A DNA stretch of 35,366 bases from a bacterium. GTDB taxonomy: Bacteria > Bacillota_I > Bacilli_A > RF39 > UBA660. Below the pieces are notes generated by a model. It searched no databases and was not told where the DNA came from. It saw nothing but the letters and a program-made list of their open reading frames with translations. Of the stretch, positions 1 to 35,366 are shown one piece after another; within the stretch, counting starts at the first letter, position 1; every line of letters starts with the position of its first letter. The stretch lies in the NCBI GenBank assembly GCA_029099845.1, contig JAQXOT010000003.1, positions 1 through 35,366 on the forward strand, given 5' to 3'. Both the position numbers and the translations under genes were made by a program.

Positions 1-27
1 TAACTCTTTCTTTGTGATATTTACCAT
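1..27 (-). CDS. Start of an unidentified protein, cut by the window edge
   Basis: Only the first nine codons are visible, reading MVNITKKEL on the minus strand. The start is convincing because an AAAGGAGATGG ribosome-binding site lies about nine bases before the ATG. The gene follows the tRNA-Thr terminator on the same strand, so it probably has its own transcript. Nine residues do not identify the product. Confidence 0.55.
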
Positions 28-56
28 TTTAACAATCCATCTCCTTTACTTAAACT

Positions 57-87
57 AAAAAAATACCAACTTCATTAGAAGTTGATA
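57..87 (-). terminator. Intrinsic terminator after tRNA-Thr
   Basis: On the minus strand a 10-bp stem (TATCAACTTC paired with GAAGTTGGTA, one G-U pair, TAAT loop) is followed by seven T residues. It lies about 45 bases past the 3' end of tRNA-Thr and closes that transcript. Confidence 0.85.
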
Positions 88-132
88 CATTTATTTAAGT
101 CTAAACTATAAAAGTTCGGACAGATTGCCTAC

Positions 133-206
133 TGGTGCCGATAGCGAGAATTGAACTTGCCTCTGATCCTTACCAAGGACCTGTTTTACCACTAAACTAT
201 ATCGGC
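133..206 (-). tRNA. tRNA-Thr, anticodon GGT
   Basis: A 74-base cloverleaf with encoded CCA. The acceptor stem GCCGATA pairs with TATCGGC, the D-arm is normal, and the anticodon stem GGTCC/GGATC closes the loop TTGGTAA, giving GGT at positions 34-36. The T-loop is TTCAATT. The T-stem GCAAG/CTCGC has one A-C mismatch and the variable loop is four bases. It begins 11 bases after the stop codon of the upstream protein gene and is followed by an intrinsic terminator, so it is probably processed from a longer transcript. Confidence 0.93.
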
Positions 207-217
207 GAATAAAAGAA

Positions 218-925
218 TTATTTTCTTTTTGTATATACTTTACTCATTCTTAGTGTCTCTGGCACCTCATATGAAGATAATTCCCGCTCACTAGGAATTA
301 AACTAACATCAAATAAAAAGTCACTGACTATAGCATGCCTAACTTGTCTGTCATTTTCTTTATTATTTGATGTAATTATGAAATTACCATAATCATTATG
401 AAAAATGATTTTAGAATTATATACCTCAAAACATTCATTTGACCTACTATCATCTAAACTATATTCAACAAGACAATCACTATTAAAATAGTTTTTAATA
501 ATACTGCTAATTTTCCCATCACAATCATATTTAATCATTGTTTTACTAATATTGCAAGCCTTACTTGGCATAAATCTAATTTTAGAAACACCAATTTCTT
601 CTAAACTACGGGCACACTCAATATATTTTTCTATAATCTCATCAGTAATCTCATTAGTTAGAAAAGATCTAACATCATGTCTAAAAATAAAAGAGCCACC
701 TAAATAGTCGATTTCCTTAATTAAGCGGCAAACATCTCTATGTTTGTTAACAAAGGCTAACGTAGGATGTTTTCCTTCCATTATTGCCATACCAAGTAAA
801 TCTTGCTGTCTTAAAATATCATACTCAGTAAAAAAAGATTGCAATTCAAAAATACCATATTTCTTAATAAACTCAAATATCTTTCGCATCTTTTGGCTTT
901 CAAAATCACCTACAAAAGTTGCCAT
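218..925 (-). CDS. Hypothetical protein, 235 aa
   Basis: I do not recognise this protein. It has no obvious signal peptide or membrane helix and looks soluble, with an N-terminal half rich in charged helices (about residues 1-120) and a C-terminal half with more beta-like segments. Cysteines are scattered and form no metal-binding pattern. The ATG has a strong GGGGGAG site at suitable spacing, which supports this start. The gene sits between two tRNA genes on the same strand, 87 bases after tRNA-Arg and 11 bases before tRNA-Thr. A TATAAT-like box lies in the upstream gap without a clear -35 element. The arrangement says nothing about function. Confidence 0.75.
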   Translation of the reverse strand: MATFVGDFESQKMRKIFEFIKKYGIFELQSFFTEYDILRQQDLLGMAIMEGKHPTLAFVNKHRDVCRLIKEIDYLGGSFIFRHDVRSFLTNEITDEIIEKYIECARSLEEIGVSKIRFMPSKACNISKTMIKYDCDGKISSIIKNYFNSDCLVEYSLDDSRSNECFEVYNSKIIFHNDYGNFIITSNNKENDRQVRHAIVSDFLFDVSLIPSERELSSYEVPETLRMSKVYTKRK

Positions 926-1012
926 ATCTATCTCCCCCTATATCAATAAATATGCTTACTTATTTCAATACTTTAACTATTATAATTTTAAAATACCTAT
1001 TTTTTTAAATAA

Positions 1013-1087
1013 TGGTGTTCGAGGTGGGAATCGAACCCGCACCATTTCCTTCGGGGGGAAATATTCTATCCTTTAAACTACTCGAAC
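1013..1087 (-). tRNA. tRNA-Arg, anticodon probably CCG, with C at position 33
   Basis: A 75-base cloverleaf with encoded CCA. The acceptor stem GTTCGAG pairs with CTCGAAC, and the D-loop AAAGGATA resembles Firmicute arginine tRNAs. The anticodon stem TTTCC/GGAAA is perfect and leaves the seven-base loop CCCCGAA. Counting places CCG at 34-36, which reads CGG. Position 33 is then C rather than the near-universal T. The T-stem GCGGG/CCCAC has one C-A mismatch. It begins 10 bases after the stop codon of the lipoprotein gene. Identity as arginine rests on the anticodon and the A in the D-loop. Confidence 0.85.
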
Positions 1088-1097
1088 ATAAAAAGAG

Positions 1098-1577
1098 TTA
1101 TTGGCATGTAACTCCAAAAGGTTCCGCAAAATCTAACCAAGTTTGCAACTTAACTTTACCATCTTCTGCTACAATGTTATCTTCTCTGCCCTCAATATCT
1201 AATAAAGCATCAATATCAATTTTTGCATAATTAATAACAACATCACTAGTAACAGAAACATCAGTACGGCGAACTTCAACATCGTAATACTCAAGGCCCT
1301 CATAAGCTTTATAAATATTTTTGTAAGCTTCTTCATACGTATCTAAAATATTAGCATCATCACTAATAACCTTCTCTGTTGAATGCAAAATAGTCAAATA
1401 TTCGCCTTCATAATAAAGCTCATATTTCATCTCACTAGTTGCTCCATCAATATTGCCAGTACGGCTACATTTCATTACTCCATCAGAAGACGCAACTGTT
1501 CCTGTTCCACAAGCCGAACAAATAAAAACTATTAATAAAAGTCCCGCTACCTTAAATATTCTCCAAAAATTATTCAT
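1098..1577 (-). CDS. Lipoprotein, DUF1307/YehR-like
   Basis: A probable membrane-anchored extracytoplasmic lipoprotein of 159 residues. A short basic N-terminus, a hydrophobic stretch and the lipobox ICSAC (Cys about residue 22) mark a type II signal peptide. The mature part has the pattern of the YehR family (DUF1307): a YELYYEGEYLTIL-type strand, then helices around YKNIYKAYEGL, then an acidic C-terminus. That match is from memory and moderate. Family function is unknown. I chose the ATG at 1577 over an in-frame TTG 15 bases upstream, since GAGGGGGA precedes it. It overlaps the end of the DUF1003 gene by eight bases, so the two are probably co-translated. Confidence 0.72.
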   Translation of the reverse strand: MNNFWRIFKVAGLLLIVFICSACGTGTVASSDGVMKCSRTGNIDGATSEMKYELYYEGEYLTILHSTEKVISDDANILDTYEEAYKNIYKAYEGLEYYDVEVRRTDVSVTSDVVINYAKIDIDALLDIEGREDNIVAEDGKVKLQTWLDFAEPFGVTCQ

Positions 1578-2088
1578 TATTGTCCCCCTCAAGTAATTTA
1601 ATAATTTTCTTTTGATTTTTAATCATTACATTAATATGATCATGTAATGATTCCAATATAAGTTCACTCTTCAAATCAGTTCTATAATCATTTTGGTTTC
1701 GCAAACTATCTTTAGCGGCTTGTCTATTTTGACTCATCATAATAATTGGTGCTTGAATAGCCGCAATACATGATAATACCAAATTAAGTAAAATAAATGG
1801 ATATGGATCGATTTCTTTACCTTCCACTAATATTACCGTATTTAAAATCACCCAACCAACTAAAAACAAAATAAAAATTATAATAAATGTCCAACTACCA
1901 GCAATTTCACTAACTTTATCAGCAACTCGATCGCCAAAAGACATTTTAGCTTCCTCTTGCTTGTCAACATCTATCGCAATAGGCTGATCAACAAGCAAAT
2001 CCAAAAGTTCTTCTTCATCTTTTTCATCCAATTCATTATTCATTAAAAGCATTCTAACAATTTCTTTTTTAGTTTTTCTTTTTTCCAT
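1570..2088 (-). CDS. DUF1003 family membrane protein
   Basis: A 172-residue protein with two central membrane helices (about residues 66-88 and 98-118) flanked by charged cytoplasmic segments. The motifs FGDRVAD, GSWTFI, DPYPFILLNLVLS and QAPIIMMSQNRQ are the signature of DUF1003, a widespread membrane family without an established function. The C-terminal tail is helical and probably coiled coil. The start is the ATG at 2088, which has GGTGATTGTT before it, rather than the ATG 12 bases upstream. The lipoprotein gene begins inside its 3' end, forming a two-gene unit. A TATACT box lies just upstream with a poor -35. Confidence 0.88.
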   Translation of the reverse strand: MEKRKTKKEIVRMLLMNNELDEKDEEELLDLLVDQPIAIDVDKQEEAKMSFGDRVADKVSEIAGSWTFIIIFILFLVGWVILNTVILVEGKEIDPYPFILLNLVLSCIAAIQAPIIMMSQNRQAAKDSLRNQNDYRTDLKSELILESLHDHINVMIKNQKKIIKLLEGDNNE

Positions 2089-2178
2089 AACAATCACCAT
2101 AAAAAGTATAGCATATATCCCCTAAATTATAAAAGAAAATATATAATATACTTCCCTTTAATTCTAATTTCTAAATAA

Positions 2179-3018
2179 CTATTTTATATCTAATAAAAAC
2201 AATGATATCCTATTATAAAAAGTATTAGTAACAACAAAATCCATATCTTTTAAGAAAGTATGATTGGCATGTTCTATTTCCAAGATTTCACTATCCATAA
2301 TCTTTACAAAATCTAAAATATCTTCCCTAAAAATATCCCTATCTCCCAATATAACCAAAGCTTTGCAACATATTTTATCTTTATCTAAATAAGGAAATAC
2401 TAAAGGATCTTTATAGTTTTTTTTGAAACTTAACTTTGCTTTATAATATTTTTGAAGATTATTAATCAAATCTCTATTCGCTTTATCATTTTTATCAACT
2501 GCTAAGTCACTAAAGCAATGATCACTAACAACAGGACTAACTAAAATTGTTTTTAAAGAAACATCATTCATTATTTTACTAATTCCAAGTACCATCGTGG
2601 CCCCTATAGAATCTCCCATAAGTGTAATATGTGAACTACTAATATTAACTTTATCTAATTCATCTTTTAAAAATATGGCACACTTAAGACAATCATCTAA
2701 ACAATTTAAATATTTCTTTTCTTCATCATAATCAATCGCTATAACTAATTGATTTGTTCTATAAGCTAATTCTGTACAAATATAAGAATATCGGTTATTA
2801 CACAATGAAACACTAGAAATTCCATGAATATAGATAATTACATTATCAAGTTGTGAAACCCTATGTGGATAAAAAACTCTAACTGGTACAATATCCTCAT
2901 TTAATACTATTTTATAACTAGAAATATTTTTTTTAGAAATAGTCGGATGAATAATTTTTGTTATATCACTATATAATTTATACTTTAATTCATTATCAAA
3001 GTAATTTATTTGTTCCAT
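2179..3018 (-). CDS. Alpha/beta hydrolase, esterase-like
   Basis: A 279-residue hydrolase of the carboxylesterase/hormone-sensitive-lipase type. Visible are the oxyanion-hole motif IYIHGIS (about residue 63), the nucleophile elbow GDSIG (Ser about 137), a probable acid in GDRDIF and the catalytic His in EHANHTF near the C-terminus. No signal peptide is present, so it is cytosolic. The ATG at 3018 follows GGTGAGATAT; an upstream in-frame ATG has no site. It lies 68 bases after the acyltransferase/acyl-synthetase cluster on the same strand, which hints at acyl ester turnover, but substrate cannot be read from sequence. No clear terminator follows it. Confidence 0.82.
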   Translation of the reverse strand: MEQINYFDNELKYKLYSDITKIIHPTISKKNISSYKIVLNEDIVPVRVFYPHRVSQLDNVIIYIHGISSVSLCNNRYSYICTELAYRTNQLVIAIDYDEEKKYLNCLDDCLKCAIFLKDELDKVNISSSHITLMGDSIGATMVLGISKIMNDVSLKTILVSPVVSDHCFSDLAVDKNDKANRDLINNLQKYYKAKLSFKKNYKDPLVFPYLDKDKICCKALVILGDRDIFREDILDFVKIMDSEILEIEHANHTFLKDMDFVVTNTFYNRISLFLLDIK

Positions 3019-3086
3019 ATATCTCACCATCTATATAATAACATAGAAAAATAAGTCTTCTTTCTGTAAACTGCTTTTACTTGACA

Positions 3087-3686
3087 CTATTTACCATTAT
3101 TTTTTAAATTTTCCCGCATTAGCCTAGAAACTTCTTTTTCTAGCTTCTTATTTGCTGTTTCTAAATCTGAAGAAACTTTAAATGGCTCACCAAAACGAAT
3201 TGTCAAATTTTTACTTCTAAAAGTATAATCCCCAGTAATTCCAAAGGGCACCAAATAAGCATTTGTTTTTTCAGCCATTGAAACAGCTCCATATTTAAAT
3301 GGTAATAAAAACTTTTCGGTCTTATTTCTAGTACCCTCTGGAAATAAGCCAAGAGCATACCCACTATTTAAAACCTCTAAAGCCTTACTTTTTGCATCTT
3401 CATCTTTTCTGTTGCGATCAACTGGTATACACCCAACCAATTTAAAAAACCACACAAATTTACCATCAAAATATTCTTTTTTCGCCATATAATGAATAGG
3501 TCTTTTTGTCGCAACAATAGCTAAGCATTGATCAAATAAATGTTTATGGTTGCCAACAATTAAAATTGGGCCATCTTTAGGAATATTTTCTTTACCAATA
3601 ATGGTTGGATTATAATAAAGCTTAAATATTGGACCTAATATTGGTTTTAAAATTCTATAAGCATACATCTTATCCTTATTTTTCAT
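3087..3686 (-). CDS. plsC: 1-acyl-sn-glycerol-3-phosphate acyltransferase (second copy)
   Basis: A 199-residue PlsC-type acyltransferase that transfers an acyl chain to lysophosphatidate or another lysophospholipid at the membrane. It has the catalytic HX4D motif in NHKHLFDQ (about residue 46), the glycerophosphate-binding FPEGTRN motif and a hydrophobic N-terminal stretch. The ATG at 3686 is preceded by AAGGAGAAATAAAG; the upstream ATG inside that site is not used. It overlaps the 3' end of the acyl-synthetase gene by 11 bases, so translation is probably coupled. It is a paralogue of the acyltransferase at 5375-5980. The substrate of each copy cannot be told apart here. Confidence 0.9.
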   Translation of the reverse strand: MKNKDKMYAYRILKPILGPIFKLYYNPTIIGKENIPKDGPILIVGNHKHLFDQCLAIVATKRPIHYMAKKEYFDGKFVWFFKLVGCIPVDRNRKDEDAKSKALEVLNSGYALGLFPEGTRNKTEKFLLPFKYGAVSMAEKTNAYLVPFGITGDYTFRSKNLTIRFGEPFKVSSDLETANKKLEKEVSRLMRENLKNNGK

Positions 3687-5412
3687 CTTTATTTCTCCTT
3701 GCCTCATTTTCTTCTCTTAACCGTTTAAAATCAACTTTGCCAATTAATGTTTTAGGTAAAGACTTTCTATATTCAAATTCATATGGTACTGAATAAGCCG
3801 CTAAGTTTTTCTTACAATGTTCTTTTATACTACTTTTTACTGTTAATGGATTATAACCATTTTTAAGAACAATGAAAGCTTTAGGAACTTCAACTTTATA
3901 TGGATGTGGAATACCAATTACACTACATTTTAAAACCGCTGGATGTTCTTCAATTACCGCCTCAACATAACTAGGATAAATATTATAGCCACTACTAATA
4001 ATCATTCTTTTAATTCTTTGACGATAATAAATAATACCTTCATTAGTCATCATTCCCATATCCCCAGTATGAAGCCACAACGCCCCATCTTTATGAATTT
4101 GTAACATTTCATTAGTTTCTTTTTCATTATCAAGATAGCCAAGCATAATCGTTGGACCACTTACACAAATTTCACCATCTTCCCCATAAGCTACTTCATC
4201 TTGTGTCCCAGGTTTTACAATTTTTATATAATTACCTGGAAAAGGAATTCCAATACTTCCTTCGCGATAAGCATCACCAAATGATAAACAAACAGCTGCC
4301 AAAGACTCTGTCATACCAAAACCTTGAGAAATTTTTATTTTAGCATGATGCTCGGCCAAATAAAGATTTGTCTTTCTTATTAAACTAGAAGATAAAGAAT
4401 CTCCACCACAAATAACATATTTTAAATAACTAAGATCTAAATTATCATTTTTAATATTAGATAAAGCTTCAAATAACGTTGGAACCCCAAAAATAACATG
4501 TGGATGATACTTATCAAGTATTTTATCAAATTTTCTTGAATTAAATTGAGGAATCATAATAACCTCACACCCCAAAACAAAAGGTGTATTAATAGAAACC
4601 CCCAAACCAAAGCCATGAAAAATAGGCATAATTCCTAAAACACGGTCCCCAGCTTTAATATCTTTAAAAACAATTTTTGCTTGCTCGTTCAAAGCATTAA
4701 ATGCCCCATTTGATAAAATAATCCCCTTTGGTTTTCCAGTTGTCCCTCCACTATGCAATATAACCGCCGGATCATCTTTTTTCTTATCTCCACGATAATC
4801 ATTCAAATAAGATGTTGGCTTTTTTAAAAAATCTTTCCAATAAATATATTCTTCGCTTTTTTTCGGTTTGCTTATTTTATAGCCTTGCGTAAATTGATAT
4901 CCCAATCCTAAAAGTGCAGGCATTGAATCTTTAGCAGAAACAACAATCGTCTTATACACATCAGTTTCTTTAATAATATTTTTAACTTTTAAATAAGCTA
5001 CATCAATCATTACCAACATAACACTGTGTGTTGACACTAAATACTCTTTAATTTCACTCTCCCCTGATAAAGGATGAATCATATCAGCAATTGCCCCTAT
5101 TTTATTAACTGCATAAAAACTAATAATTCCCTCTGGTGTATTAGGCATACAAATAGTAACAACGTCACCGCTCCTAATTCCTAAACTACGAAACGCACTA
5201 GCTGCCTTATCAATTTTATTCAAAAATTCACGATAAGTAATTTGTCTCCCAAAATAATTAATTGCTACATTATTTTCATGAAGTAAAACACTTCTTTTTA
5301 AAGCCTCATAAATAGAAATATCATCTACTTTTATCTTCATTTCACCTTTTTGGTAAAACTTTTTCCAAGGTGCCTTAATCATCTTTTGTTTTAATAAATT
5401 TATTACGTTCAT
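3676..5412 (-). CDS. AMP-binding acyl-CoA/acyl-ACP synthetase
   Basis: A 578-residue member of the acyl-adenylate-forming (ANL) superfamily, expected to activate fatty acids with ATP. The motifs appear in order: phosphate-binding SGGTTGKPKG (about residue 220), GFGMTES (about 367), TGDMG (about 450), the hinge RQRIKRMI and the C-terminal lysine in PKTLIGKVD. The start has GGAGGAAGATT at good spacing. It overlaps the upstream acyltransferase by 38 bases and the downstream one by 11. E. coli Aas carries an acyltransferase and an acyl-ACP synthetase in one chain; here the same pair is split, so a lysophospholipid-repair or exogenous fatty-acid role is likely. Whether the acceptor is CoA or ACP cannot be seen. 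Confidence 0.88.
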   Translation of the reverse strand: MNVINLLKQKMIKAPWKKFYQKGEMKIKVDDISIYEALKRSVLLHENNVAINYFGRQITYREFLNKIDKAASAFRSLGIRSGDVVTICMPNTPEGIISFYAVNKIGAIADMIHPLSGESEIKEYLVSTHSVMLVMIDVAYLKVKNIIKETDVYKTIVVSAKDSMPALLGLGYQFTQGYKISKPKKSEEYIYWKDFLKKPTSYLNDYRGDKKKDDPAVILHSGGTTGKPKGIILSNGAFNALNEQAKIVFKDIKAGDRVLGIMPIFHGFGLGVSINTPFVLGCEVIMIPQFNSRKFDKILDKYHPHVIFGVPTLFEALSNIKNDNLDLSYLKYVICGGDSLSSSLIRKTNLYLAEHHAKIKISQGFGMTESLAAVCLSFGDAYREGSIGIPFPGNYIKIVKPGTQDEVAYGEDGEICVSGPTIMLGYLDNEKETNEMLQIHKDGALWLHTGDMGMMTNEGIIYYRQRIKRMIISSGYNIYPSYVEAVIEEHPAVLKCSVIGIPHPYKVEVPKAFIVLKNGYNPLTVKSSIKEHCKKNLAAYSVPYEFEYRKSLPKTLIGKVDFKRLREENEARRNKDEK

Positions 5413-5980
5413 AATCTTCCTCCAATTTGTCAGATATGCTTTTCATTAATTTTGCATTTTCTTCATCTAAATCTTTTGCAATCTTTCTACTCTCTAAAAA
5501 CTCTATTTTAACTCTATTTTTAAAGATTCCATAACTCCCTGTAATAACAAACGGAACAATTACGCTATCCATATCAGCAGTCATTTTAACTGCCCCTATT
5601 TTAAAAGGCATAATAAAATCGCTAGTCCTATTAATTGTCCCTTCAGGAAATATTCCAATTACTTCTCCTTCTTTTAATACTTCCTTTGCACTATTAAGTG
5701 CACCTTTATCATGTATTTTTCGGTTAACAGGAATACATCCCATTCCTTTAATAAAAGGAGCAAGTGGTCCTTTAAACAGTTCAATTTTAGCTAAAAAATG
5801 TACTCTTCTTTTAACAACCGAAATAAGAAGTAACGGATCTTTCCAACTAGTATGATTCCCAGCTAGAACTAAAGAAGAGGATTTAGGAATATTTTCTCCT
5901 CCAATAACAATAGGTCGATATATTAAAAAAAATATTGGTTTTAAAATAAATTTAACAACTGAATAAAACATTTTTCTCAT
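5375..5980 (-). CDS. plsC: 1-acyl-sn-glycerol-3-phosphate acyltransferase (first copy)
   Basis: A 201-residue PlsC-family acyltransferase at the head of the phospholipid cluster. The HX4D motif is NHTSWKDP (about residues 43-50), and IFPEGTINR supplies the glycerophosphate-binding block; Ile replaces the usual Arg in EGTR. A hydrophobic N-terminal segment (about 4-22) suits membrane association. The start has AGGTGATGAT upstream. Its 3' end overlaps the acyl-synthetase by 38 bases, an unusually long same-strand overlap. Together with the second copy it may acylate different positions or head groups, which is inference from duplication. Confidence 0.9.
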   Translation of the reverse strand: MRKMFYSVVKFILKPIFFLIYRPIVIGGENIPKSSSLVLAGNHTSWKDPLLLISVVKRRVHFLAKIELFKGPLAPFIKGMGCIPVNRKIHDKGALNSAKEVLKEGEVIGIFPEGTINRTSDFIMPFKIGAVKMTADMDSVIVPFVITGSYGIFKNRVKIEFLESRKIAKDLDEENAKLMKSISDKLEEDYERNKFIKTKDD

Positions 5981-6013
5981 ATCATCACCTATACTATTAA
6001 TTTTACTACAAAC

Positions 6014-6043
6014 TAAAAAAATAGCAAATTATTTATTTGCTAT
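6014..6043 (-). terminator. Intrinsic terminator of murI
   Basis: On the minus strand the hairpin ATAGCAAAT/ATTTGCTAT, with a five-base loop, is followed by seven T residues. It starts one base after the murI stop codon and separates murI from the acyltransferase operon. Confidence 0.88.
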
Positions 6044-6044
6044 A

Positions 6045-6773
6045 CTATTTCAATATATTAGTCGTTTTATCTAGAGAATTATAAATAAGCGTCTCTCCTA
6101 AAACATTACTATTATTTAATAAATTATGTATTTCTAATTGCCTTTTTATCTCCTTTGACACTCCCAAAGCCCCATCTAATAAAACAACATTAGGCATTTC
6201 TTCTAATATTTCTTTTTTAATAAAAGGATAATGAGTACATCCTAATACAATTGAGTCAATCCCCTTATCCTTATATTTTCTAAGTACTTCCTTTAAAATA
6301 AGTTTAACCTGAGCCTTATCATCTTTTTCAATAGCCTCTGCCAAACCAGGACAAGAAACTAAATAAATATTTTGATCATCTCTTTTATTATTATTAATAA
6401 GTTCACTTGTTCTCCTAGACTCAATAGTAGCCGGTGTTGCCATAACCAAGGTATTTTTAAAATTATGATCACACGCTACTTTAATAGCCGGCTCAGTCCC
6501 TATAAATATAATATTAGGATACATTTCTCTTAATTTTTTAATACACCTAGTTGTCGCTGTATTACAAGCAATAACAATAAGTTTAACTTCTCTTTCAATT
6601 AAATAATCAACTATAGAACTAGTAATTTTTAATAATTCTTCATCACTTTTTTCCCCATATGGATTATTTAAACTATCTCCATAATATAAAAAATTCTCAT
6701 AAGGTAAAAGCTTTCTAGCTTCAGTTAATATACTTAAGCCCCCCTTACCAGAATCAAACATTCCAATCTTCAT
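6045..6773 (-). CDS. murI: Glutamate racemase
   Basis: A 242-residue enzyme converting L- to D-glutamate for peptidoglycan. The N-terminal FDSGKGGLS carries the catalytic-site Asp/Ser, ACNTATT carries the first catalytic Cys (about residue 70) and GCTHYPF the second (about 179). YYGDSLNNPYG matches the family's loop. Length is slightly short (usual 250-270), trimmed at the C-terminus. The start has TAGAGG upstream. It is a single-gene unit with its own terminator, and a TATAAT box lies about 60 bases upstream. Its presence shows the organism makes a cell wall, unlike Mollicutes. Confidence 0.95.
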   Translation of the reverse strand: MKIGMFDSGKGGLSILTEARKLLPYENFLYYGDSLNNPYGEKSDEELLKITSSIVDYLIEREVKLIVIACNTATTRCIKKLREMYPNIIFIGTEPAIKVACDHNFKNTLVMATPATIESRRTSELINNNKRDDQNIYLVSCPGLAEAIEKDDKAQVKLILKEVLRKYKDKGIDSIVLGCTHYPFIKKEILEEMPNVVLLDGALGVSKEIKRQLEIHNLLNNSNVLGETLIYNSLDKTTNILK

Positions 6774-6860
6774 ATAAACCTCTACAACAATCTTTCATAA
6801 TATTTAAAACACAATAAATATTATATAATAAATTATATCATAAATTACAACTTAAAATTA

Positions 6861-7328
6861 CTACTCAATAATACTCATAATTAAACGAACACAAGAATCA
6901 ATAACTAATTTTTTATTTTTTTCTCTATCATCAAGACTAGCAATAACCTTAGTATTGTAAAACTTATTAGTAGCTTTTTCATAAACACTAATAAATACAA
7001 CATTATCTTCTCCAAACGGATTGTTTTCATCAACTCTATTTAATTTCCCTGTAATTCCAACTCCAAAATCACTGTTTGCAAAACGACTTATACATTTACT
7101 CATTTCACATGCCGTTTCTTCACTATAAACACTATATTTATTAATTACCTCTGAAGAAACCCCCATTTTAATTTTATACTCATTAGAATATGTAACTGCA
7201 CTATATTTTAATATTTCACTTGCCCCCTCAATATTAGTAATAGCATTACAAACTCCCCCACCAGTACAAGATTCCATAGTAGCAATTGTTTTTTTTAATT
7301 CAATTAATTTTAAAACTAAATCTCGCAT
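6861..7328 (-). CDS. pncC: CinA C-terminal-type nicotinamide-nucleotide amidohydrolase
   Basis: A 155-residue stand-alone CinA C-terminal domain. Members deamidate nicotinamide mononucleotide in NAD recycling. Visible blocks are the ESCTGGGV nucleophile region (about residue 19), GASEILKYSAVTYSNEYK, and GITGKL where the family has TGIAGP. The GPGG-containing loop is replaced by a longer polar stretch, so this copy is divergent. The ATG at 7328 is chosen because GGAGGATGAGTTTT precedes it; extending upstream adds 20 hydrophobic residues without a ribosome-binding site. It lies 87 bases upstream of murI with no shared function obvious. Enzyme activity is inferred. Confidence 0.8.
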   Translation of the reverse strand: MRDLVLKLIELKKTIATMESCTGGGVCNAITNIEGASEILKYSAVTYSNEYKIKMGVSSEVINKYSVYSEETACEMSKCISRFANSDFGVGITGKLNRVDENNPFGEDNVVFISVYEKATNKFYNTKVIASLDDREKNKKLVIDSCVRLIMSIIE

Positions 7329-7404
7329 AAAACTCATCCTCCAATACATTACATATAGTATTATACCATTAATCAAAAAACTAATCATAAAAACTTCTAA
7401 AGTA

Positions 7405-7438
7405 ATAAAAAGTCATTAACAAAAATTCTGTTAATGAC
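7405..7438 (-). terminator. Intrinsic terminator of the metallophosphatase gene
   Basis: A perfect 10-bp stem, GTCATTAACA with TGTTAATGAC and a seven-base loop, followed on the minus strand by TTTTTATT. It lies 23 bases past the phosphatase stop codon. No T-run follows on the plus strand. Confidence 0.88.
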
Positions 7439-7460
7439 CTAAATAATATTAATATCTCTA

Positions 7461-9074
7461 TTAAATTTTAGTATAACTTTTACCTTTTGTATTGGTACTA
7501 AGTTTTCTTATTACATACTCATCAACTGTAGTACAACCATGAACTTTTAATACATCTTCCATAGCCTGTGGTCCCATAGCTATTGCAATATCTCTAGCAT
7601 TTCTATAAGAAGTAAAATTACGATAATTGCCACTATTCCCACTACCACATTGCCGTATATATCGATAATCTTTAGAACCATGTAAAAATCTTTCAACAGA
7701 AGTAGATACTGCCATAAGTGCATTACTACGACCATATCTTTCTTCCATTCTCTCATATTGACACTCTAAAATATAATCAAATAAAAATGTCTTTACATAT
7801 AAATTTCTCATAAATTCTACATCTTGAGGCGCTAAATCATAGTCTCCACCACATACGATTTTCCCTACATCTTGATTTAAAAGTTCCTTAGGTCTAGCAC
7901 CATAAATAACTTGTCGCATCCCCAAAGATCCATCTTTTAATACCTTGCCCAAAATATAATCCTGAAAAATAGTTTCTTTATCTCCAAGAGCTTGAGAAGA
8001 AACACTTATATTCGAACTATTATTATGAACCATTGTAGTCCAAAATACATTAGAGCCACCATCATATTTAAGCATTCCACCACCATAAGCAATTCCGCCA
8101 TCGACGCAATGTACTTTAATTGTATTTCCAGCTCCATCGCATAAGTCCAAGTTTTTTCCACGAGTGTGGCGTGCTGTTGTATGCCCAATTACCATTATCT
8201 TATCAGAAGAAGGCATCTCATAAGTGTTATAACAGTCTTTATCCTTTCTAAACCACAAAACATCCTTCGCCATTCTCCGTCTATCACTATATTCACTTTC
8301 CTTAAAGAAATCATCTAAACAATAATCTGGCTTAATATCATATAATTTTTGGTTAAAAAGAGCATGTCCTAAAACATAAGTTTTTCCATTATATTTGTGA
8401 ACTCTTTGTAATGGTTGTCTTGCAAGCCAAGATATAAGCTCATTAAATTCCCTTGGATTATTCTTTTCCAATTCATTCAACTCTTTAACTGTAGCTTCTC
8501 CTCCATTATATAAAAGATTAGCTAAATAACTATATGGATAGTAACTATCCATATGTTTCTTACTACGCACATATCCCAATAAAAATTCATCATGATTGCC
8601 AGGTACGTAAATAACTCTACCAGGATATTGTTTTGATAAATTCATAATATCCAAAAGTAACTTAACACTACCAGTACCAACCTCATCAGCACCTCGATCT
8701 GTTGCATCCCCCAAAATATATATCACATTATATTCATTAAGATAATGATTTTTAATTTTTTCTAAAGGATAAGAATATCCATGAAAATCACTAGTCACAA
8801 CAAAACTATTATCATTATCACAAAAACCACTACTCATATTTAAAGGACTTACAAGAACATTATATTTTCTCAAAATCTTCGCATCTTGCTCACTAATTTG
8901 ATAATTAGCATCATCCAATTTAAAAAGCACATCATAAAGTGGTGCAACATTTTCTAAAAAGCCAAAATGACTATATCCTTGTTTACGCAGAGAACCATAT
9001 TGATTAATCTGACTAAGTAATGTATTTGACTTATCTCTTTCAAAAACAGCATTAATAATTTCACTATTTTTCAT
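7461..9074 (-). CDS. PPP-like metallophosphoesterase with extra C-terminal domain
   Basis: A 537-residue cytosolic calcineurin-like phosphatase. The PPP-type metal-binding blocks are in order: DFHG (about residue 92), GDATDRG (about 120), GNHDE (about 154), LGHALF (about 235) and IGHTTARHTRG (about 295). The catalytic domain ends near residue 340. A helical C-terminal part of about 190 residues, with several cysteines and a YERMEERYGRS-type segment, matches nothing I know. The N-terminal 85 residues before the first motif are also unassigned. The ATG at 9074 follows AGGGGTGG. It stands alone between a consensus promoter and a terminator. Nucleotide, diadenosine polyphosphate or phosphoprotein substrates are all possible. 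It is not a typical class III fructose bisphosphatase. Confidence 0.82.
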   Translation of the reverse strand: MKNSEIINAVFERDKSNTLLSQINQYGSLRKQGYSHFGFLENVAPLYDVLFKLDDANYQISEQDAKILRKYNVLVSPLNMSSGFCDNDNSFVVTSDFHGYSYPLEKIKNHYLNEYNVIYILGDATDRGADEVGTGSVKLLLDIMNLSKQYPGRVIYVPGNHDEFLLGYVRSKKHMDSYYPYSYLANLLYNGGEATVKELNELEKNNPREFNELISWLARQPLQRVHKYNGKTYVLGHALFNQKLYDIKPDYCLDDFFKESEYSDRRRMAKDVLWFRKDKDCYNTYEMPSSDKIMVIGHTTARHTRGKNLDLCDGAGNTIKVHCVDGGIAYGGGMLKYDGGSNVFWTTMVHNNSSNISVSSQALGDKETIFQDYILGKVLKDGSLGMRQVIYGARPKELLNQDVGKIVCGGDYDLAPQDVEFMRNLYVKTFLFDYILECQYERMEERYGRSNALMAVSTSVERFLHGSKDYRYIRQCGSGNSGNYRNFTSYRNARDIAIAMGPQAMEDVLKVHGCTTVDEYVIRKLSTNTKGKSYTKI

Positions 9075-9099
9075 CTCAACCACCCCTAATTAGTAGCAT

Positions 9100-9128
9100 A
9101 TTATAACACAAATGTTTGATTTTGTCAA
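9100..9128 (-). promoter_or_regulatory. Consensus sigma-A promoter of the metallophosphatase gene
   Basis: On the minus strand TTGACA (9123-9128) and TATAAT (9100-9105) are separated by exactly 17 bases. Both hexamers match the consensus fully. The start codon lies about 25 bases beyond the -10 box. It is the best promoter in the window, so this gene is probably strongly and constitutively expressed. Confidence 0.9.
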
Positions 9129-9172
9129 GTTTTACACTACCACTAACTAGCACCTATAAAAATCAATATAAC

Positions 9173-9201
9173 AAAAAAGGACCCTATTTATGGATTCCTT
9201 T
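9173..9201 (-). terminator. Intrinsic terminator overlapping the end of the histidine kinase gene
   Basis: On the minus strand AAAGGA-A-TCC pairs with GGG-TCCTTT across a seven-base loop and is followed by a short T-run. The 5' arm is the last sense codons of the kinase gene and the loop covers its stop codon. Confidence 0.75.
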
Positions 9202-10464
9202 TGATATTATAAATGATACGCCTTTCTTTTCATTAACAATCTTAATATCATAATTCATTATATTAAGTGTCTTTTTAACAATCGATAGTCCAAGCCCAAA
9301 CTCACCTTTGATTCCCTTTCGGAACGGAGTAAAAATTCCTTCAAGAAAATCCTTATCAATATTATCACCGTCATTATATAAAATAAGTTTGTTTTGCTTG
9401 GCCGTAATTTTAATAGTCGTAGTAGTATATCGCATAAAATTACTAAGTAAATTATCTAAAATTGTTTCCCAGTTCTCTACTGTTCCAACATAATGAGATT
9501 TTTTATCTATATCTATGATAAAATTAATATCTTTTCTATGGAATTTAAATTTTTCAATTTCTGAATAAATTATTTTTTCCATATCAACTGGAACAATTTC
9601 AATATTCTTAGTACTTTTAAGATAATCTAGTTTATTTAAATAAAGAAGTGAGTGTACTTTTTGTTCTAATTTTGAAGTCTGTTCTTTGATAACCTTTAAA
9701 GCTGTTGTTTCATCTTCAACATCATCTTCGACAGCTTCAATATATGATTTTATAACAGTGAGAGGTGTCTTAAAATCATGTGAAATATTTTGATACATTT
9801 GATTACGATATTCTTCTTGATTAATTAAAGAAAGGCGCATATCCTCTATTGCTAGAGCAAGTGACCTAATTTCATCGTCAGTTTCAAATTCAACTGTATG
9901 ATTATAATCAGGATTATCAATATTATCAATCTTACTTTTTAGTTTTTCAATCTTTCTAACCGTAACTGAACACCAAGCAGTAAGAATTAAACCAATTAAT
10001 AAACATGTAAATAATACTATTGGAAATATTGCTCCAAGAATTGCCTTCTTAGTTTTATTAATATAACTATCATCTGATAAAGCAATCTTCGTTATTCGAT
10101 CACTTTTCATCGTATAATAATAATAGTTTTTGTGATTATATGTAAACTTCCCATAAGTATCTTTTATCTTAGCTAGTAAAGCATCTAAACTATCAACCTT
10201 AATAATATCTTTCAAGTTATCTGTTGCTACTATATCATCACCAACAATGTAAATATAAGCAATTTCCGTATCCAGCAAATTAGAATTAAAATTACCATTA
10301 TTTACAAGCTTTAAAGGTTCACTCAAATAACCATAAATATTATTTTCAGCAACAGGCATTATCATTTTTGGTAGTACTAAGCCAAGTAATATAAATAGTA
10401 AAACAAATGCTAAACCAATTAGCCATACAAGTTGTCGACTAAGTTTATTTTTGACTTTTTTCAT
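9184..10464 (-). CDS. Sensor histidine kinase
   Basis: A 426-residue membrane histidine kinase. Membrane helices at about 12-36 and 142-165 enclose an extracellular sensor of roughly 105 residues with a Tyr-rich strand (HKNYYYYT). A HAMP region follows (about 166-215), then the H-box ISHDFKTPLT with phospho-acceptor His229, and the ATPase domain with DNLLSNFMRYT (N-box), NDGDNI (G1-like) and GEFGLGLSIV (G2). The ATG overlaps the response regulator stop as ATGA, so translation is coupled. The ligand cannot be predicted from this sensor. The organisation resembles small envelope-stress kinases of Firmicutes, but I cannot assign it to a named system. Confidence 0.93.
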   Translation of the reverse strand: MKKVKNKLSRQLVWLIGLAFVLLFILLGLVLPKMIMPVAENNIYGYLSEPLKLVNNGNFNSNLLDTEIAYIYIVGDDIVATDNLKDIIKVDSLDALLAKIKDTYGKFTYNHKNYYYYTMKSDRITKIALSDDSYINKTKKAILGAIFPIVLFTCLLIGLILTAWCSVTVRKIEKLKSKIDNIDNPDYNHTVEFETDDEIRSLALAIEDMRLSLINQEEYRNQMYQNISHDFKTPLTVIKSYIEAVEDDVEDETTALKVIKEQTSKLEQKVHSLLYLNKLDYLKSTKNIEIVPVDMEKIIYSEIEKFKFHRKDINFIIDIDKKSHYVGTVENWETILDNLLSNFMRYTTTTIKITAKQNKLILYNDGDNIDKDFLEGIFTPFRKGIKGEFGLGLSIVKKTLNIMNYDIKIVNEKKGVSFIISKGIHK

Positions 10465-11120
10465 GATAATCTATACCCATAGCCATAAATTGCATTAAGG
10501 TTCAATTTAGGCATCTTTTTTCTAAGACGTCTAACTAAATCATCAACAACACGATCTGATCCAAAATAGTCAAGACCCCATACTTCATTCAAGATTTCTT
10601 CTCTTGAAAAGCTTTTATCTAAATGCTTTAAAAATAAGACCAATAAATCAAATTCTAAAGTTGTTAATTTAATTTCTTTTTCTTTTGAAGTAACCAATCT
10701 TTTACTCATATCAACAGAGTATTCACCATACGTAATAACATCTGAATTATTATCTTTATATACTCTTTTAATAATCTTATTAACTCTTAAAACTAACTCT
10801 TTAGTTGAATAAGGCTTGGTAAGATAGTCATCACTACCTAATTCCAATCCCAAAATCTTATCCAAATCTTGATCTCTTGCCGAAGTAAATATAACTGGCA
10901 CATTGCTATCCTTTTCTCTAATAGCTTTAATTATATCATAACCGTTAATATCATCAGCAAGCATTATATCAAGTATCCAAAGATCTGGATTTTTACTGAT
11001 ATATTCTATTGCATCCTTACCCTTAGTAAGACATACTACATTATAACCAGCTTTTTCAAGATACGCTTTAATAAGAGTCGATAGATCAACTTCATCTTCT
11101 ACTAAGCAGATAGTATACAT
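10461..11120 (-). CDS. OmpR/PhoB-family response regulator
   Basis: A 219-residue DNA-binding response regulator. The receiver domain (1-115) has the acidic pocket at Glu8-Asp9-Glu10, phospho-acceptor Asp51 in LDIM, the switch residues in FTSA and Lys102 in TKPYS. The winged-helix output domain (about 128-219) ends in the typical GYGYRL. The start has GGTGGTGATTAG upstream. It is the first gene of a two-gene operon with the kinase, and its TGA stop overlaps the kinase start. The preceding 228-base spacer holds a tandem 10-bp repeat and a palindrome, which could be its own binding sites. Confidence 0.95.
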   Translation of the reverse strand: MYTICLVEDEVDLSTLIKAYLEKAGYNVVCLTKGKDAIEYISKNPDLWILDIMLADDINGYDIIKAIREKDSNVPVIFTSARDQDLDKILGLELGSDDYLTKPYSTKELVLRVNKIIKRVYKDNNSDVITYGEYSVDMSKRLVTSKEKEIKLTTLEFDLLVLFLKHLDKSFSREEILNEVWGLDYFGSDRVVDDLVRRLRKKMPKLNLNAIYGYGYRLS

Positions 11121-11184
11121 TTCTAATCACCACCAATAGTATACCATTAAATTATAATTTTATCTATCCTTATACTTATCCCTC

Positions 11185-11200
11185 CTTTATATATATAAAG
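11185..11200. promoter_or_regulatory. Perfect 16-bp palindrome upstream of the two-component operon
   Basis: CTTTATATATATAAAG is a perfect palindrome about 65 bases before the response regulator start codon. An AAAGGAGG motif overlaps it on the minus strand and no ORF follows that motif. It may be an operator or simply AT-rich promoter DNA. Confidence 0.35.
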
Positions 11201-11307
11201 TTAAGTATAATCGTCTAATTTTAAATATTTTTTAGTCTTGTCTTATAACACATTACCTCCTTTACACACTAATCATAACTCTTAAATGTAGTCGAAATAT
11301 CGCACAT

Positions 11308-11327
11308 TTATGGGAAATTATGGGAAA
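11308..11327. repeat. Perfect tandem duplication of a 10-bp motif, possible regulator site
   Basis: TTATGGGAAA occurs twice head to tail with no spacer (minus strand TTTCCCATAA twice). Direct repeats with about one helical turn period are the usual binding pattern of OmpR-family regulators, and the next gene on the minus strand encodes one. The link is inferred from position and spacing. The repeat is about 190 bases from the regulator start codon. Confidence 0.45.
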
Positions 11328-11332
11328 AGTTA

Positions 11333-11371
11333 TAAATAAAAAAAGAAGCTAAAAATTCATTAAAACTTCTT
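11333..11371 (-). terminator. Possible intrinsic terminator of the HAD gene
   Basis: On the minus strand AAGAAG in the last codons of the HAD gene can pair with CTTCTT, followed by a run of T residues. The six-base stem encloses a large AT-rich loop, so the structure is weak. Confidence 0.45.
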
Positions 11372-11891
11372 CTAATTCCTTCCAAGAAGTAACCCTATTA
11401 GTAACTTCCGGATACATATTTTTATCATCAAATAAAATTGTTTTAACACCTTGCTCTACAAATACCTCATAATTAGCAAAATCATCATCAATCATAACAT
11501 CTATTCCATTTTCTTTGCATATTCGAGCCTTTTCTTCTTTATAAGAATGACTATAATATTCCTTAAATGAAATATCATTTTCTTCTAGCCACTCCAATGT
11601 AATATAATCTACCTTAACATTATTAGGCATAAAAGTATCACTTCTTGCCGTAATAATATAAATTTCATTATTTGAAGAAATGCGTTCAAAAGACTCCTTA
11701 AATCCATCTTTTAATTCCCCATTTTTAATAACATCTACAAAATGTCGATTTAAAAACTTTTTTCTCTCACTAACGTTCATAAATATATCAGCAACATCAA
11801 TACCTTCTTCAACCGCATAAATCTTTGCCCATTTATTTACTCCTTCCGAAGTTTTACACACGGTATCATCTAAATCTATTCCTATTCTCAT
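11349..11891 (-). CDS. HAD-superfamily 5'-nucleotidase-like protein (NT5C type)
   Basis: A 180-residue HAD hydrolase. Motif I is DLDDTV with nucleophile Asp6 and acid/base Asp8, motif II is IITAR (about residue 80), and motif IV is IDDD (about 136). The small helical cap after motif I fits the cytosolic 5'(3')-deoxyribonucleotidase (NT5C) family, which removes phosphate from deoxynucleoside monophosphates. AGGAGTAGTGTTTT supports the start. It follows the YlbL-type protease gene by 13 bases and is probably co-transcribed with it. Substrate is inferred; many bacterial members are annotated only as nucleotidase-like. Confidence 0.8.
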   Translation of the reverse strand: MRIGIDLDDTVCKTSEGVNKWAKIYAVEEGIDVADIFMNVSERKKFLNRHFVDVIKNGELKDGFKESFERISSNNEIYIITARSDTFMPNNVKVDYITLEWLEENDISFKEYYSHSYKEEKARICKENGIDVMIDDDFANYEVFVEQGVKTILFDDKNMYPEVTNRVTSWKELEEVLMNF

Positions 11892-11904
11892 AAAACACTA
11901 CTCC

Positions 11905-12933
11905 TTATTCTTGCAACAATAGAAGCTTATCAATTGCTTCCTCAATAGTTGCAACTTCAATTATTTTAATTTTTAAATTTTTCTTCTTAGCAATCTCCAA
12001 GCACTCCTCATAATTATCACCACTAGGTACCAAAAATATATCCGCATCACCATGAACCGCACCCAATAATTTATACTTAACACCACCAATTTGTCCAATA
12101 CTACCATCACTTTCAATAGTTCCAGTTCCAGCAATTTTTAAAGAATTGGTCAAATCTTTTTTAGTTAACTTATTATAAATATCTAGTGTTGTAATTAAAC
12201 CGGCTGAGGGTCCAGACTCATCCGACTCAAACTGTAATTTAACCTCAGGATCAGTCACATAATCATATACTACTTGTAAATACACTCCCATGATTGATTT
12301 CCCCTTATAATCATATAGCTTACTATCAAATTCTACTTCATTATCATCTCGTAAAACTTTAATTTTAACAACATCACCAGGACTAAATGTTTGAATATAA
12401 TTTTGATACTCATCTAAACTCATAAATGACTTTCCATTAATACTTAATAATAAATCTCCTACTTCAAAAGAAGACTTATACTCCTGCATCACAGAAATTA
12501 CATAAATACTCATTTTAGTAATTTCACAGCTCTTATTTGCTAATTTATAAGCCCAGTATATCGCATTACCATTAGCACTTTCTAAATCTAAAGTACTTCT
12601 AAATTCAATATCTTCAATACTCTCATCATTATTATATTTATAAAGATCAACACTTTCTCTTTCCCAAGATGGAATAATATAGCTAAGTAAATAAGGACCA
12701 AGCGTACCAACTAATTCTGATACATATGACATATTAAAGCTTCCCTCACTATCATAAGCATCAACAACATCAATTCTTTTTCCTACATCACTTATTCCTC
12801 CACCAATAATAATATAATAATTTACTGGATAAAAGAATAACATTAATATAAGTAAAGCTCCTATTAAGAACTTATATTCTTCTACAATAAAGTCTTTTAT
12901 ATCCTTTACTAAACTTTTAATTTTCTTTAACAT
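11905..12933 (-). CDS. ylbL: PDZ/Lon-like membrane serine protease, YlbL (DdcP) type
   Basis: A 342-residue membrane-anchored protease. It has one N-terminal transmembrane helix (about 21-42), an extracellular PDZ domain (about 140-205) and a C-terminal Lon-type S16 domain with catalytic Ser243 in SGPSAGL and Lys286 in GGVKYKL. In B. subtilis YlbL (DdcP) degrades the division inhibitor YneA after DNA-damage arrest; the same role here is inferred from family. The start has AAGGTGATATA. A promoter with an extended -10 box overlaps the divergent YlbJ start. The HAD gene follows 13 bases downstream. B. subtilis also has ylbJ nearby, supporting the assignment. Confidence 0.9.
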   Translation of the reverse strand: MLKKIKSLVKDIKDFIVEEYKFLIGALLILMLFFYPVNYYIIIGGGISDVGKRIDVVDAYDSEGSFNMSYVSELVGTLGPYLLSYIIPSWERESVDLYKYNNDESIEDIEFRSTLDLESANGNAIYWAYKLANKSCEITKMSIYVISVMQEYKSSFEVGDLLLSINGKSFMSLDEYQNYIQTFSPGDVVKIKVLRDDNEVEFDSKLYDYKGKSIMGVYLQVVYDYVTDPEVKLQFESDESGPSAGLITTLDIYNKLTKKDLTNSLKIAGTGTIESDGSIGQIGGVKYKLLGAVHGDADIFLVPSGDNYEECLEIAKKKNLKIKIIEVATIEEAIDKLLLLQE

Positions 12934-12949
12934 TATATCACCTTGTTTA

Positions 12950-12978
12950 ATTATAACAAAGAAACGGAGAAATATGAA
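12950..12978 (-). promoter_or_regulatory. Candidate promoter of the ylbL operon
   Basis: On the minus strand an extended -10 box TGTTATAAT (hexamer at 12950-12955) is 17 bases from TTCATA, a four-of-six match to the -35 consensus. The -35 overlaps the start codon of the divergent ylbJ gene, so the two genes may interfere. Confidence 0.5.
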
Positions 12979-13858
12979 AAAAAAATATCAAAGTCTAATA
13001 ATTATTACTCTAATAACTTTACTAATATTCTATTTTCTTAATGCAAATATAATAGTAAAAAGTATTTTAGAGTATACCAATATTTTTTTAACAAAACTTT
13101 TTCCATCTAGCTTCATTATCTTTATTTTTTCTTCCCTTTTAATTGACTATGGTATTATAAATTTACTCTCAGCCAAAAAACTTAATGGTAATATTATTTA
13201 TGTTACTCTAATGAGTTTTATTAGTGGTTTTCCTAGTGGAACTAAATACACTAAAGAACTCCTAGATAAAAAATTAATATCACCAAAACTAGCTAACTAC
13301 CTAATAACCTATACAAACTTTCCAAATCCAATCTTTCTTTTAGGTCAAGTATCAACAATTTTAAATAAACGTCTCACTCTAAAAATATTCTTGAGTATTA
13401 TTATCAGTAATTTTTTAATTGCTATAATCTTTAAACCCAAAGAAGAATACCAAGAAAATCTCCAAAAAATGCCACCAACTGATTTTTCTCTTTCCCTAAA
13501 AAATGCTACTTATAATGCTATTAAGACACTACTAATTGTTTATAGTTCTTCCCTTTTCTTTTACTTAATTACTGTAATTATTAATAAATATTTAACACTT
13601 AAACCAATAAATTATGTTATCTTAAATGGGCTTTTTGATTTAACAAAAGGTATTTTTTCTTCAACCATAATTTCAAATATTAATAAACGAGCTCTTCTAA
13701 TTTTAATTTTTTTAAGTTTTGGCAGCATTTCCATTCACATTCAAACAAAAAGTATCATCGCTGATACTAAAATAAAATATAAAAATTTCTTTTTTGCAAG
13801 AATTATTCAAGTTTTAATAGCAATCCCAATCTTTCTTTTATTAATTAAAAATAATTAA
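12974..13858 (+). CDS. ylbJ: YlbJ-like integral membrane protein
   Basis: A 294-residue polytopic membrane protein with about seven or eight hydrophobic helices. The LTKLFPSSF block, the SFISGFPSGTKYTKELL block and the TNFPNPIFLLG block match the pattern of YlbJ, the sporulation integral membrane protein of the nucleoside-recognition (Gate) family; in B. subtilis YlbJ is needed for spore heat resistance. CGGAGAAAT precedes the ATG. It is one of three plus-strand genes, divergent from ylbL and overlapping the convergent pseudopilin gene by 14 bases. It is shorter than B. subtilis YlbJ (about 400 aa). Transported substrate is unknown. Confidence 0.75.
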   Translation: MKKKYQSLIIITLITLLIFYFLNANIIVKSILEYTNIFLTKLFPSSFIIFIFSSLLIDYGIINLLSAKKLNGNIIYVTLMSFISGFPSGTKYTKELLDKKLISPKLANYLITYTNFPNPIFLLGQVSTILNKRLTLKIFLSIIISNFLIAIIFKPKEEYQENLQKMPPTDFSLSLKNATYNAIKTLLIVYSSSLFFYLITVIINKYLTLKPINYVILNGLFDLTKGIFSSTIISNINKRALLILIFLSFGSISIHIQTKSIIADTKIKYKNFFFARIIQVLIAIPIFLLLIKNN

Positions 13859-14507
13859 TTGGGCAAACAATATCTATTCCATATCTTGTTCCAAGATCTG
13901 GGTGATAAAAACCAACATAAAAGCTAAATATACTATTATCCGTATCAATAATTACATTATTTATTCTAAAATCATATACTTTACATCCTTGATTACCACC
14001 TGTACATTTTGAACTATCAGTTGCCACATTATTACCATTATAGCCATATCCTAAATCAGGTAATTTATAGGTTGTATAATCATCACCACCATCAGTACCA
14101 TAACTAATTTCCAAAATATCATCTTGATCATTTAAACAATATGCCTCAGTAGAATCCAAACAGTCACCAAAATCCCGAGCATAAACAGCATTAACTCTCA
14201 ATACCTTCTTGCTGCCATCACGAAATGTTAATGTAATTTCATAATATTTTCTAGTCCCCGTATTTAATGTTGTACTATCATTAATCTTAGCATCAACAAG
14301 TCCTTTTTTTATTAGATCATCCTGTATTTCTTTCGTCAAAAGATTCTTATACGCAACAATTTTATCTTTATCTGATTCTATACTTTGTCTATTCTTATAT
14401 GAATTAACTGTCGTATACATAGAAACAACTATTATAACCATTAATATAAAAGAAACTAATATCTCAACTGCTGTTAAACCTTTATTATTAAGTTTTAATC
14501 TTTTCAT
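13845..14507 (-). CDS. Type IV pilus/competence pseudopilin
   Basis: A 220-residue prepilin-like protein. The class III signal is clear: basic leader MKRLKLNNKG, cleavage after Gly10, Glu at mature position +5 (LTAVE) and a hydrophobic helix of about 20 residues. The globular part has cysteine pairs near residues 118/126 and 163/170 that could form disulfides. It would sit as a minor subunit in a pilus or pseudopilus processed by a prepilin peptidase, which is not in this window. The start shares one base with the stop of the upstream pseudopilin (TAATG). No terminator separates it from convergent ylbJ. Confidence 0.88.
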   Translation of the reverse strand: MKRLKLNNKGLTAVEILVSFILMVIIVVSMYTTVNSYKNRQSIESDKDKIVAYKNLLTKEIQDDLIKKGLVDAKINDSTTLNTGTRKYYEITLTFRDGSKKVLRVNAVYARDFGDCLDSTEAYCLNDQDDILEISYGTDGGDDYTTYKLPDLGYGYNGNNVATDSSKCTGGNQGCKVYDFRINNVIIDTDNSIFSFYVGFYHPDLGTRYGIDIVCPINYF

Positions 14508-15127
14508 TATTTTTTCACCTCGATTGTTGAATAAGCATAGTAATTATTATCATCTTTAGTTCGGTGATACTCAACAATCACCCTATACTTAGCATAATTT
14601 AATGAAGCAATATTCTTATACTCAGGTAAATGTGCCACATAATCACTTAATCCTCCACTAAAAATACCATTTCCATCTTCATTTGAAGCCTTTTCCTTAA
14701 AGTCCGTTAACATATAAGATGTTATATATATGCAAGGCTTTCCCGTTGAAATTTCATTACCAGCATCATCTCTTTTAGCAATTTGCAATTTATCTACTAA
14801 ATTCTTACATAAATTTCTAGCTGTCGCATCATATAAAATATCACTATCACAATCAAAGCGATGATACTTGTTATTAATAATATCATAAGAAATACTTCCA
14901 GGTGTTGAACTATTACCAAAATCAACATCATTACTTTGGATAATCTTTTTCATCCAATAGATACCATACTTACCATCAACATCATCATAAACTTCTCTTT
15001 TCTCATATTCTGCCATTATCGGATACAAATTAGTATATATAATAGAAAATATCGCCATTACAAAAACGGTAACAACAAGTGTCTCTACTAACATAAATCC
15101 TTTATTGTTCAATTTAAACTTTTTCAT
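14507..15127 (-). CDS. Type IV pilus/competence pseudopilin
   Basis: A 206-residue prepilin-like protein with leader MKKFKLNNKG, cleavage before Phe, Glu at mature +5 (FMLVE) and a hydrophobic N-terminal helix. The leader is nearly identical to that of the next gene, suggesting duplication. Cysteines are at about 93, 108 and 133. AAGGAGAGAGTT precedes the ATG. It is first in a two-gene unit divergent from the pilus ATPase, with a TATAAT box in the 79-base spacer. Which minor pilin role it plays cannot be told from sequence. Confidence 0.88.
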   Translation of the reverse strand: MKKFKLNNKGFMLVETLVVTVFVMAIFSIIYTNLYPIMAEYEKREVYDDVDGKYGIYWMKKIIQSNDVDFGNSSTPGSISYDIINNKYHRFDCDSDILYDATARNLCKNLVDKLQIAKRDDAGNEISTGKPCIYITSYMLTDFKEKASNEDGNGIFSGGLSDYVAHLPEYKNIASLNYAKYRVIVEYHRTKDDNNYYAYSTIEVKK

Positions 15128-15215
15128 AACTCTCTCCTTGCTATTATAATAAAACTATTATATAATAAAATATAGTAAAATACCATAGCAAAGTAAACAA
15201 AAGGGGTTGAAAAAA

Positions 15216-18200
15216 ATGGTAGAAATGGAAGTTAGAAAAGTAACAAAAGGTGTAGAATCAAACATGGTAGCGTTCGATTTTGAACGTACTCCAATTACCC
15301 AAATAGCTGATTATATCATTATAACAGCCTCAAATAACGGGACATCAGATATCCACTTTGATCCCCGTGATGATAATATGATGGTAAGATTTCGTATTGA
15401 TGGTGATTTACAAGATTATACTTGTATTCCTAAACTTTATGAAAGAACTTTAACTACTCGTTTAAAACTTTTAGCTAGTATGAATATTACCGAATCACGA
15501 CTACCACAAGATGGTGCTATCAAAGGAGAATTTGGTGGTAAATACCTTGATATGCGTGTATCTTGTCTTCCTCTTAATACCGGAGAAAAAATAGTTATTC
15601 GTATCCTAGACTATACTAGAAGTTTGCAAGGTATTGATAACCTTGGTTTTAATCAAACTAACTTAAAAAAAATAAAACGTATGATGGGTGTTCCAAATGG
15701 TATTATCTTAGTAACCGGGGCTACTGGTTCAGGAAAATCAACTACAGTTTATTCTATTCTTCAAGAGCTTAATAAGCCAGAAGTAAATATTATCACCGTT
15801 GAAGACCCAATTGAAATGAACATTGAAGGAATGAATCAAGTTCAAGTAAACTCTGAAATTGGTATGACATTCGCAGCTGCCCTTCGTTCTATTTTACGTC
15901 AAGACCCAAACGTTATTCTAATCGGAGAAATTCGTGACTCAGAAACCGCACAAATTGCCGTTCGTGCCTCAATTACTGGGCACTTAGTTTTATCTACAAT
16001 CCATACCAATAATGCCCTAGCAACCATTGAACGTCTACTAGATATGGACGTAGAACGTTATCTATTATCTACTTCCCTAACGGGAATCATTGCCCAAAGA
16101 CTTGCTAAACAATTATGTACATCATGTCGAATTGAAAGAGAAACTACAAAATATGAAAAAAAAGTCTTTAAAAAATTTATGCATCGTGATGTAGACAAAA
16201 TTTATGATGCCAATCCAAAAGGTTGTGAAAATTGCCGTAAAGGTTATAAAGGGCGTATTGCTATTCACGAAGTTTTGGAATTTGATGATGAAATAAGAAG
16301 TGCAGTTTCCAATCCAAAGTTAACTAAAGAAGAATTATCAGAAATGGTATACAATGAAAAAACAATTAGTATGTTACAAGACGCTTTAGGAAAAGCTATA
16401 TCTGGCTTAACTAGTTTTGAAGAAGTATATCGTGTTATTGAAATTGAAACTGATCCTGATGATGATACAGCTTATCTTACTCGTGCTATTGAAGACGATG
16501 AGGAAGAAGAAGACACTAAAAAGGAAACAGTTCAAACTAATTCACTTGATGACGTTGCAACTAAATCAGCAAATCAAGTATCAACAAACCAAACCAATCT
16601 TCAAAATCTGCCAAGATTTAATATTAATGGAACTGAAATTACTGATATTAAAAACATCAAAGCAACTAATATTAAACCAGTCGAGGCTGGGCAAACTCAA
16701 ACAACACAGCAGCCGTCAGTTCAAGCACCCCAAGTTAAAACCCCTAATCAAGCTCCAGCTCCAGCTCCAACTCAAGTTCCAGCTCAACCTCAACAACCAG
16801 TACCACAAAATAAACCAGCTGTATTACCACAAGTTGCTACTCTAACCAAGGAACAACAACTTGCTAATGCCCAAATGGAAAAAGCCAAAAAAGAACAAGC
16901 TGCCGCCCTTGCAAAACAGCAAAGCATCGTAGAAAAACCAATAATGTTAACTCAGGCCCAAGCTGAAGCTCAAGCAAAAATGGCTAAAGAAAAATTAAAT
17001 GCTATAACTGAAAAAGAAAATGAGAAAAAGCTAGCAGAAGTACTCGCAAAACCACAAAAAGTTACTAGTCAAAAATTAGTAGTTGCTAATCCAAATTTAA
17101 ATCCTACCATAGTAACTGCTGGTGAAAAGAAACAAATGCCTGCTCAAACTACTCCCCCTCAACAACAACCTTCAAATCTATATCAGTTACCAAAATCAAC
17201 AACACAACAGCAACAACCAAAAATTGCTCCACCAAAGATTGAAAAAATTGAAAAAGCTATCCCAGAACTAAATATTTCAATTCAAGCAGCCAAAGAACAA
17301 ACGCTTCTTCCAACTCAAACCAAAGCAGACTCACCACTAACTGAAGAAGATAATACATTCAATGAAAAAGATAAAGTACAAGAAATTGATATTAATAAAA
17401 TTAGCAAATCCCAAGATTTAAAGAAAGAAGAAAATCTAGCTAATAATCCACTTAAACCAACCATAAAACCAGAAGATGATAAAAATAAAGATAGCTTTGT
17501 TCCAATAATTATAGAATCTTTCGCAATTGATGACGATAAAAATCAACCAAAATTAAAAGAAATTAAAAAAGATGAAATAATAAAACCAATAGAAGAAAAA
17601 GGTTTAGTCAATAAAACGCCAAGCACTACAGAACTAAAAACTAGCGAAGCCAATACTATTCCTAAACCTATCCCTCCAAAAATGGAAACAATAAACTTAA
17701 CAAATTTCAAAACAACACCAGTTGCTACTACTCCATCAAAGATTCCAACTATTGTAGATGCACCAAAAGTTGAAAAAACGGAATTACCTAAGGCAGCAGA
17801 AACAACTACTCCAGTAGTTAAACCAACTGCTACTACTCCATCAAAAATTCCAACTATTGTGGATGCACCAAAAGTTGAAAAGACAGAATTACCTAAAGTA
17901 CAATCAACACTTACTACTGAAAACAGAGAAGATAGCGTTCAAATATCTCCACTTCCAAAAAAAGAAAAACCAAATATTTTTGAACTTCCAGCTGTTAACA
18001 CAAACGAAAAAATTAATTCAGCTATAAACGCTAACGAGTCACAGGAAAAAGAAAAAAAACCATTCATTACAGAAATGAAAGTTCCTAGTGTTAAACCAGA
18101 AGAAATTAAATCAGAAGTAACACCAAAGATCACAAAGCAAGAGGAAACAACAAAAACAACTTCTACTGAAAAGAAACCATTCATTACAGAAATGAAAGTT

Positions 18201-18950
18201 CCTAGTGCTAAGCCAGAAGAAGTTAAATCAGAAGTAACACCAAATGTCACACAACAAGAAGAACCAGCAAAAACTACTTCTACTGAAAAGAAACCATTCA
18301 TTACGGAAATGAAGATTACAAGTGCTAAACCAGTTGAAGCAACCTCAAAGATTACTAAAGAAGATAAAATACAACCTATTTCTACCGAAATGAAAAAAAC
18401 TACTCCTAAGTCAGAAGAAAAACAAGAAGTAAATAAAGAAGTTTCAAAAAAAGATGAAAAAGAAAAAACTACTTCTGCTGAAAAGAAACCATTTATTACA
18501 GAAATGAAAAAAACTGCTTCAGTTGCCACTAAAAAAGAAGAAAAAGATACAACTCCTAAAACAGAAGTTCCAAACAATACAGAACCTAAGAAAACCTTCT
18601 CCTTTAGTGTTGAGCCAAAAGAAAAAGATAAACAAATAAAACCAAATAATTCAAATGCTGATGAAAAAATGGTAGGAATTAAAGAAAATACAAAAAAAGA
18701 TAATTCTGAAATAGAAAAAGATAAAATAGAAAAAATAAAAGAAAGTACTACAACAAACGAAGAAAAGAAGCAAATTACTAAAAGCGAAAATATTCAAACA
18801 AAAAAAGAACAAAGTACTGAAACAAAAGACTCTAAAACTTCAGACAAAACAAATACCAATATACCAAAAGATAGCAAAGGTAAAACAAACACAACAGAAG
18901 TTTTAGATCTAGACATTGATGGAGAACTTCTAACATTAGGTGAAGATTAA
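15216..18950 (+). CDS. PilB/GspE-type secretion ATPase with a very long repetitive disordered tail
   Basis: A 1244-residue protein. Residues 1-410 form a complete type II secretion/type IV pilus assembly ATPase: Walker A GATGSGKST (168-176), Asp-box region, Walker B ILIGE (234-238), His box, and a tetracysteine zinc motif (Cys301, 304, 337, 340). It drives pilin polymerisation at the inner membrane face. The N-terminal MshEN domain of classical PilB is absent. From about residue 412 to the end the protein is low-complexity, rich in Lys, Glu, Thr, Pro and Gln, with tandem 39-residue units and a duplicated 23-residue block, ending in an acidic LDLDIDGELL segment. Typical relatives end near the core. 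The ATG at 15216 follows AAGGGGTTG; an in-frame TTG nine bases upstream is not needed. A terminator follows directly. Confidence 0.92.
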   Translation: MVEMEVRKVTKGVESNMVAFDFERTPITQIADYIIITASNNGTSDIHFDPRDDNMMVRFRIDGDLQDYTCIPKLYERTLTTRLKLLASMNITESRLPQDGAIKGEFGGKYLDMRVSCLPLNTGEKIVIRILDYTRSLQGIDNLGFNQTNLKKIKRMMGVPNGIILVTGATGSGKSTTVYSILQELNKPEVNIITVEDPIEMNIEGMNQVQVNSEIGMTFAAALRSILRQDPNVILIGEIRDSETAQIAVRASITGHLVLSTIHTNNALATIERLLDMDVERYLLSTSLTGIIAQRLAKQLCTSCRIERETTKYEKKVFKKFMHRDVDKIYDANPKGCENCRKGYKGRIAIHEVLEFDDEIRSAVSNPKLTKEELSEMVYNEKTISMLQDALGKAISGLTSFEEVYRVIEIETDPDDDTAYLTRAIEDDEEEEDTKKETVQTNSLDDVATKSANQVSTNQTNLQNLPRFNINGTEITDIKNIKATNIKPVEAGQTQTTQQPSVQAPQVKTPNQAPAPAPTQVPAQPQQPVPQNKPAVLPQVATLTKEQQLANAQMEKAKKEQAAALAKQQSIVEKPIMLTQAQAEAQAKMAKEKLNAITEKENEKKLAEVLAKPQKVTSQKLVVANPNLNPTIVTAGEKKQMPAQTTPPQQQPSNLYQLPKSTTQQQQPKIAPPKIEKIEKAIPELNISIQAAKEQTLLPTQTKADSPLTEEDNTFNEKDKVQEIDINKISKSQDLKKEENLANNPLKPTIKPEDDKNKDSFVPIIIESFAIDDDKNQPKLKEIKKDEIIKPIEEKGLVNKTPSTTELKTSEANTIPKPIPPKMETINLTNFKTTPVATTPSKIPTIVDAPKVEKTELPKAAETTTPVVKPTATTPSKIPTIVDAPKVEKTELPKVQSTLTTENREDSVQISPLPKKEKPNIFELPAVNTNEKINSAINANESQEKEKKPFITEMKVPSVKPEEIKSEVTPKITKQEETTKTTSTEKKPFITEMKVPSAKPEEVKSEVTPNVTQQEEPAKTTSTEKKPFITEMKITSAKPVEATSKITKEDKIQPISTEMKKTTPKSEEKQEVNKEVSKKDEKEKTTSAEKKPFITEMKKTASVATKKEEKDTTPKTEVPNNTEPKKTFSFSVEPKEKDKQIKPNNSNADEKMVGIKENTKKDNSEIEKDKIEKIKESTTTNEEKKQITKSENIQTKKEQSTETKDSKTSDKTNTNIPKDSKGKTNTTEVLDLDIDGELLTLGED
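17724..17897 (+). repeat. Duplicated 69-bp coding block in the ATPase tail
   Basis: Two copies (17724-17792 and 17829-17897) each encode 23 residues beginning ATTPSKIPTIVDAPK and ending in TELPK. They are offset by 105 bases, keep the frame and differ at a few third positions, so the protein sequence is preserved while the DNA has drifted. Confidence 0.85.
18051..18512 (+). repeat. Tandem 117-bp coding repeats in the ATPase tail
   Basis: Units starting EKKPFITEMK begin at 18051, 18168, 18285 and 18480. The first two steps are exactly 117 bases (39 residues); the last is longer and contains a degenerate half-unit STEMKKT. Units decay toward the 3' side. The EKKPFITEMK core is the best-kept part, whereas the flanking KPEE/SEVTP segments vary. 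Confidence 0.88.
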
Positions 18951-18979
18951 AATACTACTTAAAAAAGTAGTATTTTTTT
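18951..18979 (+). terminator. Intrinsic terminator of the pilus ATPase gene
   Basis: AATACTACTT and AAGTAGTATT form a stem with a small A-rich loop directly after the stop codon, followed by TTTTTTT on the plus strand. Confidence 0.9.
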
Positions 18980-18998
18980 ATGATTATTACAAGTCCAT

Positions 18999-19025
18999 AA
19001 AAAAGAACTGTATATTTTACAATTC
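18999..19025 (-). terminator. Intrinsic terminator of tmk
   Basis: On the minus strand GAATTGTA pairs with TACAGTTC (one G-U pair, five-base loop), followed by a T-run. The 5' arm is made from the last codons of tmk and the stop codon lies in the hairpin. Confidence 0.8.
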
Positions 19026-19682
19026 TTCAATTAATTTAACAATTTCATCATTAATATCTTCTATTGTACGAATTTTGCCATCTTGAACGCATTCTACTTT
19101 ATCCCAATTATAAAGTTCTGATAATTCAATATATGCTGCCTCTGCCAATTTTAAATGTTCTGGTGACTTTTCTGCTTGATCAAGATTCGTCCTATTCTTT
19201 TTCAATTCACAAGAATACTCATATGGCATATGTAAAAATATTGTTTTATCTGGTTTTGGCAATTTTAATAACCAATATTCTAGCTTATCGATCCATTGAT
19301 ACATATTAAATCTCTCATCTTTATCATGAATTTTTCCACCTTGATGAGCTAAGCTTGATGTTGTATAACGATCAAGTAAAACATAGTAGTCATCTTCCAA
19401 ATATTTTAACGCTTTTCCAATATTATATTTGCGATCTGCCGCATAATATAAACAAGCTACATAAGGGTCAACATTTGGTGCCCCTTCTGGGAAAAAACCT
19501 TCTGATATTTCTGGCTTCCCTAAATACGCTCCTACTATTTTCCCCGTTGGCGTATCATACATAGGAAAGCTTAAACTAATACACTTTTTCCCCATTGCAT
19601 TTAATCTTTTTTCTAATAATTCAGCCTGTGTTTGCTTACCAGAACAATCAGTTCCTTCAATAACAATAATTTTCCCAGCCAT
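19017..19682 (-). CDS. tmk: Thymidylate kinase
   Basis: A 221-residue nucleotide kinase forming dTDP from dTMP. The P-loop is EGTDCSGKQT (about residues 9-18), the DRY motif is LLDRYTTSS (about 97), and a LID-like segment follows in the C-terminal third (KNRTNLDQAEKSPEH). The GTDCSGKQT form and an insertion around FFPEGAPNVDPY mark a Clostridia/Bacilli subtype slightly longer than E. coli Tmk. Two adjacent ATGs follow AGGAGGAATA; I use the second (seven-base spacing), but the first at 19685 is possible. It is a single-gene unit, not next to holB or recR as in Bacillus. Confidence 0.88.
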   Translation of the reverse strand: MAGKIIVIEGTDCSGKQTQAELLEKRLNAMGKKCISLSFPMYDTPTGKIVGAYLGKPEISEGFFPEGAPNVDPYVACLYYAADRKYNIGKALKYLEDDYYVLLDRYTTSSLAHQGGKIHDKDERFNMYQWIDKLEYWLLKLPKPDKTIFLHMPYEYSCELKKNRTNLDQAEKSPEHLKLAEAAYIELSELYNWDKVECVQDGKIRTIEDINDEIVKLIEEL

Positions 19683-19806
19683 CATTATTCCTCCTAACAT
19701 TATAAAGAAATATATTATATTCCTTCTTTTTTAAATTTCTTTCTAATAGTTATACCTATTTACCCCACTTTTAGTTTACCAAAAAATACCTTGCTTAACA
19801 AGAAAT

Positions 19807-19833
19807 AAAAAAAAATAGGCGTCTATTAGACAC
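19807..19833 (-). terminator. Intrinsic terminator of the lepA-hemW-HD operon
   Basis: On the minus strand GTGTCT pairs with AGACGC around AAT, followed after CTA by nine T residues. The stem spans the end of the HD gene, with its stop codon in the hairpin. Confidence 0.82.
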
Positions 19834-20407
19834 ATATTTCATCATTTTCATCAAAAGGTAACAAAATACATTTACGGCTAGCTAAATAATCACATAAATG
19901 AACAAAATTTTGATATTTTGTCTTTGGCTTTTCTAGTACTTCTACCCCATGATAATCAGTTGTAAAAGGACCCATATGTGTCTTAATAGCATCACATATA
20001 AATTCAATTTCTTCAACCTCTAATCCTAAAACTTCTTCATTATCCATAATATAATCAGCCATCAAAATAGGATGATCAAAACGAGTATATTGTTCCTTAG
20101 GAAGTCCAGACTTTAAACCATCATGTAATATTAAAGCCATAATCATCATATCTTTTTCCAAACTAGTATACTTATCTCCCGTACAAGGATCACTTAAAAT
20201 TTCAACCGCAATTCTAACTGCCGCTTTAGTATGACGTAAAAGTCCACCTTCCCCACTAGCATAAGCTGGATGATATTTTCCTGTAGAAGCTGCTGGAACA
20301 ACAAAAAAATAATCTGGCAACAACTTTATCATTTCACAAGCCGCCTTTTTTATTCTTTCATCTTTAATATATGCAACTTCACTCTTAAACTTTAAAACTT
20401 TATCCAT
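19826..20407 (-). CDS. HD-domain phosphohydrolase
   Basis: A 193-residue soluble protein with HD-superfamily metal motifs: LLRHTK (His about 58), LILHDGLK (the HD pair about 95), FDHP (about 110), KTHMGP (about 142) and a final Asp in LCDYLASRK. Members hydrolyse nucleotides or cyclic nucleotides; this one most resembles stand-alone HD proteins of unknown substrate. AAGGTGAAATAA supports the start, which overlaps the hemW stop by eight bases. It is last in the lepA operon and ends in a terminator. A role in nucleotide turnover is inferred. Confidence 0.8.
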   Translation of the reverse strand: MDKVLKFKSEVAYIKDERIKKAACEMIKLLPDYFFVVPAASTGKYHPAYASGEGGLLRHTKAAVRIAVEILSDPCTGDKYTSLEKDMMIMALILHDGLKSGLPKEQYTRFDHPILMADYIMDNEEVLGLEVEEIEFICDAIKTHMGPFTTDYHGVEVLEKPKTKYQNFVHLCDYLASRKCILLPFDENDEICV

Positions 20408-21500
20408 TTATTTCACCTTCTAAAAACTCTATAATAATTCGATTACTAATATACCAATAATCCTCATTTATATAAATTCTTTCATTATTTTCAAAAAGAA
20501 AACCATCTTTAACTAATTTATCATAATTATAATATTCATCTACATCTTTTCCATATAATTTTTTAAATTTATCCCTTAAAATTCCCTTACTTGTTCGCAA
20601 ATTTAGAATAATCTCATACTCCATTTTATCATGAAAATTCAACTCTTCACAATCTCTAGCAAAAAACTCAGTACAATATTTAGTCACTGAACGAGTATTA
20701 TTAATTCTTTTATTACCAATATAACTACTAGCTCCCGCTCCGAATCCATAATACTCAAAATTATTCCAATATACTAAATTATGTTTTGACTCATAACCCT
20801 TCAAGCAAAAATTACTAATTTCATAATGTTCAAAGCCTCGATCTTTTAAATACTTCCTAATAAAATTATACATTTCAGAATCTAAATCTTCATCAATGCT
20901 TTCAATGCCTTTAATACCAAGAATCGTGTTATTCTCAATTATTAATGAATATGTTGAAATATGCTTAATACCCAAACTATAAATAAATTCTAAATCATTT
21001 TTTAAATCTAAAATATCTTCACCAGGAAGTGCATAAATTAAATCGACATTAATATTATAAAGTCCAAGCTTCTTTGCATAATTAATAATTTCAACTACAT
21101 GGCTTTTATCCAATGTTCGCTTTAACAATTTAAGTAAACTCTCATTAGTAGTTTCAATTCCAAAGCTAAGTCGATTAACTCCATACTTTTTATATAAATC
21201 TAATTTAGAAAAATCGGTACTTTCAAAATTACCTTCAATCGTAAATTCAAAATCAGTAGCCCTCTTAAATATTTTAGTTATTTCTAATAATTTTGTTAAC
21301 TGTTTAATATTTAAGACACTAGGTGTCCCACCACCAATATAAATAGTTTTTACTACCTCGCCCTTATAATTTGTTTCAATTTCTAATTTTAAAGCTTCTA
21401 AATACTCATCAACCATTTTTTCATTATAAAATATCTTACAAAAATCACAATAAGAACAAATATTTTGACAAAATGGAATATGTATGTAAACACTTATCAT
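20400..21500 (-). CDS. hemW: Radical SAM heme chaperone HemW-like protein
   Basis: A 366-residue radical SAM protein. The iron-sulfur motif is CQNICSYC (C-X3-C-X2-C, about residue 11), with a further Cys two residues on, as in HemW. GGGTPS, NRLSFGIET, a NVDLIYALPGE block and a GFGAGASSY block follow, then the short HemN C-terminal domain. It lies downstream of lepA, as in B. subtilis. HemW-type proteins bind heme and differ from true coproporphyrinogen oxidase HemN by this short N-terminus. Translation could extend 49 residues upstream, but that part overlaps the HTH gene and lacks family sequence; the ATG at 21500 has AAGGAAAA before it. Confidence 0.87.
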   Translation of the reverse strand: MISVYIHIPFCQNICSYCDFCKIFYNEKMVDEYLEALKLEIETNYKGEVVKTIYIGGGTPSVLNIKQLTKLLEITKIFKRATDFEFTIEGNFESTDFSKLDLYKKYGVNRLSFGIETTNESLLKLLKRTLDKSHVVEIINYAKKLGLYNINVDLIYALPGEDILDLKNDLEFIYSLGIKHISTYSLIIENNTILGIKGIESIDEDLDSEMYNFIRKYLKDRGFEHYEISNFCLKGYESKHNLVYWNNFEYYGFGAGASSYIGNKRINNTRSVTKYCTEFFARDCEELNFHDKMEYEIILNLRTSKGILRDKFKKLYGKDVDEYYNYDKLVKDGFLFENNERIYINEDYWYISNRIIIEFLEGEING

Positions 21501-21504
21501 TAAT

Positions 21505-21948
21505 CTATTTTCCTTTTTTATTATTAGGAGAATTTTTTCCTGTTTTATTAATAGCGTACTGTTCTGTAACTTTTTCATATAATTCTTTACCCAAATTTTC
21601 TTCCGTAAAAGAACTATAAATTGTACCGACTGATGGGCCATCTTCAACCACTAAATCTTTTAGACTTAGACCATCTTCAACCATTTGTATAGCTAAAATT
21701 TTTGCTTGTTCACCAGATATTTTTTTATGGCCAAGATTACCCTTTGTTGTTTTAGCCTCTAGCCACCTATTTTTTTTAGTTTCATCAACTAATTTTTGCA
21801 ATGTTGAATTAAGTCTAATAGTTTGAGTACCACTTAAAGCTCTGACAATAGTTGGTTTAGAAACTTTATAGTGATCCGCTAAAACTTGCATTGTAACATC
21901 AGTATTAATATACGTTAACGCTATTTTATGCAACAATATTTTATCCAT
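21505..21948 (-). CDS. SpoIIID-like helix-turn-helix protein
   Basis: A 147-residue predicted DNA-binding protein. Residues about 5-38 form a helix-turn-helix (VLADHYKVSKPTIVRAL) closely patterned on SpoIIID/resolvase HTH domains. A second HTH-like segment appears at about 84-115 (LSLKDLVVEDGPSVGTIYSSF). The tail is basic and Asn/Lys-rich. GGTGAATAAT precedes the ATG at 21948, one base after the lepA stop, and hemW begins four bases after its own stop, so it is embedded in the lepA-hemW operon. Targets are unknown, and homology to SpoIIID is suggested by the first HTH only. Confidence 0.68.
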   Translation of the reverse strand: MDKILLHKIALTYINTDVTMQVLADHYKVSKPTIVRALSGTQTIRLNSTLQKLVDETKKNRWLEAKTTKGNLGHKKISGEQAKILAIQMVEDGLSLKDLVVEDGPSVGTIYSSFTEENLGKELYEKVTEQYAINKTGKNSPNNKKGK

Positions 21949-21949
21949 A

Positions 21950-23746
21950 TTATTCACCATCCATACTCAATACACTCATAAATGCTTCCTGTGGAAGATC
22001 AACACTTCCAATCTGTTTCATCCTCTTTTTGCCCTCTTTTTGTTTCTCCAAAAGTTTTTTCTTTCTTGTGACATCTCCACCATAACATTTAGCTAAAACA
22101 TCCTTACGCAATGCTTTAACAGTACTCCTTGCAATAACATGTGTACCTAACGCTGCTTGTATTGGGATTTCAAATAATTGTCTAGGAATAGATTCCTTCA
22201 ACTTTTCTACTACCCCTCTACCACGACGATAAGCAAAGTCTTTATGAACAATGACACTAAGCGCATCAACCAACTCACCATTAAGTAAAATATCCATCTT
22301 AACCAAGTCACTACTTCTATACCCAACAACTTCATAATCAAAAGAAGCATACCCTTTAGTATAAGACTTTAGTTTATCAAAAAAGTCATAAACAATTTCC
22401 GATAAAGGTAATTCATAATGAATATTGACCCTCGTAGTATCAATATATTCCATATTTAAATAAATACCTCTTTTTTCCTGACAAAGTTTCATAATAGCCC
22501 CAATATAATCTTTTGGAGTAAAAATATTTGTCTTAATATAAGGCTCTCTAATTTCTTTAATCTTACTTTTATCAGGTAACTTATTAGGAGCATCAACAAG
22601 TATCAATTCTCCATTAGTCAAAACCACTTCATAAATAACAGATGGTGCAGTCATAATCAAATCAATATTAAATTCTCTCGTTACACGTTCACGAATAATA
22701 TCCATATGTAAAAGCCCTAAAAAACCACATCGAAAACCAAAACCCAAAGCACTAGACGTTTCAGGTTCAAAAACTAACGAAGCATCATTTAATTTAAGCT
22801 TTTCTAAAGCCTCCCGTAAATCTTCAAATTTAGAAGTATCAATAGGATAAACTCCACAAAAAACCATAGACTTCATTGGCTTATATCCAGGAAGACACTC
22901 CTTCGCCGGATTATTAGCTAAAGTTATGGTGTCCCCAACTTTTACATCAGAAATATTTTTAATACTAGCACTAATAAAACCAACTTCACCAGCTACTAAC
23001 TCTGTTTTTTTAACTTCCTTAGGTGTACTAGTATTAATTGATAAAACCTCATAACTTGCTTTAGTCTCCATCATTTGAATAATATCCCCAACTTTAATTT
23101 TCCCATTAACTATTCTAGTTGAAACTACAATACCACGATATGGATCAAAAACGCTATCAAATATTAATCCCTGTAACGGTTTATTTATATCACCTTTAGG
23201 AGCTGGAATCTTTTTAATTACATTCTCAACTAATTCTTTTATCCCAATTCCATTTTTAGCACTTGTCAAAATAATATCTTCCTTATCAAAACCTAACATT
23301 TCCAATTCTTCTGTCACTCTTTCAATATCAGCAGATGGTAAATCAATTTTATTTATAACCGGAATAATTGCTAAATTATTATCAAGAGCTAAATAAAGAT
23401 TAGCTAAAGTTTGTGCTTCAATTCCTTGTGCCGCATCAACCACTAAAATAGCTCCTTCACAAGCTGCTAAACTTCTTGATACTTCATAAGAAAAATCAAC
23501 ATGACCAGGAGTATCAATTAAATTCAAATCATATAACACACCATTATAATTATAAGAAAGTTGTACGGCATTTAACTTAATAGTAATACCTCTTTCTCTT
23601 TCTAAATCCATTGAATCAAGCATTTGCTCCTTTAATTCTCTTTTTTCAATAGCACCAGTTAATTCCAATATTCGATCAGCAAGTGTACTCTTCCCATGAT
23701 CAATATGGGCTATAATACAAAAATTTCTAATATTATCCTGCATCAT
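21950..23746 (-). CDS. lepA: Elongation factor 4 (LepA)
   Basis: A 598-residue translational GTPase that acts on the ribosome, affecting back-translocation or initiation and biogenesis. G1 is [10 protein letters not shown]3 DTPGHVDF, G4 NKIDLP and G5 TSAKNG. LepA-specific C-terminal blocks are present ([24 protein letters not shown] split over the last 50 residues). Length equals the family norm. AGGAGGTCTTT precedes two ATGs; I use the first at 23746. It heads the operon lepA - HTH - hemW - HD. Confidence 0.97.
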
Positions 23747-23787
23747 AAAGACCTCCTGTAAGACTAATTCTACCAAAAAAGAAAACT

Positions 23788-23822
23788 AAAAAAAAGAAAT
23801 AATACTAATAAAAGTATTATTT
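23788..23822 (-). terminator. Intrinsic terminator downstream of ymfH
   Basis: On the minus strand AAATAATAC pairs with GTATTATTT around an eight-base loop, followed after one C by eight T residues. It is about 100 bases past the ymfH stop codon. The space between (23823-23923) is AT-rich and I see no gene in it. Confidence 0.85.
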
Positions 23823-23923
23823 ATCAAATATAAAAGTAAATCAACTATTAAATAGATTTAAACCCAGCTCTAAAATATTACTAAAAACTAATATATATTT
23901 ATATAAATAAAGCTCCAATTGCC

Positions 23924-25210
23924 TTAGTCATTTGCATCTTCCTCTTTACCAATAAATTTAATTACTGCTAAATTAGTAAAATCAATCTTTTCAATAATTT
24001 TATTCATATCTTTTAAATTTAATTTTCTAATTAAATCTAATTTATTAGGTATAATTCGTCTATAACGTAATAAATCATCAAAAGCATTACTTTCAACTGA
24101 ATCAACATAATCAGCCATTTTTACCTCATTAGCAATCCAAACTTTCTTCATTCTGGTAAATGCTTCTTCACTTATTGAAATATTATTAAATTCCTTTTTA
24201 ATTTCCTTAATTAATTCATCAGGATCATTAGTTGAAGAAAGTATTAAAAGCGTTCTAAAATTAGGAATTGTTTCCCACTCATAATAAAAATTATTTAGAA
24301 TTTTTTTATTTCTAACTCTTTCTCTAAATTCTGAAGAAGCCCCAAAACAAACTGTCATTAACATTTCCAAATATAAATCAAGAATTAAATCATCAATCGG
24401 ATCAAAATCTTCTAAAGAAACCTTTAATCCTACCCCAATTTTTGGAACTTTAATAGCCAAATTAACAACCTGTTCTTTAATATTAACTTCTTTTGGTTCG
24501 ATTATTTTTCTTACAATTGCTTTTTCTTTATTCGTAATTTTATCTAACATTTCGTGTACTATATCACTAGCTTTAACTAAATCAAAATTACCAACAATAA
24601 GTAAAAACATATTATTAGGACTATAAAAATTATTATAACAAGTATACAAATCTTCTTTAGTAATTTTCATAATTTCAGAAACAGTACCACCAATATCAAT
24701 TCTTCTAGGATGAACTTTATAAATGGCTTCTCTTAATTTAGTTTCACACTGCCAGTCTGGCATATCTTCATACATTTTTAGTTCTTCAGCAATAATACCC
24801 TTCTCTTTTTCTACATTCTTATCCGTATAATAAGGCTCATTTACATATTTCAATAAAAAACGCAAATTTTCATCAAAATTCTTAGTTCCATAAAATATAT
24901 ATTGCGTATTATCAAAAGACGTAGAAGCATTAGCTCCCGTACCACTTCCCGAAAAATAACTAAACGGATCTACTCCATCTTCTTGTTCAAACATTTTATG
25001 TTCCAAAAAATGAGCAATACCATCTGGTACTTTAATTTCCTTATTAGAACCAGCTGGAATAAAAGTTGTAATTTCTGAACCAAACCTAGTTGCATAACTA
25101 ACAAAATAATTTTTCTTATCAAGCATAGGTATATAAATAACATCTAATCCATTATTTAAAGTTTCGGTATAACTACTTATATCTAAACCATTTAATTTAA
25201 TTTCCTTCAT
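23924..25210 (-). CDS. ymfH: M16 zinc peptidase, YmfH type (active partner)
   Basis: A 428-residue inverzincin. The inverted zinc motif HFLEH (about residues 67-71) and the downstream Glu pair in IIAEELKMYED (about 143) supply the metal and catalytic residues. Two M16 half-domains are visible, with the C-terminal YNNFYSPNNMFLLIVGNF strand typical of the family. GGAGGGTGTAAAAG precedes the ATG, which overlaps the ymfF stop by 14 bases. M16 pairs of one active and one inactive chain form a closed chamber for peptides; that is the likely arrangement here. The substrate is unknown. Confidence 0.92.
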   Translation of the reverse strand: MKEIKLNGLDISSYTETLNNGLDVIYIPMLDKKNYFVSYATRFGSEITTFIPAGSNKEIKVPDGIAHFLEHKMFEQEDGVDPFSYFSGSGTGANASTSFDNTQYIFYGTKNFDENLRFLLKYVNEPYYTDKNVEKEKGIIAEELKMYEDMPDWQCETKLREAIYKVHPRRIDIGGTVSEIMKITKEDLYTCYNNFYSPNNMFLLIVGNFDLVKASDIVHEMLDKITNKEKAIVRKIIEPKEVNIKEQVVNLAIKVPKIGVGLKVSLEDFDPIDDLILDLYLEMLMTVCFGASSEFRERVRNKKILNNFYYEWETIPNFRTLLILSSTNDPDELIKEIKKEFNNISISEEAFTRMKKVWIANEVKMADYVDSVESNAFDDLLRYRRIIPNKLDLIRKLNLKDMNKIIEKIDFTNLAVIKFIGKEEDAND

Positions 25211-26468
25211 CTTTTACACCCTCCAATAAGAAGATTGTATCAATACTAATTTTCTTTGCCACTTTAATAATTTCCTCTTTAGTAACAGCATTCATTTTTT
25301 CTCTTTTAACCTCAATACTATCAGTGCCAATAAGTTCTGTCATATAATAATTATTAATAATTTTAGCCTGACTTTCCTCTACTTCTTCTAATGCCGTATT
25401 ATAATATTCCTTAGCCATATTAAGATCTTTTAAAGAAAAATTCCCGTTTTTCATGTCAAGTAAACACTTTTCTATCAAAGAAATACATTTATCATAATTA
25501 TCTCTATCAATACCTGCTCTAATCAAAATTAAATTATCTAATTTATTCGCAACAGAATGAATTGTATAACATAAAGAATTTTCTTCTCTTACTTCTTTAA
25601 ATAATTTAGAATCAGAACTGCCACCAAAAATTACATTAAATAAAGATAGTGGATAATTTCTCTCATATTCACTCAAACCATTAACTGTACAGGCTATTGC
25701 CAATTTTGACTGTGATCCTTCAATCTCCTCAGTACCATAAGTTTTTTTAGACCTAGTCTTTTTCTCTTCTAATAAATAAGGTACTTTTTGTTTTTTTAGA
25801 GTATCAATATGCATATTTTGCTTAATCAATTTAGTAACCTCATCCATATCAATTTCTCCAATTACAAAAATATCAACTAAATCATTATTAAGCATTTCCA
25901 AATAATATTTATATAAATTTTCACCATTAATTTTATCTAAATCATCAATATAACCCATCATTCGATAAGAACTAGGAGAATTTTTATCAAACAACTCAAA
26001 CATCTTAATTAAACTATAATTAGCCGTATTCTCTTTAATTGAATTAAGTGCACTTAAAGAAGCACTCTTAACAATATCCAATTTTTCTTCATTAAACTTT
26101 CCATCACTAACATCCGGATTAAATATTATTTCCCCTAAAAACTCTATAGCTTCCTTAAAATTACCCAGTTCAGTATACTTATCATTTAAAACCGTCAAAT
26201 AAAAATCCGTATTAATATAATTTCCTAATCTCGAATTCCCAGTTTGTAAATCTGCAGCATACAAATCTTGGGCTTTTATAGTAAGTGCTCTCTTACTACC
26301 ATATTTTTTACTTGATTGCATAAACATATCACTCAAAATATTTCTAAGTGTTATTTCTTCTTTTTTAATTGGGCTTCTAAAGGAAACTTTAACCATTATA
26401 GTTTTAAACTTATTGGTATTAATTAAGTGTAACTTATAAGCACCAAAATCCCGCCTTACATATTCCAT
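25197..26468 (-). CDS. ymfF: M16-like protein, YmfF type (non-catalytic partner)
   Basis: A 423-residue M16-fold protein without the HxxEH zinc motif; the equivalent helix reads LSDMFMQSSKKYGS. C-terminal half-domain features (NVIFGGSSDSKLFKEVREENSLCY, spread over about 285-310) remain, including the R/Y pair that helps bind substrate in the partner. Hence it is probably the structural half of a heterodimer with YmfH. The ATG at 26468 follows GAGGTGGAAT; an in-frame GTG 30 bases upstream has no site. It lies 34 bases after deoD and is co-transcribed with ymfH. Confidence 0.88.
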   Translation of the reverse strand: MEYVRRDFGAYKLHLINTNKFKTIMVKVSFRSPIKKEEITLRNILSDMFMQSSKKYGSKRALTIKAQDLYAADLQTGNSRLGNYINTDFYLTVLNDKYTELGNFKEAIEFLGEIIFNPDVSDGKFNEEKLDIVKSASLSALNSIKENTANYSLIKMFELFDKNSPSSYRMMGYIDDLDKINGENLYKYYLEMLNNDLVDIFVIGEIDMDEVTKLIKQNMHIDTLKKQKVPYLLEEKKTRSKKTYGTEEIEGSQSKLAIACTVNGLSEYERNYPLSLFNVIFGGSSDSKLFKEVREENSLCYTIHSVANKLDNLILIRAGIDRDNYDKCISLIEKCLLDMKNGNFSLKDLNMAKEYYNTALEEVEESQAKIINNYYMTELIGTDSIEVKREKMNAVTKEEIIKVAKKISIDTIFLLEGVKDEGN

Positions 26469-26502
26469 ATTCCACCTCATATCTTTTAGTATATTCACTA
26501 TT

Positions 26503-27219
26503 TTAATTTTTATTAATAACTGTTTCTAAAGCTAATTTTATCATATCATTTAGTGAAGTTTCTCTCTCTTCACTAGACAAACTTCGCTTATCATACTTTG
26601 AATCAACAACCGTCAACAAACAAGTTGCTTCCCTCTTTAATTTATAAGCTAAATAAAATAGTCCAAAAGCTTCCATTTCACTAGCTAAATATTCATCATC
26701 AGGAAAATTACTTCTAAATTTTTCCTGATCAACATATGGATCAAATACATCACTAGTAATAATTTTCCCATATTTTAATGGAATATTTAAATCTTTTGCT
26801 TTTCTTATTATTTTTTCATTCAAGTCCTCAAAAGAACTATATTCTTTTTCTGTATCCCCATCAAACAATAAAGGAAACGTATTTAAAGAATATGCCGACT
26901 TAGCTAAAACAACATCCAAAAGATTTACATTTGGATGAACCGTACCACATGTTCCAATTCTAATAATTGTTTTAACATCATAAAATTGGTATAATTCATA
27001 TGCATAAATGCCAATACTAGGTATACCCATTCCCGATGAAAAAACTGTAACTCGTACACCTTTATAATAACCTGTATAAGCAAAAATATTTCTCACTGCA
27101 TTAACCTTTTTATAATCATCCAAAAAATTTTCTGCAATATACTTAGCTCTTAGGGGATCTCCTGGCATTAAAACAATTGGCGCTATATCTTCCCTCTTAC
27201 TTTCTATATGTGCTGTCAT
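26503..27219 (-). CDS. deoD: Purine-nucleoside phosphorylase, DeoD type
   Basis: A 238-residue phosphorylase splitting purine nucleosides to base plus (deoxy)ribose 1-phosphate for salvage. Motifs are LMPGDPLRAKYIAENFL (phosphate site), RIGTCGT (about residue 87), SEMEAFGLFYLA (ribose site, about 178) and VVDS where hexameric enzymes carry a catalytic Asp. Length fits hexameric DeoD. AAGGTAAAGAT supports the ATG at 27219 over ATGs seven or eight codons upstream. An extended -10 promoter precedes it, so it starts the deoD-ymfF-ymfH unit. Confidence 0.95.
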   Translation of the reverse strand: MTAHIESKREDIAPIVLMPGDPLRAKYIAENFLDDYKKVNAVRNIFAYTGYYKGVRVTVFSSGMGIPSIGIYAYELYQFYDVKTIIRIGTCGTVHPNVNLLDVVLAKSAYSLNTFPLLFDGDTEKEYSSFEDLNEKIIRKAKDLNIPLKYGKIITSDVFDPYVDQEKFRSNFPDDEYLASEMEAFGLFYLAYKLKREATCLLTVVDSKYDKRSLSSEERETSLNDMIKLALETVINKN

Positions 27220-27249
27220 ATCTTTACCTTCTTTCTCCATCATAATTAA

Positions 27250-27258
27250 ATTATACCA
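27250..27258 (-). promoter_or_regulatory. Extended -10 promoter of the deoD-ymfF-ymfH operon
   Basis: TGGTATAAT on the minus strand is a full extended -10 element about 30 bases before the deoD ATG and just after the ftsK terminator. No good -35 is visible, as is common for extended -10 promoters. Confidence 0.65.
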
Positions 27259-27267
27259 TAATAGACC

Positions 27268-27299
27268 AAAAGATGTAACTAATATTAATCAGTTACATC
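27268..27299 (-). terminator. Intrinsic terminator of ftsK
   Basis: A perfect nine-base stem GATGTAACT/AGTTACATC with a ten-base loop; on the minus strand it is followed by TTTTGG. The 5' arm is the final coding sequence of ftsK. The T-run is short. Confidence 0.7.
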
Positions 27300-29573
27300 C
27301 TCATTTGTATTATTATCAAATTGTACTAAAACTTCTCGTGGTTTTGAACCATTTTGTGGACCAATAATTCCTCTTTCCTCTAGTAAATCAATAATTCGTG
27401 CCGCTCTATTATACCCTAATTTGAATTTTCTTTGTAATAAAGAGGCACTAGCTTTTTGCGTTTGAATAACAAATTGAACTATCTCATTATACAAAGGATC
27501 ATCATCATCAACGGTTCCCTCAGAATCAGCTAAACCACTACTAGTAGAACTTGTATCAACTGCATCTAAATTTAATAACGAATCATCATATTGAGCTTTT
27601 TGTTGTTCAATAGTAAAATCGATAATTCTTTTGATTTCATCATCATTTATAAATGACCCTTGAATACGAATTGGAGAATTCATCCCAATTGGTAAAAATA
27701 ACATATCACCTTTACCAAGCAATTTTTCAGCTCCAACCTGATCCAAAATAGTTCGTGAATCAATTCCAGAACCAACAGCAAAAGAAATACGTGACGGAAT
27801 ATTAGCTTTGATTAATCCAGTGATAACTTCCGTTGATGGTCTTTGCGTAGCAACAATTAAATGCATACCAGCAGCTCTTGCCTTCTGAGTAATTCTTAAA
27901 ATAGAATCTTCAACCTCTTTAGCCGCAACCATCATCAAATCAGCTAACTCGTCAATAATAATAACAATATATGGCATTCTCATCTTTCGAGCTTCCTCAT
28001 CATGCTCACTATTCCACTTATCAATATAGTCATTATATGTTTCGATGCTTTTTGTTCCCGAATCACTAAATGTCTGATAACGTCTTTCCATTTCATTAAC
28101 CATCTTTGCTAAGGCTACAGCTGCCTTCTTAGGATCAGACACAACTGGGCACAATAAATGCGGAATTCCATTATAAACTGATAACTCAACAACTTTAGGA
28201 TCAACCATCACTAGCTTAACTTCATCTGGTCTAGCTCGCATCAAAATAGAACAAATAATTCCATTAACACAAACTGATTTTCCAGAACCAGTAGTACCAG
28301 CAATCAATAAATGGGGCATTTTGTTAACCTCACACACACCGATTTCACCCATGATGCTTTTACCAAGCGGTACCATTAATTTTTTCTCTGGAGCACTTTG
28401 CATCAATTTACTACTAATAATTTCGTAAAAACTAACTGGAGTTGCCACTTCATTAGCAAACTCAATACCAACTGTATTCTTTCCAGGAATTGGGGCTTGT
28501 ATTTTAACATCTTTTTTTGCCAAAGCTAAGGCTATTTCTCGATCAATAGAAGTAATTTTATTAACTCTCGTACCAGAGGCAATTTCTAATTCATATTGAG
28601 CAACAGTAGGACCAATATGTACTTCAACTACTTTACCTACAATTTTAAAATCACGAAGTACTCTTTCAAGCGTTTCGATATTTTTCTCAATTAATGCTCC
28701 ATCTGTTTCTGTAGATTTTTTCTTTGGTCTATCAAGCAAACTAAGTGGTGGAAGTTGATACTTTTGATTAACAACTTCTGCCTTATGCTCAGAAGTATCA
28801 CTTCCAACCTTTTTATCATTATTTTTTCCCTTTTCTTCTTCTTTATCACTAATTTTATTCAACTGATCAATACTAGTAATTTTAATCTTATTATCTTCCT
28901 TTGGTGCTTCGTCTATCTCTTCACTAGAACTATCATTAATAATAATTGATGCATGCTTTTCTTTTGAAACTTTTTTCTGGTTTAGTTTTTCCTTTTCTTT
29001 CTCATAAGTATTTCTAATATAATCAACAATAGAAAAGCCAGTAAATAAAGATATTCCCGCAACAATTAATACCCAAGATATGATTTGCATACCAGCGTAT
29101 GAAAATAGTTTAACAAAAATTATAGAAAATAAACAACCAATTAAACCGCCACCAACAGCTAACCATTCTTCCAAAACTCCATTATGCATAATACTATTAA
29201 ATGCTGTTGCTAACTGATTCATTGTCTCCTGAAAAATTAAAGCAATAGAAGAATTATTTTCCACCACGAAATTACTATGCATCATTGTAAGTAAACCAAT
29301 CACAAATATATATAATCCAATTAATTTAGTAGAAAAAAAATCTGGAGATTTACGCTTTAATAAATAATATCCCCCAACTACTAAAAGCATCAACAAAAAT
29401 ACCATATATAAAGAGCCAACTAAATAAAGCCCAAACGAAGCAAATAAACGACCAACTGGTCCATATTTTCCAATACCAAGTATTGCTACAAGGATTAAAA
29501 CAATGCCTTTTAATTCAGCACTATATCCAAATTCTTTTTTCTCAACTTTTTTCTTTTTTTTCTTTTTTGCCAT
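27285..29573 (-). CDS. ftsK: DNA translocase FtsK/SpoIIIE
   Basis: A 762-residue septal DNA pump that clears chromosome from the closing division site. A Lys-rich start is followed by membrane helices at about 22-38, 48-72, 83-98, 138-158 and 163-182, a charged linker (about 190-285), the motor with Walker A GTTGSGKS (about 430) and Walker B VIIIDELADLM (about 540), and the winged-helix gamma domain at the C-terminus (LLQRKFKLGYNRAARI) that reads orientation sequences. AGGAGTTATCATT supports the start. A TATAAT box lies about 35 bases upstream. In B. subtilis spoIIIE also neighbours ymfF/ymfH, so the synteny is conserved. Confidence 0.96.
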   Translation of the reverse strand: MAKKKKKKKVEKKEFGYSAELKGIVLILVAILGIGKYGPVGRLFASFGLYLVGSLYMVFLLMLLVVGGYYLLKRKSPDFFSTKLIGLYIFVIGLLTMMHSNFVVENNSSIALIFQETMNQLATAFNSIMHNGVLEEWLAVGGGLIGCLFSIIFVKLFSYAGMQIISWVLIVAGISLFTGFSIVDYIRNTYEKEKEKLNQKKVSKEKHASIIINDSSSEEIDEAPKEDNKIKITSIDQLNKISDKEEEKGKNNDKKVGSDTSEHKAEVVNQKYQLPPLSLLDRPKKKSTETDGALIEKNIETLERVLRDFKIVGKVVEVHIGPTVAQYELEIASGTRVNKITSIDREIALALAKKDVKIQAPIPGKNTVGIEFANEVATPVSFYEIISSKLMQSAPEKKLMVPLGKSIMGEIGVCEVNKMPHLLIAGTTGSGKSVCVNGIICSILMRARPDEVKLVMVDPKVVELSVYNGIPHLLCPVVSDPKKAAVALAKMVNEMERRYQTFSDSGTKSIETYNDYIDKWNSEHDEEARKMRMPYIVIIIDELADLMMVAAKEVEDSILRITQKARAAGMHLIVATQRPSTEVITGLIKANIPSRISFAVGSGIDSRTILDQVGAEKLLGKGDMLFLPIGMNSPIRIQGSFINDDEIKRIIDFTIEQQKAQYDDSLLNLDAVDTSSTSSGLADSEGTVDDDDPLYNEIVQFVIQTQKASASLLQRKFKLGYNRAARIIDLLEERGIIGPQNGSKPREVLVQFDNNTNEDVTD

Positions 29574-29657
29574 AATGATAACTCCTAATCATTAATCTTA
29601 TACATTTTTATTATACTACAAAATAGTTAATTCTCCATACAAAAAATACTAACTTTA

Positions 29658-29682
29658 CAAAAAAAAAGAGCATTATGCTCTT
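29658..29682 (-). terminator. Intrinsic terminator of the rpmG-efp unit
   Basis: On the minus strand AAGAGC/GCTCTT form a stem around a five-base loop, followed by a run of at least eight T residues. The efp stop codon is inside the hairpin. Confidence 0.88.
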
Positions 29683-30230
29683 GATACATATTTACCATCA
29701 CTAGTAGAAATAATAATTGTTTCTCCTTCTTCAATAAATAAAGGAACTCTAACATTCATACCAGTTTCTACTTCAGCATCTTTTAAGGCATTATTTGTAG
29801 TATTTCCCTTTACAGCAGGTTCTGTATGTGTAACTACTAACTCTACCTTATCTGGTAAATCAATACCTAATACCTCGCCATCAAACATTGTAATGTATAC
29901 TTCTAAGTTTTCTTTTAAGAACTTAGCACCATCACCAACTACATCTTTACTTAATTCTAATTGTTCATAAGAATCCATATTCATGAAATAGTAAACATCA
30001 TTCATAGTATATAAGTATTGCATTAATTGCTTTTCAATTCTAGCAGTAGCTACTTTTACTCCAGCATTAAATGTTTGTTCAAATATAGCACCTGTTCTCA
30101 AATTTTTTAATTTTGCTTTTACGATCGCAGCTCCCTTACCAGGTTTAACATGCTCTGTACTCATAACAACATAAATATTGCCTTCATACTCAATCGTAAT
30201 ACCATTTTTTAAATCATTAGTATTAATCAC
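29673..30230 (-). CDS. efp: Elongation factor P
   Basis: A 185-residue factor that rescues ribosomes stalled at polyproline. The N-terminal KOW-like domain has the loop HVKPGKGAA, whose central Lys is the position modified in other bacteria, followed by two OB domains (EVTHTEPAVKGNT-type and the C-terminal VRVPLFIEEGE). I use the GTG at 30230 because it gives the family start MINTNDLKNG and follows AGGAGGTGAAGCAA; the in-frame GTG nine bases upstream lies inside that site. It is third in a unit after rpmG and a 66-residue ORF. The proline-rich pilus ATPase tail in this window could be a client, which is speculation. Confidence 0.96.
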   Translation of the reverse strand: MINTNDLKNGITIEYEGNIYVVMSTEHVKPGKGAAIVKAKLKNLRTGAIFEQTFNAGVKVATARIEKQLMQYLYTMNDVYYFMNMDSYEQLELSKDVVGDGAKFLKENLEVYITMFDGEVLGIDLPDKVELVVTHTEPAVKGNTTNNALKDAEVETGMNVRVPLFIEEGETIIISTSDGKYVSRA

Positions 30231-30242
30231 TTGCTTCACCTC

Positions 30243-30443
30243 CTACTTATGACGTTTAACTGAATTTGATCTTGTTTTTTGATATACTTTACCTTTTCCC
30301 AAATTCTGTCCTTGTCCATTAAATTGTTTACTATCATGAGCTGTATGAGGAACAACACCGCTTTGTTGCTTAGCTTGAGCCTCAATCAATTCATTTAAGT
30401 CAACACCAGGATAAGTTAATGTTTTAATTACATCGTTTTTCAT
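30243..30443 (-). CDS. Small conserved-looking hypothetical protein, 66 aa
   Basis: I do not recognise this protein. It is small and hydrophilic, with a short N-terminal helix (about 1-26, LNELIEAQAKQ) and a Gly/Asn/Gln-rich basic tail ending SNSVKRHK, which suggests nucleic-acid or ribosome contact. No cysteines or membrane segment. GGGAGTAATTT precedes the ATG. It is wedged between rpmG (10-base gap) and efp (12 bases before the efp GTG) and shares their transcript, so a translation-related role is plausible but only inferred from position. Confidence 0.72.
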   Translation of the reverse strand: MKNDVIKTLTYPGVDLNELIEAQAKQQSGVVPHTAHDSKQFNGQGQNLGKGKVYQKTRSNSVKRHK

Positions 30444-30453
30444 AAATTACTCC

Positions 30454-30615
30454 CTACTTTTTCTCCTTATGTGTAGTATGTTTTCTACATCTAGGGCAAT
30501 ATCTATTTAATTCAAGACGGTCTGTTTTCTTAACATTTCTCTCTACTCTATAATTTTCTTCCTTGCATTCAGAACAAATTAGAGTCTTATTTTGTCTATT
30601 TCCTACTTTAGCCAT
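30454..30615 (-). CDS. rpmG: 50S ribosomal protein L33
   Basis: A 53-residue protein of the large ribosomal subunit. It begins [17 protein letters not shown], and the CSEC and CPRC pairs form the zinc ribbon of the C+ form of L33. The [10 protein letters not shown] segment is the family signature, and the tail is basic. AAGGAGGGATAGAC precedes the ATG. It heads a three-gene unit with the 66-residue ORF and efp. In Bacillus, zinc-containing L33 has zinc-free paralogues under Zur control; none is visible here. Confidence 0.95.
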
Positions 30616-30641
30616 GTCTATCCCTCCTTACGTCTATAGGT

Positions 30642-30670
30642 ATTATACCAAACTTTTACAAAAATGCAAA
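30642..30670 (-). promoter_or_regulatory. Promoter of the rpmG-efp unit
   Basis: On the minus strand TGGTATAAT (extended -10, hexamer at 30642-30647) is 17 bases from TTTGCA, a four-of-six -35. The -10 lies in the palindrome GGTATAATACC. The -35 overlaps a hairpin (30650-30675). Confidence 0.75.
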
Positions 30671-30678
30671 AGTTTTTT
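30650..30678 (+). terminator. Terminator-like hairpin facing plus, inside the rpmG promoter
   Basis: AAACTTTT and AAAAGTTT form a perfect eight-base stem with a ten-base loop; on the plus strand it continues into TTTTTT. No plus-strand gene precedes it. It could stop antisense reads into the unknown gene at 30715, act as an operator over the -35, or be chance in AT-rich DNA. Confidence 0.4.
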
Positions 30679-30714
30679 AGTAAATATCACAATATTTCAA
30701 CGAAAAAAATCAAT

Positions 30715-31461
30715 TTAGTGTTGTTTCTTTTCTAAAATTGCTTGAGAAAGCCACTTATCGCAAATATCATAAGAGCCTTTATCAATACCAAAATTAGGAT
30801 TTCTAATTATTTTAGGATTAGGATTTGCACCGTCCGCATAAAAAGACTTATAATACCCATAAATATATTTAGGATTAAAATAAAATCCCTTATCATCACA
30901 TCGCCACATTCCTAAATTAATATCTTCCCTAGGAATTAAAACAATTATTGCATTAACATCAGAATCCTCATAATACTGATATCTTAAAAATGAATAAAAA
31001 TCTAACCCATCTTCCTTAAACTTTACTGTCCTATTAATATTAGGCCCATGAATACACAATAATCCTTTAAAAAAATGAGAGTTTTCTATTTCATACCCAT
31101 TATGTAAAGAACCATGAATACCCACAATAAAATCATCATTATAATACAACTTTTCCATAAAAGTTCCAAAGTTTTTAGACATTTTTAAAGCAGCAATATC
31201 AGTAATCATCGCAACATCTTTTGACCTAAAAGTACGTTGTAATCCCTCATAATTAACTCCATATTTAGTTAATAAATCACAAACTAATAAAATTGTTCTA
31301 TCATCTGGAAAACGATAATAACTATCATCCATAAAAGATGCACGTAATTTTTTTATTTCTTTACTAACTAAACCTAATTTATCTTTTTCCTCATCTACTG
31401 CCTTTATATATAAAAAATCTAATAAACTTAAAAACTCTTCCTTATTTAATACTTCCTTCAT
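30715..31461 (-). CDS. Hypothetical protein, 248 aa
   Basis: I do not recognise this protein. It looks cytosolic, with no signal or membrane helix. The N-terminal half (1-110) is helical and charged. The C-terminal half is beta-rich and aromatic, with the segments FIVGIHGSLHNGYE (about 112), GLLCIHGPN, AIIVLIPREDINLGMW and FNPKYIYGYYKSFY. An HGS-like strand followed by hydrophobic strands loosely recalls ADP-ribosyltransferase-like folds, but I cannot support that. It starts five bases after the PBP stop codon with a poor ribosome-binding site, so translation is probably coupled to the PBP gene. Confidence 0.75.
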   Translation of the reverse strand: MKEVLNKEEFLSLLDFLYIKAVDEEKDKLGLVSKEIKKLRASFMDDSYYRFPDDRTILLVCDLLTKYGVNYEGLQRTFRSKDVAMITDIAALKMSKNFGTFMEKLYYNDDFIVGIHGSLHNGYEIENSHFFKGLLCIHGPNINRTVKFKEDGLDFYSFLRYQYYEDSDVNAIIVLIPREDINLGMWRCDDKGFYFNPKYIYGYYKSFYADGANPNPKIIRNPNFGIDKGSYDICDKWLSQAILEKKQH

Positions 31462-31466
31462 ACTAT

Positions 31467-33512
31467 CTAAATCCCATACATCTCATAATATTTATTCGTA
31501 ACAGCCTTGGTAATTCTAAGCGTAACAAGACTAGCAAAATCAGTCGTCGAATTAGGGTGTGAAGAATTTGGCGAAGTTACAACTATTGATATTTTAGGAT
31601 TACTTGCTGGCAAATAACCAACAAATGAACTAGTAATAGTTTCGGTATCAATTACTCCATCATTATCTGTATCAATAAAACTTTGAGCGGTTCCCGTCTT
31701 TCCCGCAGCATCTAATTTATCATCAATATAGCCACGTCCATACCCTCCACTAGCATGCATTACCGCATAAAAGCCTTCTTTAACACGATTTAAATACACA
31801 TCACTAACTTCAACTTTATTTAAAATTTCAACATCCTTCTTTAAAATTATTTCGCCAAGTTGTTCACTATCTGTAGCCTCATGAACTTCTTTTAACAATC
31901 TTGGAGCTATTCTACTACCACCATTGGCAATAGTTGATATATACTGTGACAACTGAATTGGCGTATATGTTTCATACTGTCCCATCGAAAAATCGAGTAA
32001 ATTACCAGCACTTTTATCTTTTGCTGTATAACCACTACTTTCTATAGGTAAATCAATTCCCGTTTTAACCCCTAAACCAAAAGCATGATACATATTACGA
32101 TAAGTATCAAACGCACTTTGATTAAAATTAAGCTTCATTCCCCTAAAATATTCTTGCCCATTAACTCTGATAGCCGTTTTAAATTGATAAACATTACTAC
32201 TTTTAGCTAAAGCCGTAATATCATCAATCAACCCCAAAGTAACATAAGAGCATTTTTCCGGAGCACCAGATACTTTAATGCACTCATCTAGCATATATTC
32301 TCCAACCTTAATTACCCCTGTACTATATCCTACTAGCATTGAAGCCCCTTTAACAACAGAACCTGGAGTAATTGGAGAAATCAACATTCCTGTCACATTA
32401 TCCACAATATTTCCATTAACAATCTTTTTAGAAGCCATTGCTAATATTTCCCCAGTTGCCGGATCCTGAATAATAACGCTAGAATGATCATAATACTCTG
32501 TATTAGGTTCACCTTTAGCTTTAATCATTTCCTCTTCGATAATTCTTTCAACTTCTCGCTGCAAATTTATATCTATAGACAAAACAATATCGTTTCCTCT
32601 GCTGCCCTCATCAATAAGACGTACCTCATGAGAGTTAACAACTTCATAAACTGCCTTCTTTCCACGTAAATAATTCTCATTAACTTTTTCAATATAACTA
32701 AGCCCAACACGATCATTCATAGAATAACCTAAAGATAAATAATAATCTTTTAAATCAGCTGGTATACCCTGACTCGCAGTAGAAACTGTTCCTAAAATAG
32801 ATTTCAAAGTATCACCATAAGGATAACTTCTCTCCCAATCAACTCTAGTATTAAATCCACGTAAACTCTCATTATTTTCTGAAATATAAGCAAACTCTTT
32901 ATCAGTCGCATCACTTTTAATTACCTTTTCTTCATAAAGATAACCCTTATTCATCAAATAATATAAATAAGCTGCTTTTAAATCACTCTCAGTAAATAAA
33001 GCCAACTCATCATCTGTAATTCGCTCTATTTTAAGTTCCAGTATATCACTATTAGTCATTTTTCTTTCTTTAACTAATTTTCTTTCTTCCATCGTTATTT
33101 TCTTATTACAATAATCAGGATACTTAGCTAAATAAAATTCTCTTTTAGCCCGCATAGTCAATCTATTAAAATCAAGATCTAAATGACTAGAAACCAAATA
33201 TGCTAAATCCAACATATCTGAAACACTAACCCCTTTTTCCTTCTTATATACAATAGTATTAACAGCCTTATTATCTACAATAATATTATAATTCCGATCA
33301 TAAATTCTTCCCCTAGGAGAACTATTAAAAGTCACAGTATTAGAAGTAAGTGCCAATAAATTATCATTATTTTTTTCAAAAGATACAACCATAACTTCAA
33401 AAAGTCTAACACCCAAAATACAAAACAAACCAATAATAACTACCATAAATATTTTAAATCTACCATTAATACATTTATCATAATTAATATTCTTTTTATA
33501 TTTTTTTCTCAT
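31467..33512 (-). CDS. Class B penicillin-binding protein (transpeptidase)
   Basis: A 681-residue peptidoglycan transpeptidase. An N-terminal membrane helix (about 20-42) is followed by the PBP dimerisation domain (SPRGRIYDRN at about 64; RGFNTRVDWERSYPYG at about 218) and the transpeptidase domain with SVVK (Ser385, Lys388), SSN (438-440) and KTGTA (605-609). Seven residues after KTG a D-x-D-x-D-G-x-I-D sequence (614-622) forms a calcium-loop-like insert. There is no C-terminal PASTA domain, unlike SpoVD and many divisional PBPs of Firmicutes. GAGGGGAATTTT precedes the ATG. It could be a divisional FtsI/PbpB type or an elongation PBP2 type; neighbours do not decide. Confidence 0.92.
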   Translation of the reverse strand: MRKKYKKNINYDKCINGRFKIFMVVIIGLFCILGVRLFEVMVVSFEKNNDNLLALTSNTVTFNSSPRGRIYDRNYNIIVDNKAVNTIVYKKEKGVSVSDMLDLAYLVSSHLDLDFNRLTMRAKREFYLAKYPDYCNKKITMEERKLVKERKMTNSDILELKIERITDDELALFTESDLKAAYLYYLMNKGYLYEEKVIKSDATDKEFAYISENNESLRGFNTRVDWERSYPYGDTLKSILGTVSTASQGIPADLKDYYLSLGYSMNDRVGLSYIEKVNENYLRGKKAVYEVVNSHEVRLIDEGSRGNDIVLSIDINLQREVERIIEEEMIKAKGEPNTEYYDHSSVIIQDPATGEILAMASKKIVNGNIVDNVTGMLISPITPGSVVKGASMLVGYSTGVIKVGEYMLDECIKVSGAPEKCSYVTLGLIDDITALAKSSNVYQFKTAIRVNGQEYFRGMKLNFNQSAFDTYRNMYHAFGLGVKTGIDLPIESSGYTAKDKSAGNLLDFSMGQYETYTPIQLSQYISTIANGGSRIAPRLLKEVHEATDSEQLGEIILKKDVEILNKVEVSDVYLNRVKEGFYAVMHASGGYGRGYIDDKLDAAGKTGTAQSFIDTDNDGVIDTETITSSFVGYLPASNPKISIVVTSPNSSHPNSTTDFASLVTLRITKAVTNKYYEMYGI

Positions 33513-33584
33513 AAAATTCCCCTCTTTTATAGTTTATCACATAATTAAAAACTTATTTCATATATTTTTTAAAGAGGTGATATT

Positions 33585-33836
33585 ATATATAAAGAGCTAA
33601 TAAAAAAATATCTTAACATCCTAGCACCTAAACACATAGAAGAATATGCCAGTAGTCAAAATATATTTTTAACTAAAACCGAAGTAATGATTATTTATAA
33701 TTTTATTAAAACTTATTCTAACGAGCTTTTAGAAGGAAAAATGGAAGTATTTAAATACTTAAAACCCAAATTAAGGCCACAAATTTATAATAAAGCCATA
33801 GAATTATATAATGAATATAAGATTAAATATCTTTAA
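33585..33836 (+). CDS. Small DUF2624/YqfT-like protein with a non-standard start codon
   Basis: An open frame of 83 codons from ATA at 33585 (or ATT at 33582) to TAA, with protein-like sequence: YKELIKKYLNILAPKHIEEY near the start, a NIFLTKTEVMIIYNFIK block in the middle and a NKAIELYNEYKIKYL end. AAAGAGGTGAT stands seven bases before ATA, exactly where an ATG would be expected; in-frame TAA lies just upstream and the first ATG is 34 codons in. The pattern resembles DUF2624 (YqfT), which sits beside nfo (yqfS) in B. subtilis, and nfo is the convergent neighbour here. Either a rare initiation codon is used, or the start codon is mutated or misread. The family match is from memory. Confidence 0.6.
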   Translation: MYKELIKKYLNILAPKHIEEYASSQNIFLTKTEVMIIYNFIKTYSNELLEGKMEVFKYLKPKLRPQIYNKAIELYNEYKIKYL

Positions 33837-33857
33837 AAAAGGCTTAAAGCCTTTTAT
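33834..33857. terminator. Bidirectional terminator between the YqfT-like ORF and nfo
   Basis: AAAAGGC and GCCTTTT form a seven-base stem around TTAAA. T-rich sequence follows on both strands (TTTTATTT on plus, TTTTTT on minus). The hairpin touches the stop codons of both convergent genes, so the same structure ends both, and its placement supports the small plus-strand ORF as a real gene. Confidence 0.85.
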
Positions 33858-34738
33858 TTATTGTCAACTATCTTACTAATAAGTTCATCATCAAAACACT
33901 TTTTTCTAATCATATCAATTTCATATTTATAAGGAGCAAATTCTTTGTTTACATAAGGAGTTTCTAGTATTTTTGGTACATTCATAAGTCTTTCATTATA
34001 AACAATTTTAATCAAAGTATCAAAGCCAATCTTTCCAAAGCCAAAATTTTCATGACGATCTTTATGAGCTCCTCTTTCATTTTTACTATCATTTACATGA
34101 ACACAATGTATTTTTTCAACCCCAATAATTTTATCAAATTGTTCTAAAAAATAATCAAAATCACTTATATCATATCCGGCATCACTTAAATGACAAGTAT
34201 CCAAACAAACGCCAATATGATCTTTGTCATCAACTTTATCAATTATAGCCTGAATTTCTTCAAGTTTAGAACCAATTTCAGTTCCCTTACCAGCCATAGT
34301 TTCAAGTAAAATAACAACATCATACTTTCCTAAAATCATATTAAGCCCTCTAGCAATATTCATAATCCCATTGTAAGTTCCAATACCAACATGACTTCCT
34401 GGGTGAAGAACTAAATACTTAATTCCCAACAAACTACATCTTTTAACCTCATCTGTCAAAAAATTAACAGAAAAATTAAACTTATCTTCATCATTAGCAT
34501 TAGCTAAATTTATAATATAAGGAGCATGAACAATAACCTTTGAATAATCTAAATCCACCTCTTTCATTAATTGAAGTGCTTCTAAAGTAAGGTCATTATC
34601 AATAGGATAACGATTAGTATTTTGTGGGGCTCCAGTATAAAACATAAACGTATTTGCCCCATATCCCAAAGCTTCCTTTAGACTTCCAAGTAACTGTGTA
34701 TCTTTCTTAAAACCAACATGGCTTCCAATTAATAACAT
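33854..34738 (-). CDS. nfo: Endonuclease IV (AP endonuclease)
   Basis: A 294-residue TIM-barrel enzyme that cleaves DNA 5' to abasic sites in base-excision repair. Metal-binding segments appear in order: GSHVGF (N-terminus), VHAPY (about 70), LHPGSHVG (about 110), LLETMAGKGTEIG (about 144), CLDTCHLSDAGYD (about 178), HVNDSKN and DRHENFGFGKIG (about 215-236), and the final LETPY. All three zinc-site clusters are intact. GGAGGTAGTTAT precedes the ATG; a TATACT box lies upstream. It is a single gene ended by a bidirectional terminator. Confidence 0.96.
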   Translation of the reverse strand: MLLIGSHVGFKKDTQLLGSLKEALGYGANTFMFYTGAPQNTNRYPIDNDLTLEALQLMKEVDLDYSKVIVHAPYIINLANANDEDKFNFSVNFLTDEVKRCSLLGIKYLVLHPGSHVGIGTYNGIMNIARGLNMILGKYDVVILLETMAGKGTEIGSKLEEIQAIIDKVDDKDHIGVCLDTCHLSDAGYDISDFDYFLEQFDKIIGVEKIHCVHVNDSKNERGAHKDRHENFGFGKIGFDTLIKIVYNERLMNVPKILETPYVNKEFAPYKYEIDMIRKKCFDDELISKIVDNK

Positions 34739-34775
34739 ATAACTACCTCCAGAACAAGTATAACAAAAAAAAAGG

Positions 34776-34806
34776 CCAAAAAAAAGACTTAGTTTCCTAA
34801 GCCTTT
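34776..34806 (-). terminator. Intrinsic terminator of the pilin gene
   Basis: On the minus strand AAAGGCTTAG pairs with CTAAGTCTTT (one G-U pair) closed by a GAAA tetraloop, then eight T residues. It lies four bases past the pilin stop codon and is among the strongest in the window, as expected for an abundant protein. Confidence 0.93.
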
Positions 34807-34810
34807 GTTA

Positions 34811-35366
34811 CTAGCTTTCAACACAAGTATTTAATGTAAGACCAGCCTTTAAAGCTCCTGAAGTATCATCAGAAATTTCAATATCATTCTTTTGGTCATT
34901 AGTTAAAGTCATTTTAACGTGTCCTCTTGCTAAAGCATCTGAAACAACTGGAGTAGTTGTATCATCATAAATTCCATGAGTACCATCAGAAATAGCAACA
35001 TAGAACTTAGTAACACGTTTTGGTTCAGTACCAGAATTATCATTTGAAATATTAACTCTTACATAACCACTAATGTCACGATTACCCCAAGATGACTTAC
35101 CACCCTGATCAACTAATACTGGTAAATTTTTTCTAGCATTATCTTTAGTATTAATTAAAATGTAATAATCTCCTGCATCAACTGCAGATGAAACTACATT
35201 ACCAGCAGAAGAAGAACAAGTAAGCCCATCAGCTGTCCATAATGTTCTAGCTGCATTAGCATATGACTTAGCAATATCTACAAATGTATCCTTTCTTGAA
35301 TTTTCAATAACTCTAGATACTGAAGGAATCGCAACCATCATTAAGATACCCATGATTACGATAACT
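34811..35366 (-). CDS. Type IV pilin-like protein, 5' end outside the window
   Basis: The frame stays open to the window edge. It begins inside the pilin hydrophobic helix (VIVIMGILMMVAIPSVSRVIE), so the prepilin leader, cleavage site and Glu5 are missing. The internal ATG at 35353 is not the true start. At least 184 residues are visible. The globular domain has a Cys (in GLTCSSS) and another near the C-terminus (LNTCVES), which probably make the disulfide loop of many type IV pilins. This would be a structural subunit of the machine driven by the ATPase at 15.2-19.0 kb. Whether it is the major pilin is not shown; the strong terminator fits high expression. Confidence 0.87.
   Translation of the reverse strand, partial: VIVIMGILMMVAIPSVSRVIENSRKDTFVDIAKSYANAARTLWTADGLTCSSSAGNVVSSAVDAGDYYILINTKDNARKNLPVLVDQGGKSSWGNRDISGYVRVNISNDNSGTEPKRVTKFYVAISDGTHGIYDDTTTPVVSDALARGHVKMTLTNDQKNDIEISDDTSGALKAGLTLNTCVES

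Follow-up and report, generated by a model that had tools for sequence, protein, structure and literature searches.

The window analysed here is the whole stretch of 35,366 nucleotides (positions 1 to 35,366 of contig JAQXOT010000003.1, assembly GCA_029099845.1) from a bacterium of the GTDB lineage Bacilli_A, RF39, UBA660. It contains a pilus assembly ATPase gene that runs on far beyond the point where its catalytic core is complete. Three questions are raised by this locus: whether core and tail really form one protein, whether the arrangement is peculiar to this genome, and what so long an arm could do for a pilus motor.

A complete motor core in one frame with a long tail

A single open frame occupies positions 15207-18950 of the forward strand, that is 1247 codons when counted from TTG 15207. 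Two signs favour ATG 15216 as the start: AAGGGG lies nine bases upstream, and conservation with the congeners begins at that methionine. Residue numbers of the core (27-409) and of the tail (411-1247) count from TTG 15207. Features are collected in Table 1.

Compared to Pfam T2SSE (PF00437), the core was matched over residues 27-409 (1.2e-119, 399.8 bits for a cut-off of 24.9), covering profile positions 5-370 of 370, hence to the end of the model. Walker A, the Asp and His boxes and Walker B are intact, and were invariant across an alignment of 11 family members, as were the four cysteines (pairs CTSC and CENC) of the tetracysteine metal-binding motif in the CTD. The best structure matches found by Foldseek were PilB, PilF and GspE, which are also the closest solved proteins (41-44% identity). 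The scores stayed below the curated equivalog values for PilB (TIGR02538, 450.5 bits for 675.65 needed), GspE (TIGR02533, 464.2 for 630.25) and ComGA (NF041000, 265.1 for 300), much of the shortfall for the first two being due to a missing N1D domain (see below). It is thus a member of the T2SSE superfamily and, judged by its core and its context, a PilB/GspE-like motor. In this fold, the core forms a hexameric motor beneath PilC, and the ATPase of the window is presumably a hexamer as well.

As the earlier note had claimed, core and tail are fused: the T2SSE match extends to residue 409 and is followed by 837 codons in the same frame. No stop was present in the coding frame of the tail stretch, compared to 21-103 across the other five frames. 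A 212-aa antisense ORF at 17939-18577 was considered as a gene and dismissed as a composition effect. Aromatic residues make up 1.7% of the tail, Cys and Trp are absent, and P/E/S/T/K/Q/N/D account for 72%. AlphaFold2, run with an alignment of three sequences only, returned pLDDT values below 50 at 717 of the 837 tail residues and mostly between 80 and 90 in the core. Since alignments are shallow, such low values are only an indication of the disorder that had been proposed for the tail, and the low-complexity composition agrees with it. The exceptions were the two helices and the weak helix listed in Table 1, together with a slightly higher pLDDT towards the very end. No match to the tail was found in Pfam and NCBIfam, and when used as a query in its own genome (E up to 10), it recovered only itself.

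The repeats were found as described in the earlier note, with a tandem 39-residue unit and a 22-23-residue unit; their copy number is given as assembled, the source being a draft genome of 28 contigs. The note had added that copies differ at third positions and keep the protein. This is true of the 22-codon duplicate (5 synonymous and 0 nonsynonymous differences), and only partly so of the 39-codon one (5 synonymous and 7 nonsynonymous).

Upstream, the gene shares its intergenic region with a divergent minor pilin gene, for which a Pfam search gave no match. The same divergent arrangement is present at locus L060. A YlbJ-like sporulation membrane protein (12974-13858, +, score under the NCBIfam cut-off) adjoins the minor pilins, and a similar gene occupies the same place in L060. 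A pilin-like protein (34811-35365, −) is cut by the end of the window.

Table 1. Features of the ATPase locus. Positions are those of the window; residue ranges in the tail count from its first residue unless given as 411-1247.
Feature	Position	Strand	Basis or remark
Second minor pilin	13845..14507	−	weak ComGE-like match
Minor pilin, prepilin-like, KGFMLVETLVVTVF N-terminus	14507..15127	−	divergent neighbour; upstream intergenic region common with the ATPase gene
AAGGGG, probable ribosome-binding site	15201..15206	+	nine bases 5′ of ATG 15216; read from sequence
Gene of the pilB/gspE-type assembly ATPase with its very long C-terminal tail	15216..18950	+	1244 aa from ATG 15216; TTG 15207 also possible
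T2SSE ATPase core: Walker A GATGSGKST, ILIGEIRD, CxxC...CxxC pairs	15285..16433	+	Pfam T2SSE, motifs, Foldseek
Disordered tail (predicted), 837 residues (411-1247)	16437..18947	+	composition, frame stops, AlphaFold2
Core-proximal acidic junction IEIETDPDDDTAYLTRAIEDD	16437..16499	+	start [IV][ED][LI][DE]DD common to family
Conserved island PAVLPQVATLTKEQQLA	16815..16865	+	congener comparison
Two predicted helices, tail residues 138-163 and 173-204	16848..17048	+	AlphaFold2, pLDDT up to about 90
Conserved island PKIEKIEKAIPELNISIQ	17232..17285	+	congener comparison
Conserved island FNEKDKVQEIDINKISKSQDLKKEE	17358..17432	+	weakly helical in model (tail residues 319-336)
TTPSKIPTIVDAPKVEKTELPK, first copy of 22-23-residue unit	17727..17792	+	repeat comparison
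TTPSKIPTIVDAPKVEKTELPK, second copy	17832..17897	+	identical protein, 5 synonymous differences
39-residue tandem repeat, unit 1, starts EKKPFITEMK	18051..18167	+	repeat comparison
39-residue tandem repeat, unit 2	18168..18284	+	followed by diverged EKKPFITEMK copies (KKPFITEMK at 18288, 18483)
C-terminal LDLDIDGELLTLGED	18903..18947	+	12/15 residues kept in congener G002

Tails in the genus and in the family

A long tail was fused to the core in all three genus genomes of the collection. It measures 837 aa in the window and 970 aa in G002, where it is complete; in G001 it is cut by the contig end, within a tandem array, and has a length of at least 686 aa. The congeners keep the same fused tail with no stop, and core and tail were never separate genes in any relative read. 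Recent duplications are present in all three congeners, with repeat units that are different in each, so that a shared assembly error is no explanation. An artefact, by misassembly or a missed stop joining two genes, could be thought of for one contig of a 28-contig draft, as repeats can cause misassembly, but it is already refuted by the two other genus genomes, which share the architecture with different repeats, and by the shorter tails found family-wide.

Conservation inside the tail was then compared between congeners. Omega was 0.04-0.07 for the core and 0.25-1 for most of the tail, the tail figures being rough because dS is near or above 1. The last 15 residues were 80% identical to those of G002 (omega 0.11), compared to 31% for the preceding 320 residues. 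Four tail stretches exceeded the permutation threshold, namely the acidic junction, PAVLPQVATLTKEQQ, PKIEKIEKAIPELNI and FNEKDKVQEIDINKISKSQDL, and the conserved islands and the C-terminus coincide partly with locally raised pLDDT. The KKPFITEMK peptide is found four times in the tail of the window and three times, exactly, in G002. A DNA-pattern search detected it nowhere else in the three genus genomes, and there was none in G001 within the 686 residues visible before the contig end. In this genus the tail changes rapidly over the greater part of its length, but a few islands, KKPFITEMK and the C-terminal LDLDIDGELLTLGED are kept. The selection on the tail suggested by the earlier note finds support only in patches, such as the last 15 residues.

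At a threshold of E <= 1e-60, the core was found in 180 of 193 family genomes; relatives with names are uncultured Bacilli/Tenericutes assemblies, some from ruminant guts. Complete tails could be read in 123 family members, and in every one of them a tail of variable length follows the conserved core (median 83 aa, 90th percentile 233). The longest are those of G002 and the window, the third being of 421 aa. Length ranges from 5 to 970 aa across genera, and two members of the same genus, G015 and G181, have tails of 84 and 257 aa. Nearly all tails open with [IV][ED][LI][DE]DD in some form and 94% have a net negative charge; the larger part of the tail sequence shows no conservation from one genus to the next. 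In relatives outside the family, which range from other Bacillota to Proteobacteria, assembly ATPases end 2-22 residues past the core, with the exception of one Nitrospirota protein with a zinc-ribbon-like end. The trait is thus shared by the whole family, and the window shows it in an extreme form. The earlier note knew of no described assembly ATPase with this layout, and in the open-access literature searched we found no PilB or GspE that carries a long disordered tail at its C-terminus.

In other genera, 27 of 112 tails end with an acidic-hydrophobic tip (EVLDL, YEVLDL, DIDILDL, DDDLMNMDF), for 1.8 expected by shuffling, and a stricter form ends 12 tails for 0.12 expected. These ratios overstate significance, because the motif was chosen once the sequences had been inspected, and because the family members share ancestry. 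The recurring tip suggests that short tails may act as a linker plus docking peptide. Among tails of at least 200 aa, the class of the window, none of 15 has it; the EVLDL of the window is placed 17 residues before the C-terminus, and may be there by chance.

The best assembly ATPase of the family genome G035 (C48, 5163-6320) is only 42% identical to the core of the window, in a 609-aa frame with no MshEN match. It is possibly a different or acquired system.

Loss of N1D and extension of PilC

All nine outgroup genomes that encode a long PilB gave an N1D (MshEN) match, and the 37 family genomes (that of the window and 36 relatives) gave none. Residues before the core number 0-12 in nearly all family frames, versus about 140-208 in relatives outside the family. 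The ATPase of the window has no N1D/GSPII (MshEN) match, and no room for this domain upstream of its core. PilN was absent in family searches. PilM matches in the family were confined to frames of FtsA or MreB size, the one in the genome of the window lying about 1.9 kb upstream of ftsZ; a divergent stator is possible. A PilC platform and, by its sequence, an A24-like peptidase are located on contig C14 of the same genome, and the prepilin-like genes are in the window.

PilC itself is longer in the family, with frames of 419-770 aa versus 400-412 in outgroups. The extra part is N-terminal and nearly always present. In the genus of the window it is P/Q/N-rich with a conserved SITGAP, and measures roughly 149 residues in the PilC of the window's genome (L140, 10112-11764, −); in many other genera it is made of a hydrophobic plus a basic stretch. 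In G007 (L213), a 365-residue Lys/Glu-rich N-terminal extension (net +64) comes after the hydrophobic stretch. PilC extensions tend to be basic (86%), in contrast to the acidic charge of most PilB tails. The length of the PilB tail did not correlate with that of the PilC extension (rho −0.21, p 0.28, n 30), and the charges, of opposite signs in most genomes, did not correlate either.

As read from these sequences, the clade has exchanged N-terminal motor material for C-terminal, and also extended its platform protein. The loss of N1D and the gain of a tail seem to go back to a single event in a single lineage, and for this reason their association has no statistical weight and is no proof of a functional link. 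Because C-terminal tails are general in the family, and the family has lost N1D, the protein of the window is not a one-off fusion.

A second T2SSE ATPase of the genome, Tad/VirB11-like and 562 aa long (L141, 6851-8536, −; contig C20, about 36.9-38.5 kb), also has a P/Q-rich low-complexity C-terminal tail. Beside it are two short TadB/TadC-like membrane proteins and a 268-aa CpaB-like protein. A 624-aa membrane protein at L141 (518-2389, −) has a PPTQQT/PPAQQT repeat at its end.

Possible roles of the tail and comparison with known systems

The reading we prefer, with a probability of roughly 0.4, is that the tail is a flexible docking or tethering arm standing in for the lost link between N1D and the stator. 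Each subunit would run on past its last core helix as a long disordered arm, which by flexible multivalent docking would do what the N1D-PilM contact does elsewhere, and would hold the motor at the pilus base or bring it to a cell site. Binding points would be the acidic junction, the islands, the repeated KKPFITEMK and the C-terminal LDLDIDGELLTLGED, and the repeat-expanded stretches between them would serve as spacers. The docking, its partner and the replacement of N1D are what we infer. A tether or scaffold had been suggested in the earlier note, and is plausible. In favour of the docking arm are the tails found family-wide, the missing N1D, the extended PilC, the patchy conservation within the genus and the tip that recurs on shorter tails. 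Against it weigh the apparently single origin of N1D loss and tail gain, the lack of correlation between PilB tails and PilC extensions, the absence of the tip from tails of at least 200 aa, the divergence of most tail sequence between genera, and the example of ComGA systems. In model systems, N1D likely interfaces with the PilM stator (PMC11656802), and the Caulobacter motor CpaF has a 79-residue N-terminal disordered region needed for full pilus activity, and not for ATPase activity (PMC12019362). In a wider form, which we consider unlikely, the family would have replaced the folded N1D-PilM contact by disordered, partly complementary arms, acidic and C-terminal on the ATPase, mostly basic and N-terminal on PilC. 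In the genus of the window, the arm would then have grown to 800 to 970 residues on each subunit, or about 5000 on a hexamer, and would form a multivalent scaffold.

The main rival to the docking arm is a weakly constrained, repeat-inflated linker that would be mostly dispensable. Loss of N1D would have relaxed the C-terminus, slippage and repeat duplication would have inflated it, and only the junction and the last residues would matter. The recent duplications of a different unit in each congener fit such a history, as do the omega values near 0.5-1 in the greater part of the tail, the spread of lengths between genera and within one of them, and the low-complexity stretches of several other proteins of the genome. 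Nevertheless, the long frame has stayed open in all genus members over 837, 970 and at least 686 codons, the C-terminal end persists together with several islands and the KKPFITEMK unit, and the 22-codon repeat has undergone synonymous change only. We hold this linker to be possible, if somewhat unlikely. We consider it improbable that the tail acts in regulation, for example through autoinhibition or phosphorylation, as an arm that would fold onto the core or onto adjacent subunits and set motor activity. A composition rich in Thr, Ser, Lys and Glu would suit this role, B. subtilis FtsZ is reported to have a phosphorylated autoinhibitory disordered tail (PMC12747378), and the disordered region of CpaF has been proposed to act allosterically (PMC12019362), but AlphaFold2 places no segment of the tail confidently on the core (single chain, shallow alignment). 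Alternatively, KKPFITEMK copies could be stickers that crosslink motors, or recruit a genus-specific partner, so as to concentrate pilus machines at one site as a condensate or cluster. The four copies in the window and three exact ones in G002, in genomes that have the peptide nowhere else, are in line with this, but no copy is present in the visible part of the G001 tail, and we find such a scaffold quite improbable.

How a pilus motor engages with its machine and leaves it is understood only in outline. The strongest candidate for the contact is N1D, which is also the part resolved least well. Here a large clade that has given up N1D, and apparently the stator too, still keeps one PilB-type assembly ATPase whose C-terminal arm is obligatory and yet free to vary. 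This amounts to a natural experiment, in which one can test whether a disordered tether can replace a folded stator contact, and the genus of the window is the extreme case, with a tail twice the size of the motor.

Of the known systems, the ATPase of the window has in common with PilB and GspE (type IV pilus and type II secretion ATPases) a full N2D-CTD core, Walker A, ILIGEIRD and the tetracysteine motif, as well as a context of adjoining minor pilins with PilC and a prepilin peptidase elsewhere in the genome. It differs from them by the absence of N1D/MshEN and by its 837-aa disordered C-terminal tail, whereas known members end within a few residues. With ComGA, the competence pilus ATPase, it shares the lack of N1D, and PilM and PilN were not detected; unlike ComGA, it keeps a full C-terminal domain with cysteine pairs, has a tail, and is not in an operon with pilC. 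ComGA systems function without PilM, and to our knowledge they do so with neither N1D nor a tail. FtsZ, with its C-terminal linker and peptide, offers an analogy of layout only, that of a catalytic core, a fast-evolving disordered linker and a more conserved end. There is no homology, and the end peptide of the window is unlike the FtsZ end of its own genome, YDIPPFLRDRNY. An FtsZ-like end peptide was accordingly rejected for the tails, G106 (L189) being the sole case in 123, with an end, FIDIPSILRQ, that resembles its own FtsZ end DDIPIFLRERSF. The Tad pilus ATPase CpaF of Caulobacter has, like the ATPase of the window, a disordered extension outside the catalytic core of a pilus motor (PMC12019362). 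The CpaF region is N-terminal and belongs to another ATPase subfamily, whereas that of the window is C-terminal and ten times longer.
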